Part shown: one piece after another, positions 1 through 64,000 of the stretch
Numbering within the stretch: position 1 is the first letter of the stretch
How the letters are laid out: every line of letters begins with the position of its first letter
Assembly: GCA_016223245.1 (NCBI GenBank)
Contig: JACRPL010000003.1
Span: forward strand, 1-64,000
DNA from: Candidatus Saganbacteria bacterium
GTDB taxonomy: Bacteria > Margulisbacteria > WOR-1 > XYC2-FULL-46-14 > XYC2-FULL-37-10
DNA: 64,000 nucleotides
Direction: 5' to 3'
Notes under the pieces: generated by a model
The model's database searches: none
What the model saw: only the letters and a program-made list of their open reading frames with translations
Told to the model about the DNA's origin: nothing
Position numbers and translations under genes: made by a program

Positions 1-4
1 AACC

Positions 5-223
5 TCACAATATGATAAACTTACCACTGGTGGCCTCCTTCTCGTGTGTGATGACACGACTTTTGAGTATTTGCTGTATCTTTTTAGCATATTCTTCGCT
101 GATATACCCTATTTTAATAAACTGAGGGGGGTCACCATGTCCGTAGAACTTCCTAGGAAAGGATTTAGCGGACTGAAATATTTGATTATCTTTGTCGATG
201 AATAAGAAGGAGGCAGGAAGATA
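5..223 (-). other. Unassigned left-edge region with an open minus frame
   Basis: The minus strand is open from about 223 down to a TGA at 5-7. The frame contains the peptide KFYGHGDPPQFIKIGYISEE and looks protein-like, but it has no ATG, GTG or TTG start. The opposite strand in register is also open as far as a TAA at 203-205. I recognise neither product. It may be the 3' part of a decayed gene, or chance. The right end carries the ribosome binding site AGGAGG (about 208-214) of the next gene. Confidence 0.2.
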
Positions 224-1710
224 ATGTCAGGACTAGTTGAAACCAGGAGATTGAGCGTCGGTCCAGATATCCAGGCTAGGGCAAGAGCTCTCACTGCACA
301 AAATAGGCAGGGAACAGTTCCTCTCCCGGGTTATATCGGTAGGCCTGGTATGGTTATGATCTCGGATTCTCATGGCGCGGTTGGAACATATCTTGATCTT
401 TTTGAGGCTCTCCCTTCTTCTATAAAATTTCGTATTGATCTAGGCGATAAAGTGGATCGTGGGCCAAGTCCAGTTGAAATGAGCTATGTTCTCCAAACTT
501 TAGGTGTAAGGCGTGTGCTAGGCAACCACGATGCTATGTGGGTCGCCGCTGGAATGGGTATTGAATCACAAGCGATTGAACTTGTTAGATGGCTTATGCG
601 CTACAACGAAGTCGATTTCTTGACAACAACGCTTGGCGTTAATATGAAGCCACTGACAGATTATGCGGAAAAAAATTTTCCAATGGCTCGCACCGGATCG
701 ACGTGAAATCCAAACGATACAAGTGCGAAGAAGCCGCTGCAACATATTTAAAGATTATCGCTGAAGCAAGAGTAAGATTTCCCGAACATCAAGAAACAGT
801 ATTGAACTCATCAGACATAAGAATCAGAGAGGCTTTATTTATTAAAGATGCTATTGAAGCATTAACGCCGACCGAAAGGGATGTATTTGGCAGAATAACC
901 AGTGGCCAGGAGTTAAGTGATCAGGATAAAGATTATTTTTATTATTTAATGGGAGGATTGAAAGATCTTCCGGATGAAGAGCATGCTATCGTAGATCATT
1001 TTGCAAAAGAGTTTAAGAATAATTACGCTTTTTACCAATTTGTAAAATGGATGGCGGGAGAAGGGGATCTATATTTGAATTACAGGGTCAGGCATGGTTA
1101 TCCATGCGATGTTTTAGCCCTTCATGCAACTGTTCCGCTGACTGCGGAAGGCGAATTGGCGGAATTCGATGGAAAATATGGAAGAGACGCACTTTTGCAC
1201 TTGAAGGACAGAATACAATTAGGGCTTGAAGCTTGGAGACAGCTATTAGAACATGATGATTCATCGCTTTTACAAATGCACCAAGATGATATTAAGATAT
1301 TAGGCTTGCTTCCTTGGGATCGAAGATCGCCTCTTTATGCAAGGCAAATGCAAACCGCGGCAAGAGCTGTACTTGATGAAAAAACAGGAACATAGATTGA
1401 GCCAAAAGAACCTTTCTTCTCTGTTTTTGAGAAAGCCGGCGACGACCAGGCCTTAGCGAGGGCTCGAAGAAATATTGCACAATCGTTTGGTTTTCCCGAT
1501 CCAAATAATTTTGTAATTATCAGAGGCCATGAACCGAGCAAAGATGGTATGGCTCAAGTTTTGGCTGGAGGAACAGTTATTAATATAGATGGCGGCATGG
1601 CTCCCAAATATGGGGGAAGGGGTGGTGCGCTTGTTATGGGATCGGAAGGGGCGGCTTGGCTTTCATATCCAGGCCTTGCTTATACTAGGGTCCCATTACC
1701 AGGGTATTAA
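224..1710 (+). pseudogene. fbp: Class III fructose-1,6-bisphosphatase, broken by a frameshift and an in-frame amber stop
   Basis: The family hydrolyses fructose-1,6-bisphosphate in gluconeogenesis using a calcineurin-like metallophosphoesterase site. Three consecutive pieces match it. Piece 1 (224-706, after a strong AGGAGG) has DSHG at residues 48-51, GDKVDRGP at 74-81 and GNHD at 100-103. Piece 2 is 703-1395. Piece 3 (1396-1710) has RGHEPSK and the IDGG motif. Pieces 1 and 2 join by a -1 shift, most simply at the seven-A run 669-675. Pieces 2 and 3 lie in the same frame, separated only by TAG at 1393-1395. All metal-ligand motifs survive, so decay is recent or the breaks are sequence errors. 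The joined length (about 495 codons) is shorter than the roughly 650 residues usual in Firmicutes. It converges on lpdA. Confidence 0.75.
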
Positions 1711-1713
1711 CAA

Positions 1714-3033
1714 TTAATTGATCGAGTGCAGGCTTCTTTTGAGGGTCGACAAAGCCGCTTCTTGAAGAGATTCCGGATAGCTAGGATGTGCTTGAATAGT
1801 TTCCGCAAGTTGATCAACTTTTAATCCATTCTTTACGCAAACAGCCGCCGCACCTATAATTGTATTAGCGTCGGGGCCGATAATATGTACGCCTAAAATT
1901 CGATCATCTTTGTCGGCAATTACTTTTACAAAACCTTCGATTTCACCCATTGCCTGCGCGATTCCTAAAGCAGCAAAAGGGAATTTGCCAATGCTTACAG
2001 CTCCAGGCTCACGGCTAACAGCTTCTTTTTCAGTTGGGCCAACGCTTGCAACCTCTGGATTAGTATATATAGTATACGGTACTGACTTATAATCAAAAGT
2101 TCTGCTTTTCCCCATAGCATTCTCGACAGCTATAACTCCTTGTTCTGAAGCTACATGCGCGAATTGCTTTGGGCTTACAAGATCGCCAATTGCATAGACA
2201 TCTTTAATACTTGTTTCCATCTTTTCGTTGACCGAAACTCTTTTACCATCCATTTTTAAATTCAAACTTTCAAGTCCCATTGTGCTTGGAGTCCGTCCAA
2301 CGCAAACAAGCGTTTTTCCGCATGTCATAGATCTCTCAAATTTTGTGTTTGCCGCTATTTTGATCTTTCGCCTTGATAATATTCGTTTCATGAGAGCCAC
2401 TACTTCTTCGTCGACGCCGTTTAAAATATCCGGAAGCGATTCGTAGATCGCAACTTCCGATCCCAGGATATTGAACATATGCGCGAAGTGAAGGCCGATG
2501 ACCCCGCCGCCTACGATATCAAGTTTCTGCGGGATTTCTTTAAGATTTAATATATCGTCTGATGACATAAAACAGCTTCCATCAAAAGAAAGGCCGGGCA
2601 AACAAATAGGGGAGGAACCGGTTGCAAGTATGGAAACCTGCGAATGAACTTCGCGGTTTCCAACTTTAATAAAGCCTGGTTCAATAACCTTTCCTTCACC
2701 TCTAATAATTTCGATCTTGTTCTTTTCCAATAAGAATTCGACGCCTTTAACGAGCTTTTCTACAACTTTATTTTTTCTATCAACGACTTTTTTTAGATCG
2801 ATCGAAACATTTTCTGCGGTAATGCCAAAAGTATCGGCATGTTTTATCTTTTCGAAAAAGTTCGCGCAATAAACGAGAGCTTTTGTGGGGATACACCCAT
2901 AATTCAGGCAAGTGCCGCCGAGTTTATCTTTTTCGATAATAGCTACATAGGCTCCGAGCTGGGTCGCGCGGATCGCGGATACGTATCCTCCCGGTCCGCC
3001 TCCTAATATTACGATGTCATATTTCTTATTCAC
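1714..3033 (-). CDS. lpdA: Dihydrolipoamide dehydrogenase
   Basis: FAD-dependent pyridine nucleotide-disulfide oxidoreductase of 439 aa that reoxidises the lipoyl arm of 2-oxoacid dehydrogenase or glycine cleavage complexes. Seen: the FAD-binding GGGPGG at residues 11-16, the redox-active disulfide CLNYGC at 42-47, the second dinucleotide fold GGGVIG, the GD motif AIGDLV, and the C-terminal AHPSYPE carrying the catalytic His-Glu pair. It is about 25 residues shorter than typical E3; the loss lies in the NAD domain before VCVGRTPST. A short stretch (EPGAVSIG, near 2005-2035) looks like one of the dispersed repeats read in frame. It is divergent from smpB with only 19 nt between the starts. No E1/E2 or gcv partner is in the window. 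Confidence 0.93.
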   Translation of the reverse strand: MNKKYDIVILGGGPGGYVSAIRATQLGAYVAIIEKDKLGGTCLNYGCIPTKALVYCANFFEKIKHADTFGITAENVSIDLKKVVDRKNKVVEKLVKGVEFLLEKNKIEIIRGEGKVIEPGFIKVGNREVHSQVSILATGSSPICLPGLSFDGSCFMSSDDILNLKEIPQKLDIVGGGVIGLHFAHMFNILGSEVAIYESLPDILNGVDEEVVALMKRILSRRKIKIAANTKFERSMTCGKTLVCVGRTPSTMGLESLNLKMDGKRVSVNEKMETSIKDVYAIGDLVSPKQFAHVASEQGVIAVENAMGKSRTFDYKSVPYTIYTNPEVASVGPTEKEAVSREPGAVSIGKFPFAALGIAQAMGEIEGFVKVIADKDDRILGVHIIGPDANTIIGAAAVCVKNGLKVDQLAETIQAHPSYPESLQEAALSTLKRSLHSIN

Positions 3034-3039
3034 AAGATG

Positions 3040-3045
3040 TATAAT
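3040..3045 (+). promoter_or_regulatory. Extended -10 box for smpB (leaderless type)
   Basis: TATAAT stands 7 nt before the smpB ATG at 3053, so the expected transcription start falls at or within a base or two of the start codon. There is no Shine-Dalgarno. I see no convincing -35 box. Confidence 0.45.
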
Positions 3046-3052
3046 ATATAAA

Positions 3053-3508
3053 ATGGCAAAGTATTACAAGCTAGTCACGGAAAATCGCAAAGCTTTTCAC
3101 GATTTTACGATAATAGATACCTATTCGGCGGGTATCTCTCTTACGGGGTCGGAGGTCAAGTCGATAAGGCTCGGTCGTGTCAATTTAAAAGATAGTTTTG
3201 CGAGGGTTGAATCGGGCGAAGTTTGGCTCTATAATATGCACGTCAATCCCTATGAGCGATCGAGCGAGAAAACGGACCCTTACAGGACGCGAAAACTCCT
3301 GTTGAATTCGAATGAGCTTAGAAAGATAATAGGGATGGTATCTGAAAAAGGTTTCACTTTGGTACCCCTTAAGCTTTATTTTTCGGGAGATTGGGCGAAG
3401 GTTGATATTGGCGTTGCCAAGGCGAAAAAAATATTTAAGAAGAAAGCGAAATTAATTGAAAAGGCTGTCGATATAGATATAGCGCAAGCTTTAAAAAGGA
3501 ACAGATGA
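3053..3508 (+). CDS. smpB: SsrA-binding protein SmpB
   Basis: 151-aa partner of tmRNA in trans-translation, which rescues stalled ribosomes. The OB-fold core is clear: NRKAFHDF, the conserved GISLTGSEVKSIR, GRVNLKDSFAR, VWLYNMHVNPYER and RTRKLLL. The start at 3053 gives the family-typical MAKYYK N-terminus; an upstream in-frame extension would overlap lpdA and adds nothing conserved. The C-terminal tail that normally reads GKKxxDKRxxxK is divergent here (AKKIFKKKAKLIEK), which may go with the unusual tmRNA 670 bp downstream. The stop overlaps the next start (ATGA). Transcription probably comes from the TATAAT at 3040. Confidence 0.95.
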   Translation: MAKYYKLVTENRKAFHDFTIIDTYSAGISLTGSEVKSIRLGRVNLKDSFARVESGEVWLYNMHVNPYERSSEKTDPYRTRKLLLNSNELRKIIGMVSEKGFTLVPLKLYFSGDWAKVDIGVAKAKKIFKKKAKLIEKAVDIDIAQALKRNR

Positions 3509-3705
3509 TGAACGTGGGTAAAATTACAAATATCAATAATAAGAAATATACCGGCGCGGATGTTTTGCGCGCGGCGCAGGCTGAAATGCGAAAGCAGATG
3601 GAAGCTATGCAGGGCAGGCCTTTGACCCAAAAAGAGACCGCTAAGATCGACCAAGTCGCAACGGGGTTATCTTTTGACGTATTAAAGAGAATGGGGGTTG
3701 TGTAA
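3505..3705 (+). CDS. Small conserved-looking protein between smpB and ssrA, function unknown
   Basis: 66 aa, starting in an ATGATG that overlaps the smpB stop (3505 or 3508), so it is translationally coupled to smpB. The stop in turn abuts the next start (TAATG). The product is soluble, with a lysine-rich beginning (KITNINNKKYTGADVL), a central helix rich in Ala, Glu and Met, and a C-terminal LSFDVLKRMGVV. No signal peptide, membrane segment, cysteine or catalytic motif is visible. Its tight coupling argues that it is real; I do not recognise a family. Confidence 0.6.
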   Translation: MMNVGKITNINNKKYTGADVLRAAQAEMRKQMEAMQGRPLTQKETAKIDQVATGLSFDVLKRMGVV

Positions 3706-4169
3706 TGATAAATATTCCTGGAAACAAGCCATTTGTCCCGCCGCCTCCAATAACACCCAAAGAAAGCAAGCAGATCTCAGAAATTAAGCCGGAATCGCAG
3801 ACAAAGCAGATTGCTCCTCCGCCCAAAGAAAGCTTATCGGCGCCGAATTTGGATGCAAGGGCAATTGCCGTCCGCATGGCGGCGCTCGCCCATGAGGCAA
3901 AAGAAAAAGAATTCTCATTTGAAGAGATAATACAAAAAGCAATAGATGAGACAGGGATGACAAATCCGCAGTCGGCGCTTGAAGAGGCCAACCGCAAGAC
4001 GCAGAAAGAGATCGAAGATACTTTGGATGAGATAAAATCGAACAAAGATCTTATGGAAGAAGCGCAAGCGTGGGAAGAATTCGCAAGCATACTTGAAAAA
4101 GAATTATCGCAAGAACAAGTCACCGGTTTCCTCGATTTAATCAAAGATTCAATTCGCGCGATCAAGTAA
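3705..4169 (+). CDS. Proline-rich and coiled-coil protein of unknown function
   Basis: 154 aa, coupled to the previous gene. The first 45 residues are disordered and Pro/Lys-rich (PFVPPPPITPKESKQ). The rest is almost entirely charged amphipathic helix, for example TQKEIEDTLDEIKSNKDL, then KELSQEQVTGFLDLIKDSI. No family is recognised. The gene ends 4 nt before the predicted 5' end of tmRNA, so smpB, both unknown genes and ssrA could lie on one transcript. A helical scaffold or ribosome-associated role would be speculation. Confidence 0.6.
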   Translation: MINIPGNKPFVPPPPITPKESKQISEIKPESQTKQIAPPPKESLSAPNLDARAIAVRMAALAHEAKEKEFSFEEIIQKAIDETGMTNPQSALEEANRKTQKEIEDTLDEIKSNKDLMEEAQAWEEFASILEKELSQEQVTGFLDLIKDSIRAIK

Positions 4170-4173
4170 GAAC

Positions 4174-4603
4174 GGGGCAGTAAAGGTTTTGACGGGAAGA
4201 CTTGGGGTGCTAGGTTGCGAGCCGAGGAAGTCATCTTACCTCGTAAAACAAGGTGACAAAACACAAATGCAACAAGTAAATCTGTTGCGGAACTTTTAGG
4301 CGGAAGAGATCTTAAGACATTCTTAGCGGAATGTTTTTCGGCTCCTGCCGGAGTTCCAGCTTTTAGCGCAAGCTAATTAAGCGGGCTATCCGTCTTTGCC
4401 GATAGGGAAGGGTTGTAGCCTAATTATTTTATCGGATACCGAATCTGTTTTTTCCGTAGGCAGGTGCGGGAAACAATATACGGGATCCACCCGGATGCGT
4501 CCTGGCTTCAGGACAACCGCCGGGGACAATTTAAATGAAGCTACGCTCGTAGCAACCTGTACAGCTTTCTTTTCGGACGGGGGTTCGATTCCCCTCTGCT
4601 CCA
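4174..4603 (+). ncRNA. ssrA: tmRNA (transfer-messenger RNA)
   Basis: The 5' end GGGGCAGTAAAGG followed by TTTTGACGGG, then TTGCGAGCCGAGG, matches the tRNA-like 5' half. The 3' half has GGACGGGGGTTCGATTCCCC and an acceptor strand CTGCTCC that pairs with GGGGCAG. The 3' CCA is not encoded; the gene is followed by a T-run. A pseudoknot-like segment precedes a plausible resume codon GCA at 4269. From there the frame is open for 35 codons to TAA at 4374: it begins ATSKSVAELL and ends AFSAS, unlike the usual 8-15 residue tag ending in LAA. The tag frame contains hairpins (ACATTC/GAATGT, CGGC/GCCG) and ends in TTAGC-GCAA-GCTAA. At 430 nt it is longer than most tmRNAs. Confidence 0.93.
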
Positions 4604-4620
4604 TTTTTTTAACACAGGCA

Positions 4621-4644
4621 GGGGGGTTGCGAAAGCAATCCCCC
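4621..4644. repeat. GC-rich hairpin downstream of ssrA
   Basis: A 10-bp stem with one G-T pair and a GAAA tetraloop (GGGGGGTTGC/GCAATCCCCC). The T-run (4604-4610) lies before it, not after it, so it is not a standard rho-independent terminator for ssrA. It may stop the convergent gene or be a dispersed palindrome. Confidence 0.5.
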
Positions 4645-4725
4645 GATGTCTACTTTGCTATTCCGACCCTTTGCCCTAAGTCCTCAAATACTCCTTGGGC
4701 CATATTGGGCCCTCGTCGCCTTTTT

Positions 4726-5274
4726 TTATTTCTTCGTCGAAATCTCCATCACAAAAAACATCTTGCCCTTCGCTTCATCGTAGATCTCATATGTTCTTCC
4801 CACTTTGTGCCCCTTATCTGCGGCGTACTTGTTCATTGCGGTGTAGGCTTTCATAGGCCCGAACATATATGAAAGCATGTTGCGAAGAGGGAATTCTGCA
4901 ACAATGCAGTTTTTTTGTTCAATTTTTTTGATCTTCAAATTTGTCTTGCCTAGTTTTGCGATGTCTTTCACATCAATAACAGCCCCGCAATCGCTGCGAA
5001 GTTTGTCTTGCGGCACTTGCGATGGATTATCATAATATATTCCTAAGCCTAACATCGGAGTGACCCCCGCTGATTTTAATGTTGCATTTACTTTTGTAAA
5101 GACAGGTCCGATCTTCGAAAATGGCCCAACATAACTTTCGTAGGCTACCGTATATGGTCCCATTTTAGATTCATAAGCTTTTATCGGCGTAAGCATCCCC
5201 ATGTACCAAAGAAAGCCCTCTAATAATAAACCGATCACAACCGCAACGATCAAAAGCCATTTTACTATTTTCAT
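4726..5274 (-). CDS. Membrane-anchored GyrI-like (SOUL/TEX264-type) effector-binding domain protein
   Basis: 182 aa. An N-terminal transmembrane helix (about residues 5-27, WLLIVAVVIGLLLEGFLWY) anchors a single GyrI-like domain: GPYTVAYESYVGPFSKIGPVF, GLGIYYDNP, a conserved acidic residue and Gly in SDCGAVI, and VAEFPLRNMLSYMFGPM. Proteins of this fold bind small hydrophobic or planar molecules; membrane-anchored versions resemble TEX264. No partner gene is adjacent: tmRNA converges from the left, and a gene stub and bioC lie to the right. The domain assignment is from sequence pattern; the ligand is unknown. Confidence 0.7.
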   Translation of the reverse strand: MKIVKWLLIVAVVIGLLLEGFLWYMGMLTPIKAYESKMGPYTVAYESYVGPFSKIGPVFTKVNATLKSAGVTPMLGLGIYYDNPSQVPQDKLRSDCGAVIDVKDIAKLGKTNLKIKKIEQKNCIVAEFPLRNMLSYMFGPMKAYTAMNKYAADKGHKVGRTYEIYDEAKGKMFFVMEISTKK

Positions 5275-5362
5275 ATCTTTCCCTTCTGTTATCTTTTAAA
5301 GATTGGTTTCCAACCGTGAGACGCGGCGAGGCGAGCATGATATGTTACAATATACATCATAA

Positions 5363-5452
5363 ATGCAAAAGCCTAAAGCCATATTTTGTTGGAGCGGGGG
5401 AAAAGATTCTTCCTATTGCCTGCATAAAGAGTTGCGCTCGCCTATAGCCTGA
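5363..5452 (+). pseudogene. 5' stub of a PP-loop ATP pyrophosphatase (DPH6/adenine nucleotide alpha-hydrolase type)
   Basis: A 29-codon frame starts MQKPKAIFCWSGGKDSSYCL, which carries the PP-loop SGGKDS just after the N-terminus as in diphthine-ammonia ligase-like ATPases, followed by HKEL. It then runs into unrelated sequence and stops at 5450-5452, overlapping the 3' end of bioC on the other strand. A TACAAT box lies at about 5346-5351. The remaining 200 or so residues of the family are absent, so this is a truncated remnant left at a recombination junction. Confidence 0.6.
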
Positions 5453-6188
5453 ATGCGCCGAAAATCACTTCAAATGTAGTATAAAATGGGGCAGAGCTTT
5501 TTTTAAGGGTTGATCGTGACCGGTTGATATTGGGGTTGTCAGCCATAGTCGGCGTATTTGCCCCGATATCTTTTAGATATTTTATCAGGGCTTTAATATC
5601 CTTGAATTTTTGTTTGACCTCATATTTTGCGATCCTGATCTTTTTGAAATTACCGCCGAAAATATTCTTTATCTCGCTTATTGATGGGCAGTCATTTTTC
5701 CTAAAACCGGCATCTTTTAATTCTTTTAAGTTGTTCGGGCCCATCGTGTTGAACATGAACACGCCGTTTGGCTTGAGGTTCATTTCTACGCAAATCGAAA
5801 CCTTTTTTAGGTCCATCCATTGGAGGGATGCGTTCGATACTATAAGATCGAAAGCCCCAAGTTTTGGGAGCTCTTCGCAATCTTGGACTAGATATCTAAT
5901 ATTATTTGGGAAACCGCTGACTAAACGTCGCGGTTCCCGATTTTTCGCTTCCTTGATCATGCCGGGCGCTATGTCAATCCCAACAATCTTTGCGTTTATA
6001 TATTTATTTGCAAGTTTTCTAACTAAATATCCGGTGCCGCATCCCAAATCTAATATTTCTGTCCCTTTAATGCCTTTTGTTTTTTGAAAGAGCTTATTAG
6101 CGAGTGATTTTTGGAATGTTGAGATCTTGTCGTAGTTTTTCGAGCTTTTTGAAAAGTTTTCCTTGATTTGTTTCTTTACGTCTTTCAA
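5442..6188 (-). CDS. bioC: Malonyl-ACP O-methyltransferase BioC
   Basis: 248-aa SAM-dependent methyltransferase that methylates malonyl-ACP so fatty acid synthase can build the pimeloyl chain. Seen: the BioC N-terminal signature YDKISTFQKSLANKL (about 19-33), SAM motif I ILDLGCGTGYL (about 45-55), IDIAPGMI, and the post-motif SNASLQWM. Its start overlaps the bioH stop by 4 nt, so both are one leftward operon. Between motif II and the acidic loop lies REPRRLVSGFP, encoded by a dispersed palindrome (GACTAAACGTCGCGGTT at about 5919-5935); this is probably an in-frame insert. The C-terminus overlaps the PP-loop stub. Confidence 0.9.
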   Translation of the reverse strand: MKDVKKQIKENFSKSSKNYDKISTFQKSLANKLFQKTKGIKGTEILDLGCGTGYLVRKLANKYINAKIVGIDIAPGMIKEAKNREPRRLVSGFPNNIRYLVQDCEELPKLGAFDLIVSNASLQWMDLKKVSICVEMNLKPNGVFMFNTMGPNNLKELKDAGFRKNDCPSISEIKNIFGGNFKKIRIAKYEVKQKFKDIKALIKYLKDIGANTPTMADNPNINRSRSTLKKSSAPFYTTFEVIFGAFRL

Positions 6189-6871
6189 ATTATTCCCTCA
6201 ACAAACGATCTGAGTGTTGTATCGAACTTTTCTTGTTCTTCGAGAAACGGCGCGTGTCCCGAATTTTCAAACACTTCGAACTTTGGGCCCTTAATATTAT
6301 CATGCAAATATTCTCCAGACTCAAATGGTACGATTTGATCGTGCCTTCCGTGGATGATCATGACAGGAATATCGATCTTAGACAGGTCTTTTCTTAGATC
6401 TTCTTTTTTGAGGGATTCAAGATCGTTAATTGTCTTGTCTTTGTTTAGAATTTGGATGTTAGAATTTAGACATTGTTTAGAATTTCGCATTTCGGATTTA
6501 GGATTTAAGAATAGTAGATCATAGAAGAATTCGATCCCTTTTTGAAAATCATTTTCGATCTTGCGTTCAAGGTTTCTCATGTGCGATGGGGGTAATCCAT
6601 ATGGGAAATCCCCGCTTTTCAAGAATTTGGCAAATCCTGAAACTAGAACAAGAGCCTTAACTTTATCTTTATTCTCCAAATATAATCTGATCGCTTTTGC
6701 GGCGCCCATGGACCAACCGAGAATGATATCGTTTTTCGGTTGCGCGACTGGAAACGGTTTTCGTTCTTCGTCATATCTATTTATAACAAATTGCTCTGAA
6801 AGCTCTTCTATTTGATGATGAAAAATCGATGAATCGGTTGCAAATCCCGGGATAAAGAGAATTGATTTCAT
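6185..6871 (-). CDS. bioH: Pimeloyl-ACP methyl ester carboxylesterase-like alpha/beta hydrolase (BioH)
   Basis: 228-aa hydrolase that would cleave the methyl ester made by BioC to release pimeloyl-ACP. The catalytic triad is visible: nucleophile Ser54 in GWSMGAA, Asp178 in HGRHDQIVP, His206 in SGHAPFLEE. It is translationally coupled to bioC and divergent from bioB, which supports the role. Residues about 121-143 (NPKSEMRNSKQCLNSNIQIL) are encoded by an A/T-rich dispersed repeat at 6444-6511 and look like an in-frame insertion in the cap region. TATAAT on the minus strand (6883-6878) lies 6 nt from the ATG, so it is probably leaderless. Confidence 0.85.
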   Translation of the reverse strand: MKSILFIPGFATDSSIFHHQIEELSEQFVINRYDEERKPFPVAQPKNDIILGWSMGAAKAIRLYLENKDKVKALVLVSGFAKFLKSGDFPYGLPPSHMRNLERKIENDFQKGIEFFYDLLFLNPKSEMRNSKQCLNSNIQILNKDKTINDLESLKKEDLRKDLSKIDIPVMIIHGRHDQIVPFESGEYLHDNIKGPKFEVFENSGHAPFLEEQEKFDTTLRSFVEGII

Positions 6872-6948
6872 CTGGTTATTATAGCAGATAAGGAATTTTG
6901 TATCATTTAGGCGATTTCAGCCCTTAATTTCATGCTAAAATAATAAAT
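6872..6948. promoter_or_regulatory. Divergent bioH / bioB promoter region
   Basis: 77 bp between the two biotin operons. Leftward: TATAAT (complement of 6878-6883), 6 nt before the bioH ATG. Rightward: TAAAAT at 6936-6941, 7 nt before the bioB ATG. Neither has a Shine-Dalgarno and both would give leaderless mRNAs. I looked for a BirA-type operator (TTGTnAAC-N15-GGTTnACA) and found none. Confidence 0.5.
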
Positions 6949-7929
6949 ATGTACTTTCGGAAACTCGCAAATGACGTGATAAATGGAAAAAAATTGACTT
7001 TTGACGAAGCATTCGCTTTGATCAATACTTCAAACGAAGAAACCTTCGATCTAATTGCCGCCGCAAACAATATCCGCAAGGCATTTCATGGCAATAAAGT
7101 TAAGCTTTGCGCGATCGTTAACGCAAAATCCGGAAAATGTTCCGAAAATTGTTCTTTCTGTGCGCAATCGGCGCATTTTAAGACAAAAGCCGATACTTAC
7201 CCGCTCATGTCCAAAGATGAGATATTCGAATCCGCAAAAACTGCCGAAGAAAAGATAGGAGCGACTTGTTTTAGCGTTGTAACTTCAGGTAAATCAATAA
7301 TATCGGACAAAGAACTGCAAAGCGTTGGCGCGGCGCTTGAAACTATCACTAGCCAAACCGATCTAAACCGTTGTGTCTCTATGGGGACGCTAACAGTGCC
7401 CCAAATAAATAGTCTAAAAGCCAAGGGCTTAAAAAGATTACATCATAATTTAGAAACAGCCGAGAGTTTCTTCGATAATGTGTGTACTACCCACACATAT
7501 GAAGAGCGTTTAAATACTTTAAAGCATGCAAAAGAAGCCGGGCTTGAAATATGTTCGGGTGGAATATTTGGGTTGGGGGAGACTCTAAAGCAGAGAGTAG
7601 AACTGGCCTTTACTTTATTGGAACTTGATGTCGAATCGGTCCCGATTAATATTTTAAATCCGATTGCAGGCACGCCCGCCGCAGAAAATTATAAACCAAT
7701 GGCGCCACTTGAAGTTTTAAGGCTTATTGCAACATATAGATTTATTTTTCCTAAGGCTGATGTTGGGTTGTTCGGTGGAAGAGAACTTTCTTTGCGCGAT
7801 CTTCAGCCTTTAATGTTCATCGCGGGGGCAAATGCGACCTTGGTCGGAAATTATTTGACAACAAGCGGGCAGTCTCCCGAAAAAGATCTGAAGATGATAG
7901 CTGATTTGGGGTTAATGGTTAGGCATTAA
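6949..7929 (+). CDS. bioB: Biotin synthase
   Basis: 326-aa radical SAM enzyme that inserts sulfur into dethiobiotin. The SAM-cluster cysteines C64, C68 and C71 lie in KCSENCSFCAQS. The [2Fe-2S] ligand region CFSVVTSGK, the HHNLETAESFF segment, EICSGGIFGLGE and the C-terminal GANATLVGNYLTTSGQ are all present at normal spacing. It is the first gene of a rightward set bioB - tRNA-binding protein - bioF-bioD-bioA that completes the pathway begun by divergent bioH-bioC. Start chosen at the ATG 7 nt after TAAAAT. Confidence 0.97.
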   Translation: MYFRKLANDVINGKKLTFDEAFALINTSNEETFDLIAAANNIRKAFHGNKVKLCAIVNAKSGKCSENCSFCAQSAHFKTKADTYPLMSKDEIFESAKTAEEKIGATCFSVVTSGKSIISDKELQSVGAALETITSQTDLNRCVSMGTLTVPQINSLKAKGLKRLHHNLETAESFFDNVCTTHTYEERLNTLKHAKEAGLEICSGGIFGLGETLKQRVELAFTLLELDVESVPINILNPIAGTPAAENYKPMAPLEVLRLIATYRFIFPKADVGLFGGRELSLRDLQPLMFIAGANATLVGNYLTTSGQSPEKDLKMIADLGLMVRH

Positions 7930-7937
7930 TATCTGAT

Positions 7938-7966
7938 TTGTTTTGGTCTATTGTTTCAAGTATAAT
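7938..7966 (+). promoter_or_regulatory. Promoter inside the biotin operon, before the tRNA-binding protein gene
   Basis: TTGTTT (7938-7943), a 17-bp spacer, then TATAAT (7961-7966), only 6 nt before the ATG at 7973. It is one of the cleanest sigma70-type promoters in the window and predicts a leaderless transcript for the downstream bio genes independent of bioB. Confidence 0.6.
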
Positions 7967-7972
7967 TACTAT

Positions 7973-8314
7973 ATGATCAATGAAGAGAAAATTTCATTTG
8001 CAGACTTCCAGAAGCTTGATATAAGGATCGGGGAGATAAAAACTGCTGAAGACATCCCGGGCGCGGATAAGCTTTATAGGTTGACAGTCGATCTTGGTTT
8101 TGAAACGCGAGAATTGGTTGCAGGAGTTAAAGCTTACTATCCGAAAGAGGAGCTTATCGGGAAAAAAGTTCTTGTTCTTGCAAATCTTGAACCGAGAGTC
8201 ATTAAAGGCGTCGAAAGCCGCGGAATGATACTCTGCGCCCATAACGAAGACCGCTCAAAGCTTGTATTTACAACGCCTGTAAGCGATATCCTTCCCGGTG
8301 CGAAGGTTTCATAG
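7973..8314 (+). CDS. Free-standing MetRS-beta / CsaA-like tRNA-binding domain protein
   Basis: 113 aa matching the C-terminal EMAP/Trbp111 OB-fold domain of methionyl-tRNA synthetase: FADFQKLDIRIGEIKTAEDIPGADKLY, then VAGVKAYY, GKKVLVLANLEPRVIKGVESRGM and LPGAKVS. Stand-alone versions act as the beta subunit that dimerises MetRS and binds tRNA, or as the CsaA chaperone. The start at 7973 gives the domain without extra N-terminal residues and fits the TATAAT box just upstream. It sits between bioB and bioF with a 9-nt gap to bioF. No catalytic metG is in the window; the reason for the biotin context is unknown. Confidence 0.85.
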   Translation: MINEEKISFADFQKLDIRIGEIKTAEDIPGADKLYRLTVDLGFETRELVAGVKAYYPKEELIGKKVLVLANLEPRVIKGVESRGMILCAHNEDRSKLVFTTPVSDILPGAKVS

Positions 8315-8323
8315 CATCAAGCA

Positions 8324-11429
<3,106 letters not shown>

Positions 11430-11444
<15 letters not shown>

Positions 11445-11536
11445 ATCCCCTCTCTTAAAAAGAGAGGGGACTAAAAGAATGGTTTTTATTTCGGTTCCCC
11501 CTCTATTATTAAGAGAGGGGGCTAGGGGGTGAGTTA
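11430..11536. terminator. Palindromic element / bidirectional terminator between bioA and thiE
   Basis: Two perfect hairpins, CCCCTCTCTT-AAA-AAGAGAGGGG (11447-11469) and CCCCCTCT...AGAGGGGG (11497-11521), sit inside an outer inverted repeat AACTCA...TGAGTT. bioA and thiE converge here, so it probably ends both transcripts. It includes the bioA stop codon, which suggests that it arrived as a mobile palindrome and supplied the stop. Confidence 0.65.
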
Positions 11537-11546
11537 AGAGATTTCT

Positions 11547-12194
11547 TTATTTGAATCTTCTTATCTTATCGATGAAGGCTTTGGTCTCGGCTTTAACGTC
11601 TTTAGTTTTCGTAAGCGCTGTGACGACTTCCAGCTTTCTTGCTCCGGCTTTGAGGACTAGGTTTGCATTGTCGAGCTTTATCCCGCCCATAACAGTGAAG
11701 GGGATCTTTAGCTTTTTTTTCAAAATCTTGATATCTTTAAAGCCTATCGGCCTAACCGATGATTTTGTCCTTGTCTTAAAGATCGGGCCGAAGTTGACAT
11801 AATCGGCGCCATTACTCTCGGCTTCAAGAGCTTGCTCCAGGCTATGCGTTGATGCCCCGATCAGCAGGTCCGATGATATGCTTCGAGCGGTATCGATCGA
11901 CAGGTCGTTTTGCCCTAAATGCACTCCATCTGCGCCAATATCCTTCGCGATGTCTATGCGGTCGTTTATTATAAGCAATGCTTTATACTGGTTTGTAATA
12001 CTTCTGAAATCCGACGCCAATTTATAATAATCCTTATCGAGGATCTCCTTTTCCCTAAGCTGGACGACCTTTGCCCCGCCTTCAAGAACTTCTTTTAATA
12101 TATCGGTTGCGAGCCTGCCCGCACAAAACTCCGTCGTAATGACGGGATAAATATCGACTTTTTTAAATAATTTTTTCCTATCCGATAAATTCAC
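11547..12194 (-). CDS. thiE: Thiamine-phosphate synthase
   Basis: 215-aa TIM-barrel enzyme joining HMP-PP and the thiazole phosphate. Seen: YPVITTEFC, QLREKEI, LLIINDRIDIAKDIGADGVHLGQNDL (diphosphate and Mg site), GASTHSLEQALEAESNGADYVNFGPIFKT and VMGGIKLDN. I chose the GTG at 12194, which gives normal family length and overlaps the thiH stop by 17 nt. A longer frame from 12296 would add an N-terminus with no family match, embedded in thiH. It is the last gene of the leftward thiG-thiH-thiE operon. Confidence 0.9.
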   Translation of the reverse strand: MNLSDRKKLFKKVDIYPVITTEFCAGRLATDILKEVLEGGAKVVQLREKEILDKDYYKLASDFRSITNQYKALLIINDRIDIAKDIGADGVHLGQNDLSIDTARSISSDLLIGASTHSLEQALEAESNGADYVNFGPIFKTRTKSSVRPIGFKDIKILKKKLKIPFTVMGGIKLDNANLVLKAGARKLEVVTALTKTKDVKAETKAFIDKIRRFK

Positions 12195-13290
12195 GATCCC
12201 AATCCTTATATACGGGCTCGTAGCCCTTATTTGAAATTGATGCGGCGACATCCTGAAGGCTTCTCTTGTCGGAAACTTCGAATTGTTTTTCGGCATCCCC
12301 GATATTGCCGTATCCGCCGGGGTTTGTTTTTGACTCCGCGCTCATTTGGGTGATCCCAAGAGGTATCAAATTATCTCGTAGCGCTTGATCTTCTCTGGTC
12401 GATAAAGTTAGCCCGATCGTTGGCAAGAACAATCTTAAAGCGCAGATCAGTTGAACAAGTTCCCTGTCCGATACTTCAAATGGAACCTTGAAATTCGCCG
12501 CGGACGATTTTAATCTCGGGAACGAAACCGATATATGGGATTTCCAGAAAACTTTCTTTAAATATTGGGCGTGGCTCGCTAAATATATTGCTTCTTCCTT
12601 CCAATGGGATAGCCCAAGCAAAGTTCCAATACTGATCCTTGAAAAACCCGCACGGCCCGCTCTTTCGGGTGTTAATAATCTAAAATTGTAATCTGATTTT
12701 GGCCCTGATAGGTGGAATTTCTTGTAAACATCCCGGTCATAAGCTTCCTGATAAAGAGTCAGCGAATCGGCTCCCGCATTGAAAAGCTCAAGATATTCTT
12801 CTTCTTCGAGCGGAAAGATCTCTATTGCTATAGAATCGAATTGCTTGTGAAGCTTTGCAATGATTTCTTTTAGATATTCTTGGGTGATTTTGTCTTTCTT
12901 CTCTCCTGAAACCAGAAGAACATGCCTGAAACCTTTTTCATATAATATATTCGCTTCGGCAATTACTTCCGCAACTGAAAGCGAAATCCTTTTCCCTTCA
13001 AGTTTTTCGCTGAAACCGCAGTACTCGCAATGATTATCGCATTCGTTGTTTATATATAGCGGGGCATACATTGTGATCGTTCTGCCAAAATTTTTAAGCG
13101 TTTGGATATTCGCTTTCTGTGCCAATTCCTCAACAATTTTTGAAGCCGAATCGCAAAGCAATACGACGAAATCATTTATGTCCAGTTTGTCTTTGCCAAG
13201 GACCTTGCGAACCGCATTCTCGCTGCATTCTTTCGTATTCGCAAGAAGTGTTTTTGGATCGATCTTTTCAATTATTTCTATAAATGTCAT
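12178..13290 (-). CDS. thiH: 2-iminoacetate synthase (tyrosine lyase)
   Basis: 370-aa radical SAM enzyme that splits tyrosine to dehydroglycine for the anaerobic thiazole route. The cluster-binding cysteines C84, C88 and C91 are in [23 protein letters not shown], the biotin/thiamine-type C-terminal domain and [26 protein letters not shown] are present. The start overlaps the thiG stop (ATGA). Use of ThiH rather than the glycine oxidase ThiO fits an anaerobic lifestyle. Confidence 0.95.
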
Positions 13291-14060
13291 CGTAAAAATC
13301 CTGTAAGCGGGCTTGAGGCTGCGGCATTATGCTTTGGCGCGCTTAATCCGACCAAGTATGCGAGCCTTCCTGCTTTTACGGCCAATTTGAAAGCTTCAGC
13401 CATAGCGGCTGGATCTGATGCGATAGATATTGCGGTATTTATCATTACCGCATCGGCGCCCATCTCCATAGCTTCGGCCGCGTGTGATGGCGATCCAATT
13501 CCCGCGTCAACGATCACAGGCACATTTGCCTGTTCGATTATTATTTCGATCGCGTTCTTGGCCTTTAGCCCTTGGTGAGATCCGATCGGGGACCCGAGCG
13601 GCATAACTGTTGATGCTCCCGCGTCTTCAAGTCTTTTTGCCAAAACCGGGTCGGCATTAATATATGGAAGGACAACAAAGCCTTCTTTTACCAATTCTTC
13701 TGTCGCTTTTAGTGTTTCTATTGGATCGGGGAATAGATAGCTTTGATCGGATGTGACTTCAAGTTTTATCCAGTTCCCGGCGCCTGTCGCTTTTGCAAGC
13801 CTTGCAATCCTAATTGCCTCTTCGGCGGTCCTTGCGCCGGAAGTATTCGGGAGTAGAGTATATTTGTCTTTGTCGATAGCGTCCAAAATATTATCGAATT
13901 TTCCGTTCAGATCGATCCTTCTTAAGGCAACGGTCACGATCTCGGCTTCAGATGCATCCAAAGCGGACTTGAGAGCATTATTTGAAGGAAATTTGCCTGT
14001 TCCAACAATAAGGCGTGATCCGAAAGTTTTATTTGCGATTGTGAGTTGGTCTTGCGCCAT
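13287..14060 (-). CDS. thiG: Thiazole synthase
   Basis: 257-aa TIM-barrel enzyme that builds the thiazole ring from DXP, dehydroglycine and ThiS-thiocarboxylate. Lys99 in [10 protein letters not shown] is the Schiff-base residue. [51 protein letters not shown] and [30 protein letters not shown] are all intact. A TATAAT lies on the minus strand at 14095-14090, about 30 nt before the start; I see no TPP riboswitch in that short leader. No thiS or thiF is in the window, so the sulfur carrier must be elsewhere. Confidence 0.96.
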
Positions 14061-14123
14061 TTGAGAGGGTTCCCCTTGTTTATGGGCGTATTATACCAAA
14101 AAATGGCCGATTCTTCCATAACT

Positions 14124-15464
14124 TTATAACGATATTGAAGCCTTGACTCCGACAAAGCTTGAAAGCTCGGGCACGGTCGTCGCCAATGTTTGATTAATCG
14201 AGCTGATACCCGATGGCGCGGCCAGCGACTTATAGAATGAGCTTAGCGCGGTTTGGTTTAATTTATAAATTATTCCAAGCTCGGACGACCAAGTGGTCCC
14301 CGGATATTCCTTGCCATATTTAAATGCCCCGTTCAGGGCCATATTTTCTTTTGCATAAAAACCGAATTTATCGGTTATCTTATGGCTAAAACTTATATCC
14401 AAATTATATGTGGCGTCCAATATCATTTTGTTGAAATTGTTCAGGTAAATTAGATTGAATTTTTCGATAGGCTGCCTAAAATCGCTTCCAACTTTCGAAG
14501 CCGAAAGCGTTACTTCCATATTTTCTTTCTTGATATTGATCCCGGACCGCAGCATCAATCCAGCCCTTGACCTAAAATTGCCGATCCCAAGCAAAAGATC
14601 CAAACTTACAAACGGGGTTGGGGTCGCGAATAAATAAACATCTCCACGCCAATCGGCGGCTTCGTTGTTGGAGAAATAGCTGGGGCTTAGGGATACCAAA
14701 GTCTTGCCAAAAAGCGGCAGAGGCTTTGTGACTCCCGATATTGTCGCGACTATCTGGTCTGCCGATACCGCGCCGGAAAGCTTGACCGAGTGGGCGATGT
14801 ATTCCACCTGTATGTCTAAATTTTTATAGGTAGCTTGTACCCCAACTCCTTTTTTTATCCTATTAAAGACCGCTAGATCGTCAAACGGGGTAACAAGATC
14901 GCGATGAACAATAGGGCCGGGGCCGAAAAAGACATGATATGTCCTTTCTCCCGACCTAAAATGGCTGTCGATATCGAACAGATCAAGCGTCAAGCTCTTT
15001 GGCGCTGCCCCGAATCCAGAATCCATAGTGTCAAAGTTGACCGAAACATCTCCCGATCGTCCTAATTTTTCAAAAATAGACAATTTTAATCCCCCATTAA
15101 TTATCGACGGCCATAATATTTCCTGATCATATGCGCCTTTTATCTTTGGTTTTTGGGGGTTTTCAGTTTCATATTTCAGGTCGGCCGTTTCGGCCTTTAA
15201 TTCTTCGAGTATCTTTTCAAGCCCCAGGTAATTCTCTTTGTTCTTCACGAGGTTCGAAAGAAAAACAGCAAGCTGTTCGCGAGTCATATATTTGAGTCCG
15301 CGGAAAGTGTTATCGGGGTACCCCGACGTTACACCTTCTTTTACGAGCTTATATACGGCCGATTCGGCCCAATGCTTGTCGGGGATATCTTTGAACTTGA
15401 ATTCATCAGCAAAACTTAAATTACAGAGAATGAATAATATCAGAAGCGATATCGATTGCCGCAT
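14124..15464 (-). CDS. SLH-domain outer-membrane porin (OmpM-like tether)
   Basis: 446 aa. Signal peptide (about 1-19, SLLILFILCNLSFA), then one SLH domain (about 22-66: FKDIPDKHWAESAVYKLVKEG, GYPDNTFRG, TREQLAVFL), a short coiled coil (about 70-100), and a C-terminal beta-barrel of about 340 residues rich in alternating strands. This order matches OmpM-type porins, which tie the outer membrane to modified peptidoglycan in diderms lacking Lpp/Pal-style anchors. Its first 44 nt overlap the 3' end of the glycosyltransferase gene upstream, so they are co-transcribed. Function is inferred from domain order. Confidence 0.8.
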   Translation of the reverse strand: MRQSISLLILFILCNLSFADEFKFKDIPDKHWAESAVYKLVKEGVTSGYPDNTFRGLKYMTREQLAVFLSNLVKNKENYLGLEKILEELKAETADLKYETENPQKPKIKGAYDQEILWPSIINGGLKLSIFEKLGRSGDVSVNFDTMDSGFGAAPKSLTLDLFDIDSHFRSGERTYHVFFGPGPIVHRDLVTPFDDLAVFNRIKKGVGVQATYKNLDIQVEYIAHSVKLSGAVSADQIVATISGVTKPLPLFGKTLVSLSPSYFSNNEAADWRGDVYLFATPTPFVSLDLLLGIGNFRSRAGLMLRSGINIKKENMEVTLSASKVGSDFRQPIEKFNLIYLNNFNKMILDATYNLDISFSHKITDKFGFYAKENMALNGAFKYGKEYPGTTWSSELGIIYKLNQTALSSFYKSLAAPSGISSINQTLATTVPELSSFVGVKASISL

Positions 15465-16539
15465 TTGGGCGCCTTGCCTTTTTAATATTGTTTTGGATCT
15501 TTTTGTATTCAGCCGGGGCCTGCAGTTCTTTTATAATATCCAATACGACTTTTGGATCCTTTGTTACGCGTCCCACATTGTTTTTAACGACAAACTGTAC
15601 ATTACCTTCCTCTTGTCCTGGAAGCCATGAGGTTACAATGATCGGCAAGTTCATTGCAAGAGCTTCGGCAATTGTCCCCGGCCCTGCTTTTGTGATGATG
15701 AGGTCCGATTGCGACATGATCTTGGGCACTTGGTCCGTAAAACCGTAGATCTTCATTTTTACCCTGCAATCTTTTTGTTTTTTGATCAGTTTTTCTTCCA
15801 GCTTTTTATTGCGGCCCGAAATTATGATAAGTTGGACATTCAAATACGATCTTTCTATCTCTTCTATTATTTCGTACATGCCGCCGGCGCCTTCGCCTCC
15901 GCCCATAAGCAAGACAGTGAATTTTTTCGGGTCCAAACCGTCTTGTTTCCTTAGTGGCGCTTTGTCTTGAGGACCCTTTGAGAATTTAGGATCGATAGGC
16001 ATTCCGCGCACTTTGATTTTTTTCTGCGGCATCCCATATTTCATAGCCAGCTGCTTTGCGTCTTCTGTGGCAACAATGCATATGTCGACATCAGGCGTTA
16101 TCCATGCCCTATGCAAGGTCACGGGATCCATTACAACCACGACAAACGGGATCTTAAGGCCGCTGTCTTTTATAGCTTGAGCCGTCAAGTGGTTGACCAT
16201 CGGGTGTACGGATACGATGATATCCGGTTTCCCCTTTTTTATAAGTTTTGTGAGCTCTTTTAAAATAAATGGTCTGGAGATCTGTTCAAGTTGTTGGAGT
16301 TTCTTTTCGTCATCGAGGAAATAATAGAGCATTCCCCACATTTGCGGGGTGTATTTGATGACAGGGGAGTAGAGTTTTGCGAAAATATTGAGAAATCCGC
16401 TTAATTCGGAGAATACATCGATCATTTCCTGTTCAAAAGTATTTGGCTTAACAAGCTCCACCGAATTCATGAGAGCCTTTGCTCCGGCCCTATGCCCGCC
16501 GCCCGTGTCGGAGAAAAGATAAAGTATTTTTTTCTTCAT
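15421..16539 (-). CDS. MGDG synthase / UgtP-type glycosyltransferase (GT28)
   Basis: 372 aa. The N-terminal acceptor domain begins KILYLFSDTGGGHRAGAKAL, the glycine-histidine motif of diacylglycerol glycosyltransferases. VSVHPMV and VVVVMDPVTLHRAWI follow. The C-terminal GT28 donor domain carries LLMGGGEGAGGM, SGRNKKLEEKL, GFTDQVPKIMSQSDLIITKAGPGTIAEALA and LPGQEEGN. Likely product: a glycosyl-diacylglycerol made on the inner leaflet from a UDP-sugar. The upstream GalE-like epimerase could supply UDP-galactose. The sugar cannot be read from sequence. Confidence 0.85.
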   Translation of the reverse strand: MKKKILYLFSDTGGGHRAGAKALMNSVELVKPNTFEQEMIDVFSELSGFLNIFAKLYSPVIKYTPQMWGMLYYFLDDEKKLQQLEQISRPFILKELTKLIKKGKPDIIVSVHPMVNHLTAQAIKDSGLKIPFVVVVMDPVTLHRAWITPDVDICIVATEDAKQLAMKYGMPQKKIKVRGMPIDPKFSKGPQDKAPLRKQDGLDPKKFTVLLMGGGEGAGGMYEIIEEIERSYLNVQLIIISGRNKKLEEKLIKKQKDCRVKMKIYGFTDQVPKIMSQSDLIITKAGPGTIAEALAMNLPIIVTSWLPGQEEGNVQFVVKNNVGRVTKDPKVVLDIIKELQAPAEYKKIQNNIKKARRPNAAIDIASDIIHSL

Positions 16540-16550
16540 GAATGGGTCCC

Positions 16551-16571
16551 TCCTGCGACTAAAGTCGCGGT
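16551..16571. repeat. Dispersed palindrome, copy 2
   Basis: CTGCGACTAAAGTCGCGGTT, a hairpin of GCGACT/AGTCGC type between the glycosyltransferase and the epimerase. Related copies occur inside bioC (about 5916-5938) and after coaBC's start region (60044-60065). Confidence 0.6.
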
Positions 16572-16583
16572 TCCTCCCATAAT

Positions 16584-17498
16584 CTATTTATACCATTTGA
16601 GAGTTAATTTTAACCCCTTTTTGATATTATGTTTTGATTTGAAGCCGAATTCTTTCTTGATCTTTTTGCAATTGAGAACACTTCGGAACAATTCGCCTGC
16701 GCGGGCCGGGGCATAGATCGCATCTTTATTAAATTTTAGCAATTCTTTTAGTGTTTGGAAAAGCTCGTTTACTGAAACCCCTTTTCCTGTCCCAACGTTA
16801 TAGATATTGTTCTCGCCTTTTTCAAGTGCGATCAGGTTCGCGTCGGCCACATCTTTTACATAAATATAGTCTCTTTCCTGGTTCCCGTCGCCAAATATCA
16901 TAGGGGCTTCGCCCTTGAGCATTTTCCCGCAGAATATTGCAATAACTCCGGCTTCGCCTAACGGATCCTGTCTTGGGCCATAGACATTCCCGTAGCGCAA
17001 AACCGTATAATTTAATCCATAAAGGACATGGAATGCGTGAAGATACATTTCAATCGAGCGTTTTGTGATCGCGTATGGAGAAATTGGCTCTTGTGGATGA
17101 TTTTCATCTGCTCCCGACTTTTTTTCAACTTCTCCATAAATTGCGCCGCCTGTTGACGAGAAAATAACTTTTGCGACTTTGTTTTTTATCGCTGCATCAA
17201 GAAGATTTAGGGTCCCGATTTCGTTTACTTCCGCGTTATAGATAGGATCTGTTACAGATTTTCTAACATCGATCTGTGCCGCAAGATGGTTTATGACATC
17301 CGGCTTGAATTGAGCAACTATTTCATGGATTTTTGCCTCTCTAAGGTCAGCTTCGAAAAATTCCGCCTTATCGTTAATATTTTCCCTTTTGCCTGTTGAT
17401 AGATTGTCTATGATGCCGACTGTGTGATCTGCTTCAAGGTAAGCATCGACAATATTTGACCCGATGAATCCTGCTCCGCCCGTGACTAATATCCTCAT
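16584..17498 (-). CDS. NAD-dependent sugar-nucleotide epimerase (GalE-like)
   Basis: 304-aa extended short-chain dehydrogenase. The Rossmann GGAGFIGSNIVDAY is at the N-terminus; the catalytic Ser is in FSSTGGAIYG, and Tyr and Lys in PYAITKRSIE. LRYGNVYGPRQDP and DGNQERDYIYVKDVADA follow. Most likely UDP-glucose 4-epimerase or a close relative (UDP-glucuronate epimerase is possible). It is co-directional with the lipid glycosyltransferase and SLH porin, consistent with envelope glycoconjugates. Confidence 0.85.
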   Translation of the reverse strand: MRILVTGGAGFIGSNIVDAYLEADHTVGIIDNLSTGKRENINDKAEFFEADLREAKIHEIVAQFKPDVINHLAAQIDVRKSVTDPIYNAEVNEIGTLNLLDAAIKNKVAKVIFSSTGGAIYGEVEKKSGADENHPQEPISPYAITKRSIEMYLHAFHVLYGLNYTVLRYGNVYGPRQDPLGEAGVIAIFCGKMLKGEAPMIFGDGNQERDYIYVKDVADANLIALEKGENNIYNVGTGKGVSVNELFQTLKELLKFNKDAIYAPARAGELFRSVLNCKKIKKEFGFKSKHNIKKGLKLTLKWYK

Positions 17499-17519
17499 GA
17501 AGCTATTTTAGCATAAATT

Positions 17520-17639
17520 CGAATGGGAGTGGCGTCGCAAATAAAACGAATTTCCGGAGTTATCACGAATTTCTCAAATATTTGAGTGATTCGGGACTTT
17601 CCGAAATATTCGCAAAATTAGAGACGTTAATCCCATTCG
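17520..17639. repeat. 120-bp imperfect palindrome
   Basis: The outer arms CGAATGGGA (17520-17528) and TCCCATTCG (17631-17639) and the perfect core CTCAAATATTTGAG (17573-17586) share exactly the same centre, 17579.5. Intermediate blocks (CGAATTTCCGG against CCGAAATATTCG) also pair. It fills most of the space between two co-directional genes. It could be a MITE-like element, a structured leader for the epimerase gene, or a terminator, though no T-run follows on either side. Confidence 0.7.
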
Positions 17640-17677
17640 CGATTTTTCTGTTATTCGTTCTGCAATTTCTTTATAAT

Positions 17678-19207
17678 TTAACCGACATTGAATTTATATC
17701 TGATCATGTCGTCATTTGTTTCCGACACTTTGATCATCTGGTAGGGGAAGAAGACATTTGTGTCCGATTCGCGGATCGTCAGGTCCTGGAGCTTAATTTC
17801 AAGGTTGACGTCCGCAGGAATGACCCTTAAAGAGTTCAGGGGTTTTACGGCGTTTAGGGGCTGGGCCCAATTTTCGATGATGTGGCTTATTACTTCGCGC
17901 TTGCCTGTAAATTCTTCCCCGAATTCGGTCAAGATCGCCAGCAGCGGCTTGCCGAGCCTCGCTTCTTTTAACAGATTTATGCATCCGAGCAGTCCCAAAT
18001 GCTGCGACAAATATTTGCCTTCTTCTTTTTCAACAGAGCCGATATTTAACAGTATTACCTGGCAATCGCTGTATTCGCGGCCTATTCCTTCCATATATCT
18101 TGTATCGCCGGTGATGCCGATCTTTAAATTATTGCCGTTCTTATCCTTTATCGAGGTGTCTATAGTAAGGCCTATCGAGGATTCTTCGTTTGTCCACCTT
18201 TCTTTGTGGTACGCTTGCTTCACATGGATCGCGAACCCGTACTTTTCCTGCATGGATTGCCCTTCGATCTCGGTAACGTTGTTGCCAGGCACAAGCAGTT
18301 TGTAATTGATCTCCTTATTGCCGTATGGGTCGGTTGCCGACAACAGGCCGTGGAATTTCAGGAGAACGCCGGCTGATCCGAAGATATCCAGGACTTTTGA
18401 TTTTTTTTCCTGGTTATGATCGTTGAACTTTGCAAGGAGGGAGAGGATGCCTTCGACGCTTTCCGTGTGGTCGTCATGGTCGTGGGTTATTATTATCGCG
18501 TCGATATCGACGATCGAAAGCCCTATGCTCCTGAAGATATCAAAAAAATCGTATCCAGGGTCGATCGCGATGCTTTTGACTTCCCCGCGCCCGTTGCGGA
18601 GCGTCAGTAGATAACCGCCGCCCTGCGACAATCCCTGCGAGAATAAGGGAGAAGCCGAATTCCATTTGTGCAAAGTCCGCAGGACGTTCGCTCCGATCTT
18701 GTATTCGACCTGCCTTGCGGCATTCAAATCCTTGATGAGCTTGTCCTGGTTTTTCCTTATGATCTCTTTTGTCGGGAAAATGGTTTCTTCCATGTATGAT
18801 AGGGCCCTAAGCGACGGGGAATTGGGCGTTTTAACATGCAGGTCATACTGCTTGGCGGTCTTAAAATCATCATAAGCTTCTTTGAATCTTCCCTGGAGAA
18901 AACGGCTGATTGCACGGTAATAAGATGGGAGGCCAATGTTGCCGTGGGATTCCCTCATTTTCTTAAATAGCATGTCGTATATGATCTCGGCTTCGTGGTA
19001 GAGGTTGTCGTTTATGCATGTTTGGCCGAGGAGATTCCACGACGAAAAATCGTTCCCCTTTTCAGGATGGAGTTTGCCTAAAGTCTCAAGAAGGGCTTGG
19101 AAGTTCTTTTTTAGCCACTCTCTTCTTGTATTGTTCGGGAGCTTTGAAAGGTTTTCCCAGCTATTAGGATTATTTTCTTCTAAATAGATCTTTAATAGCT
19201 GGAACAC
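17678..19207 (-). CDS. TPR plus metallo-beta-lactamase-fold protein
   Basis: 509 aa. Residues about 1-175 are helical, TPR-like repeats (NLLGQTCINDNLYHEAEIIYDML, YYRAISRFLQGRFKEAYDDFK). From about 175 a metallo-beta-lactamase domain follows: IDPGYD, the metal motif THDHDDH at 241-247, a later YHKER, TGDTRYMEG (bridging Asp) and SQHLGL (last His). The motif set resembles RNase Z/phosphodiesterase-type members more than drug hydrolases. There is no signal peptide. The GTG start (19207) directly abuts the stop of the PorV-like gene. I do not know a characterised protein of this architecture. Confidence 0.75.
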   Translation of the reverse strand: MFQLLKIYLEENNPNSWENLSKLPNNTRREWLKKNFQALLETLGKLHPEKGNDFSSWNLLGQTCINDNLYHEAEIIYDMLFKKMRESHGNIGLPSYYRAISRFLQGRFKEAYDDFKTAKQYDLHVKTPNSPSLRALSYMEETIFPTKEIIRKNQDKLIKDLNAARQVEYKIGANVLRTLHKWNSASPLFSQGLSQGGGYLLTLRNGRGEVKSIAIDPGYDFFDIFRSIGLSIVDIDAIIITHDHDDHTESVEGILSLLAKFNDHNQEKKSKVLDIFGSAGVLLKFHGLLSATDPYGNKEINYKLLVPGNNVTEIEGQSMQEKYGFAIHVKQAYHKERWTNEESSIGLTIDTSIKDKNGNNLKIGITGDTRYMEGIGREYSDCQVILLNIGSVEKEEGKYLSQHLGLLGCINLLKEARLGKPLLAILTEFGEEFTGKREVISHIIENWAQPLNAVKPLNSLRVIPADVNLEIKLQDLTIRESDTNVFFPYQMIKVSETNDDMIRYKFNVG

Positions 19208-20509
19208 CTAAATTTTCCAAGTAAGCCCTACCAATTGGGTCTTGTCGAACGCCCCGCCAAGATATGTGTAATCGATAATGATCTGGTTTACCATGAGGCT
19301 TAAACCCGCGGTCTTGCTCTGGTCATAAAGTCCAGCTCTTACCGCAATCCCGGCAACAGGCCTTGCTTCGGCCCCGAAGTGGTATGTTTGGGGTAGCGAT
19401 CCTTGCTTGAATAAGTTGTGCACGTCGCCTGATATCGTTAGTTCAGGCACGGGGACAATAGCTACGCCGCAGTTAATGCTCATCGGGTACCTGATCATTG
19501 CCCCATTGTCGAATTTGACGTCGGTTGTAAGTATTTCTTTTACAGTCGCGCCAAAAGCCAGCTGATCGACAGGCTTGAGTATCAGCCCGAGGTCAAGGCC
19601 TGCACCATAGCCCTTGGTATTGCTTGGGTTTGGGATTGTGATGTCATACAAGTTCACATTGCCGCCAAGCGCAACGAACTGCTGGTATCCTGTAGCAAGG
19701 GAGAACGAGTAAAAATTCGTATTTTGGTTGAGCGGAGGATTTTTATCGGTAACCCATGTGATGCCTCCGGCAAATTCCGCCTTGCCTTCGGAATCTTTTA
19801 TCCCGTTATCCCAGTATGTTCTTCTGGACGAATTGTAATGGTAGTAAGGGTTCCCGTCATACCAAGGTGAAATATATGTTCCCCTGGAAATAACATAAGC
19901 TTGCCTCGCCCTAATCCTTTCTTTTTCATGATCGGTTATCTCGTCTTTAATTATCTCTTTACCTAGGCTTTTGATCGCGCCCATAGTGTTCTTTAACGCT
20001 TCTTTGGCCGATGTTTTTGCCTCTTGTTTGAATTTTTTCACGACAGCTTCGGTTTTTTCTGTCCCTTTTTCTAATACTTTTTCTGCAACGGATTCTTCTT
20101 TTTTGGTTGTTTCTTCCGATCTTCCCCAGTTTTTCTTGATGATCCCATTATTCGCAAGATATTTTGTGGCGTCAAACGCGACGCTTGCCGCAAGGCCAAG
20201 CCCCAATACCCAAGCAAAAGGGTTAACTTCCGTTTCAAAGCATACCTTGAGCGCGCCGATGTTATCCCCGATCGATTGGTTGCGGTTGGTTGCAACCATT
20301 GATCCTGTGATATCTAACCCGGGATTCAGCGCAAAACCGGCAGGATTCCAGTAAGCGGCATTCGCATCGTTGGCTAGTGCAGTGTACGCTCCGCCCATTC
20401 CCATAGGCCTTGCACCGTATCCTATCGATCTGGTATCATTTAACGCACCGAAAGCACAATTTGAAACAAAGAAGACAAGTACCAATGCGGCAAAGTATTT
20501 TATTTTCAT
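19208..20509 (-). CDS. PorV/UPF0164-like outer-membrane beta-barrel protein with a charged helical insert
   Basis: 433 aa. Signal peptide (about 1-21), then ARPMGMGGAYTALANDANAAYWNPAGFAL, the hallmark N-terminus of the PorV/FadL-like UPF0164 family, then barrel strands to the C-terminal VGLTWKI. Unusually, residues about 125-205 form a long Lys/Glu-rich helical insert (SEETTKKEESVAEKVLEKG, FKQEAKTSAKEALKN). It may project from the barrel. It is the first gene of a two-gene unit with the TPR/MBL protein. A second relative lies at 61141-62244. Confidence 0.8.
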   Translation of the reverse strand: MKIKYFAALVLVFFVSNCAFGALNDTRSIGYGARPMGMGGAYTALANDANAAYWNPAGFALNPGLDITGSMVATNRNQSIGDNIGALKVCFETEVNPFAWVLGLGLAASVAFDATKYLANNGIIKKNWGRSEETTKKEESVAEKVLEKGTEKTEAVVKKFKQEAKTSAKEALKNTMGAIKSLGKEIIKDEITDHEKERIRARQAYVISRGTYISPWYDGNPYYHYNSSRRTYWDNGIKDSEGKAEFAGGITWVTDKNPPLNQNTNFYSFSLATGYQQFVALGGNVNLYDITIPNPSNTKGYGAGLDLGLILKPVDQLAFGATVKEILTTDVKFDNGAMIRYPMSINCGVAIVPVPELTISGDVHNLFKQGSLPQTYHFGAEARPVAGIAVRAGLYDQSKTAGLSLMVNQIIIDYTYLGGAFDKTQLVGLTWKI

Positions 20510-20603
20510 AGCACGCTCCTTAATCCGATTTTAACAAATGCGGGTTGCCAAAGCAAGGACACGATGATAATATTAACAAATCAGCATATTTTTTCCCGTG
20601 TAA

Positions 20604-20665
20604 TGACAAATGTCCAATGGCAAATATCAAATGCTGGGATTAAAATAATTTGTCATTTGAAATTA
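20604..20665. repeat. A/T-rich dispersed repeat
   Basis: AATGACAAATGTCCAATGGC, then ATTTGTCATTTGAAATT as an inverted partner, between two genes. It has the same word set as 10611-10690, 32565-32590 and 53605-53705. Confidence 0.5.
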
Positions 20666-20680
20666 TTTATGAGGTGCGAA

Positions 20681-21271
20681 ATGAATTTAATCGTAATTAT
20701 TGAAAGGGCCCGCAATCTGCTTTTACACCCAAAAGAAGAATGGCTAAAAATTGCGGCCGAAAATGACGATCCTAAAAATGTGATCAATTTCTTGGCGGTC
20801 ATTACAATTGTTCCGGCTTTAGCGTTATTTCTAGGTTATGGGATCGTCGGGCTCCCCGGGCCTTATGGATATTTTAGAATGTCTTTTCTCTCGGCATTTT
20901 TTTCCGCCTTAGTTTTTTATATACTGACAGCGATCGCAATAGCTCTTTCAACCGCAATGGTCAGTTTTTTCTGCCATTATTTCAACATCGACGGCAAGTG
21001 GGAAACATACCACAAGTTAATAGGATACTCTGCGACCGCTCCAATTCTGGCGAATATCTTTTATATATTCCCTTTCCTAAAGTTTTTAAAGATATTGGGT
21101 TTTTACGGCGCGGTGACTTTTTTTGTTGGGCTGCCTTTGCTGTTAAAGGTCCAGAAAGAAAAAGAAATGCAGTTCGTGGTCACGGTGTTGATAGCGGCAA
21201 TAGTTATAACTATAATATTCTTCAGCTTAACCGACCAATTCTTGGGACCTATCTACTCCGAACTTCTTTAA
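20681..21271 (+). CDS. Yip1-domain membrane protein
   Basis: 196 aa with five predicted membrane helices. The Yip1 signature opens with [17 protein letters not shown], followed by hydrophobic segments ([39 protein letters not shown]) and the central [17 protein letters not shown]. Start at 20681 follows GAGGTG; upstream in-frame codons lie in a dispersed repeat. The stop overlaps the convergent hisG stop by 4 nt. The function of bacterial Yip1 proteins is not established. Confidence 0.75.
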
Positions 21272-22140
21272 AGAATAACTTTATTAAGCGGATATTCGAC
21301 TATTCCTGTCGCCCCGGCTTTCTTAAGTTTAGGTATTAAATCGCGAACTATAGCTTCTTCAATTATCGTATCCAAGTCAACCCATGAAGGATCGGCAAGC
21401 TTTGATACTGTCGGGGTTTGAAGGGCCGGTAGCAGCGACAGTATGTTCTTAAGCCTGGTTGCCGGAACATTCATCTTTAAGCCGACCTTTGTTTCGGCAT
21501 TCAATGCGCCTTCCAAGAGAAGGACGATGTTTTCAATTTTTTGTTTTTTCCAATGGTCGGACAGGGTTTTCTTATTGCTGATAATGACTGTGTTCGATTC
21601 AAGCACCGTTTCAAGTATTTTTAGATCGTTTGCGCGAAGAGAGTTTCCGGTCTCTGTTAATTCAACGATCGCATCTGCAAGGCGAGGGGGCTTGGCTTCC
21701 GTTGCTCCCCAAGAATATTCGACCTTCGCGTTAACTTTATTCTTTTTGCAGTATTTTTTTACAAAATTCACAAGCTCGGTCGCGATCGTTTTTCCCTTGA
21801 GGTCTTTTATGCTCTTGATCTTTGAACCTTCCGGAGCCGCAAGGACCCATCTAACTTTTCTCAAGCCTTGCTTGGCGTATATCAGGTCTGAAACTTTTAC
21901 CACTTTTCTTCCCGATTCATAGACCCAATCGATCCCAGTAATGCCTATGTCGAGGATGCCTGTTTCAACATAGCGTGGCATTTCCTGGGCCCTTATCAGC
22001 ATGCATTCGATCTCGGGATCATCGATCTGCGGATAATACGACCGCTCGCTTGTTTTGACCGTAAATCCAGCTTTTTTTAATAGATAGATCGTTGTTTCTT
22101 GAAGGCTTCCTTTTGGAATGCCGAGTTTTAGTTTTGACAT
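21268..22140 (-). CDS. hisG: ATP phosphoribosyltransferase, long form
   Basis: 290 aa; first enzyme of histidine synthesis. Seen: [61 protein letters not shown], the PRPP-binding [21 protein letters not shown], and a C-terminal ACT-like regulatory domain (about 215-290) which makes it the HisZ-independent, histidine-inhibited HisG_L type. A clear AGGAGG precedes the ATG, and a TATAAT (complement of 22159-22164) overlaps the leader. No other his gene is nearby. Confidence 0.95.
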
Positions 22141-22185
22141 TTGTTTTCCCGCCTCCTAATTATATAAATCTAATGTGTTGCGGGA

Positions 22186-22205
22186 TCCCGACCGAAGCGT
22201 CGGGA
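22186..22205. repeat. Hairpin between hisG and dapL
   Basis: TCCCGAC-CGAAGC-GTCGGGA, a 7-bp perfect stem with no T-run on either side. It resembles the TCCC...GGGA part of the palindrome inside bioA; probably a dispersed element in the divergent hisG/dapL spacer. Confidence 0.5.
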
Positions 22206-22251
22206 CCTCCCTAGTTTTAATAGATTTTATCATATGCTATAATTCTTGCCA

Positions 22252-23418
22252 ATGCGTAAATCAAAAAGGCTCGAAAAGATACCCCCATATTTATTTGTTA
22301 AGATCGAAGAAAAGAAAGCGCAACTCTTGGAATCGGGAGTTGATGTTATCGATTTCGGTATCGGCGATCCAGATCTTCCAACCCCGAAACATATTTTTAA
22401 AAAGATGCATGATGTCCTTGAGCTAAAGGAATCCGGAAATTATCCAACCTCAAAAGGCGAATTATCGTACAGGGAAGCGGTTGCCGGATGGTATAAAAAA
22501 CGATTTGGCGTAACTTTGGATGCAAAAACCGAAGTTTGCTCTCTTATAGGATCAAAAGAAGGGCTTTCCCATTTGTTTTTTGCCTTTGTAGATCAAGGGG
22601 ATGTAACTTTAGTTCCCGATCCAGCATATCCTGTATATAAAATTGGGACAACTCTAGCCGGTGGAGAGCCCTATATGCTTCCGCTGACCGAAAAAAATTG
22701 TTTCATACCCGATCTGGATTCCATTTCTCGGAATATCGTAAAAAAATCCAAACTGCTTTTTATTAATTACCCGAACAATCCGACCGGCGCCGTTGCCGAC
22801 CTTGATTTCTTTAAAAGATGTGTCCAATTTGCCAAGAAAAACAATATTTTGCTTGTATCCGACCTTGCATATTCCGAAATGGGATACGATGGGTATAAAC
22901 CGCATAGCGTTCTCGAAGTCCCGGGCGCAAAAGATTGTACTATCGAATTCCATTCGCTTTCAAAAACTTATAATATGACCGGATGGCGCATCGGGATGGC
23001 TGCGGGGAATTCGGAGGCCGTTTCAGCTCTGGCAACCATTAAATCAAATGTCGATAGCGGGGTTTTTAAAGCTATTCAATTTGCGGCGATCGAGGCATTG
23101 AATGGAGATCAAACATGCGTTATTGAAAATGCAAAAGTTTTCGAAGAAAGACGAAATGTTCTTATCGACGGATTGAATTCTTTGGGTTGGAAGATCTTTA
23201 AGCCTAAAGCCACATTTTATGTTTGGGCGCCTGTGCCGAAAGATGAAACGTCAGCTTCATTCACCGAAAAACTTTTGGATAAATCGGGGATTTTGGTTGT
23301 TCCGGGAAGTGGCTATGGGACGGCAGGCGAGGGTTATGTGCGTTTTGCGATAACTCTTCCAAAAGAGCGGATATCGGAGGCTATCGCCCGAATGAAGAAA
23401 AACGAGATCAGATTCTAG
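22252..23418 (+). CDS. dapL: LL-diaminopimelate aminotransferase
   Basis: 388-aa class I/II PLP aminotransferase converting tetrahydrodipicolinate directly to LL-DAP for lysine and peptidoglycan. Seen: RLEKIPPYLFVKIEEKKAQ and DFGIGDPDLPTP (the DapL opening), GSKEGLSHLFFAFVDQGD, NYPNNPTGA, and the PLP-lysine HSLSKTYNMTGWRIGMA. The start ATG at 22252 is 8 nt after TATAAT (22238-22243) with no Shine-Dalgarno. dapB lies 14 kb away. The alternative annotation is a generic aspartate aminotransferase, but the N-terminal pattern favours DapL. Confidence 0.9.
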   Translation: MRKSKRLEKIPPYLFVKIEEKKAQLLESGVDVIDFGIGDPDLPTPKHIFKKMHDVLELKESGNYPTSKGELSYREAVAGWYKKRFGVTLDAKTEVCSLIGSKEGLSHLFFAFVDQGDVTLVPDPAYPVYKIGTTLAGGEPYMLPLTEKNCFIPDLDSISRNIVKKSKLLFINYPNNPTGAVADLDFFKRCVQFAKKNNILLVSDLAYSEMGYDGYKPHSVLEVPGAKDCTIEFHSLSKTYNMTGWRIGMAAGNSEAVSALATIKSNVDSGVFKAIQFAAIEALNGDQTCVIENAKVFEERRNVLIDGLNSLGWKIFKPKATFYVWAPVPKDETSASFTEKLLDKSGILVVPGSGYGTAGEGYVRFAITLPKERISEAIARMKKNEIRF

Positions 23419-23429
23419 GATATAAAAAA

Positions 23430-24406
23430 ATGAAAAAAGCTTTCTCAAGCACTCTGTTTCAAATAGTATGCCTTGTCGTTCTAATTGTTGTTTTTTGGGC
23501 GCCGATCATGTTCGACAACGAATTCTTCTATGATGATTATTCTTTTATTGATACTTTTAAAGCCGGGACGCCAAGCATCGGTTATTTTCTAAAGCCGCAC
23601 AACGAACACTTTATGCCGATGTTTAAGGGCGTTTTCTTCTCGATGTATAAGATCTTCGGAGCGAACATCGTGCCATATATGGGTTTGGTGATAATAATGC
23701 ACGTTATTAACGCAATCCTGATATTCTTCCTGCTTAAGCTGATCTTTGATAAAAAAAAGTTCCTGCCATTCCTGCTCACGCTCTTTTTCGCGCTGAATAC
23801 CACTTACTATGAAATCCTTCATTGGTTCGTGAATACAAGCCAAGCCATTATGTTCTTCTTTTTGCTTTTAACTTTATTGCTCTTCCATTTATCCGAAAGG
23901 AATGGGAACAAAAAGTCGGTCTTTTTCTCAAGAACATGGGATATAGCATGCTTGTTTTTCCATATACAACAGGGTTTGCAGTTTTGTTAACGACCATCTC
24001 GCTTCTATTCGGATTTCTTCTTTTGCTGTATTTCTTCTTGAATAAAAAGTCGGATAGGATCGCTGTATTTTCAAAAAATCCAATCGCGTCATTTTCACTT
24101 ATCTCAATATTTGCCTGCTATCTTGTTTTGGCTTTAGGCAGGGCATCGCTTGAGCCCGAGGCGTTCCTTAATTGGGGAAGATACCATTATATTCCGATGT
24201 TCTTTTTGACGATATTGCTCGGCGCTATATTTCCAAAGATACTGGACATATTCGGAAAGATATTTGATCGCGGCAGGCTTAGGGTTTTCTTTGTAATAAT
24301 CTTTATCTTCTTCTTGATGACACAATTTGTTCTATTGAGGCAAAAGGCGCAATCGCCAGTGAGGACCGAGGGGCGTATTAATTCCTCTTTGTTGTCTTTT
24401 TCTTGA
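23430..24406 (+). pseudogene. GT39-like polytopic glycosyltransferase, frameshifted
   Basis: Piece 1 starts at 23430 with a first membrane helix, the acidic FFYDDYSFIDTF loop and HNEHFMPMFKG, features of PMT/ArnT-like polyprenyl-phosphate sugar transferases. The frame is lost near the A5 run at 23910-23914. A -1 shift there continues as VGLFLKNMGYSMLVFPYTTG with further membrane helices to 24406 (joined length about 325 aa). Without the shift, piece 1 ends at 23990. It is either a real frameshift or a one-base undercall. The C-terminus is short for the family. It converges on, and overlaps, the flavin reductase gene. Confidence 0.65.
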
Positions 24407-24955
24407 CCGAATATCCGAAGTGGCCCAAATATTTGCCAAGCGTATAGTATTTCCCATGTGAATAACAAATAGGATCTGCTGCCTTGAAGTCAAATTTATC
24501 ATCTTTGTCAAAATATTTTTTATCCGCATGAACGCATAAGACCTCGGCCATGAACATATCGTGGGAACCCAACGGTTTTATTTCTGTGACTCTGCATTCG
24601 ATATTTATAGGGCTTTCTGCGACTAGTGGAGCCTTAACATGGAGAGCTTTTTTTTGGTCAATTTTGCCAGTGCGAATTTATCTATATCCCTTTCGGATTT
24701 AACGCCGCAAAGGTCTGTCGCAAACGCAAGTTGCTCGGTTGTAAGATTAATAACAAATTCTCTCGTCCTCTTGATTATTTCATAGGAATATCTCGTAGGC
24801 CGTATTGACACATAAGTCATCGCAGGATCAGAGCAAATGGTTCCGGTCCAAGATATCGTTATTAAATTATGAGTATCTGGTGAATTGCCGCAGGAAACAA
24901 GTATCGCGGGTAGGGGATAGACCATTGTTCCGGGTTTCCAAACGATCTTGCTCAT
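24378..24955 (-). pseudogene. Flavin reductase-like FMN-binding split-barrel protein, frameshifted
   Basis: After GGGAGG, ATG at 24955 gives MSKIVWKPGTMVYPLPAILV, then HNLITISWTGTICSDPAMTYVSIRP and FVINLTTEQLAFATDLCGVKS, typical of the flavin reductase/HpaC-like family. The frame breaks in the eight-base A-run on the coding strand (complement of 24648-24655). A -1 shift continues with HVKAPLVAESPINIECRVTE and GSHDMFMAEVLCVHADKKYF to 24378. The joined product would be about 192 aa, the normal length. All the conserved blocks survive, so the break is recent, an error, or overcome by slippage. The ATGA start overlaps the stop of the GT2 remnant. Confidence 0.75.
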
Positions 24956-25143
24956 TTCGACCCTCCCAATAGATAGAAATACCATCTTAAATAACTTGGA
25001 AGCCAGGCCCAAAGCTTGAAATTGGATTTACCGGCGGCCCTGTCATGCCAAGTTGTCGGAATTTCGGTTATCTTGAGACTAGTTAGGAACAGTGCCCTCG
25101 GACCTAAATTTGGGAAATTCCCAACTTCCTTCACTAATGCCAT
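24952..25143 (-). pseudogene. 3' remnant of a GT2 (dolichyl-phosphate mannosyltransferase-like) gene
   Basis: The C-terminal pattern TEIPTTWHDRAAGKSNFKLW followed by YLRWYFYLLG is diagnostic of DPM-type GT2 enzymes, where it follows the catalytic core. Only about 55 residues remain; upstream (25144-25409) I find no catalytic DxD core. The stop overlaps the flavin reductase start (ATGA), so the two genes were once translationally coupled. A TTGAGC-18-TATAAT pair near 25150-25185 could drive the remnant and the gene after it. Confidence 0.6.
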
Positions 25144-25409
25144 TATAACTTGTCAAGCCCCACGGGCTCAACCCCCATTTTATCTAGCCATTAAGCAATC
25201 GTCAGATGTTCTTTGTGGCGATAAAAAAATATTTTTAGGATTTTTGTCCAAAAAAGAAAGCCCGCCCCAGTCGGCTAGCCCATTTCAATTTTAGCTTTTT
25301 AGCCATTTGCTACAATGGTTGTATCATTTCTATGGAGGTGTCTTATGTTCAAAAACCGTCGGAAAACGTTCGCTTCCTAACCAGTCTCTTCATGATCAAA
25401 TCTCATTAA
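25144..25409. other. Non-coding decayed spacer
   Basis: No conserved frame, RNA gene or repeat is recognisable between the GT2 remnant and the tautomerase gene. It is probably what is left of the deleted 5' part of the GT2 gene. Confidence 0.4.
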
Positions 25410-25589
25410 TTATTCGCCTTGTTTTCCTGCTTGGCCCCAGTTTTCTTTGGGAATATCTTCGATAACTATTATAACGGCTTCAGTTTTGCATTCAAGCGTA
25501 TCGCAAACAGTTTTTGTCACATTTTCAATGAGTTTCTTTTTCATTTCAGCGGTTCTTCCGGCCCACATACCGATCTTGACTATTGGCAT
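25410..25589 (-). CDS. 4-oxalocrotonate tautomerase-family protein
   Basis: 59 aa, beginning MPIVKIGMWAGRTAEMKKKL; after Met removal Pro1 is the catalytic base of the tautomerase superfamily. It continues LIENVTKTVCDTLECKTEAV, VIIVIEDIPKENWGQAGK, the usual beta-alpha-beta of the family ending with the conserved Trp. A good ribosome site (TAGGAGGGATAA) precedes the ATG at 25589. The substrate is unknown; it stands alone. Confidence 0.85.
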   Translation of the reverse strand: MPIVKIGMWAGRTAEMKKKLIENVTKTVCDTLECKTEAVIIVIEDIPKENWGQAGKQGE

Positions 25590-25646
25590 TTATCCCTCCT
25601 AATATATTAATGAATATTGGATAGAATGAATAAAAATAATTATCAA

Positions 25647-26021
25647 TTAAATCGTCAGTTCTTTGAACACTTTTTCTACAATTATCAGGCTTTTTTCGGC
25701 TTCTTCTTTTGTAATATTTTCTCCGGTAGGATATCGAAGTTGAGGATAAAAATCATCGATATATGTTATGTCATCAAATTGTAACGAGAGTTTCTTGATG
25801 TTGTTTATAGACCGAAAAAGTTCTTTTAGATCATGAATGAAAGGGAATCTTTGTTTGTTTTTCAATAAAAACCATTTGAAGAGCTTTTCAATGGATTGGT
25901 GTGTGTGATAAACGGTAATATGATAATTATCCGATTCTTTCAGGATGATCTTTGCGGATTCCAGGTCATCTTTTGCGAACTGAAGCCATTCGTCCGCAAC
26001 AAGCTGTCTTTCATCTTTCAT
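25647..26021 (-). CDS. HEPN-domain toxin of an MNT/HEPN pair
   Basis: 124 aa, all-helical: KDDLESAKIILKESDNYHITVYHTHQSIEKLFKWFLL is the HEPN core, followed by RFPFIHDLKELF in the position of the usual HDL motif. HEPN proteins are typically RNases silenced by partner nucleotidyltransferases. The start at 26021 overlaps the MNT gene's end by 11 nt. This pair has the MNT gene first. No RX4HXY tyrosine motif is seen in this copy, so control need not be by AMPylation. Confidence 0.75.
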   Translation of the reverse strand: MKDERQLVADEWLQFAKDDLESAKIILKESDNYHITVYHTHQSIEKLFKWFLLKNKQRFPFIHDLKELFRSINNIKKLSLQFDDITYIDDFYPQLRYPTGENITKEEAEKSLIIVEKVFKELTI

Positions 26022-26325
26022 ATACTTTTTTGCCCTTATGAAAGATCTCGTACTGAATGGTTCCCCATAAATTTTGCCGCTTAACAAAAGCTTCTTTACT
26101 GAAAAAAAGTATATCAGTGGGCATTTCGATGTTAAAGATGGATTTTTTTGCCTTGGAAAGCAGAGAGTGCTTATCGGCCACGCCATCTTTAATTATACAA
26201 ATATCCAGATCGCTATTTTCTTTGATCTTGCCGGAAATATAGCTTCCAAATAAATAGATCTCGTCAGGATCGACGGAATCTTTGATCGATCTAATAGCCT
26301 GATCAACTTTTGTTTTTGTAACCAT
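26011..26325 (-). CDS. MNT-type minimal nucleotidyltransferase (antitoxin)
   Basis: 104 aa with the DNA polymerase beta-like motif LFGSYISGKIKENSDLDICI (GS-x10-DxD). It carries a short C-terminal extension and overlaps the downstream HEPN gene. By analogy with MntA/HepT it would nucleotidylate or otherwise neutralise the HEPN partner. It is one of three intact MNT/HEPN pairs in the window (also 54216-55089 and 58043-58752). Confidence 0.85.
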   Translation of the reverse strand: MVTKTKVDQAIRSIKDSVDPDEIYLFGSYISGKIKENSDLDICIIKDGVADKHSLLSKAKKSIFNIEMPTDILFFSKEAFVKRQNLWGTIQYEIFHKGKKVYER

Positions 26326-26476
26326 ATTATAATTCTATCAATCACGTACTTCAGTGTCAATTTGAATAAAATCAGGCTTCAAAATGGAATTGCACCTATT
26401 ATTTGACGAAAATCATTCATGAGAGCTCCGAAAAATTTGCAAGATAAAAAATATAGCAGTTAATAAGGATTTTAGG

Positions 26477-26499
26477 GGCTGAATTTCAGTCCTTTTTTG
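26477..26499 (+). terminator. Rho-independent terminator with no obvious gene
   Basis: GGGCTGA-ATT-TCAGTCC followed by six T. It reads on the plus strand, yet no plus-strand gene is visible upstream; only two tiny frames occur in 26340-26470. It may end a small RNA or be left from deleted DNA. Confidence 0.5.
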
Positions 26500-26609
26500 T
26501 TTTTCTCTTTTCTTTTTCCCTCCTTTCCTAAGATTTTTGAGTCATTCTGAATAATTAACCATTATCAGGACGCACCCCTCCCTTGGGCGGCGCCAAGGCC
26601 GCCAGCAGG

Positions 26610-27017
26610 CTAAGCGTTAAACGATACAGCGGTTTGTCTTTCAAGTTGTGTGTGAGAAACAAAAACACTATACTCATCTTTCCTTTGGAAAACGTTAAGC
26701 AAAGCGATATCGGCTCTCATGTCAGCGGCAGCTTGGGACTGGAGCTGCCCGGAGATCAAACCCGCCTCTTTTAATTGTTTTATCACTTGATTGAATGCTT
26801 CAATGAATTCCAGAAGACATGCCATGAAAATGATTTTGGGATCAATGGGGTTGCGGCCGGCAGGGTTTTCATTATTATACGCGTCTTTTACTAATGCAGG
26901 GATGAAGTCAAGATTTAAAAAATCTTTAATTTTAACCAGTTTATGGTCTTTGGGAATGAAATTGCGGAAAATGAAATCGTCGAAGAATGTTTTTTCTTTA
27001 GCAGATGTTTTAAGCAT
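26610..27017 (-). pseudogene. IS1182-type transposase remnant
   Basis: The first 70 residues match the N-terminal domain of IS1182/IS5-like transposases: FIPKDHKLVKIKDFLNLDFIP, NPAGRNPIDPKIIFMACLLE. Then a large internal deletion joins it to KQLKEAGLISGQLQSQAAADMRADIAL, a degenerate piece that precedes the catalytic region, and unrelated sequence. No DDE core or terminal inverted repeats are found. It is an inactive scar beside the MNT/HEPN pair and an unknown gene. Confidence 0.65.
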
Positions 27018-27058
27018 TAGATTCCTCCTATATCAATAGTTTACTACTTCAGGAGAAT

Positions 27059-27844
27059 ATGTCAAAAACAGCATTCTATGTATTCCTTAGAGTGACCGAC
27101 AGCTGGAATGTCTACGGCACAACATTGTATATGCGCAGCAAAGAATTGTTGAATTTTCCTGTTCGCGTAAGAGAGGGGGATACAAAAAGAAAAATGGCAA
27201 CAGGCGAATTGCCTACTTGGCGGCGATCGCTATATGGATTAACAGAACGAACTGCTATAAAAAATGAAGGTGGATATCTATTTTCCCAAAACTATCGCCA
27301 TGATCAAAATTCTAATTTTTTTAGATTAATTAGGATAGCGGATATTGATGTTCTCCAAAACGGGAATGGAGATCAGCGGAAGAAAGTCCTTCAAGAAATA
27401 GGAAAGAGAGGCGAAAATGCGGCTGATCAGACTACAGTTGAATTTAGCAAGCTCCTGAAGCAAGCAGGAATAATTGTTCCAGATCAAATCGGAGTTGACG
27501 ATAGTCTTTTTTCCATATTATTAGAAGCAGGACGTTTAGAACCCGCGATGAAAGCAACACTCGCGAAGCTCTTAAAAAGTTTAACAAGAGAAGACCTCGA
27601 CGAGCTCTTCGTTAGAAGATACATTGAATTCCGTCTCAACGATCTCGTTGGAGGTTTATCAAAAGCCAATCTCAACAAGCTCATTGGCGGCATATCAGAT
27701 GAAGACTGCAAAAGGCTCATCAAGGGTTTAGGGCGTGATAGCTTTTTTGCTAATGCAAGGATTATTCATGAAAAACATCCGAATTTATTTGCAGAGAGGA
27801 TTCTTCCGTATCTTCTTAACAAAGAGGAGCCATATCGCCCCTGA
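27059..27844 (+). CDS. Hypothetical protein with C-terminal helical repeats
   Basis: 261 aa, preceded by CAGGAGAAT. The N-terminal 110 residues are mixed alpha/beta with many Arg/Lys. The last 130 residues are built from short leucine-rich helices with a repeating pattern LxxLxxxLTREDLDELF / LVGGLSKANLNKLIGGISDEDCKRLIKGL. There is no signal peptide, membrane segment or recognised motif. It lies next to a transposase scar and a toxin-antitoxin pair, so it may be horizontally acquired cargo. Function unknown. Confidence 0.6.
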   Translation: MSKTAFYVFLRVTDSWNVYGTTLYMRSKELLNFPVRVREGDTKRKMATGELPTWRRSLYGLTERTAIKNEGGYLFSQNYRHDQNSNFFRLIRIADIDVLQNGNGDQRKKVLQEIGKRGENAADQTTVEFSKLLKQAGIIVPDQIGVDDSLFSILLEAGRLEPAMKATLAKLLKSLTREDLDELFVRRYIEFRLNDLVGGLSKANLNKLIGGISDEDCKRLIKGLGRDSFFANARIIHEKHPNLFAERILPYLLNKEEPYRP

Positions 27845-27925
27845 TGCGAGGAGCGGCTAGATATTATTGGATCGGGGTAATGTCCAAATAATCCCATCTC
27901 TTCTTCCAAGCGCATGATCTTTATG

Positions 27926-29104
27926 CTAAATATTTGCCACATCTAAAAATCGAGCCTTGATTACACACTCATCATATTCTCCTTCGGGTGTTGAGTACCA
28001 TGTAATACCGCCGCCGATGCCCATCTCATCCGAGAAATCCCAACTTCCAACTTCAAAATCCCAACAATGTTGTATTAATATTGTCCGGATCGGGACGTTG
28101 AAGAACATATCTCTATTTGGGGTAGAATATCCAATTGCGCCGGTATAGATATTTCTTTCTTCTTCTTCCAATTCTCTTATAATTTCCATTGCGCGGATCT
28201 TTGGGGCGCCCGTTACGGATCCTGATGGAAAAAGCGCTTTGAATACATCATAAATTGGGATTTCTTTATTAGTATTCCCTTTAACAGTTGAAGTCATCTG
28301 GTAAACTGTCCGATATTTTGCAACTTCGCAAAGTTTTGTTGTTTTAACCGAGCCTTTATCGCAAATTCTTCCCAAGTCATTCCTCAAAAGGTCGGTTATC
28401 ATTATATTCTCGGCTCGATTCTTTGGGTCGCGATGCAGCCATGTCTTCCCGTAAATATTATTTATAAACGATCCATCCCTAAGAAGTGTTCCCTTCATAG
28501 GTTTAACGATTATTTCTCTATTTGTCTTTTTTAGGAACATTTCGGGGGACAGCGATAAAAGATCGAAGTCTTCATGCTTGATATATGCTGGATAGGGGAC
28601 AGGTTGGTAATTTAGAAGCTTTTTGTAAAGAGCATATGTATCGCCTTTATGATCGAACCTCTTTTTTACGCAGAAGGTTATTTGGTATGTGTCGCCTTTG
28701 GCTATGTATTCTTTTATTTTGTTGATCTTGTCATGATATTGGGGTTGTGATAGATTGAAAGGGGGATCGGTTTGGGTGACGATGCCCGTATCGTCTAGGG
28801 GTAACGTCTTTCGGCCGACATCCGTTTTAACGTTGCCGAAACGGGCCTCGTTGCCTTTGCCGTAACCGTTGTATATTCCGAAGCATAGCAGCGGAAAATC
28901 GAATACTTCTTTTTTCTGAAGGACTTTCTCGAAGGCATACCCGGCTTCGTATGACAAAAAGCCCGCCAAGTAAAAGCCCTTCGAAATTGATCGTTCCATC
29001 TCTTCAAAGCAATTTTCTATCTCGGAAAGCTTATAAGTTTGTATTAAGCCGATGGGCTTATCGAATATTAAGTTTTGTTTATCGAAGTTTATCTCGCATA
29101 GCAT
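27926..29104 (-). CDS. pabB: Aminodeoxychorismate synthase component I
   Basis: 392-aa chorismate-utilising enzyme for 4-aminobenzoate and folate synthesis. Seen: SLSPEMFLKK, KPMKGTLLRDG, KNRAENIMITDLLRNDLGRIC, YQMTSTVKG, LFPSGSVTGAPKIRAMEII and GIGGGITWYSTPEGEYDECV. The PIKGT-type Lys (KPMKGT) supports PabB over TrpE. Two in-frame repeat inserts are visible: about residues 98-113, from the element at 28768-28815 shared with priA, and QHCWDFEVGSWDFS, from 28035-28075. The ATG at 29104 is supported by homology; a longer frame to 29212 overlaps the divergent gene. pabA and pabC are not in the window. Confidence 0.88.
   Translation of the reverse strand: MLCEINFDKQNLIFDKPIGLIQTYKLSEIENCFEEMERSISKGFYLAGFLSYEAGYAFEKVLQKKEVFDFPLLCFGIYNGYGKGNEARFGNVKTDVGRKTLPLDDTGIVTQTDPPFNLSQPQYHDKINKIKEYIAKGDTYQITFCVKKRFDHKGDTYALYKKLLNYQPVPYPAYIKHEDFDLLSLSPEMFLKKTNREIIVKPMKGTLLRDGSFINNIYGKTWLHRDPKNRAENIMITDLLRNDLGRICDKGSVKTTKLCEVAKYRTVYQMTSTVKGNTNKEIPIYDVFKALFPSGSVTGAPKIRAMEIIRELEEEERNIYTGAIGYSTPNRDMFFNVPIRTILIQHCWDFEVGSWDFSDEMGIGGGITWYSTPEGEYDECVIKARFLDVANI
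28768..28815. repeat. Dispersed in-frame element shared with priA (pabB copy)
   Basis: TTGGGTGACGATGCCCGTAT followed by CGTCTAGGGGTAACG. The priA copy at 56743-56790 matches apart from a 5-6 base expansion and four substitutions. Both are translated in the same frame (TLPLDDTGIV here, SLPLNNTGIL in PriA) although the host proteins are unrelated. Confidence 0.75.
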
Positions 29105-29144
29105 AATTTGGGGTCTGGATGGCCGCGGCCTATAGCATGACTTG

Positions 29145-29173
29145 TTTGAATTATACCACAATGGTGTTAAAAT
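29145..29173 (+). promoter_or_regulatory. Promoter of the CDF transporter gene
   Basis: TTTGAA (29145-29150), 17 bp, TAAAAT (29168-29173), then 6 nt to the ATG at 29180. It lies in the 75-bp divergent spacer with pabB, which has its own TATAAT on the other strand (complement of 29150-29155). Confidence 0.5.
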
Positions 29174-29179
29174 TAGCTC

Positions 29180-30085
29180 ATGCATAGCCACGAGCACGAG
29201 GCAAAAAGCCAAAGTTCTTTAATAATCACTCTGTCGGTTACAGCCATTATAATGTTCGTCGAATTCTTGGGGGGGGTGTTTTCGAACAGTTTGGCGCTGC
29301 TTTCCGATTCGGGCCACATGCTGACCGATGTTTTCTCGCTTGCTTTTGCTCTCTTGGCATTTTGGGTCGCAAGAAAAGTATCAGGCAATGTTGAAAAAAC
29401 TTATGGGTATTATCGCCTAGAGATACTCTCTGCACTGGCAAATGGCGTAATTTTGGTTCTAATCGCGATCGCGATCTTTTGGGGCGCTTTTCGCCGGTTT
29501 TATTCTCCTCATGAAATAAACAGCAATTTAATGATGATCGTTGCCTTGGTGGGTCTTCTCGCAAACCTATTTTCAATATATATCCTTTCCCCCCACAGTA
29601 AAGAAAATTTAAATATTAAGGGCGCATTTCGGCATGTCGCATCTGATACTTTGTCTTCAATAGGCGTCATAATTGGCGGTCTGATCATCATGTTCACGGG
29701 CTTCACTGCGATCGATCCTATATTAAGCATAATAATAGGTCTTTTGATCTTGCGCGGCGCATACGATATTCTAACGGAATCTATTTCCATTCTTCTCGAA
29801 GCTGTTCCGGAAAGCATAGAACTTCCAAATGTTATAAAAAGCATCAAAGAGATCGAAGGCGTAAAAAATATCCACGACCTGCACATATGGACCATTACAT
29901 CCGGCTATCACGCGCTGTCAGCGCATATTGACCTTGAAGACGCAAAGCTTTCGGAGTGCAGCGGAATTTTGGACAAGATCGAGGATATGCTCCATGATAA
30001 ATTCAATATTGAACATGCGACTTTGCAGCCCGAGTGCGAATCATGTGAGGGAGGAATGATTTGCAGCAGACCCCACAAGCATTAA
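29180..30085 (+). CDS. Cation diffusion facilitator (Zn/Co/Cd exporter, CzcD/ZitB type)
   Basis: 301 aa. His-rich start (MHSHEHE), six membrane helices, the two metal-site motifs LLSDSGHMLTD in TM2 and HVASDTLSS in TM5, and a cytoplasmic C-terminal ferredoxin-like domain (VPESIELPNVIKSI, DLHIWTITSGYHALSAHI). The C-terminal tail is Cys/His-rich (CESCEGGMICSRPHKH), possibly a metal sensor. It exchanges metal for protons at the inner membrane. The 3' end overlaps the radical SAM gene by 25 nt. Confidence 0.92.
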   Translation: MHSHEHEAKSQSSLIITLSVTAIIMFVEFLGGVFSNSLALLSDSGHMLTDVFSLAFALLAFWVARKVSGNVEKTYGYYRLEILSALANGVILVLIAIAIFWGAFRRFYSPHEINSNLMMIVALVGLLANLFSIYILSPHSKENLNIKGAFRHVASDTLSSIGVIIGGLIIMFTGFTAIDPILSIIIGLLILRGAYDILTESISILLEAVPESIELPNVIKSIKEIEGVKNIHDLHIWTITSGYHALSAHIDLEDAKLSECSGILDKIEDMLHDKFNIEHATLQPECESCEGGMICSRPHKH

Positions 30086-31707
30086 AGGAAAAGATCGATC
30101 AGATACTCCCATTGGTCCGGCGTCCGGCGCGCTATATCGGCAACGAATTGAATTCGATCCATAAAGATTGGGACAAGACGGCAATAAAGATCGCCATTGG
30201 CTACCCCGATCTATACGAGGTCGGCATGTCAAATCTTGGCATCCAAATTCTCTATCATATTCTTAATTTCCATGATGATGTTTTGTGCGAAAGATTTTTC
30301 TGTCCCGCAAATGATTTGGCCGAACAGCTGACAGCTAACGGCTTACCACTTTTCTCATTGGAATCCTGTCGGCCTTTGGGGGATTTTGACATGCTTGGCC
30401 TTTCCGTTGGGCATGAATTAACTTATACGAACATCATCACGATACTTAAACTTTCGAACATCTCAATTTTTGGCAAAGATCGATCAGACACCGATCCGCT
30501 TGTTTTTGCGGGAGGGCCCAGTACCTTCAATCCCATGCCTATCGAGGACTTTGTCGATTTTTTTGTTATAGGGGAAGCGGAGGAAGTGATCCTTGAAATA
30601 GTACAAGTAGTAACGGGCAACGAGGGACGAGTAACGAGATTAAAAAAGCTTTCAGAAATCCAAGGGGTTTACGTCCCTTCGATCGGAAATAAGACTAAAA
30701 AAAGATACGTAAAAGACCTTGATTCGGCGCCGTACCCCATAAAACCTATAGTTCCATTCCTTGAAACGATCCATGACAGGGCGGTCATCGAAGTTATGAG
30801 AGGATGCAAGCACGGGTGTAAATTCTGCAGTGCCTTTTGCGATTACAGGCCCGTCAGGGAGAGGAAAGCGGAAACTGTTTTGCGCCTGGCGCGGGAGATC
30901 ATTCAAAATACCGGATACGAAGAACTTTCTTTAATATCTCTATCTTCATCAGATTATTCGGAGATCGAACCTATTGCGAGAATACTTTCGACCGAACTCG
31001 CTCCAAAGAAAATTAATGTCGCATTGCCATCGCTCCGATTGGATTCTCTCGGTGTAAAGCTCATGAAAGAGATCCAAAGGGTACGTCCAACTTCTGTGAC
31101 GGTCGCCCCTGAAGCAGGGACCGATAGGCTGAGGGGACATATAAGGAAAAACTTGACCGAAGAGCAAATATTGTCGGGTGCTAGGGTCGCGTTCTCGGAA
31201 GGGATAACAAGCATTAAGCTATATTTTATGATAGGACTTCCGACGGAGAAAGTCGACGACCTATATGCGATAGCGAACCTTGCAAAAAAAGTAATCCAGA
31301 TAGGGCTTGAATATTCGCATAAGGCCCATGTCACGGCCGCTGTCTCAACATTTATTCCGAAGCCGCATACTCCTTTTGAAAGAGAGAAGCAGATCTCGCT
31401 TCCTGAGATCCTTGAGCGCCAACAAATATTGAGACAAAATGTTCGTGGAAGAGGTTTGGAATTGAGATGGCATGACGCCAAAACTTCAATTATTGAGGGT
31501 GTTTTTTCGCGGGGAGACAAAAGGTTGTCGAAGGTGATCGAGCAAGCTTGGAATCTTGGCGCGCGCCTTGATGCTTGGTCGGAGAATTTCAAATTCGAAC
31601 AATGGGAACAGGCATTTAAGAATTGCGGGATCTCCATGGATGAATATCTAAGGGAAAGGGCAGAGGGTGAAGCGCTTCCTTGGGGGAATATTTCTTGTTC
31701 ATTGTAA
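30061..31707 (+). CDS. TIGR03960-type B12-binding/radical SAM protein (TTG start)
   Basis: 548 aa. N-terminal family signature LVRRPARYIGNELNSIHK, cobalamin-binding-like region (AIGYPDLYEVGMSNLGIQILY, GLSVGHELTYTNI, FAGGPSTFNP), then the radical SAM cluster EVMRGCKHGCKFCSAFC. GEAEEV and KLYFMIGLPTE follow. This family lies beside DUF2344 and ribosomal L21/L27 genes in many anaerobes, exactly as here; RNA modification has been suggested, not shown. The TTG start at 30061 follows GAGGGAGG. A short repeat-derived insert (VTGNEGRVTRLKK) lies at 30610-30650. Confidence 0.88.
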   Translation: MQQTPQALKEKIDQILPLVRRPARYIGNELNSIHKDWDKTAIKIAIGYPDLYEVGMSNLGIQILYHILNFHDDVLCERFFCPANDLAEQLTANGLPLFSLESCRPLGDFDMLGLSVGHELTYTNIITILKLSNISIFGKDRSDTDPLVFAGGPSTFNPMPIEDFVDFFVIGEAEEVILEIVQVVTGNEGRVTRLKKLSEIQGVYVPSIGNKTKKRYVKDLDSAPYPIKPIVPFLETIHDRAVIEVMRGCKHGCKFCSAFCDYRPVRERKAETVLRLAREIIQNTGYEELSLISLSSSDYSEIEPIARILSTELAPKKINVALPSLRLDSLGVKLMKEIQRVRPTSVTVAPEAGTDRLRGHIRKNLTEEQILSGARVAFSEGITSIKLYFMIGLPTEKVDDLYAIANLAKKVIQIGLEYSHKAHVTAAVSTFIPKPHTPFEREKQISLPEILERQQILRQNVRGRGLELRWHDAKTSIIEGVFSRGDKRLSKVIEQAWNLGARLDAWSENFKFEQWEQAFKNCGISMDEYLRERAEGEALPWGNISCSL

Positions 31708-32000
31708 AGATAATATATACAAAAGATGAATCAATTAAATTCATATCTCACCTTGATTTGATCCGCGCTCTTGAGCGGACGATAAGGCGAGCCGATCTTC
31801 CAATTTTATATTCACAAGGCTTCAATCCACGCATGAAGATATCATACAAGACTAGGGCATTAAAAGTGGGGGAAACATCCGATGCCTGCGAAGCGGAATT
31901 GACTTTCGAAACACAATTAGAGCTCTTAAAAGAAAGGCTAAATGAGGCCGCCCCAAAGGGGATCAGGATACTTATTATTGACGGTATTAAGAACTTATAG
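31695..32000 (+). CDS. Short DUF2344 (TIGR03936) radical SAM-linked protein
   Basis: About 101 aa beginning near TTG 31695 (TTG 31680 is an alternative) inside the end of the radical SAM gene. YTKDESIKFISHLDLIRALERTIRRADLPILYSQGFNPRMKIS is the diagnostic start of DUF2344, followed by a region matching TRALKVGETSDACEAEL. The family is usually about 200-230 aa; the C-terminal half is missing here, with rplU starting 17 nt later. Either it is a naturally short form or a truncation that removed the rest and the RNase G gene often found next. Confidence 0.8.
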   Translation: MFIVKIIYTKDESIKFISHLDLIRALERTIRRADLPILYSQGFNPRMKISYKTRALKVGETSDACEAELTFETQLELLKERLNEAAPKGIRILIIDGIKNL

Positions 32001-32006
32001 TATAAT
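31978..32006 (+). promoter_or_regulatory. rplU-rpmA promoter
   Basis: TTGACG (31978-31983), 17 bp, TATAAT (32001-32006), 10 nt before the rplU ATG. It lies over the 3' end of the DUF2344 gene. It leaves at most a few leader nucleotides, so the autoregulatory leader common for L21 operons is absent. Confidence 0.7.
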
Positions 32007-32016
32007 TAACACTGTT

Positions 32017-32331
32017 ATGTACGCAATCATTGAAACGGGAAATAAACAATATAGGGTCCAAAAAGGCGATGTGATCGAGATAGAATTGCTGCCGGTATCG
32101 GATAGCGTCGATTTCGAGCATGTACTTTTGGTATCGGCCGACGATAAGATCGAAGTTGGAGCCCCTTATGTTAAGGGAGCCATAGTTTCGGGCAAGGTTC
32201 TTGAAACTTTCAAGGACGAGAAGGTCATAAACTACAAGTATAAGCACAAAGTCAATTATCATCGCAAAAAAGGGCACAGACAAAATCTAATGAAAGTTGA
32301 AATTCAGGAGGTTTCTTCTCATGGCACATAA
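32017..32331 (+). CDS. rplU: 50S ribosomal protein L21
   Basis: 104 aa with the full L21 pattern: [52 protein letters not shown]. It binds 23S rRNA domain I in the large subunit. It overlaps rpmA by 11 nt, in the standard rplU-rpmA order. Start at 32017, 10 nt after TATAAT. Confidence 0.97.
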
Positions 32332-32563
32332 AAAGGGCGGCGGGACATCCCGTAACGGCCGCGATTCAAATGGACAACGATTAGGCACCAAGGTTTACGG
32401 CGGACAACACATCCTTTCAGGCGGCATAATCCTCAGGCAGAGAGGAACACACATATATCCGGGTAAAAATGTAGGACTTGGTTCCGACCATACTCTTTTT
32501 GCCACAGCCGAAGGATTTGTAACGTTTTCAGGCAACAAAGTTTCAGTTCTTCCTCAAGCATAA
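32321..32563 (+). CDS. rpmA: 50S ribosomal protein L27
   Basis: 80 aa: [59 protein letters not shown]. The N-terminal tail reaches the peptidyl-transferase centre; here it starts directly at MAHKKGGG, without the cleavable extension of Firmicutes. CAGGAGG precedes the ATG at 32321. Unlike usual, obgE does not follow. Confidence 0.97.
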
Positions 32564-32564
32564 T

Positions 32565-32600
32565 TTGACATTTGTCATTTGACATTTGTCATTATATAAT
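32565..32600 (+). promoter_or_regulatory. proB promoter within a short repeat
   Basis: TTGTCA (32572-32577), 17 bp, TATAAT (32595-32600), 9 nt before the proB ATG. The -35 region lies in the repeat TTTGACATTTGTCA (two overlapping units), part of the A/T-rich dispersed family, so a repeat appears to have supplied the -35 box. Confidence 0.6.
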
Positions 32601-32609
32601 AGCCTGACT

Positions 32610-33365
32610 ATGGCTAGATACGACACAATCGTAATTAAGATCGGAAGCTCGACTTTAACCAACGAAAAAGGCAAACTAGACCTTCCAAACCTAAAGCGCA
32701 TCGTAAAAGAAGTAGCCGACCTCAAGAAGAAAGTCATCATCGTTACATCGGGCTCAATTGTTACAGGATCGGAGAGGTTAGGGCTTAAGACCAAACCAAA
32801 AACGATCCCCGAAAAACAATCCGCCGCGGCTGTAGGCCAAGCGATACTAATGCGCCAATACGATAAAGCCTTTGAAGCATTTGGCGTTACCGTCGCTCAA
32901 GTACTTTTGACCCGCGACGAATTGTCGGGCGGTGAAAGAAAGTTCAATGCGAAAAATTGCCTTCATATGCTTCTCAAGGAAGGCGTTGTTCCCGTAATAA
33001 ACGAAAATGATGCCGTCGCGGTCGAAGAAATAAAAGTGGGGGACAACGACACGCTTTCTGCTTTGGTTTCTGTTATGATCGAAGCTGACCTCCTAGTCCT
33101 GCTTACCGATGTCGACGGCTTTTATTTGAGTTCCGATGAAGGCATCCCCTATAAAGTCGAACAAATAGACGATATCAATAATGAGGTTGAAGATGCCGCC
33201 GGGCATCCAAGCACTCAACTTGGGATAGGCGGCATGAAAACAAAGATCCAAGCGGCCAAAATATGCAAAAAAGCCGGCATTCCTGTTATCATCGCGCATG
33301 GGAGAACAACCGGCGTCATACAAAAAATCGCCGCCGGTGAAAAAGTTGGGACAAAATTTATATGA
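32610..33365 (+). CDS. proB: Glutamate 5-kinase without PUA domain
   Basis: 251-aa amino-acid kinase making gamma-glutamyl phosphate for proline. Seen: VIKIGSSTL, TSGSIVTGSERLGL, FNAKNCLHMLL, VVPVINENDAVAVEEIKVGDNDTLSALV, LTDVDGFY, and GIGGMKTKIQAAKICKKAGIPVIIAHGR. It stops after the kinase domain; the roughly 110-residue C-terminal PUA domain of E. coli ProB is absent, as in some other bacteria. Start at 32610 (MARYDT) sits 9 nt after TATAAT. The stop overlaps proA (ATGA). Confidence 0.95.
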   Translation: MARYDTIVIKIGSSTLTNEKGKLDLPNLKRIVKEVADLKKKVIIVTSGSIVTGSERLGLKTKPKTIPEKQSAAAVGQAILMRQYDKAFEAFGVTVAQVLLTRDELSGGERKFNAKNCLHMLLKEGVVPVINENDAVAVEEIKVGDNDTLSALVSVMIEADLLVLLTDVDGFYLSSDEGIPYKVEQIDDINNEVEDAAGHPSTQLGIGGMKTKIQAAKICKKAGIPVIIAHGRTTGVIQKIAAGEKVGTKFI

Positions 33366-34606
33366 GCGAAGTTGAAGCAAAAGCAAAAGCTGCAAAAATA
33401 GCATCTATAAAGCTTGGAAATGTTCCAACCAAGGTCAAGAATTATGCTTTAGAAAAAATTGCCGATGCACTGAATAAGAATGCAAAATCCATTTTGGACG
33501 CAAATTCTATCGATCTTGAAGCCGGGGAGAAAAAAGAACTCTCCCGTTCGCTTTTGGACAGGCTGTCTCTTGATGGCGACAGGATAAAATCGATCGTGGA
33601 ATCCCTATTCATCGTAAAAAATCTACCTGATCCAGTTGGCGAAGTTCTGTCTGAATGGCGAAGGTCTAATGGATTAAAGATCAAGAAAGTCAGGGTTCCG
33701 CTGGGTGTTATCGGAATAATCTACGAGGCCAGGCCCAATGTCACTGTGGATTCTGTGGCGCTATGTCTTAAGGCCGGGAATGCGGTGGTGCTTCGCGGAG
33801 GATCGGACGCTATTAATTCCAATATCATGCTTACAAAAGTTGTTCGAGAAGCTGCGTATGACGCGGGGATACCGGACGGATCGATCCAACTCATAGAAAA
33901 TACGAATCGTGATTCCGCTGAAGAGATGATGGAGCTTCGCGACTATATTGATGTCTTGATACCGCGCGGCGGGAAAGGCTTGATACAAAATGTCATCAGG
34001 CGTTCAAGGATCCCGACTATCGAAACTGGCGAGGGCAATTGCCACGCATATGTAGAAAAGTCAGCCGATCTTAAGATGGCCGTAAATATTGTTCTCAATG
34101 CCAAAGTTTCTCGTCCATCTGTTTGCAACGCAATCGAAACACTATTAGTCGATGAAGCGATAGCCAGCAAGTTCCTGCCCATGGTTTTTGCCAAGCTTCG
34201 TGAAGCTCATGTTGAGCTGCGAGGAGACGCCAAAGTGTTAGAAATAGATCAAACGGTAAAGCCTGCAACAGATGAAGATTGGGCAACCGAATTTTTGGGT
34301 TTGATACTTGCTGTTAAAGTTGTAAAAAACTATGAAGAAGCGGTTTCACATATAAATAAATTCAGCACTAAGCATTCCGAAACAATTATCACAAAAGACA
34401 GAAAAGCTGCAGATTACTTTACATCCTATATTGATTCGGCGGCTGTTTATGTCAACGCGTCAACAAGGTTTACCGACGGGGGAGAATTCGGTTTCGGTGC
34501 GGAGATAGGAATTTCTACTCAAAAGCTTCACGCAAGAGGCCCGATGGGGCTTCCGGAACTTACAACTTATAAATATGTAGTCAGCGGCACCGGCCAGACA
34601 AGATGA
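33362..34606 (+). CDS. proA: Glutamate-5-semialdehyde dehydrogenase
   Basis: 414-aa NADPH-dependent reductase of the unstable gamma-glutamyl phosphate. Seen: PLGVIGIIYEARPNVTVDSVALCLKAGNAVVLRGGSDA, IPRGGKGLIQNV, GEGNCHAYVEKSAD, the catalytic Cys in SRPSVCNAIETLL, and TDGGEFGFGAEIGISTQKLHARGPMGL. It overlaps proB and nadD by 4 nt each, so the proB-proA-nadD-peptidase series is translationally coupled. Confidence 0.97.
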   Translation: MSEVEAKAKAAKIASIKLGNVPTKVKNYALEKIADALNKNAKSILDANSIDLEAGEKKELSRSLLDRLSLDGDRIKSIVESLFIVKNLPDPVGEVLSEWRRSNGLKIKKVRVPLGVIGIIYEARPNVTVDSVALCLKAGNAVVLRGGSDAINSNIMLTKVVREAAYDAGIPDGSIQLIENTNRDSAEEMMELRDYIDVLIPRGGKGLIQNVIRRSRIPTIETGEGNCHAYVEKSADLKMAVNIVLNAKVSRPSVCNAIETLLVDEAIASKFLPMVFAKLREAHVELRGDAKVLEIDQTVKPATDEDWATEFLGLILAVKVVKNYEEAVSHINKFSTKHSETIITKDRKAADYFTSYIDSAAVYVNASTRFTDGGEFGFGAEIGISTQKLHARGPMGLPELTTYKYVVSGTGQTR

Positions 34607-35208
34607 AGCGCATAGGAATAATGGGCGGGACGTTCAATCCTCCGCATAATGGTCATTTGGCATTGGCAAAAGCGGCACTTGTAGAATTCGCTCTAGATGA
34701 AATCATATTTATTCCATCGGCAAATCCACCTCACAAAGATCCAAAAGATGTTATAGACAAAGAGCATCGCTTTAATATGGTTCTGATCGCGATCGGTAAA
34801 ACTCCCAAATATTCCATTTCAAGGATCGAGCTCGATCGAAAAGGCATATCGTATGCTGTCGACACTTTTAACGGATTAGTTTTGAAATACAAGTCAAAAG
34901 TTAAACTTTTTTATATAATGGGCCTTGATTCCATAAACGAGATCTTGGATTGGAAAAAACCGCTCGAACTTTTCAAATTATGCGAATTTATTGTGGGGAC
35001 CAGGCCGGGGACAAAGATCAGGACCTTTAAAAGGCTCGTTAAATTCCCGCCGCTTCAAAAAGAAGTCGACAAGATACATTTAATGGAATTAAAAGAAGAT
35101 ATTTCATCGTCGAATATCAGGAAAAGGATAAAAGAAGGCAAATCGGTCGCGGGCGTGCTCCCTCCAAAGGTATTAAAATATATTAAGGATAATAAGTTGT
35201 ATAAATGA
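34603..35208 (+). CDS. nadD: Nicotinate-nucleotide adenylyltransferase
   Basis: 201 aa: adenylates nicotinate mononucleotide in NAD synthesis. The nucleotidyltransferase motif GGTFNPPHNGHL is at residues 8-19; IPSANPPHKDPKDV and the C-terminal SSSNIRKRIKEGKSV complete the active site. It is coupled to proA upstream and the M16 peptidase downstream (ATGA overlaps). Confidence 0.95.
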   Translation: MKRIGIMGGTFNPPHNGHLALAKAALVEFALDEIIFIPSANPPHKDPKDVIDKEHRFNMVLIAIGKTPKYSISRIELDRKGISYAVDTFNGLVLKYKSKVKLFYIMGLDSINEILDWKKPLELFKLCEFIVGTRPGTKIRTFKRLVKFPPLQKEVDKIHLMELKEDISSSNIRKRIKEGKSVAGVLPPKVLKYIKDNKLYK

Positions 35209-36467
35209 ACATACCGCAATCCGAAAAAACAATTTTGCCAAACGGGTTAAAAGTTCTATCCGAGAGCATCCCAAGCCTTCGCTCGGCTGCTTTAGGGATC
35301 GTTGTTGGAGCCGGTTCTGCCGATGAATTGCAAGGAGAGGAAGGCCTTACTCATTTTATAGAACACATGGCTTTTAAAGGGACGCCGACAAGATCCGCTT
35401 TCCAAGTTGCGTCCGAACTTGATGCGGTTGGCGGAAGGCTTAACGCTTATACGAGCAAGGAAAATACAGTTTACTATGCAGTCGTTCTCGAAAGGCATCT
35501 GGATGTCGCGGTAAATGTTCTTACGGATATTTTCTTGAATCCGGCTCTTCGCGACAGTGATATTAATATGGAAAAGAGCGTGATCCTTGAAGAGATCAAT
35601 ATGTATGAAGATACTCCGGACGAGCTTATACATGATCTTTTCGCGCAAACGATACTCCATGGCCATCCGGCGGGCAAGCCGACATTGGGAAACAAAGAAA
35701 GCGTTTCAAGCTTCAAACAAGGTTCATTTTCAACTTATCGCAACAGGCTTTATCGTCCCGACAATGTGCTTATTTCTGCCGCGGGGGATATTACCCATAA
35801 AGAAGTTTTGGGTTTGGCGGAAAAATTATTTAAAGATTTTTCGGGAAATAAAGTTTCACAAAAGCTTGGCCTGCCACAGATAAAAGGCGAAATAAAAGTT
35901 AAACATAAGAAGACAGAGCAGGTCCATCTTTGTTTGGGCACAAAAGGGATATCCCAAATAGACGAAGACAGGTACGCATTTTCGATCTTAGAGACGATCT
36001 TAGGCGGGTCAATGAGCTCCTGGCTTTTCCAAGAGATCCGTGAAAAGAGGGGGCTTGCTTATTCTATTTACTCAACCTCACAACCGATGCGTGATTTTGG
36101 CATATTCTATGTTTATTCGGGAACCGAGAAAAAGAATCTTGAACAAGTGATCGAATTGATATTAAAGCAGCTCTCTAAGATGAAGAAAGAGGGGATGTCA
36201 AAAGAAGAACTAACCCGCGCAAAAGAACATATCAAAGGCGGTTTAGTTTTAGGGCTCGAGTCCTCTTCTGCCCGTATGAGCTATATTGCAAAGTCCGAAT
36301 ATTACCACGGCAGAACAATTACTGTTGAAGAAATATTCGAAAAAGTCGATAAAGTAACACTGGACGATATCATAAGGCTTGCAACAGAGTATTTCGTAGA
36401 CAAATATCTGACCTTAACGATCCTAGGCGATATTACCGAATCCCCGGTCAAAACTTTAAGCTGTTAA
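35205..36467 (+). CDS. M16-family zinc peptidase (processing-peptidase-like)
   Basis: 420 aa. The inverted zinc motif HFIEHMAFKGT (HxxEH) near residue 50, with the distal Glu in EEINMYEDTPDE; the C-terminal half repeats the fold (LGGSMSSWLFQEIREKRGLAYSIYS). It resembles the YmxG/PqqL class of single-chain M16B peptidases. There is no signal peptide, so it is cytoplasmic. The substrate is unknown. It is the last gene of the proB operon. Confidence 0.93.
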   Translation: MNIPQSEKTILPNGLKVLSESIPSLRSAALGIVVGAGSADELQGEEGLTHFIEHMAFKGTPTRSAFQVASELDAVGGRLNAYTSKENTVYYAVVLERHLDVAVNVLTDIFLNPALRDSDINMEKSVILEEINMYEDTPDELIHDLFAQTILHGHPAGKPTLGNKESVSSFKQGSFSTYRNRLYRPDNVLISAAGDITHKEVLGLAEKLFKDFSGNKVSQKLGLPQIKGEIKVKHKKTEQVHLCLGTKGISQIDEDRYAFSILETILGGSMSSWLFQEIREKRGLAYSIYSTSQPMRDFGIFYVYSGTEKKNLEQVIELILKQLSKMKKEGMSKEELTRAKEHIKGGLVLGLESSSARMSYIAKSEYYHGRTITVEEIFEKVDKVTLDDIIRLATEYFVDKYLTLTILGDITESPVKTLSC

Positions 36468-36484
36468 AAATACGGCAAAAAGGC

Positions 36485-36490
36485 TATAAT
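36485..36490 (+). promoter_or_regulatory. -10 box of dut (leaderless type)
   Basis: TATAAT, 7 nt before the ATG at 36498, with no Shine-Dalgarno; the -35 candidate TGTTAA at 36462 (17-bp spacer) is weak. Confidence 0.45.
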
Positions 36491-36497
36491 ATTCATC

Positions 36498-36959
36498 ATG
36501 AATTTGAAAGTACAAGTTAAGAAATTGCCTCATTTTGAAGGGTTGCCTCTTCCAAAATACATGAGCGAACACGCGGCAGGCATGGATCTTTATGCCGCGG
36601 TAGGGGATGAGGTAATTATAGGATCCGGCGATTGGAGGCTAATTCCAACCGGATTATCCATTGCGATCCCGTCAGGATTTGAAGCTCAAGTAAGACCAAG
36701 GTCAGGATTAGCTTTAAAGCGGGGAGTTTCAGTTTTAAATACCCCCGGAACCGTTGATGCAGATTATCGCGGCGAAGTCGGAGTCATCTTAATGAACCAC
36801 AGCAAAGAACAATTGGTCGTCAAACGCGGAGACAGGGTCGCACAAATGATAATCAATAAGATCGAGAGGATCGAATTTGAAGAAGTGTCCGAACTTCCTT
36901 CGACCGAAAGAGGGGCGGGAGGCTTTGGACACACTGGAGTGTCACATGGCAAAAATTAA
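36498..36959 (+). CDS. dut: dUTP diphosphatase
   Basis: 153-aa trimeric dUTPase, removing dUTP and supplying dUMP. All five motifs are present: AGMDLYAAV, RPRSGLALKRG, GTVDADYRGEVGVILMN, GDRVAQMIINK, and the C-terminal flexible arm STERGAGGFGHTG. The 3' end overlaps dapB by 14 nt. Confidence 0.96.
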   Translation: MNLKVQVKKLPHFEGLPLPKYMSEHAAGMDLYAAVGDEVIIGSGDWRLIPTGLSIAIPSGFEAQVRPRSGLALKRGVSVLNTPGTVDADYRGEVGVILMNHSKEQLVVKRGDRVAQMIINKIERIEFEEVSELPSTERGAGGFGHTGVSHGKN

Positions 36960-37626
36960 AGTTATAGTTAACGGGGCAAAAGGCAAAATGGGATCAGAGA
37001 CCGTGAAAGCCGTTGAGAAAGAAGCCGATCTTGAGCTTGTGGCTCAACTTGATGTATCCGACGATTTATCTGGATCCATAAAAAAATATAATGCTGAAGT
37101 TGTAGTGGATTTTACGCATCCTGATGCGGCAATGGGGAATATTGGAAATATTCTAAACGCCGGGGCTAACGCAATTGTAGGTACAACCGGGCTCAAACCG
37201 GATGATCTTAAAGAAATAGCCAAACTATGTGAAAAAAATAAAGTTAATTGTTTGGTCGCTCCAAACTTTGCCATTGGCGCTGTGCTTATGATGCAATTTT
37301 CAAAAGAAGCCGCCAAGCATTTAAAGAATGTTGAAATAATCGAACTGCATCATCCGCAAAAAGTCGATAAGCCGTCAGGGACAGCTATTAAGACAGCCCA
37401 TATGATAAAAGAAACGATTGGCGGGGGAGGTGAGGTCCCGATCCACTCTGTTAGACTCCCGGGGCTTGTAGCTTCTCAAGAAGTTATTTTTGGGGGATTG
37501 GGGCAAACATTGACTATACGCCACGATACGATCAATCGCGAGGCATTTATGCCAGGAGTTATTCTTGCCATCCGAAAAGTCAAAAGCCTAAAAGGTCTAG
37601 TTTACGGATTGGAAAACATCTTGTAA
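36946..37626 (+). CDS. dapB: 4-hydroxy-tetrahydrodipicolinate reductase
   Basis: 226 aa; NAD(P)H-dependent step before DapL in the DAP route. Seen: the shortened Rossmann motif NGAKGKMGSE, VVVDFTHPDAA, GTTGLKPDDL, APNFAIGAVLM, ELHHPQKVDKPSGTAIK (catalytic His-His and Lys) and a C-terminal GQTLTIRHDTINREAFMPG. I start it at 36946 (MAKIKV, after TGGAG), which gives the normal N-terminus; a longer frame overlaps dut. Confidence 0.95.
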   Translation: MAKIKVIVNGAKGKMGSETVKAVEKEADLELVAQLDVSDDLSGSIKKYNAEVVVDFTHPDAAMGNIGNILNAGANAIVGTTGLKPDDLKEIAKLCEKNKVNCLVAPNFAIGAVLMMQFSKEAAKHLKNVEIIELHHPQKVDKPSGTAIKTAHMIKETIGGGGEVPIHSVRLPGLVASQEVIFGGLGQTLTIRHDTINREAFMPGVILAIRKVKSLKGLVYGLENIL

Positions 37627-37642
37627 AAGTTCGGAACCGAGG

Positions 37643-40057
37643 TCATTTCCCTAAGACAGCTTCGATGTGATGATCTCCCGACTCGAAAATCGGGGCCAAG
37701 TTTCCGTCAATATTTTTACCGTCAACTATTAGCTGTTTAACTCCATGTGCCGCGTTTTCCGGGTTCCTTACAACAATAAAATAATTAGCTCCCCTGAATT
37801 GTTTTTTAATTTCAAACCCGTTCCATTTTTTCGGTATGCATGGATTGATCCTTAAACCATTATATTCCGCGCGGACGCCCAATATATACTGGATCCATGC
37901 GACATATGCCCAGGCGGCAGTGCCTGTAAGCCATGAATTGCGGCCAAGCCCGAATTGAGGATGTTCTTTGCCCAAAATATTCTGGCAATAGACATATGGC
38001 TCAACTTCATAGAGGTCGGCGATATCATTTTTCTTTGACGGCAATATTTGCGTTCCATATTGATATGCGCGGTCGCCATTGCCGACCATTGCTTGAGCTA
38101 TAACCTGCCACGGATTTGTCTGGAGGAAAACCCCTCCATTCTCTTTGGCTCCGGGAGGATATGTTGTTGTTCCGCCAATTTTGAAGTCAAAATGGTTGTA
38201 TGCGGGCGCGATCAAGACCAATCCGTATTTTGAATTGAGCATTTTGTGAGCAGAATCTAAAGCTAATTTTGATTTTTCTTCATCGGCAAACCCGGCCATT
38301 ACAGCCCAGCTTTGGACTAATAAATATATCTTAGCTTTTTCATTTTGGTCGGAGCCTACTTTTTTTCCTTCGTCAGTATAAGCTCTCAAATACCATTTGC
38401 CGTCCCAGCCGTCTTTGTTGACGGCGGATTTGAATTGCTCGTGTAATTTTTTATATTTTTCTACAAGTTTTGGCTTTTTTATGACTTGGCAGAGTTCGAT
38501 CATATCAAGAAGTGCACGCCCTAGAAGCATACAGCTCCAAACAGATTCTGCTTTGCCTTTTCCTGTATCAAGGTTTAGCGTATCGTCCCAGTCTGCCCAT
38601 CCGGCAAGAGTTAGGCCATGATCTCCAGTGTGGGTTGCCGAAAATTCGATCGCCGCCTGCAAATGTTCAAGTACTGTTCCAACGCCGTTCAAGGATTTTA
38701 CTTTTTCGTCTAGGAATTTAAAATTGCCGGTTTCTTTTATGTAAGCGCAAGTAGCGAGTATTGGCCACAAATGATCGTCGCTATACCATTTTGCCGACTT
38801 TTTGCTGCCTTCAACCGCATCTCCAATATCAATCTCTCCGGTTAATGGATAAAATTGATGGGCGGCATAGCCTTCTTTATATTGGATCTTCAATAATTTG
38901 ATTATTGTATTCTTTGCTTCTTCTGGAATCGCATGCATAACCCCCAATGTATCTTGAGCCGTATCACGGAAGCCCATCCCTCGATTGACGCCAAGCTGAT
39001 ATAGCGATACAAAGCGCGACCAATTGAATGTTGATCTGCATTGATACTGGTTCCATGTGTTCAGCATTACGTTGACTTCGGTATCCGGCGTTTTGACTTC
39101 GATTTTGGAGATATATTCGCTCCACGACCTCTTTAAATTATCGAATGAAGCATGGACTGTGTTCAAATCCCTATATTTTTTGATCATGGGAAGTGCGACT
39201 TCAGGAGTTTCCGCGGTCCCTAGAATAAATACGATCTCTTTTTCTTCATTAGGGGCTAATTCAACTTCTATGCAAAGCGATCCAATGCCATTTCCGCGCA
39301 AGGCTTCCGAATTGGAGCATGTACCGTTTGTTACAGCGATAGGATTTAAAAGAGTTTTGTAGTTTCCGATGAATTTCTCGCGATCCGTGTCAAAGCTATG
39401 AACTTTTGCGTTTGTTGAAAAGAAAGTATAGCCCAAGGTTTTCATGAATGAGGTCCAGAATATAGAATTATTCTTGAATGTTCCCTGATTTATCTGCTGG
39501 CACCAGTCGACATTCGTTTGGTCTTTCATGGAATCATAAAAAGAAAATTCGGCGTAGCTAAAAAGCTTTAATTTGCGGGCTTTATTGTCTTTATTTTTGA
39601 TCTTTACATGCCATAGTTCGAGCGCTTCATCTCCAGGCACGAAATAGGTGATCTTTGATTCAATGTTTTCATAAGTTGTTGTAATTGTCGTATATCCCAA
39701 ACCATGCCGACATTCATAGTTCATTATTTCATCATTTTGGATTTGTGATTTGTTTGGGATTTGGGATTTGGAAATTGGGATTTGTGTTGTCGGCTGCCAT
39801 GTAGGAGACCAATAGAACCCTTTTGATTCATCTTTTATATATACATATCGTCCTGGTTGGTCTACCGGTATCGAATTATAGCGATATCTTAGAAGTCTTT
39901 TATTTTTTGGATCGCGGTCGAAGGAATAGCCTCCGCCGGTATTTGAAACGATGCCTCCATATTGTCCTTTTCCTATATAATTGATCCATGGGGTCGGGGT
40001 ATCGGGCCTTTCTATCACGTATTCGTTATTTTCTACGTCAAAATGTCCGAATTTCAT
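37643..40057 (-). CDS. GH94 cellobiose/oligosaccharide phosphorylase
   Basis: 804 aa. GH94 enzymes phosphorolyse beta-linked disaccharides, saving ATP. Opening FGHFDVENNEYVIERPDTPTPWINYIG with SNTGGGYSFDRDPKNKRLLRYRYN is typical of cellobiose phosphorylases; the catalytic-acid region GVNRGMGFRDTAQDTLG, SDDHLWPILATCAYIKETG, WADWDDTLNL and the C-terminal GAAW-type TGTAAWAYVAWIQYILG are intact. No signal peptide: cytoplasmic. Residues near 110 (QIPISKSQIPNKSQIQND) come from an in-frame A/T-rich repeat (39718-39797). With GH42 and a sugar-binding lipoprotein nearby it suggests uptake of oligosaccharides. Confidence 0.9.
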   Translation of the reverse strand: MKFGHFDVENNEYVIERPDTPTPWINYIGKGQYGGIVSNTGGGYSFDRDPKNKRLLRYRYNSIPVDQPGRYVYIKDESKGFYWSPTWQPTTQIPISKSQIPNKSQIQNDEIMNYECRHGLGYTTITTTYENIESKITYFVPGDEALELWHVKIKNKDNKARKLKLFSYAEFSFYDSMKDQTNVDWCQQINQGTFKNNSIFWTSFMKTLGYTFFSTNAKVHSFDTDREKFIGNYKTLLNPIAVTNGTCSNSEALRGNGIGSLCIEVELAPNEEKEIVFILGTAETPEVALPMIKKYRDLNTVHASFDNLKRSWSEYISKIEVKTPDTEVNVMLNTWNQYQCRSTFNWSRFVSLYQLGVNRGMGFRDTAQDTLGVMHAIPEEAKNTIIKLLKIQYKEGYAAHQFYPLTGEIDIGDAVEGSKKSAKWYSDDHLWPILATCAYIKETGNFKFLDEKVKSLNGVGTVLEHLQAAIEFSATHTGDHGLTLAGWADWDDTLNLDTGKGKAESVWSCMLLGRALLDMIELCQVIKKPKLVEKYKKLHEQFKSAVNKDGWDGKWYLRAYTDEGKKVGSDQNEKAKIYLLVQSWAVMAGFADEEKSKLALDSAHKMLNSKYGLVLIAPAYNHFDFKIGGTTTYPPGAKENGGVFLQTNPWQVIAQAMVGNGDRAYQYGTQILPSKKNDIADLYEVEPYVYCQNILGKEHPQFGLGRNSWLTGTAAWAYVAWIQYILGVRAEYNGLRINPCIPKKWNGFEIKKQFRGANYFIVVRNPENAAHGVKQLIVDGKNIDGNLAPIFESGDHHIEAVLGK

Positions 40058-40138
40058 GCTAATTAAATCTTCCTTTCATGTATTATTTCAAAATGGGATT
40101 AGGATTATATATTTCTAATGGAGGGGACGTAAAATACT

Positions 40139-40396
40139 TCATTTTTTGGATAATTTGTCTAAATGTCGCGACAATGCTTCGCTATTTTTAAAAGCTTTTC
40201 CCTTTTTACCTTTTGATAGCTTTTCAAGCTTAAGAAGTTCCTCATCGGAGAAGGCTTCGTCAACTGACTTAGGGGTGATAATTATTTTGTATCCGTCGTC
40301 CGCCACTTCGACATAATCACCCGGATGAAGGCCAACTCTTTTTAGCACCAAATTTGGGATCCTTAATAGATTTTCTTTCTTAATTTTTTCTACCAT
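40139..40396 (-). CDS. AbrB/MazE-type DNA-binding protein
   Basis: 85 aa. The N-terminal swapped-hairpin fold NLLRIPNLVLKRVGLHPGDYVEVADDGYKIIITP matches the SpoVT-AbrB family; the C-terminal half is charged helix (DEAFSDEELLKLEKLSKGKK), as in antitoxins that bind a partner. No toxin gene is adjacent unless the tiny plus-strand frame at 40522 encodes one, for which there is no evidence. It may be an orphan antitoxin or a transition-state-type regulator. Confidence 0.75.
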   Translation of the reverse strand: MVEKIKKENLLRIPNLVLKRVGLHPGDYVEVADDGYKIIITPKSVDEAFSDEELLKLEKLSKGKKGKAFKNSEALSRHLDKLSKK

Positions 40397-40521
40397 TTTA
40401 TGCCCTCCAAAAATATTTATAAATTACCTGGAATTTCTCAAAACTCCTGTCGATAACATTATAGCACCCAATTATGGCTTGGGGCAAAGATGAGTTTTTA
40501 GGAAAAATATGAGGAAACAAC

Positions 40522-40692
40522 ATGGCAGCTTTTGAATGTAGAGTCCGAGCAGGGGAAACTGCAAACTGGAAATTGGTGAGGCAAAGAGCAACATTAGCAG
40601 GAGATCCTGCGAAATTAAGAGCGGGAGATAATCGTGTGAATTTGGCTGGAATTGTGGCTTTGCGAAGGATGGAGACGTTAAATGTATTTTAG
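40522..40692 (+). CDS. Possible small basic protein
   Basis: 56 codons, ATG at 40522 preceded by GAGGAA at a suitable distance. Sequence begins MAAFECRVRAGETANWKLVR and is Arg/Ala-rich. It overlaps the end of the convergent ATPase gene by 15 nt. No homology recognised; could be spurious. Confidence 0.35.
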   Translation: MAAFECRVRAGETANWKLVRQRATLAGDPAKLRAGDNRVNLAGIVALRRMETLNVF

Positions 40693-41904
40693 TATTGTCC
40701 AAGGAATGGCATCGATCCCTTTTTTGATTGGGTAGCGAGAGGCGCTGGAATTAATAAACAGCGATTTGCCAAGTAGCATTTTTGTCTTTTTCAAACTGTT
40801 GATCCCCTTCAGGTCGCTATCCGTAATTTTTGAAGAGAGTTTTATTTCTATCGGATAAAGTTTGCCGTTTACATCAATTAAAATATCAATTTCTTCTTTT
40901 TCTTTGGTCCGGTAATACCAAACGGGGGGTTCCTGTCCTCGATTCCAGAAGCTCTTGATGATTTCAGAAAATACAAAAGTTTCAAATAGCGCTCCTGCCA
41001 TTGCGCCATTCATTGTTGTTTTTGGGTCTTTCCAGCCAGTCAGATAGCAAGCTAGTCCCGTATCCAGAAAGTATAGTTTAGGAGATTTGATCAATCGTTT
41101 AGAAATATTATTATAATACGGCCGAAGCAAAAAGACGTGGCCGCTAGCCTCTAAAATACTTAACCATTCTTTGGCTGTGTTGACAGTTATGTCGCTGTTC
41201 CGGGCAAGATCGGAAAGATTTAAGAGTTGGGCTGTTCTGGCTGCGCAAAGCCTGATAAATTTTTCAAAACTCGATAAAGAGCCAACCCGAACCAAATCCC
41301 TTAGGTCGCGGTCAATATATGTTTGAATATAGGAGCCGTAAAACGTATCTAGTGGAAGAATATTTTTTCCAATGAGCTTTGGGAAAGACCCTCGAATAAT
41401 AAGCGAGAATAATTCCATGAGCCGAGGTTTGGGCAGGCTCACGGGAAATTTGTTTTTCTCAAGGATATTCAGCAAACCGATAGATTTATTTCCTGTTTCT
41501 TCTGAAAGTGAAATGCCGCTCAATTTTAAGATGGCTACTCTGCCTGCCAAGGATTCGGACACGCCTTTCATCAGATGGAATTGCTGTGAGCCGGTCAGCC
41601 AATAAGAAAGCTTTCCTTTTGCGCGATCAACCCTGGTTTTTATGTAGGGCAATAGCTGCGGAGCATATTGTATCTCGTCAACGATCAATGGAGGCGGGTT
41701 TTTCTCAAGGAACAAAGCCGGATCGGATTTGGCGGCGGAACGGAATTCAAATTCATCGAGTGATACATATGCGTGCTTGCTCTTTTTGCTTAAGTGCTCA
41801 AGTAGAGTGGTTTTCCCTACTTGCCTGGGGCCTGCAAGCAGGATAACGGGAGATAATCGGCTTAGCTTAAGGATTAAATGTTCAAGCTGTCTTTTTTTGT
41901 ACAT
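40678..41904 (-). CDS. AAA_14/DUF4143 ATPase
   Basis: 408 aa. Walker A AGPRQVGKTTLLEHL at about 25-39, Walker B PLIVDEIQYAPQLLP, sensor LTGSQQFHLM. A C-terminal DUF4143 domain follows (FLDTGLACYLTGWKD, GALFETFVFSEIIKSFWNRG, and the PD-(D/E)xK-like EIDILIDVNGKLYPIEIKLS). These ATPases are common accessory genes of unknown role, often horizontally spread. The second in-cis nuclease-like motif (ExD...ExK) is retained. Confidence 0.88.
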   Translation of the reverse strand: MYKKRQLEHLILKLSRLSPVILLAGPRQVGKTTLLEHLSKKSKHAYVSLDEFEFRSAAKSDPALFLEKNPPPLIVDEIQYAPQLLPYIKTRVDRAKGKLSYWLTGSQQFHLMKGVSESLAGRVAILKLSGISLSEETGNKSIGLLNILEKNKFPVSLPKPRLMELFSLIIRGSFPKLIGKNILPLDTFYGSYIQTYIDRDLRDLVRVGSLSSFEKFIRLCAARTAQLLNLSDLARNSDITVNTAKEWLSILEASGHVFLLRPYYNNISKRLIKSPKLYFLDTGLACYLTGWKDPKTTMNGAMAGALFETFVFSEIIKSFWNRGQEPPVWYYRTKEKEEIDILIDVNGKLYPIEIKLSSKITDSDLKGINSLKKTKMLLGKSLFINSSASRYPIKKGIDAIPWTILKYI

Positions 41905-41980
41905 ATGGCTATTTTATACTACTACTATAAATTAGTCAAGTACGCGAGCCTTGCGAAGGGCGCACTGCGACAGAAACGAC

Positions 41981-43822
41981 TTAGATAATCAACGCTTTAT
42001 GGAGTGAAACCGCAAGATCTTTATTCTCAAACTTCAAAATACTTCCGAACAGTTGGAATGTCGCATAGATCACATGCCCTTTTCCGATCTTAGCCTCAAG
42101 AAGAGCATGGTGGCCGTCCTCGAACTTTTGCATCACTTCGACCGACTTTTTATCTTTAACCGAAACTATATCTCGAAAACCGCATGCGTAGGAGTTAGAT
42201 TTTGGAATAAATAATTTATCTTTTATGATCTCCGTGTATCGATGCTCAACTTCAAGAAGTCTTTCCAGAAGAGGTTTTTCGTATAAATGTCCATGCTCGT
42301 CTTTTAGCCCGAACCTGCATTCGGAAATTAAAAATCCGCCGTTGTTCACAAATTCCATGATATTTTCGAATTGTTTTTCGCTTAAAAGGTATGGGTTTGC
42401 GAGAAGCAATCTTTTGTATGGCGGTATTTTTTCTTCAAATTCTTTGTCGAAAATAAAGTCGGCATGAATATTGTTCTGCCATGTAAGGCGATAAGCACCT
42501 GCGATCGAATTGTTCGAGTAAAACATTCCAAGATCGCCTCTGCCCGAGAACCATGTTGGAGGTGTCGGCCTTGATTGGCCTTCTTCTTGGTATGTTTCGA
42601 GGTCTGATTGGCGGGAATAATAGATTGCAGTGTGGCTATGTTTCTGTGGTTCTGTGTCACTGTGTCTCTGTGTCGCTATGATCTCTTTTATCGCATCGTA
42701 TCTTTCTGTTTTGGTTCCGTCGGGCTTCATTATTCCAAATCCGCCTGTTTCCGATCCAAAAAGTGGGGGTCTCCAGTTGTGGAACAATATCAATTTTGCG
42801 CCATGCTCACTTATGACTTCGACCCAATCTTTAATATCAGCGCCTGTCACCCAGTCACCATTGCCCCATCTAACATTGGGGCCGCCTTGAAGTTCCGATA
42901 CAATAAATTCTGATCCCGTCGATTCGCAAACCGAACGCCAATAATCAGCAATTTGGGCTAAGGATTCGATAGAATTTTCTGTGCCCTTGGGGTAAATATC
43001 CCAGCCGAACCAATCCATCTCTTCGGCAATAACTCTATGATCGGCGATCCTATTAATTATGCTCGTAAAGCTATTTGTACCGATCTTATTTTCTTTATCG
43101 TATTCTTTTATTATTGCTTTTAGGTTCTTTAGCCATTCGGACAACGATTCCGATTTGAATTTGAACCAATCAAGATATATATGAGGGTTTCCCGCATCCC
43201 ACATGCCGACCCTTGGAGTCTTTATTTGCGCAAAGTCGGAGAAAGTCTGGGTCCAAAACTTTGTGCCCCAGGCATAGTTTAATTCGTCCAAAGTTTTATA
43301 TTTAGCTTTCGCATATTTTATAAATTTCTTATTGGTTTGTGCGCAATGGCAATAATCTTTGTTATGGGTGAGATCAAGCGGCGGATAATTTGGCTCGTTA
43401 TCGATCTGCCACATGAAAAGGGCAGGGTGTTTTGCGTATCTTTCCGCCATTTTTCTTGTTAATCGCTCGGCGTATTTTTTATATATTGGATTGTCCCTGC
43501 AGGCGTTTGGACGCGGCCCATATTCGGGGTGGATATAGCCGTCGTTTGATATATGCAGGATTTCGGGATACTTTGACACTAGCCATTGGGGGGCTTGAGA
43601 GACTGGGACTCCGAGCAATACTTTTAGTTTGTGTTTTTCGCATAGCGCCATCGCATGATCGAGGTCTTCGAAGGTGAATTTGTTATCAGTTTTTTCCAAT
43701 AAGTCCCAAGCCATTTCTGCGAAACGGACAACGCCAAAGCCTATCTTTTTTATTTCAGAAAATTCTTTATCCCAGATCTCTCTTGGGTATTGGTCGGGAT
43801 AAAATGTGACTCCGAATTGCAT
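41981..43822 (-). CDS. GH42 beta-galactosidase
   Basis: 613 aa. TIM-barrel opening MQFGVTFYPDQYPREIWDKEF, acid/base Glu143 in QIDNEPNY, nucleophile Glu310 in SELQGGPN, then a trimerisation domain. No signal peptide: acts on imported oligosaccharides. About residues 366-400 (QRHSDTEPQKHSHT...) are encoded by a TGTG/CTGTGTC-rich repeat at 42610-42690 and look like an in-frame insert. Start at 43822 (MQFG) is chosen over an upstream in-frame codon because it is the family N-terminus. Confidence 0.9.
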   Translation of the reverse strand: MQFGVTFYPDQYPREIWDKEFSEIKKIGFGVVRFAEMAWDLLEKTDNKFTFEDLDHAMALCEKHKLKVLLGVPVSQAPQWLVSKYPEILHISNDGYIHPEYGPRPNACRDNPIYKKYAERLTRKMAERYAKHPALFMWQIDNEPNYPPLDLTHNKDYCHCAQTNKKFIKYAKAKYKTLDELNYAWGTKFWTQTFSDFAQIKTPRVGMWDAGNPHIYLDWFKFKSESLSEWLKNLKAIIKEYDKENKIGTNSFTSIINRIADHRVIAEEMDWFGWDIYPKGTENSIESLAQIADYWRSVCESTGSEFIVSELQGGPNVRWGNGDWVTGADIKDWVEVISEHGAKLILFHNWRPPLFGSETGGFGIMKPDGTKTERYDAIKEIIATQRHSDTEPQKHSHTAIYYSRQSDLETYQEEGQSRPTPPTWFSGRGDLGMFYSNNSIAGAYRLTWQNNIHADFIFDKEFEEKIPPYKRLLLANPYLLSEKQFENIMEFVNNGGFLISECRFGLKDEHGHLYEKPLLERLLEVEHRYTEIIKDKLFIPKSNSYACGFRDIVSVKDKKSVEVMQKFEDGHHALLEAKIGKGHVIYATFQLFGSILKFENKDLAVSLHKALII

Positions 43823-43888
43823 GGCTATATTATAAAGGGTCAAGGGGCGGGGGGGCAAGGAGATTACTGTGTCTAAATTAGATTCTTA

Positions 43889-44023
43889 TCAGGCATAAAT
43901 ACGCGCAATAAATTTGGTTGCATTGTAAAGCTCGGAATCGAATAGTACTTTTGCAGCTTTAAACGATTCTTCCGACTTCTCAATCTCCAATTTGATCCTT
44001 ATTTTAAGATTGGAAGAATTCAT
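43889..44023 (-). pseudogene. Truncated HEPN gene
   Basis: 44 codons starting MNSSNLKIRIKLEIEKSEES, then FKAAKVLFDSELYNATKF, the first helix of HEPN proteins, after which the frame ends. The usual AYYAxFHA helix and RxxxxH site are gone. Its ATG overlaps the stop of the MNT remnant (ATGA), the same coupling as intact pairs. Confidence 0.6.
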
Positions 44024-44360
44024 ACTTTTATTCCTTCCCTTTCAATGTTTTTTGCAAAAGCGGTCCCAAGTTCTTTTAAAAAAGAATAATGGGATTCTTC
44101 GATTATTTTGGGTGAAAGCAAGATCCCATATTTGAGGAGTAATTTTGTGGCAAATGAAGCTATTTTTTTCATTAGAGTTGAATCCGACTTATCTACTCTA
44201 CCAAGATAAAAACATCTATATCTGATCCGTTATTAAAATCTCCACGAGCCTTTGACCCGAACAAAAGTATCTGTTTGATATTGTTTTTTGCAAAAGATTT
44301 AAGATTACCACTGAATTCTTTTAGCGCAACTTCTTCTATATCATTCAATTTGCCGATCAT
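44020..44360 (-). pseudogene. MNT nucleotidyltransferase gene broken by a 5-bp duplication
   Basis: After GGGAGG, ATG at 44360 gives MIGKLNDIEEVALKEFSGNL and LLFGSKARGDFNNGSDIDVF (GS-x10-DxD), then stops at once. At 44192-44201 the coding strand reads GTAGAGTAGA, a tandem duplication of GTAGA. Removing one copy restores LVDKSDSTLMKKIASFATKLLLKYG and on to KNIEREGIKV before the HEPN start. A textbook recent inactivation. Confidence 0.75.
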
Positions 44361-44427
44361 AAAAAATACTTCCCTCCCAGGTGAAATCCCTCAAAACATT
44401 TGCCGGTAACTTATTGTACCAGATTAA

Positions 44428-44811
44428 AGGGGTTTAGGTAAAGTCACGGTTGGCTTATTCAAACAAGTTATGGAAGGATGTAAGTTTGTCGGACATAATG
44501 CCGCTCAGCTTAAAGCTGTTCTTGATAACCCTTCAAAAGCTGGAGATGCCCTAACTTATGTGAGTTTATTGGATTCAAGAAAATTTGCAGAACGGTTGAG
44601 CGCCCAAACCGGTAGGACATTCATGGTTCAAACTGAAGATGAATGGTTAAAAGCTAAAAACAAATTATCAGGAAACAACTGGACGTGGACAGAAAGTAAA
44701 TATTTTGACGATACTTATGTTCTCCGTCACCTGTTCAACTACAACCGAAACAACCGCAATCCAGAGGATCGCTATGACAACGATGCGGTCCGTCTTGTTG
44801 AGGACAGATAA
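44428..44811 (+). pseudogene. C-terminal fragment of a formylglycine-enzyme/C-lectin-fold (SUMF1-like) protein
   Basis: The open frame after the stop at 44425 begins GLGKVTVGLFKQVMEGCKFV, the VTxxxFxxF region of SUMF1-type domains. It continues YVSLLDSRKFAERLSAQTGR, VQTEDEWLKAKN (the LPTEAEWE block) and WTWTES, ending NYNRNNRNPEDRYDNDAVRL. The start codon and N-terminal half are absent; the first ATG (44470) is internal to the domain. The AAC/AAT-rich end resembles variable regions of diversity-generating retroelement targets, but no reverse transcriptase is in the window. It is a 5'-truncated gene. Confidence 0.6.
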
Positions 44812-44867
44812 TAATTTACTCTTTATACTTTTAGTCTTTTACACTTTCGGAAATTTGAGGGGGAATA

Positions 44868-44939
44868 ATGGAAGGGCCTAAGATAGAATGTAAACTAAAG
44901 CTGGGCTTGTTGTTGAGCGATAGGCTTATTCTACAGTAA
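44868..44939 (+). other. Short reading frame, probable gene stub
   Basis: After GAGGGGGAATA, ATG at 44868 gives 23 codons, MEGPKIECKLKLGLLLSDRL and on to ILQ, and ends inside the 3' end of glmS on the other strand. It lies 57 nt after the C-lectin fragment. It looks like the beginning of a gene cut off by a rearrangement; no family can be assigned. Confidence 0.3.
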
Positions 44940-46764
44940 CAGACTTTGCAAGATTTCGAGGCTGATCTACGTGACAGCCTCTTTTAACAGCTATATAATA
45001 AGCTAGAAGCTGAAGAGGGATTACGGCAAGTATTGGCGATAAGGCTTCCGTAATTGTTGGAATTGAAATGATATCATCCGCTTTTTCCGTGATCAAATCG
45101 TCGCCATCGGCCGCGACAGCTATAACCATCCCGCCTCTGGCTTTTACTTCTTCGACATTTCCCAAAATCTTGTCGTATCTCCTGCCTGATAGCGCTAAAA
45201 CAATCACCGGCATGTGCTTGTCGATCAAAGCTATTGGCCCGTGCTTCATTTCGGCGGCCGGATAGCCTTCCGCATGTATATATGATATTTCTTTAAGCTT
45301 GAGAGCTCCTTCAAGCGCTATAGGGAATCCTTTTCCCCGTCCCAAAAATAATGCATTGTTCGCTTTATAATATTTTCCCGCGATCTTTTCTATATCTTTT
45401 TCGCGAAGCAAAACTCTTTCTAATTTATCGGGGACTTCCATAAGGTCAGATATCATTTTTTGGACTTCGGATAATGGGATCGATCCTCGCTTTTTAGCAA
45501 GAAACAACGCGAACAGGTAAATTACGGTCAATTGAGTTGTGAAAGCTTTTGTTGACGCGACGCCTATTTCAGGGCCCGCATAAGTGTAAATAACGCCATG
45601 CGATTCGCGCGCGACACTAGACCCAACCACATTACAGATGCTTATTACTTTTGCCCCCTGGGCTTTTGCTTCCCAAATTGCGCCAAGAGTATCGGCTGTT
45701 TCGCCGGATTGTGATATTGCGATAACTAAAGTATTTTCGTCTACTATCGGGTGGCGATATCTGAACTCGGCGGCGTATTCGACCTCCGACGGTATCCTTA
45801 AAAGCTGTTCCACCAAATATTCGCCAATAAGACCCGCGTGCCACGACGTTCCGCAAGCTGTAAATACTATCCTGTTAACTTTCTTAGCTTCTTCCTCGGT
45901 GAAATTTAATTCGTCGAAGTGGATGAAAGAAGACTCGATCTTGACCCTGCCCGATATCGTATCGCGGATGGCCTTTGGCTGTTCGTGTATCTCTTTTAGC
46001 ATGAAATGCGCGTAACCGCCTTTTTCAGCGGATTCGGGATCCCAAGAGATAAGGGCCACTTCTTTTTCTATCTTATCGCCTGTTAACGATTGGACTTTTA
46101 TGTCGTAGTGGGTGAGTGTCGCGACTTCGAAATCATTCATATATATTATTTGGCTTGTATATTTCAATAGCGCGGGAATATCTGACGAAACGAAATATTC
46201 ACCTTCAAGAACGCCTATTACAAGCGGGCTTCCGTGGCGAGCTGTCACTATTTTATTTGGTTCTTTCTGGCAGACGACTGCTAAAGCGTATGAACCTTCG
46301 ATCTCATTTAGCGAGGCTTTGACCGCGTCTTCAAGAGAGGCGCCGCGAGCTTTAAGATGCTTTTCGATAAGGTGTGCTACAACTTCCGTATCAGTTGTCG
46401 ATAAAAAACGATGGCCTTCTTCACTAAGCTTTCGCCTCAACTGGAGATAATTTTCTATTATGCCGTTGTGTACGACGGCGATCTCATTGTGGCAATCGGT
46501 ATGCGGATGGCTGTTCTCGTCGGATGGCCTGCCATGCGTCGCCCATCTTGTGTGTCCGATGCCGATATTTCCGGAAATCGGGCGTTTAACCAATTCTTTT
46601 TCAAGATCGACAATTTTGCCTAAGGATTTTGTAACGAAAAGACGCCCTTCGTCAATTGTAGCGACCCCTGCCGAATCGTATCCCCTGTACTCGAGCTTCT
46701 TTAAGCCTTCGAGCAAGAAGGGTAGGGACTCTTTTGTTCCGATATATCCGAAAATTCCGCACAT
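44926..46764 (-). CDS. glmS: Glutamine-fructose-6-phosphate aminotransferase (isomerising)
   Basis: 612 aa; makes glucosamine-6-phosphate for peptidoglycan and LPS. The N-terminal amidotransferase domain begins MCGIFGYIG with Cys2 the nucleophile, followed by GIGHTRWATHGRPSDENSHPH. Two SIS domains follow (TACGTSWHAGLIGEYL, SQSGETADTLGAIWEAK, GRGKGFPIALEGALKLKEISYIHAEGYPAAEMKHGP), ending LAKSVTVE. AGGTAAG precedes the start. It is 14 nt after the sugar-binding protein gene, so likely co-transcribed. I see no glmS ribozyme upstream. Confidence 0.97.
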   Translation of the reverse strand: MCGIFGYIGTKESLPFLLEGLKKLEYRGYDSAGVATIDEGRLFVTKSLGKIVDLEKELVKRPISGNIGIGHTRWATHGRPSDENSHPHTDCHNEIAVVHNGIIENYLQLRRKLSEEGHRFLSTTDTEVVAHLIEKHLKARGASLEDAVKASLNEIEGSYALAVVCQKEPNKIVTARHGSPLVIGVLEGEYFVSSDIPALLKYTSQIIYMNDFEVATLTHYDIKVQSLTGDKIEKEVALISWDPESAEKGGYAHFMLKEIHEQPKAIRDTISGRVKIESSFIHFDELNFTEEEAKKVNRIVFTACGTSWHAGLIGEYLVEQLLRIPSEVEYAAEFRYRHPIVDENTLVIAISQSGETADTLGAIWEAKAQGAKVISICNVVGSSVARESHGVIYTYAGPEIGVASTKAFTTQLTVIYLFALFLAKKRGSIPLSEVQKMISDLMEVPDKLERVLLREKDIEKIAGKYYKANNALFLGRGKGFPIALEGALKLKEISYIHAEGYPAAEMKHGPIALIDKHMPVIVLALSGRRYDKILGNVEEVKARGGMVIAVAADGDDLITEKADDIISIPTITEALSPILAVIPLQLLAYYIAVKRGCHVDQPRNLAKSVTVE

Positions 46765-46778
46765 ATTAACTTACCTGA

Positions 46779-48119
46779 TTATTTTCCTTGCGAAAGGATC
46801 GCTTCCATTTCGCGTTTTGCAAGTTCAAGCTGATTTTGTATCTCGGCTCGATCGATCTCTGCCTTTGATCCAGTTACATAATCCCAAAGAATGCCAAATC
46901 TCCTGGTCAATATAGGCTCAAGCATTCCCCAAGCTGTGATGCAAGGATAGGCTTTTCCATATATTATGGCATCTTTAAATATTTTTCTTGCAGGATCTAC
47001 GGAGAAATAAGGGTCATCGAATACTTTTTTATAAGCCGGCAGGAATCCGCAGGCTTTTGTATAGGCCAGCTGGGCTTTAGGATCGATCGTTAAATATTTC
47101 AAAACTTTGAATGCGGCGTCTTTGTTCTTGGATGCATTGAATATTGCAAGGTTGCTTCCTCCAACAAAAGTATATCTTCCTTTAGGTCCCTTAGGATAAG
47201 GAACGACAGCAAAATTTCTGGCGGTTATCGAATCGGACGCTCCGCCTTGCGCAGGAGGAGTTGTCAGGGTCCTTACTTCATATGGGCCGTCAAAATACAT
47301 TGCAACTGATCCGTTATTGAAGTTCGAGCTTACTTGAGCGGTGTTTAATTCCAAATATTCTGGCGGTACTAGTCCTTGTTTTGCCAAGTTCACGTAGAAC
47401 AATATTGCATCAACCGCTTCTTTGTCGTTTAACAGAGACGTTTTCATGTCGGGAGCCAGGAAATCTCCGCCTGAAGCCCAGATCCAAGGGGCAAGATTGT
47501 GAACAACGTTCCAGTCATTCTTACCGGACATTCCTAACGGCAAAATTTCCAATCCTTCTATTGTAAGCTTCGCTTCTTTTATTTTCTTAAGAGAGCTTTC
47601 AAACGATTGCCAGGTATCAATATCTTTTGCGGTTAATCCTAACTTTTTGAAAACGTCGGTTCTGTAAAATAGAGCGCGTGCGTCAACGATCCAGGGAACA
47701 GCTGTCACTTGTCCGGAGCCTACGATACCGCTTGTTTTCCATGCAGCAGGAACAAAAGCTTTTTCTCCGCCAAGTTCTGCGGCTTTGTCTTTCATGTCCC
47801 AAAGCGCGCCCATGCCGGATATTGATCCGACCCAAGTAGAGCCTAGCTGTACGATATCCGGGACATCATTTGATGTAGCGGCGGTTGTGATCTTGGTCCA
47901 CGCGGCTCCCCAGTCAAGTACAGTAACTTTGATCTTTATATTCGGGTTTACATCTTCGAAATCTTTCAAAACCTCTTCCATATCTTTTTGGGGCTCAAGG
48001 GAGTTTGGCATCATCCACAATTTTAAAGTGACAGGGCCGCCTTCTTTTTTCGATGGGGCGCAGGAAATAAGGGACATCGACAACAAAACGAGGCAGAACA
48101 CGGCAATAAACTTTCTCAC
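46779..48119 (-). CDS. ABC transporter sugar-binding lipoprotein (family 1)
   Basis: 446 aa. A lipoprotein signal peptide (MRKFIAVFCLVLLSMSLISC, lipobox LISC near residue 20) precedes a solute-binding fold: VTLKLWMMPNSLEPQKDMEEVL, DVPDIVQLGSTWV, VPWIVDARALFYRTDVFKKLG, VGGSNLAIFNASKN. Family 1 binding proteins carry oligosaccharides or polyols. The GTG start at 48119 follows AAGGAG; a longer frame extends into ispH's upstream region and lacks a signal peptide. No permease or ATPase genes adjoin. Confidence 0.9.
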   Translation of the reverse strand: MRKFIAVFCLVLLSMSLISCAPSKKEGGPVTLKLWMMPNSLEPQKDMEEVLKDFEDVNPNIKIKVTVLDWGAAWTKITTAATSNDVPDIVQLGSTWVGSISGMGALWDMKDKAAELGGEKAFVPAAWKTSGIVGSGQVTAVPWIVDARALFYRTDVFKKLGLTAKDIDTWQSFESSLKKIKEAKLTIEGLEILPLGMSGKNDWNVVHNLAPWIWASGGDFLAPDMKTSLLNDKEAVDAILFYVNLAKQGLVPPEYLELNTAQVSSNFNNGSVAMYFDGPYEVRTLTTPPAQGGASDSITARNFAVVPYPKGPKGRYTFVGGSNLAIFNASKNKDAAFKVLKYLTIDPKAQLAYTKACGFLPAYKKVFDDPYFSVDPARKIFKDAIIYGKAYPCITAWGMLEPILTRRFGILWDYVTGSKAEIDRAEIQNQLELAKREMEAILSQGK

Positions 48120-48187
48120 GTCTTTTTCTCCTTTTATTTTGATTACTCTATAGCAATTATACCATTTTTTTGAGAAAATATTAATAT

Positions 48188-49036
48188 ATGGAGATATTAA
48201 TTGCCGAGCACGCGGGATTTTGCGAAGGGGTTGAAAGAGCGTATCAAATAGCGCTAGAGCAAACGATCGCAAAAAAGCCTGTATATATGTTAGGGAATCT
48301 TGTCCATAACACTCAAGTTGTCGAAAAATTAAAGAATCTTGGAGTAAAAACCGTAAACAATTTGTCTGAAGTACCTCTTGAGCCAAAAGGCATATTAATT
48401 ATTTCAGCTCACGGAGTAACCCCTAAAACTTATGAAGACGCCAAGGCTTTGGGGTATGAGCTTATCGATACGACATGCCCATGGGTCAAAAACGCGCAAC
48501 GATTGGCAAAAAATTTATCAGAAAAGGGGCTAACAATCGTCATAATCGGCGACAAAGAACATCCCGAGGTCCGCGGGATACTGGGTTGGGCGAATAATAA
48601 GGCATTTGTCGTCCAATCGCCAACAGATCTTAACCAAATTCCTGATAGCGTTTTAATAAATGGGGTGGGTGTCGTTGCCCAGACTACGCAATCGGAAGCA
48701 AATTTTGATTCAGTCGTTTCAAGTCTTAAAGTTAGGACAAAAAACGTCATCGCACACAAGACTATTTGCGGAGCGACAAGCAAAAGGCAGGGTGCGGCGG
48801 TTGAGCTCGCGAAGAAAGTCGATCTAATGCTCGTTATTGGCGATACAAAGAGCGCGAACACCAAGAGGTTGACCGAGTTGTGCAAAAAAACCGGGACTGA
48901 AACCTTTCAAATACAGACAGCGAAAGAATTGGACAAGAATTGGTTCAAGAATAAAGAAAAATTAGGAATTACAGCTGGCGCTTCAACTCCAGAGTGGGTT
49001 ATGGACGAAGTTATAAATCTTCTTCAGGCTCAATGA
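48188..49036 (+). CDS. ispH: 4-hydroxy-3-methylbut-2-enyl diphosphate reductase
   Basis: 282-aa [4Fe-4S] enzyme, last step of the MEP isoprenoid pathway. Cluster cysteines are in HAGFCEGVERA, DTTCPWV and TICGATSKRQ. NTQVVEKL, SAHGVTP and VAQTTQSEANF supply substrate His, Glu and Thr contacts, and the end has ITAGASTPEWV. It starts at 48188, with an A/T-rich region and no Shine-Dalgarno. The 3' end overlaps the convergent NSS small-subunit gene by 26 nt. Confidence 0.96.
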   Translation: MEILIAEHAGFCEGVERAYQIALEQTIAKKPVYMLGNLVHNTQVVEKLKNLGVKTVNNLSEVPLEPKGILIISAHGVTPKTYEDAKALGYELIDTTCPWVKNAQRLAKNLSEKGLTIVIIGDKEHPEVRGILGWANNKAFVVQSPTDLNQIPDSVLINGVGVVAQTTQSEANFDSVVSSLKVRTKNVIAHKTICGATSKRQGAAVELAKKVDLMLVIGDTKSANTKRLTELCKKTGTETFQIQTAKELDKNWFKNKEKLGITAGASTPEWVMDEVINLLQAQ

Positions 49037-49118
49037 GCACTCTATAAAAGCAATAGGTCGTCAACACGATTATGAAAATCCAGGATATCGACATAAATAG
49101 CCAGCCATAAATGTTCAT
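49011..49118 (-). CDS. MetS-like small subunit of the NSS transporter
   Basis: 35 aa: MNIYGWLFMSISWIFIIVLT continuing TYCFYRVLIEPEEDL, a single membrane helix with an acidic tail. It overlaps the NSS transporter stop (ATGA). This matches the tiny MetS-type subunits that accompany NSS transporters such as MetP of Corynebacterium and are needed for activity. Recognition rests on size, topology and coupling. It runs 26 nt into ispH on the other strand. Confidence 0.7.
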   Translation of the reverse strand: MNIYGWLFMSISWIFIIVLTTYCFYRVLIEPEEDL

Positions 49119-50668
49119 TCGATCTCTCCCAAAGCTTTTTTCCTGTGCCAAGCGATGTGCACAAGAAATGCTATCGACAGGAACAACAATATCAATCCGA
49201 TCCTTGTTGTCAATACGTATGGCTTTTGCGCATCGGGAACATTGTGCATCATAATTGTCGGTATGCCTTCCTGAATTATCCAAAACCATAAAATTGAAAA
49301 AAGAAATAGGGGGGTCACATATTTTATTATTGGCTTGTAAAATCCGGGGATCCGCATTTCGGCGCCATGATGCATTTCATCCCAAGCTTTTTCGATACCG
49401 AATATCCAGACAAATATCACTGTCTCAATCGTTCCGAAAAGCACTAGGCAGAAAGTCCCGGCCCAGAAATCAAGCTCGTCCACTACTCCATATCCCAGAA
49501 AGAAAATAGGCAGCTGGCATAGCAAAAATAAAATTATCCCAAGCCTGGAAACTACTTTTTTTCTGTCCAAATTGAATTCGTCGGAAATAAATGCAATTGC
49601 TGGTTCCGCAAGCGATACAGATGACGTGATGCCCGCTAAAAATAATAGGAGGAACCAGAGAACCGCGAATATCGCCCCGAATTGGATCTGCGCGAAAATA
49701 AGCGGGATAGATACAAAACCAAGATTAAAAGCCCCGCTTTTTGCGGCTTCCATCGCCCCGACCTGGCCAAAAAATGCGAATGCTGCAGGGATCGCGATTG
49801 ATCCGCCGAGTACAACTTCTGCAAGCTCGTTTGTGGCCGAAGCTGAAAGCCCGGATAAAACTATATCATCCCCGCGTTTCAAATAACTCGCATAGGTCAA
49901 TATTGCGCCGATACCGACACTTAACGTGAAGAATATTTGCCCCGCGGCCGCCATCCAAACTTTTGCGCTCGATAATATCGAGAAATCAGGATTCCATAAA
50001 AATCCCAATCCGTTCACGATGCTCCAATCGGGGTGCAGGGGATTTGGCACCCCAAGGGTTAAAACCCTCACCGCAACGATCGCTCCAAAAATAAAAAGTA
50101 TCGGCATAGCTATCTTGCAGAGGAGTTCGATCCCGCCCTCAATGCCTTTATATAGAAAGTAAAAATTTAATATGAAAGTTATCATGAAAAATATATATGC
50201 GGTTGTGATATTGCTGCCTGGAGCCAAGCCTTGATATGCCGAAAGGAAACCTTTCATCCCTTCAGGAGTTGCGATCGCAAAAAGCTTCCCTGTTATCGCA
50301 AAGAACGCATAGCCCAAAAGCCAAGATTCTATATATGTATAGTAAATAAATATCACGATCGGGCCAAAGACGCCGATTACTCCTAAGTATTTGACGATCC
50401 TGTTCTTCCAAAGGCGGTTGAGCGCAAATGGGGCGCTTCCGTGACCGAAAAGTCCCCCATGCCGCCCAATTGCCCACTCGATCCACATAAGGGGTATTCC
50501 AAGAAGAAGAAAAGAGATGAAATACGGGATCATGAAAGCGCCGCCGCCGTTCTGTACTGCCTGGACCGGAAATCTTAAGAAATTTCCAAGACCCACAGCC
50601 GATCCCGCGACAGCAAGTATGATCCCAAGTTTTGTTCCCCATTTTTGGCGTTTTTTCTCTGCCAGCAT
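49115..50668 (-). CDS. Neurotransmitter:sodium symporter (NSS/SNF) family transporter
   Basis: 517 aa, about 12 membrane helices of the LeuT fold. TM1 reads AVAGSAVGLGNFLRFPVQAVQNGGGAF with the Na+ and amino-acid-binding unwound Gly-Leu-Gly. The N-terminal RQKWGTKLG and the later FFTLSVGIGAILTYASYL are typical of bacterial NSS. It probably imports an amino acid with sodium; the substrate cannot be read off. It forms a coupled pair with the 35-aa subunit. The spacer to the divergent glycosidase gene is 37 nt. Confidence 0.93.
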   Translation of the reverse strand: MLAEKKRQKWGTKLGIILAVAGSAVGLGNFLRFPVQAVQNGGGAFMIPYFISFLLLGIPLMWIEWAIGRHGGLFGHGSAPFALNRLWKNRIVKYLGVIGVFGPIVIFIYYTYIESWLLGYAFFAITGKLFAIATPEGMKGFLSAYQGLAPGSNITTAYIFFMITFILNFYFLYKGIEGGIELLCKIAMPILFIFGAIVAVRVLTLGVPNPLHPDWSIVNGLGFLWNPDFSILSSAKVWMAAAGQIFFTLSVGIGAILTYASYLKRGDDIVLSGLSASATNELAEVVLGGSIAIPAAFAFFGQVGAMEAAKSGAFNLGFVSIPLIFAQIQFGAIFAVLWFLLLFLAGITSSVSLAEPAIAFISDEFNLDRKKVVSRLGIILFLLCQLPIFFLGYGVVDELDFWAGTFCLVLFGTIETVIFVWIFGIEKAWDEMHHGAEMRIPGFYKPIIKYVTPLFLFSILWFWIIQEGIPTIMMHNVPDAQKPYVLTTRIGLILLFLSIAFLVHIAWHRKKALGEIE

Positions 50669-50689
50669 ATTTAAAATTGTACCATATGT

Positions 50690-50695
50690 TATAAT
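50690..50695 (+). promoter_or_regulatory. -10 box of the phosphodiester glycosidase gene
   Basis: TATAAT, 10 nt before the ATG at 50706, in a very short divergent spacer. No Shine-Dalgarno and no clear -35. Confidence 0.4.
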
Positions 50696-50705
50696 AAATT
50701 ATAAG

Positions 50706-52208
50706 ATGAAATCCTATAATTTAGCATTATTTTTGGTTTTGACCCTTATATTTTGCGGCCTAAGTTCAGTTCCCGTATCAGCATTTCAAGCTACGGCAAC
50801 ACTTGAAGAAGTAAGGGTCGGAATGTATCCCAACCTGATAAGAGTGGTGCTCGATATCGATGGCCCGGCAACTTTCAACTATATAACCTCCGAGAGCGAA
50901 TTGAATATCAATTTATTGAATGTCGATAGGGGACAAAGTGTAGGCGATCTGCTTTCCGTCAATGATTGGGTCGTACAAAATATAGAAACAAAAAGCAGCA
51001 CAGACGGGGTTTCGGTCAAAATACCTCTTTCATATCCTGTGGCGTACAAAGTATACCCATTAGCATCTCCTTCGAGGATAGTTGTTGATTTTGACCGGAC
51101 CTTTACCCAAATAAAGAAAGCGGCAACAATATCTAACGGCGTGGACTATTTTTATGTTATTAAAGGTGATGGCGATGATTATGTCACGGCGCAGTTATTG
51201 GATGTTGATCCCGCGAAGGCGGATATTTTTCCGGCGCTTGGGCGGCCATCAAAATCTTTCCTATCTTCAGTCGCAAGCTTTCTAACCCCTTGGGCCAAAG
51301 AAAAAAAGCCCGGATTCTATAAATCCCGCGTTTCGGATATTGTAAAGGAATATAACGCCCTTGCAGGAGTTAACGGGACATATTTTGACATTAAAACATC
51401 CAATCCCCTTGGCATCTTAATGATCGACGGCCGGCTTGTTTCATATCCGATCTCCGACAGGACAGCGCTAGTCGTAACTAAGGACAAAAAACATTATGTA
51501 GACAACATAATGCTGGATTCATATTTTGAGATCAACGGCGTTAAGTATACGATAACCGGGGTCAACGAGCCTCGGGCGTCACAATCGGACATAATACTTT
51601 ATACGCCTGATTATGGCGAGCTCACAAAAACAAACGCTTCAGGCATAGACCTCGTTGTAGAAGACGGCAAGATCAAGTCTACAAGAAGCGGAAATACTTG
51701 GATCCCTGAAAACGGGTTTGTGCTTTCGGCTGGAGCTTTGTATGCGGAAAACCTGGCAGGGACCGTGCAGATAGGTGATCAAACAAAGATCGTCATTAAT
51801 GTTATCCCTTATTCCACAAGCATTCACGGTGAACTGCTACATTTGGTCGGGGGAGGTCCGAGGCTCCTCAAGTCCGGGAGGATATACATCTCGAAGTATG
51901 AAGAAAAATTCAGGCGCGACATATCGCGCGGCCGTGCGGCAAGGACCGCAATTGGCATAACCGATAAGGGCCATTTGATGTTTGTTACCGTGGACGGCCG
52001 CGCGCGAGGCAAGAAAAAGAAGAACGGATCGAGAAGCCTTGGAATGAGCTTGACCGAGCTTGCGTATTTTATGCAGTCGCTTGGAGTGCAAGACGCCCTC
52101 AATCTTGACGGCGGCGGATCGACCACGATGTCTATTTACGGCAATGTCATGAACCATCCGGTCGACGGCGCGCAGAGAAGTGTATCGAACGCGATATTGA
52201 TCAAGTGA
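50706..52208 (+). CDS. Secreted AMIN-domain + phosphodiester glycosidase (NAGPA/DUF2233) protein
   Basis: 500 aa. Signal peptide (about 1-26, ALFLVLTLIFCGLSSVPVSA). Residues about 28-130 form an AMIN-like peptidoglycan-targeting domain (LEEVRVGMYPNLIRVVLDIDG, SPSRIVVDFDRTF). The catalytic NAGPA domain follows: GVNGTYFDIKTSNPLGILMIDGRLVS, VGGGPRLLKSG, RAARTAIGITDKGHLMFVTVDGR, SLTELAYFMQSLGVQDALNLDGGGSTTM. Such enzymes cut phosphodiester-linked sugars in cell-wall or exopolymers. The start at 50706 is fixed by the signal peptide. Confidence 0.9.
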   Translation: MKSYNLALFLVLTLIFCGLSSVPVSAFQATATLEEVRVGMYPNLIRVVLDIDGPATFNYITSESELNINLLNVDRGQSVGDLLSVNDWVVQNIETKSSTDGVSVKIPLSYPVAYKVYPLASPSRIVVDFDRTFTQIKKAATISNGVDYFYVIKGDGDDYVTAQLLDVDPAKADIFPALGRPSKSFLSSVASFLTPWAKEKKPGFYKSRVSDIVKEYNALAGVNGTYFDIKTSNPLGILMIDGRLVSYPISDRTALVVTKDKKHYVDNIMLDSYFEINGVKYTITGVNEPRASQSDIILYTPDYGELTKTNASGIDLVVEDGKIKSTRSGNTWIPENGFVLSAGALYAENLAGTVQIGDQTKIVINVIPYSTSIHGELLHLVGGGPRLLKSGRIYISKYEEKFRRDISRGRAARTAIGITDKGHLMFVTVDGRARGKKKKNGSRSLGMSLTELAYFMQSLGVQDALNLDGGGSTTMSIYGNVMNHPVDGAQRSVSNAILIK

Positions 52209-52209
52209 T

Positions 52210-52659
52210 TTATTTTGCCACTTCTTTTACAACCTTAATAAATTCACTTGCGTCTTTGAATTTCTTGTAGACTGACGCGAATCGCACATAAGCGATCTGG
52301 TTCAAATTTTGGAGCTTCTTTAGCGTGATATCCCCGATCTGCGAGCTTTTGACTTCCCGGCTTTCTTGGTGCTGGAGCGCCTCTTCCACTTCTTTTATCA
52401 TTTTTTCGATCTTATCCATTGGTATCGGCAGCTTATGGCAAGCGCGAAGCACTCCCGACAGAAGTTTACCGCGGCTGTACTTTTCCCTCTGGCCGTCCCG
52501 TTTTACAACCCACGGCAATTTTTCCTCGATCCTTTCTGATGATGTAAACCGCCGTTTGCACGAAAGGCATTGCCTTCTTCTCCGGACGGAGTCGCCGTTG
52601 TTTACTATTCTTGATTCAAGCACTTTATCGTTATCTTTACTGCAGAACGGGCAACGCAT
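52210..52659 (-). CDS. nrdR: Transcriptional repressor NrdR
   Basis: 149 aa. A zinc ribbon (MRCPFCSKDNDKVLESR, RRRRQCLSCKRRFTSSER) is followed by an ATP-cone (KRDGQREKYSRGKLLSGVLRAC). It senses dATP/ATP and represses ribonucleotide reductase genes. Its start overlaps the fmt stop by 1 nt (TAATG); last gene of the def-fmt-nrdR unit. No nrd gene or NrdR box is visible in the window. Confidence 0.97.
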   Translation of the reverse strand: MRCPFCSKDNDKVLESRIVNNGDSVRRRRQCLSCKRRFTSSERIEEKLPWVVKRDGQREKYSRGKLLSGVLRACHKLPIPMDKIEKMIKEVEEALQHQESREVKSSQIGDITLKKLQNLNQIAYVRFASVYKKFKDASEFIKVVKEVAK

Positions 52660-53600
52660 TAAACGCTTCCTCCGGCGGGAAGAATATTTGTTAAAATTGA
52701 ATTGTGGCCGTTAACGAAATCCAACGCGCTTAAAACTTTTCCGCCTTCGTATTGGACTGTTTCAAGTTGAAGCGCGCCAGAACCGCAAGCAATTACAATA
52801 TTCCCACCAACTAGCATTACATATCCGGGCTCAAACTTTTTCTCAAGCGGTACAGGGTTTGCTTTTAGGATCCTTAATGATTTTCCCATAAAGTAAGTGT
52901 GCGTGCAAGGCCAGGGGACAAGCGCTCTAACTTGATTGTTGATCTCTGTTGCAGATCTCCTAAAATCGATCTCTCCTGTTTCTTTTGTGATAAGTTGCGC
53001 GTATGTCGCATCGGCGTGTTTTTGCGGGGTTCTTTTTGATGTGTTGTTTTTAATTTGTGAAATAGCTTTCAATAGAGTTTGCGACCCGATATTAAAAAGC
53101 TTTTCTTTAAGAGTTTCAGAATTATCTTGTGGATCTATTTGGGCTTCATCTTGCAGTAGAATGTCTCCAGTGTCTAATGTTTCATCAAGATGCATGATAG
53201 TTACGCCTGTTTTTATTTCGCCTTTGAGCATTGCCCATTGGATAGGCGCCGCGCCGCGGTATTTTGGCAAAAGCGATGCGTGGACATTTATTGCCCCGTA
53301 TTTTGGGAGATCAATTATTGCTTTTGGAAGAATTCTCCCGTATGCAACGACTACAATTAATTCCGGGGCAAAGGATTTTATTTTATCGAAAAATATTTGA
53401 TCTTTTACTGTTTCCGGTGTTTCTGTTGGGATTTTATATTTTTCAGCTAAAAGTTTAACAGGCGAGGGGGATGAATGGAGGCCTCGTCCTTTTTTGCGGT
53501 CAGGCTGGGAAACTACGCAAACTACTTGTTCCTGCGCATCGATCAATGCTTGTAAGCATTTAGCTGCCGGGTCGGGAGTTCCCATAAATATTATGCGCAT
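52659..53600 (-). CDS. fmt: Methionyl-tRNA formyltransferase
   Basis: 313 aa: formylates initiator Met-tRNA. Seen: MRIIFMGTPDPAAKCLQALI, GRILPKAIIDLPKYGAINVHASLLPKYRGAAPIQWAMLKG (the HxSLLPKYRGAAP motif), TGVTIMHLDETLDTGDILLQ, and the C-terminal tRNA-binding domain. Start at 53600; an upstream in-frame codon lies in a dispersed repeat. It is downstream of def as in the usual order, but separated from it by 109 bp of repeats. Confidence 0.96.
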   Translation of the reverse strand: MRIIFMGTPDPAAKCLQALIDAQEQVVCVVSQPDRKKGRGLHSSPSPVKLLAEKYKIPTETPETVKDQIFFDKIKSFAPELIVVVAYGRILPKAIIDLPKYGAINVHASLLPKYRGAAPIQWAMLKGEIKTGVTIMHLDETLDTGDILLQDEAQIDPQDNSETLKEKLFNIGSQTLLKAISQIKNNTSKRTPQKHADATYAQLITKETGEIDFRRSATEINNQVRALVPWPCTHTYFMGKSLRILKANPVPLEKKFEPGYVMLVGGNIVIACGSGALQLETVQYEGGKVLSALDFVNGHNSILTNILPAGGSV

Positions 53601-53604
53601 TGAA

Positions 53605-53705
53605 AAAAATCCCAATGACCAATGACCAATGACCAACGTGGTATGCCTTCGGCATTATTTATATAATAAATACATTGTTGGGATTTGGTAATTGGGATTT
53701 GGTCA
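53605..53705. repeat. Dispersed repeats between def and fmt
   Basis: Three tandem units of CCAATGA (53607-53632), a TGCCTTCGGCA hairpin, then GGGATTTGGTAATTGGGATTTGG as a direct repeat. The same words recur in 10611-10690, 39718-39797 and 28035-28075. Confidence 0.65.
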
Positions 53706-53709
53706 TTAA

Positions 53710-54210
53710 TCATAGGAGTTCCTTCTTCTTTTCTTCCTCGCGTTTAGAGACTTCTTTGATGAGTGATTTGTCTTTTACACGATCGATAAAGACCACGCCG
53801 TTCAAGTGGTCGATCTCGTGTTGAAGAACGGTTGCAAGAAATCCGCTTGCTTCAATAATCATATGTTTCCCGTTCTTGTCCATTCCCTCAACCGTTACCT
53901 GCGATGGCCGCTCGACTGGGCCCACAATTCCCGGAAGACAAAGGCAGCCTTCTTCAAAAGTTTGGAATTCTTTGTTTTTTTGTTTTATTTTAGGATTTAT
54001 AACTGTAAATGCCCCTTCGCCGATATCGATAACAAACAATTGGATGTTTTCGCCAACTTGAGGCGCCGCAAGCCCGACTCCCGGCGCTTTGTGTATGGTT
54101 TCTATCATATTATTGATCAGCTTTCGAATGCGGGAATCAACTTTATTGATCGCTTTGCACTTTTTGCGAAGCATCGGGTTCGGGTATCTTATAATGTTTA
54201 AGATGCTCAC
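53710..54210 (-). CDS. def: Peptide deformylase
   Basis: 166-aa metalloprotease that removes the N-formyl group from nascent proteins. Motif 1 GVGLAAPQVG, motif 2 EGCLCLPG (Cys ligand), motif 3 LQHEIDHLNG (two His ligands and Glu). The GTG start at 54210 yields MSILNIIRYPNPMLR. It lies 5 nt after the HepT gene, so the toxin module is wedged directly upstream. Confidence 0.96.
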   Translation of the reverse strand: MSILNIIRYPNPMLRKKCKAINKVDSRIRKLINNMIETIHKAPGVGLAAPQVGENIQLFVIDIGEGAFTVINPKIKQKNKEFQTFEEGCLCLPGIVGPVERPSQVTVEGMDKNGKHMIIEASGFLATVLQHEIDHLNGVVFIDRVKDKSLIKEVSKREEEKKKELL

Positions 54211-54215
54211 TAAAA

Positions 54216-54647
54216 TTAGCCCTGTTTTTTTGTGAAAGAAAGGATCTCTTTTGAGAAAAATTCAAAATCGGCCAAATGGTCTTTTATATTTTGCAAAAGC
54301 AATTTATGGTCGATCTCCAAATAATCGTGTACGATCCTGTTCCTGAGCCCCGCTAATGGGGCGATCTTATTGGCAAAATCCTTGCTAATAACGCCTTTTT
54401 CGCCAAGTAATTTAATAATATCGTAGTAATCTTCCGGTTTCCCCAAACCGAGCGAAGCTATTATATGGTTTCCGACATCAAGCATCGCTTCGATCGAAAC
54501 TTCAAGGTTCCTTTCCGCGATATCGATATTATCCGAATTATTCTTAAACTCGTCAAAGACCATTTCTTTGAACCTGGCAAGCTTATTTGAGGCAGACCTT
54601 ATTTTTTGTATTCTGGTGTCTATAACATTTTCATCTAGTGGAGACAT
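54216..54647 (-). CDS. hepT: HepT-type HEPN toxin
   Basis: 143 aa, all helical. The catalytic RX4HXY motif is RNRIVHDY at 102-109 (Arg102, His107, Tyr109) after APLAGLRN, as in HepT RNases, in which the Tyr is AMPylated by MntA. It overlaps the mntA gene by 17 nt. The module lies between priA and def. DUF86 is the older name of this family. Confidence 0.85.
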   Translation of the reverse strand: MSPLDENVIDTRIQKIRSASNKLARFKEMVFDEFKNNSDNIDIAERNLEVSIEAMLDVGNHIIASLGLGKPEDYYDIIKLLGEKGVISKDFANKIAPLAGLRNRIVHDYLEIDHKLLLQNIKDHLADFEFFSKEILSFTKKQG

Positions 54648-55089
54648 AAAATCCCCCTTTCATTATGGCATTGTACTGGTATGCATGGAATTTATCCCTT
54701 AGATAAATCGTATCCAAAAAGTTCTTTTGGATAGATGCTTCAATATTGCTTTTGATCCCATTATTTGGGCAAAATAACAATTTCCCGTTCTTAATTGCCA
54801 TATAGCAGATATAAGGATTGGCTGTCTTTAGGTCAACCAGATCGAGATCATCCCGTTTTAGGACTTCAACAAATGATTTGTTAAGCGACAAAATATCTTT
54901 GCCAGTTAAATCGACTTTCGAATAGAAAGCGATATCAATATCGCTTAATCTGCTGGAGCATCCTTTAGCCGTTCCTCCAAAAAGATAAAGTAAGTCGATG
55001 CCGTGATCTTGGCAAATAGCCTGCATTTTCGGAATGATCTCTTCAAAATCGACCGGTTTGGGCTTGTTTATTAGTTTTATTTTCCTCAT
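54631..55089 (-). CDS. mntA: MntA-type nucleotidyltransferase antitoxin
   Basis: 152 aa. The MNT motif is LFGGTAKGCSSRLSDIDIAF: the usual GS is GG, the DxD is kept. The C-terminal half (ANPYICYMAIKNGKLLF) is typical of the MntA branch with HepT partners. By analogy it would transfer AMP to the HepT tyrosine. It has its own promoter. Confidence 0.8.
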   Translation of the reverse strand: MRKIKLINKPKPVDFEEIIPKMQAICQDHGIDLLYLFGGTAKGCSSRLSDIDIAFYSKVDLTGKDILSLNKSFVEVLKRDDLDLVDLKTANPYICYMAIKNGKLLFCPNNGIKSNIEASIQKNFLDTIYLRDKFHAYQYNAIMKGGFYVSTR

Positions 55090-55095
55090 GAATAA

Positions 55096-55124
55096 ATTAT
55101 AGCTTAATTGATATGCTTTGGGAA
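55096..55124 (-). promoter_or_regulatory. mntA-hepT promoter
   Basis: On the minus strand TTCCCA (55124-55119), 17 bp, TATAAT (55101-55096), then 6 nt to the ATG at 55089. It gives the toxin module a leaderless transcript independent of priA. Confidence 0.55.
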
Positions 55125-55152
55125 GGTCATTTAAAGCAGGTCATTTAAAGCA
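55125..55152. repeat. 14-bp tandem duplication at the priA / mntA junction
   Basis: GGTCATTTAAAGCA occurs twice head to tail (55125-55138, 55139-55152). The priA stop codon lies in the second copy. It marks the boundary of the inserted toxin module. Confidence 0.8.
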
Positions 55153-57184
55153 GATTCATCGGTTCGATATCAATTGTTATCCTTATTTCATATGGCGCAA
55201 TGATCTTTGAAGTGGATTCCTTGATCGCATTACGCATTACTTCTAAATTTTTCCCTTTGAGTAATATCTGCCACCTATATTCACCGCGTATTTTAGCAAT
55301 AGATGCCGCAACGGGACCGAGTATCTGATAATATCCCAATTTCCCAGATCCCGGATCCCTGCTCTGTAAAAACCTTTTAAGATCATTAGAGACTTTTATA
55401 ACTTTCTGTTCGTCATGACCATGAATTATGATGTTTATCAGTTCAGAGAAAGGTGGATAGGATAAGCCTTCTCTGTTCTTTATTTCCTCATCATAAAATC
55501 CCTTATAATCCAGTTTTGATGCGAATTTGATCGCGTAATGATCAGGATTCCAAGTCTGAATAATTACTTTTCCAGGATTGTATCGACCAGAACGCCCTGC
55601 AACCTGAACTAACTGTTCAAATGTGTGTTCGGCGGCGCGGAAGTCGGGGACATTGAGCATCGAATCGGCAGAAACGACGCCAACTAGTGTTACCTTTGGA
55701 ATATCAATTCCTTTTGTGACAAGTTGCGTTCCGATCAAGACATTGGCGCCGCCTTCACTAAAGGCTGCAAATAATTCTTCGTGGGAACCTTTCTTTGTTA
55801 CCGAATCTCTATCTATCCTAACGATCTTTGCTTTGCAAAAAACTTCGCCAACTTCCTCTTCTATCCTTTGTGTACCAATGCCTAGAAAAGCGATCGATGA
55901 ATTCTGGCATTTTGGGCAAACTAGATTGATTCCCGATGTAAAACCGCAATGGCCGCATACAAGCTGGTTTGATTTATAATGATAGATAAGAGATACAGCG
56001 CAGGTGGGACATTGGATCGTAAATCCGCACTCGCGGCACATAGCGTATGTAAAAAAGCCTCGTCTATTCAGAAATAATATTACTTTTTCACCGCGTTCCA
56101 ATGTTTCTTTTATTTCTTTCTTCAGTGTTTGGGACAGCAATCCTTTTTTCTGCTCGCGCATATCGATTATTTCGATCAAAGGGAGCGGATTGGTATTTAT
56201 TTTTTCTATTAATTCCAATAGTTTATATTGTCCTGTTTGTGCTTTGAAATATGCTTCGATAGATGGGGTGGCGGATCCTAATACCGAAACGATTCCCGCG
56301 TTTTTAGACAAAAATTCGGCTATCGTTCGTGCGTGATACCTTGGATTTTGTTCGGATTTATAAGTTGTCTCGTATTCTTCATCAAGGATCAGGACTTTTA
56401 GATTTTTTACGGGTGCAAATATGGCGACACGAGTTCCTATTACAATTTTCGATGATCCATTAATGATCTTTTCCCATTCAAAATTTCTTTCTTTATCGGT
56501 TAGCCCGCTATGGATAATAGAAACCGAGTCATAGAATCTTTCTTTGAAACTTTTGACTAGTTGCGGCATTAAGCCGATTTCTGGAACAAGAACAATTGAC
56601 CCTTGGCCATTTTTAAAAGCCTCTTCAACTACTTTTAAATAGACTTCCGTTTTTCCGGTGCCTGTTGGGCCATGGAGCAGGAAGGTTTCACCTTTTTGTT
56701 TGCATAATGATTCTTTGATTGTATTTATTGCAAGTTGTTGGGATTGGGTGAGGGGGAGGATGCCCGTATTGTTTAGAGGTAATGATATTGGGTTTTTGGC
56801 CGAATTTTCTTCACCCAATAACAATCCCGGCTTCTTAACCCTCACCTTTTTTCCGACCTCTTTTTTCTTTACAGAAGGCGGAAGGATCGCCCTTAAAGCT
56901 GTTGTAAAAAAGCAGTTATAGTATTTTGAAATGAATTTTGCGAGCTTAAGGCCATTTTCTGTGAAAACAGGATTTTCTGATACTAGGCTTGTGATTATTT
57001 TTAGGTTCGGGAAATCGCTTTTTTCGGCAAAACCTACAACATATCCTATTCTATTAGAATTCCCAAATGGGACTTGGACTTGATGTCCGAGCTTTATTGT
57101 TGAACTCAAAGTTCCCGGAATTTCGTAGTGATATATTTTATCGAGCTTTGGGAGAGTTTTTGATAGGACTATTTCGGCTAACAT
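55145..57184 (-). CDS. priA: Primosomal protein N' (replication restart helicase)
   Basis: 679-aa superfamily 2 helicase restarting collapsed forks. Seen: Walker A HGPTGTGKTEVYLKV, motif II LDEEYETTY, GSATPSIEAYFK, the zinc-binding insert CRECGFTIQCPTCAVSL ... CGHCGF ... CPKCQ, LIGTQLVTKGIDIPKVTLVGV and QVAGRSGR. Between the DNA-binding domain and the helicase lies a repeat-encoded linker (SLPLNNTGILPLTQSQ, from 56743-56790) sharing an element with pabB. Its normal neighbour fmdB is reduced to a stub just upstream. Confidence 0.95.
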   Translation of the reverse strand: MLAEIVLSKTLPKLDKIYHYEIPGTLSSTIKLGHQVQVPFGNSNRIGYVVGFAEKSDFPNLKIITSLVSENPVFTENGLKLAKFISKYYNCFFTTALRAILPPSVKKKEVGKKVRVKKPGLLLGEENSAKNPISLPLNNTGILPLTQSQQLAINTIKESLCKQKGETFLLHGPTGTGKTEVYLKVVEEAFKNGQGSIVLVPEIGLMPQLVKSFKERFYDSVSIIHSGLTDKERNFEWEKIINGSSKIVIGTRVAIFAPVKNLKVLILDEEYETTYKSEQNPRYHARTIAEFLSKNAGIVSVLGSATPSIEAYFKAQTGQYKLLELIEKINTNPLPLIEIIDMREQKKGLLSQTLKKEIKETLERGEKVILFLNRRGFFTYAMCRECGFTIQCPTCAVSLIYHYKSNQLVCGHCGFTSGINLVCPKCQNSSIAFLGIGTQRIEEEVGEVFCKAKIVRIDRDSVTKKGSHEELFAAFSEGGANVLIGTQLVTKGIDIPKVTLVGVVSADSMLNVPDFRAAEHTFEQLVQVAGRSGRYNPGKVIIQTWNPDHYAIKFASKLDYKGFYDEEIKNREGLSYPPFSELINIIIHGHDEQKVIKVSNDLKRFLQSRDPGSGKLGYYQILGPVAASIAKIRGEYRWQILLKGKNLEVMRNAIKESTSKIIAPYEIRITIDIEPMNLL
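56743..56790. repeat. Dispersed in-frame element shared with pabB (priA copy)
   Basis: TTGGGTGAGGGGGAGGATGC continuing CCGTATTGTTTAGAGGTAATG. See the pabB copy at 28768-28815; same strand relative to the gene and same reading frame. Confidence 0.75.
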
Positions 57185-57203
57185 GGGTTAAGTATACCAG
57201 ATT

Positions 57204-57257
57204 AATGAGAACAGCTAGAACGGCTGCTTTATTGCACTTATAATCGTAGAAGGGCAT
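57204..57257 (-). pseudogene. fmdB remnant (copy C)
   Basis: Starts ATG at 57257 with MPFYDYKCNK exactly like the intact fmdB, then jumps to sequence matching the last 20 bases of fmdB (GTTCTAGCTGTTCTCATT against GTTCCAGCTGTTCGCATT). It is an internally deleted copy between hicA and priA. Confidence 0.7.
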
Positions 57258-57274
57258 TTATTTGTATTGTTTGC

Positions 57275-57523
57275 TCAGGAGAACAAAGAGTCGATTAATT
57301 GTGATTTTGTCATACCCAAATAGGAAGCGATATCGTTCAAGATGTTGTTCAGCGTCCCAAGTTTTATTTCCCCATGGTCAGGAATAGTGATTTTATGTTC
57401 TTGTGCTTTTATGGTTAAAATTATTCTGATGTGGCTTCCTGTTTCTCTGCTAACTTCATAGCCATACTTTTTTAGCAATTTAATCAAGCCTCTGCCTGAA
57501 AGATTCCGTGGTAATTTAGGCAT
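57275..57523 (-). CDS. hicA: HicA mRNA interferase toxin
   Basis: 82 aa; a double-stranded RNA-binding-like fold. LIKLLKKYGYEVSRETGSHIRI carries the catalytic His in GSH, followed by ITIPDHGEIKLGTLNNILNDI. HicA cuts mRNA during stress. It overlaps hicB by 8 nt. Here the antitoxin gene comes first (hicBA order). Confidence 0.9.
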   Translation of the reverse strand: MPKLPRNLSGRGLIKLLKKYGYEVSRETGSHIRIILTIKAQEHKITIPDHGEIKLGTLNNILNDIASYLGMTKSQLIDSLFS

Positions 57524-57734
57524 ACGCCAAAGTTTCTTCTTTTACAATATGGAGCCTGACTATCGATGGAATTAAGTCTTTCTTGTCAAAATGAGCCGAT
57601 AAAGCGTCATGAATATTAGTTTTCAATTCTTCAAGCGTTTCTCCCTGTGTGAAAATGGAATGGCCGAGCGCTTTCGCGGTAAGCCCGCCTTCAGGGTCAT
57701 CCTCAATTAAAAATACAATTTCAGGAACTATCAT
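57516..57734 (-). CDS. hicB: HicB antitoxin
   Basis: 72 aa: IVFLIEDDPEGGLTAKALGHSIFTQGETLEELKTNIHDAL is the partial RNase H-like fold of HicB proteins. The C-terminal DNA-binding helix domain of longer HicB is absent, so autoregulation may need another factor. AGGAGGAAAAG lies before the ATG. Confidence 0.88.
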   Translation of the reverse strand: MIVPEIVFLIEDDPEGGLTAKALGHSIFTQGETLEELKTNIHDALSAHFDKKDLIPSIVRLHIVKEETLAYA

Positions 57735-57798
57735 GATCTTTTCCTCCTATTATCTAATTTTATATTACTCTTTTCTGAATGACTATTCAAGCAGCCTT

Positions 57799-58026
57799 TC
57801 AATGCGAACAGCTGGAACATTCGCCTGAAGAGCACGAACCGCATCCACTTCTGTTTGAAGTCGATTGAGCTCCGCCCTCACTATTACTAACAGTCGGGTA
57901 ATAGACCCTTGAAATATCTTCAGCTCCGCAAAATTCGCATTTTATGCCGGATGGCTTAGCTCCCATTCCGTGGAGGACTTCAAATTTCTTTCCGCATTTA
58001 TTGCACTTATAATCGTAAAAGGGCAT
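57799..58026 (-). CDS. FmdB-family zinc ribbon protein (intact copy B)
   Basis: 75 aa. MPFYDYKCNKCGKKFEVLHG, then IKCEFCGAEDISRVYYPT: two CxxC pairs form a zinc ribbon. The tail is Gly/Ser/Cys-rich (SGCGSCSSGECSSCSH). The role of the family is unclear (regulator or small metal-binding protein). I start it at 58026; four upstream codons are not family-like. Its first 30 bases recur at 57229-57257 and in part at 58807-58830. Confidence 0.85.
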   Translation of the reverse strand: MPFYDYKCNKCGKKFEVLHGMGAKPSGIKCEFCGAEDISRVYYPTVSNSEGGAQSTSNRSGCGSCSSGECSSCSH

Positions 58027-58042
58027 GGTTAATGGCAATCGA

Positions 58043-58372
58043 TCAAATTATTTTCATTCCTTTCTCAAGGGCTTCGCTGACAATCCCAATTTCGTTCTTT
58101 TTTTCTTTGAATTCATCGGGAGTATAGCAAATTGCGTCGATGTGCCGGTGGAAATCGATAGTTTTCAAAAAGTCCCCCATTCTGTAAATGAATTTCCTTC
58201 CTAAAAATTTATTTGATACCAGGATCATATCAATGTCGCTGTTTGGCCTTGCTTTGCCGAGCGCCCTTGAGCCAAAAAACCAAAGCTCTTGAGGATTAAA
58301 TCCCCTTTTTATTGCAGCAAGATTTTGTTCTAGGAAGCTTTTTATTTCTTGGTCTTTTATTTCGCAGCTCAT
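58043..58372 (-). CDS. MNT nucleotidyltransferase of a HEPN/MNT pair
   Basis: 109 aa with FFGSRALGKARPNSDIDMIL (GS-x10-DxD) and a C-terminal segment FHRHIDAICYTPDEF. The gene follows its HEPN partner (overlap 4 nt), the reverse of the other two pairs. It sits 17 nt from fmdB. Confidence 0.85.
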   Translation of the reverse strand: MSCEIKDQEIKSFLEQNLAAIKRGFNPQELWFFGSRALGKARPNSDIDMILVSNKFLGRKFIYRMGDFLKTIDFHRHIDAICYTPDEFKEKKNEIGIVSEALEKGMKII

Positions 58373-58752
58373 ATTTGTATTTGGCTTTTAACCCAAGAAA
58401 GAATATCTTCGGCCGTCTTAATCTTGCCTTTTGCGTCGCTTTCTGAATATTCTTCAAAAGGAGCGGAAGCTGTAACATCGGGATATCTTGAAACCATATA
58501 ATCAGAAGAAAGCTCTTTTAATAAACTGAGGATTTGGCTAGGGACATTAAGATTTCTTCCGATTTCATCAAGATAATGTGTTCTTGGCGCTGGTTTGTTG
58601 TTTAATAATATGTAGAGGGCTTTAAGGTATTTTTCAACGGCCTGCTGGCAAAGAAATGCGCAAGTGTCGTAACCGCCATCATCAATGATATTTTTTGCCA
58701 TTTCAAGATCATGATCCCCCTGTTTTGTCCATTTTATGATTTCTTTTTTCAT
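58369..58752 (-). CDS. HEPN-domain protein
   Basis: 127 aa: WTKQGDHDLEMAKNIIDDGGYDTCAFLCQQAVEKYLKALYI is the standard HEPN core, followed by RTHYLDEIGRNL and YMVSRYPDVTASAPFEEYSE. This is the HEPN branch commonly paired with a following MNT gene. It lacks the RX4HXY motif seen in HepT at 54216-54647. The ATG is preceded by an A/T-rich leader. Confidence 0.8.
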   Translation of the reverse strand: MKKEIIKWTKQGDHDLEMAKNIIDDGGYDTCAFLCQQAVEKYLKALYILLNNKPAPRTHYLDEIGRNLNVPSQILSLLKELSSDYMVSRYPDVTASAPFEEYSESDAKGKIKTAEDILSWVKSQIQI

Positions 58753-58803
58753 GATTGAAATTATAGCCCATCGATCATGGTTAAATCAAGTTAAATGTGG
58801 AAC

Positions 58804-58830
58804 TCAGCATTTATAATCGTAGAAGGGCAT
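58804..58830 (-). pseudogene. fmdB 5' stub (copy A) overlapping the end of coaBC
   Basis: ATG at 58830 gives MPFYDYKC then TGA. The same bases in the other frame encode the last residues of CoaBC (LDALLRL, stop at 58811-58813). So coaBC and fmdB once overlapped here, and fmdB was cut after codon 8. Confidence 0.65.
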
Positions 58831-60034
58831 CTAATATCCTGTTAGCAGTTTCCGACTTCCGAAGCTTTGGTAGCTTTTTTGCTTTACCGTTCTTCGAAAT
58901 AATGGTTACTTTGGCCGAATCAGAATCAAAGGTCGTTTCATCGTTCGCGACGATCATATCCAAATCTTTTTCTTTGAGTTTCTTTTTTGCGTTTGTCAGC
59001 AAGTTGTCCGTTTCAAGCGCAAATCCTACTAGTATCTTTTTTGCTCTTCCTTTTTGCTGAGAAATTGTTTTAATAATGTCGTGATTCTTTATGAGTTTTA
59101 GATTTAGAGTTTTGGATTTTAGCTTTGTTTCGGATCCGTTCTCCGTAGCAGCGCTACTGCGAAGGATGAATTTCGAGTTTCGGATTTCGGATTTATAGTC
59201 CCCAACGGCCGCTGCCATTATAATAATATCCGCTTCAGAATAGTTTCCTAGAACAGCTGTGAGCATCTCATCGGCCGATTCGACTTTTATAGGTTTGATA
59301 TCGAGCGGAGAGGGTAGCGCGACATTTGCAGAAATCAAAGTGACTTCAGCTCCCCTGTCGCGTGCGGCTTCGGCGACAGCATATCCCATTTTTCCTGACG
59401 ATCTATTTGATATAAATCTTACAGGATCGATCGCTTCCCTTGTTCCGCCGGCAGTAACTAATATTTTTTCCCTTTTTAGATCTTGTTTCACTCCAATCAA
59501 TTCGATCGCTTTTTCAATTATCTGATTCGGTTCGGACATGCGGCCTATATCATGATCGCCGCAGGCAAGTTTTCCAACTTCTGGACCCACGAAGACGAAG
59601 CCGAGTTTCTTTAATTTTACCGTGTTTTCCGAAACAACCGGGTTTCTCCACATTTCGCAGTTCATGGCAGGCGCTATAAGCTTTTTGCATTTAGCTGACA
59701 TTGTAATTGTTGATATTGGATCGTCTGCTATGCCTCTTGCTACTTTTCCTATTATATTGGCGGTTGCTGGCGCAATTATTATAAGATCGGCTTTTTGTGA
59801 AAGAGAAATATGCGGAACTGGGATATTTTTTAGTTCTTTTGAGAATAGATATGTGATAACAGGGTTTCCCGATAATGTGCGAAAGGTTAGGGGAGATACA
59901 AATTCTTGGGCTGATTTGGTCATTACAACATATACGTTTGCGCCGAGATCTTTTAAGCGAGAAACAACTTCGCAAGTCTTGTAAGCGGCTATTCCACCTG
60001 ATACACCGACAATGATTGTTTTATTCTTTAACAT
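58811..60034 (-). CDS. coaBC: Phosphopantothenoylcysteine decarboxylase / phosphopantothenate-cysteine ligase
   Basis: 407-aa bifunctional coenzyme A enzyme. The CoaC flavoprotein half (1-180) has GVSGGIAAYKTCEVVSRLKDLG, the catalytic His in PVPHISLSQKADL, APAMNCEMW and GKLACGDHDIGRM. The CoaB half has TAGGTREAIDPVRFISNRSSGKMG and DMIVAND. After VGDYKSEIRNS comes about 25 residues (LRSSAATENGSETKLKSKT) from a dispersed repeat (59085-59205), an in-frame insert. The usual cluster order rpoZ-coaBC is kept. Confidence 0.94.
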   Translation of the reverse strand: MLKNKTIIVGVSGGIAAYKTCEVVSRLKDLGANVYVVMTKSAQEFVSPLTFRTLSGNPVITYLFSKELKNIPVPHISLSQKADLIIIAPATANIIGKVARGIADDPISTITMSAKCKKLIAPAMNCEMWRNPVVSENTVKLKKLGFVFVGPEVGKLACGDHDIGRMSEPNQIIEKAIELIGVKQDLKREKILVTAGGTREAIDPVRFISNRSSGKMGYAVAEAARDRGAEVTLISANVALPSPLDIKPIKVESADEMLTAVLGNYSEADIIIMAAAVGDYKSEIRNSKFILRSSAATENGSETKLKSKTLNLKLIKNHDIIKTISQQKGRAKKILVGFALETDNLLTNAKKKLKEKDLDMIVANDETTFDSDSAKVTIISKNGKAKKLPKLRKSETANRILDALLRL

Positions 60035-60042
60035 CTTATAAA

Positions 60043-60124
60043 ACCTGCGGCTAAACGCCGCGGTTAAGGAAAAAAGAGAAATCGCGAGCCGTGCCTGCCG
60101 GCAGGCAGGGTTTACTCGCAGGTT
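60043..60124. repeat. Branched inverted repeat between rpoZ and coaBC
   Basis: Outer arms AACCTGCG (60043-60050) and CGCAGGTT (60117-60124) enclose GCGGC-TAAAC-GCCGC and the perfect palindrome TGCCTGCCGGCAGGCA (60092-60107). It contains the third copy of the CTAAA-hairpin element. It is a dispersed palindrome or an RNA structure between co-directional genes. Confidence 0.65.
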
Positions 60125-60141
60125 GGTTTGCTGACTGAAAC

Positions 60142-60450
60142 TTACGCTTTTTTCTTCTTAGTCTCTTTCTTGCTGCCCTTGGCTAGTTTTTCCAATGCAT
60201 TCGGCTCTTCGGGCTCAACCATTTTGATCTCAACCGGCTTCTTTGATTCCGCGGTCAAAAGCTTGATGCGGATCTTGTCCCTTGCAATTTCCCTGATCGC
60301 CGTAATGATCGGGTTCGTGGGGTCAAAATCATTAACATATGGGAGAGAGCCTTCGGTTATCTGCTTTGCACGGCCCGCAACGGCATTGCTCAACAAAAAC
60401 TTGTTTTTCGCATTTTTCAATAAGATATCGATCGTTTCTTTTGTGGTCAA
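60142..60450 (-). CDS. rpoZ: RNA polymerase omega subunit
   Basis: 102 aa. NKFLLSNAVAGRAKQITEGSLP is the RpoZ core (xxxVAxRARQL), followed by NPIITAIREIARDKI. The C-terminal 30 residues are Lys/Glu-rich. It binds the beta' subunit and aids assembly. The start overlaps the gmk stop by 4 nt, in the classical gmk-rpoZ order. Confidence 0.9.
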   Translation of the reverse strand: MTTKETIDILLKNAKNKFLLSNAVAGRAKQITEGSLPYVNDFDPTNPIITAIREIARDKIRIKLLTAESKKPVEIKMVEPEEPNALEKLAKGSKKETKKKKA

Positions 60451-61055
60451 TTTAATAACACCCTCTCTTTTTCGACATTAATAATAGCGCGGATCTTTTC
60501 CGCGGCAGACTCGACCTTGTCATTTACTACTATATAATCGTATTTTTCCATTACTTGAAGCTCGGCGATCGCCGCCCGCAGCCTGTAATTTACAACTTCC
60601 TCGTCCTCGGTCTTGCGGCGCCTAAGCCTGAATGCCAAAATGTCGACCGATGGCGGAATGAGAAAAATAAAAACCGCCGAACTGCTAAGCTTTCCACACG
60701 ATACGGATTCTTTAATGTTTGCCGCGCCTTGGACATCGACCTCGGTCACGACAACATGGTTTTTTTCAAGTTCGCTCTCGACAAAATCAATAGGCGTGCC
60801 GTAATAATAACCATGCACTTGCGCCCATTCAAGGAACTTATCCTTCTTTTCACGATCAAAAAAATCTTCTTCGGTAATAAAAAAATAATCTTTCCCGTGT
60901 TTTTCCATAGGACGAGGCGGCCTAGTCGTTGCGGAAATCGACATCTTAAGTTTTGCGCCGATTTCCAGCAATCTTCTTACGACAGTCGACTTTCCAACCC
61001 CTGAAGGGCCGGATATTACAACCAACAACCCGCAGCTTTTAGATTTTTTGGGCAT
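60447..61055 (-). CDS. gmk: Guanylate kinase
   Basis: 202 aa: GMP to GDP. P-loop ISGPSGVGKSTVVRRL, SATTRPPRPMEKHGKDYFFIT (GMP site), FLEWAQVHGYYYGTP and EVDVQGAANIKE. Start at 61055 (MPKKSKSCG) is chosen over longer in-frame codons, which overlap the divergent outer-membrane gene's leader and add no conserved sequence. First gene of the leftward gmk-rpoZ-coaBC-priA-def-fmt-nrdR cluster. Confidence 0.95.
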   Translation of the reverse strand: MPKKSKSCGLLVVISGPSGVGKSTVVRRLLEIGAKLKMSISATTRPPRPMEKHGKDYFFITEEDFFDREKKDKFLEWAQVHGYYYGTPIDFVESELEKNHVVVTEVDVQGAANIKESVSCGKLSSSAVFIFLIPPSVDILAFRLRRRKTEDEEVVNYRLRAAIAELQVMEKYDYIVVNDKVESAAEKIRAIINVEKERVLLN

Positions 61056-61140
61056 ATGCAAAGAGATCCAATAATAACAGAAATGATTGATTTTTGCAAG
61101 CAGTTCTGCTAATATCCGCTTAACACGGAGGTATCCCAAT

Positions 61141-62244
61141 ATGAAAAAAATCCAATCCCTATTCCTGCGCCTATGCCTTTTCCTATGCCTTTTCCTATGC
61201 CTTTCTTCCCTGTCTTCCGCCCAGCTTTTGATCGGTTCCCGCGCCGCCGGCATGGGCGGGGCCGGTACGGCTGTTGTTTACGATCTAGCGTCTGCTTATT
61301 ATAATCCGGCGGCTCTCATGAAAAGCAGCATAATGGCCGCGGAAACAAAAATTTCTCTTGGCGGTTCATACCAGAATATCGATAAGCTTCTTGCGACCCT
61401 TGGGTCTCTTTCGAACCCTTCAAAATTTCTTGCTGACAATTATGCTAGCGCGGTGGACGTTAACGGCAGCGTAAGCGGCGTAATTGGTTTTAACGTAAGA
61501 AAGATCGGGATCAGTGTTATCCCAATGATGAGCGCCGCAGTCACAAAAACCGCCAGCAGTTTGGCTGGATCAATAACCGGGACTGGAAATGCGGCGGGCG
61601 TATTGACTTTGGGAGGTTCTTATAATTTCCCTGGGCTTCCAGTCGGCACATTGCATCTTGGAACGAACATAAAATATATTTATGCGGCAAACGGAAGCTT
61701 AACGGCAAGCGCTCTAACAGGAGGGACGCAGCTTTCAAGCATTGGTTCGGGTTTCGGCGTTGATGTGGGCGCATTAACGACAGTAAGCGTCCCAATGGTT
61801 TCTGATTTATCAATTTCTCTTGTCGCAAGGAACCTTGGCCAGAGTACGAAATATAAGAACAAATCGCAGTCATTGACGCCTTCAGGTACGACATTTGTTG
61901 CAAGCCCGGAAGTTGACCTCGCCGACACTACGGCAACGGATACAAGCACTTATGTCCTCGGCGCTTCGGCTACGATCCCAGTCGTCAATATGCTCATTGC
62001 AGTGGACCTTGAAAATATCCCTGTAGCTGGCGGCGGGACTAATACCCATATCGGAATTGAATATCCCCTACTATTTAATTTCCTGATCTTAAGGGCTGGC
62101 GCCGCATCGGGCGCCGGATTATCGCTTTCAACGCTTGGAGCCAAGATTGGTTTGCCAATTTTAACGCTTGACACGGCATCGGTTACCGACAACAATAATT
62201 CGAAAAATAATTATGTAGTTGTTGATATTCAAATCGGTTTATAG
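61141..62244 (+). CDS. PorV/UPF0164-like outer-membrane protein
   Basis: 367 aa. Signal peptide (about 1-27), then LLIGSRAAGMGGAGTAVVYDLASAYYNPAALMKSS, the family start, followed by a TraF/FadL-like barrel (GTNIKYIYAANG, SLVARNLGQSTKY). Its hydrophobic core is coded by three tandem copies of a 12-bp unit (61171-61205), giving LCLFLCLFLCLS. CACGGAGG precedes the ATG. The stop overlaps the GTG start of thrS by 1 nt. Confidence 0.82.
   Translation: MKKIQSLFLRLCLFLCLFLCLSSLSSAQLLIGSRAAGMGGAGTAVVYDLASAYYNPAALMKSSIMAAETKISLGGSYQNIDKLLATLGSLSNPSKFLADNYASAVDVNGSVSGVIGFNVRKIGISVIPMMSAAVTKTASSLAGSITGTGNAAGVLTLGGSYNFPGLPVGTLHLGTNIKYIYAANGSLTASALTGGTQLSSIGSGFGVDVGALTTVSVPMVSDLSISLVARNLGQSTKYKNKSQSLTPSGTTFVASPEVDLADTTATDTSTYVLGASATIPVVNMLIAVDLENIPVAGGGTNTHIGIEYPLLFNFLILRAGAASGAGLSLSTLGAKIGLPILTLDTASVTDNNNSKNNYVVVDIQIGL
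61171..61205 (+). repeat. 12-bp tandem repeat in a signal-peptide coding region
   Basis: CTATGCCTTTTC repeated three times (the last copy one base short). Unit gain or loss changes the h-region by four residues (LCLF) without frameshift. Confidence 0.85.
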
Positions 62245-63959
62245 TGGAGCTAAAAACACTTAGGCATTCGACATCCCATATACTTGCAGCGGCGGTACAA
62301 GAAATTTATCCGAATGCGAAACTAGCTATCGGCCCTTCTATCGAAGAAGGCTTCTATTATGATTTCCATATCCCCGGAGTGACTCTTTCATCTGAAGATC
62401 TCGTTAAGATCGAGAAAAAGATGCAGGAGTTGATCAATACGAACGAGCCGTTTGAAAGACAAGAACTTTCAAAAGATGAAGCGGTCAAATTTTTCGAAAA
62501 ACGCGGGGAAACATTTAAAGTTGAGCTGATAAAAGCCATAGAGGATGATAAGGTTTCACTCTACAAAACAGGAAAATTCATAGACCTCTGCCGCGGACCG
62601 CATATCAGGTCATCAGGCGAGATAAAAGCTTTCAAACTGTTGACGATTGCGGGCGCTTATTGGAGAGGAGATGAAGGGAATGAAATGCTCCAAAGAATAT
62701 ATGGCACGGCATTCTTAAATGTCGAAGACCTTAAGGCCCATCTAGTTAAACTTGAAGAGGCGGCCAAACGAGATCATCGAAAATTAGGCAAGGAGCTCGA
62801 CCTTTTTAACATTTACCACGAAGAAGCCGGAGCGGGGCTGGTATATTACCATCCGCGCGGCGCCAGGTTGCGCTTGCTTATCGAGGATTTTCTTCGCCGC
62901 GAGCATATCAAGCGCGGATATGAGTTTGTCATGACGCCTCACATAGCAAAGATAAATCTGTGGAATACATCGGGACATACCGGACACTACCGAGAAAATA
63001 TGTATTTTATGGAGATCGATAAACAGGATTATGTATTAAAACCCATGAATTGCCCGGGACACATTTTAATTTATAAATCAAAACTTAGAAGTTACAGGGA
63101 TCTGCCTATAAGATTCTTCGAGCTTGGCACGGTTTACCGTTATGAACGATCCGGGGTCCTCCACGGCTTATTAAGGGTCAGAGGCTTCACGCAGGACGAC
63201 GCCCATATCTTTACAACGCGAGAAAAATTGGAAGACGAAATATTTGGTGTTATAGATTTTGCTTTTGATATGCTGAAGACATTCGGGTTTGACAGCGAAG
63301 TATTCCTATCAACCCGCCCCGAGAGCGCAATCGGTTCTGATGAAAACTGGGAACACTCGACTGCTGCTCTCAAGTCGGCAATGGATAAAAAAGGGATCAA
63401 ATATAGCATTGAAGAAGGCGGGGGCGCATTCTATGGTCCGAAGATAGATGTTAAGATGAAAGATGCTCTTGGTCGCCTTTGGCAGGGTCCAACCATTCAG
63501 GTTGACCTGAATCTTCCTGAAAGGTTCGATATGAACTATATCGCGGAAGATGGAAGCAAACAGCGCCCGATCATGATCCATAGGGTGGTTTTGGGGAGCG
63601 TTGAAAGATTTTTAGGAGCTCTTATCGAAAATTATGCAGGGGCGTTCCCTGTCTGGATCTCGCCTGTTCAAGTAATGATAATTCCAATTGCCGACAGGCA
63701 CAATGAATATGCCGAAAACTTGAAGAACGAATTGCTTGCAAGCGATCTAAGGGTTGAAGTCGATAACGGCCGAGAAAAAATGGGGTATAAGATACGCCAA
63801 GCCCAGCTCCAGAAGATCCCATATATGATAATTTTGGGCGATAAAGAGATAGCTGATAAGAAACTAGCCGTCCGTTCAAGGGCTCACGGCGACCTAGGAC
63901 TTTTCACCATGGACGATTTTATTCTTCGCATCAAAAATGAAATAGACAAACACCTGTAA
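62244..63959 (+). CDS. thrS: Threonyl-tRNA synthetase without TGS domain
   Basis: 571 aa. It begins with the editing domain (LRHSTSHILAAAVQEIYPNAKLAIGP, then FIDLCRGPHI), lacking the N-terminal TGS domain. Catalytic core: motif 2 YRYERSGVLHGLLRVRGFTQDDAHIF, zinc ligands in MNCPGH, DDAH-adjacent His and MIHRVVLGSVERF, then the anticodon-binding domain (PVWISPVQVMIIPI). The GTG start at 62244 overlaps the previous stop by 1 nt. The usual downstream gene infC seems to begin at the window edge. Confidence 0.96.
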   Translation: MELKTLRHSTSHILAAAVQEIYPNAKLAIGPSIEEGFYYDFHIPGVTLSSEDLVKIEKKMQELINTNEPFERQELSKDEAVKFFEKRGETFKVELIKAIEDDKVSLYKTGKFIDLCRGPHIRSSGEIKAFKLLTIAGAYWRGDEGNEMLQRIYGTAFLNVEDLKAHLVKLEEAAKRDHRKLGKELDLFNIYHEEAGAGLVYYHPRGARLRLLIEDFLRREHIKRGYEFVMTPHIAKINLWNTSGHTGHYRENMYFMEIDKQDYVLKPMNCPGHILIYKSKLRSYRDLPIRFFELGTVYRYERSGVLHGLLRVRGFTQDDAHIFTTREKLEDEIFGVIDFAFDMLKTFGFDSEVFLSTRPESAIGSDENWEHSTAALKSAMDKKGIKYSIEEGGGAFYGPKIDVKMKDALGRLWQGPTIQVDLNLPERFDMNYIAEDGSKQRPIMIHRVVLGSVERFLGALIENYAGAFPVWISPVQVMIIPIADRHNEYAENLKNELLASDLRVEVDNGREKMGYKIRQAQLQKIPYMIILGDKEIADKKLAVRSRAHGDLGLFTMDDFILRIKNEIDKHL

Positions 63960-63965
63960 CTGAAG

Positions 63966-63971
63966 TATAAT
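63966..63971 (+). promoter_or_regulatory. -10 box after thrS
   Basis: TATAAT followed 12 nt later by GGAGGTGG (63983-63990), i.e. a normally led gene starts at the window edge. Confidence 0.4.
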
Positions 63972-63993
63972 AAAGGTTTGTCGGAGGTGGAAA

Positions 63994-64000
63994 ATAGCAA
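63994..64000 (+). CDS. Possible start of infC (translation initiation factor IF3) with an AUA codon
   Basis: GGAGG at 63983-63987 is 6 nt before ATAGCAA. No ATG, GTG or TTG is at a suitable distance before the window ends. infC classically follows thrS and uses rare AUU/AUA-type starts for autoregulation. Only two codons are visible, so this is an inference. Confidence 0.3.

Follow-up and report, generated by a model that had tools for sequence, protein, structure and literature searches.

Toxin-antitoxin (TA) modules in the genome of this Candidatus Saganbacteria organism (G000) are often surrounded by near direct repeats that are pieces of the neighboring gene, with the intact gene on one side and a broken copy of its end on the other. 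The copies differ mainly by silent changes, which suggests that TA pairs arrive by recombination with the DNA of relatives and not with a dedicated mobile element. The reading we prefer, to which our sequence comparisons lead us to give a probability of about 0.55, is that small DNA pieces from relatives, in which the module adjoined the corresponding gene end, were integrated by additive recombination. The locus from which the pattern was recognized is the interval between coaBC and priA in the window (the whole stretch of 64,000 nucleotides analyzed), where the coding strand reads coaBC, stub A, HEPN, MNT, intact fmdB, HicB, HicA, stub C and priA. This order had been proposed in a preliminary description of the sequence and is borne out by the ORF map and by Pfam matches for HEPN, NTP_transf_2, HicA and FmdB; TA assignment throughout is by homology. 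The features of the interval and its surroundings are the following:

58811..60034, minus strand: coaBC (ORF), which overlaps the resident fmdB, its final 20 nt doubling as the initial 20 nt of that gene
58807..58830, minus strand: stub A, the first 24 nt of fmdB (MPFYDYKC plus stop), overlapping the coaBC stop
58369..58752, minus strand: HEPN, toxin candidate (PF05168, E 1.1e-23)
58043..58372, minus strand: MNT nucleotidyltransferase, antitoxin candidate (PF01909, NTP_transf_2, E 2.8e-9)
57799..58026, minus strand: intact fmdB, a zinc-ribbon protein of 75 aa (PF09723, Zn_ribbon_8, E 3.5e-14)
57516..57734, minus strand: HicB-like antitoxin candidate (ORF and position)
57275..57523, minus strand: HicA, toxin candidate (PF07927, E 4.1e-13)
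57201..57257, minus strand: stub C, a copy of fmdB with its middle deleted, adjoining priA
55145..57184, minus strand: priA (ORF), the right border of the hotspot described below
54216..55089, minus strand: a second TA pair, MNT plus HepT-like, between priA and def (PF18765, PF01934)

A search with the 20-mer TTATAATCGTARAAGGGCAT gives three matches in the window (57238-57257, 58007-58026 and 58811-58830; identities of 20/20, 20/20 and 19/20), where 0.01 are expected, so the earlier claim stands: the fmdB 5' end is present three times and encloses a HEPN-MNT and a HicBA module, with fmdB pieces on both sides of each; the positions first reported for the copies were right in essence, their starts being off by 2-3 bases. 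Stub A carries 24 nt of fmdB across the coaBC stop, the overlap with coaBC having been described before, and differs from the intact gene at two sites, both synonymous; stub C retains the first 30 nt and approximately the last 20 nt of fmdB and has an internal deletion. At the intact fmdB the first base of the direct repeat is exactly that of the ATG. The adjacent HEPN and MNT genes (PF05168, PF01909) form the arrangement that their TA class requires, and from these homologies the pair is a candidate toxin-antitoxin system, with toxicity and its neutralization by nucleotide transfer both putative. The HicB ORF gave no match in the Pfam search and owes its name to its position. Around the MNT/HepT-like pair at 54216-55089 no bracketing repeat was detected (repeat score 11), and the ORFs of the coaBC-priA interval include no integrase.

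The same interval was compared among 31 genomes of the Saganbacteria/WOR-1 class (one genome per species, mostly drafts, with G000 the sole member of its genus among them). priA orthologues are present in 29 of the 31, coaBC and priA are adjacent or almost so in many class members, and nine genomes have fmdB between the two. One of these, G024, has coaBC-fmdB-priA without any insert, and the coaBC/fmdB overlap recurs in G003 and G008, in agreement with the ancestral order previously suggested; in G024, about 2.4 kb likewise separates priA from def. In line with part of what had been anticipated for relatives, the contents of the interval vary, and other TA or accessory genes occupy it. Between fmdB and priA, G006 carries HEPN-MNT and AbiEi/AbiEii, G013 a Schlafen AlbA_2 protein, G022 an NTP_transf_8 pair, G028 DUF5678 and a partial aspartyl protease, G008 serS and a serine dehydratase-like gene (gene names by eye), and G003 and G021 unknown ORFs. 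In three genomes that lack fmdB, the interval holds DUF4143-type ATPases (G015 and G023, by eye) or a RelE-like pair (G017). This variety identifies coaBC-priA as a hotspot of accessory genes that is rich in TA modules. In G028, an insert is flanked by two whole fmdB genes that are 90% identical, and the 72 bp before the second of them match the coaBC tail of G022, unlike the coaBC tail of G028 itself; in G017, a 5' piece of priA is fused to a 3' piece of coaBC within the interval. As separate observations, the fmdB start of G006 (L112, near 6062) is lost, and the gene, which looks degenerate, overlaps the end of coaBC in a different frame; in G008 (C5:90230-92148), a stop or frameshift splits priA, possibly an assembly error.

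The pattern extends well beyond fmdB. We screened the whole 1.65 Mb genome of G000 (minus 299 bases of one contig) with an ungapped search for near direct repeats, and many of these surround TA modules and are pieces of the neighboring gene. Pieces of ilvD flank MNT-HEPN (the fragment covers about 400 bp of ilvD), those of secD an AbiEii-like gene, those of polA HEPN-MNT, those of mdh a DUF4143 ATPase, fhs-like ones a nucleotidyltransferase pair and those of glyQ RelE-like pairs, while three copies of queC enclose a PIN toxin pair together with two unknown ORFs. The repeats measure 20 to 201 bp without gaps and vary in length between loci. At a score of at least 20, bracketing was found at 15 of 75 TA-like clusters, a proportion biased by cluster-list seeds drawn in part from bracketed loci, versus 0.35% of 4000 random intervals; among the 11 PF05168 HEPN loci of G000, which were found independently, four are bracketed (fmdB, ilvD, polA and a gene for a secreted protein). 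The cargo comprises HEPN-MNT, HicBA, AbiEii-like, PIN and other genes and does not fit a restriction-modification (R-M) system; the 404 aa ORF at mtnA and the two ORFs at queC are non-TA inserts, so the process also concerns genes other than TA modules. By eye, no conserved module ends and no common terminal inverted repeats were seen, and no transposase or recombinase gene is among the ORFs of the small inserts. Details at individual loci include a duplicated mtnA piece around the 404 aa ORF, which has no Pfam match (C3:114163-116353); a partial DprA-like stretch (C6:123528-123722) beside an MNT/HI0074-like TA pair (C6:123741-124413), 44 kb from the full dprA and possibly a gene fragment carried with the module; and a 37 bp promoter-to-start-codon stretch that precedes both an antitoxin/RelE pair and HicBA (C21:16516-17094).

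HEPN loci in other genomes provided an independent test. In the rest of the class, 14 of the 64 testable PF05168 loci (22%) are bracketed, versus 1.35% of random positions and, with mismatched flanks, 5 of 3770 (0.13%) when the flanks came from different genomes and 2 of 262 when they shared a genome. Approximately 10 of the 14 have readable ends, named by eye as mutS, ilvB, tkt, guaA, murE, asd, aspS, dapF, an unnamed gene and a tRNA. The ilvB case comes from a single-contig genome (G011), in which the HEPN gene takes its first codons from ilvB, and homology between this module and a related one (L274) stops at the last base preceding the ilvB ATG. The HEPN of the window is most similar, at 63-67% identity, to HEPNs that adjoin tkt, ilvB and dapF in other families (f2, f7 and f9), and DNA similarity among these related modules is limited to the two genes; considered together with repeats derived from the local gene, this indicates that one module lineage entered a different gene in each family. 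Bracketing was also found at 10 of 29 HEPN loci in a small sample from other classes of the phylum, an uncurated count in which some cases (L348 and L350) resemble TA paralogues or intergenic repeats; one HEPN locus there (L363, in G053) is bracketed by a 425 bp repeat of 90% identity. The pattern is weaker in our small Chloroflexota sample (the class of G081), where 2 of 23 HEPN loci show it, in one case with a terminator-like repeat.

The differences between the repeat copies bear on how they arose. Comparing the fragment with the intact copy, 55 of 68 codon differences (81%) are synonymous and 13 are nonsynonymous, and 54 of 72 differences fall on the third codon position. If one copy had been a useless fragment from the start, decay after insertion would scatter the differences over the codon positions; in simulations of such decay the synonymous share averaged 24% when only the fragment changed and 38% when silent change in the intact gene was added, with a maximum of 55% in 1000 runs. 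Because 81% exceeds the simulated values, both copies probably diverged while functional, like alleles of different strains. The boundaries are also informative: in co-oriented 5' cases the repeat begins exactly at the ATG in fmdB (twice), ilvD, mutS and ilvB and no more than 12 nt from it in polA, tkt and glyQ, while in two anti-oriented cases it reaches 11 and 45 nt upstream. Repeat starts at or near the ATG fit a donor in which the module stood directly before the gene.

Under additive recombination, the donor would be a small piece of a relative's DNA consisting of a TA module and the same gene end, and it would enter through homology limited to this gene end, by circularizing and then undergoing a single crossover or by one-sided homology combined with an illegitimate joint. 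One flank of the insert would then be the intact gene and the opposite flank a piece of the other allele, a fragment that would later decay; TA addiction may hinder loss of the module through recombination between the repeats. The homologous gene is indeed partly duplicated beside the insert, as one-sided recombination predicts. The synonymous bias and the foreign coaBC tail in G028 give indirect support to a donor and resident allele origin of the copies, and the priA-coaBC joint in G017 is as expected from ligation of a circularized coaBC-module-priA piece. ComEC is encoded in 28 of the 31 class genomes and DprA in G000, which suggests that DNA uptake is possible, short of proof of competence. 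In E. coli, DNA with one-ended homology was integrated mostly by single crossover of circularized molecules, and 56 of 60 clones had part of lacZ duplicated, over 109-950 bp in the sequenced clones (PMC3240628). Some considerations weigh against additive recombination: several repeats span just 20-45 bp, little for homologous recombination to act on; synonymous differences could also come from a true target duplication if the intact gene was afterwards exchanged with other strains; and the model does not explain the first arrival of a module beside the gene in the donor.

A different origin of the repeats would be insertion with long target duplication, in which a module copies 20-400 bp of its target on insertion and only the insertions after which one gene copy is still intact survive. 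Minimal inserts with long, variable direct repeats on both sides and without terminal repeats are what it predicts, R-M systems have been described to insert in this manner (PMC3874152, PMC3031569), and the target at the fmdB locus is uninterrupted in G024. We nevertheless consider it unlikely, although it deserves to be kept in view, because the 81% of synonymous codon differences would require that the intact genes exchanged alleles afterwards, and because most co-oriented 5' cases have a repeat that begins at the ATG and the coaBC tail in G028 is foreign. A true target duplication followed by such allele exchange is possible.

The preliminary description had offered recombination at the fmdB start as an alternative to target duplication, and a site-specific recombinase that stacks cassettes there, using the start as its attachment site, would account for the same 20 bp at the module borders in three copies. 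We give this next to no credence. The fmdB core and the 30-mer have no occurrence in the rest of the 1.65 Mb genome, so the suggested search for the core beside other accessory genes came back empty and an attachment site at the core is disfavored; the sequences around other modules are unrelated to it, which makes the "core" simply the end of the gene that happened to be affected; and the interval, as noted, encodes no integrase. Moreover, because coaBC and fmdB overlap, parting these genes with both intact needs the 20 bp twice. It is also very improbable that the pattern reflects chance, in the form of ordinary paralogues, dispersed repeats or assembly errors: a few of the cases lie between genes or look repeat-like (L301, L319) and most genomes are draft assemblies, but the controls give just 0.1-1.4%, the copies have diverged, unlike assembly errors, and the ilvB case sits in a single-contig genome.

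The preliminary description held that no described mechanism has this signature, which was too strong given the R-M reports and the E. coli single-crossover work already cited. Insertion of R-M systems with long, variable target duplication (Nobusato et al. 2000, as cited in PMC3874152 and PMC3031569) shares with our loci an addiction-type module, the lack of mobility genes and long variable direct repeats of the target, whereas here the cargo is TA, the copies differ mainly synonymously and the host belongs to Margulisbacteria. Our literature search found no long target duplications at TA modules beyond the R-M reports and reviews citing them, subscription papers lying outside its range. Single-crossover integration and homology-facilitated illegitimate recombination (PMC3240628) likewise involve one-sided homology and an insert beside a duplicated gene segment, but those were laboratory events with selected markers and ours are inferred from old, decayed loci. 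MNT-HEPN genes have been surveyed as mobile two-gene modules, their mobility being deduced from distribution (PMC2701414); the same gene families are patchy and mobile here, and insertion scars are added to that picture. A row of small TA cassettes between repeats also resembles integron cassettes, without their common site or integrase. Among viral contigs encoding FmdB relatives, only distant matches were obtained.

TA modules are extremely mobile. To our knowledge, the chromosomal entry of pairs that lack mobility genes is rarely visible. In the genomes studied here, a scar is retained at about a fifth of HEPN-MNT loci, and it indicates which gene end was involved, possibly a foreign allele, and the rough age of the event, so that the entry route of a TA module becomes testable by strain comparison. 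As a tentative generalization, to which we give somewhat less than even odds, near-bare TA pairs without mobility genes may spread in Margulisbacteria by additive recombination anchored at gene ends, sometimes taking over the start or expression of the adjacent housekeeping gene, as with the ilvB codons of the HEPN gene in G011, and this may be a main route by which TA genes move in lineages of this kind.
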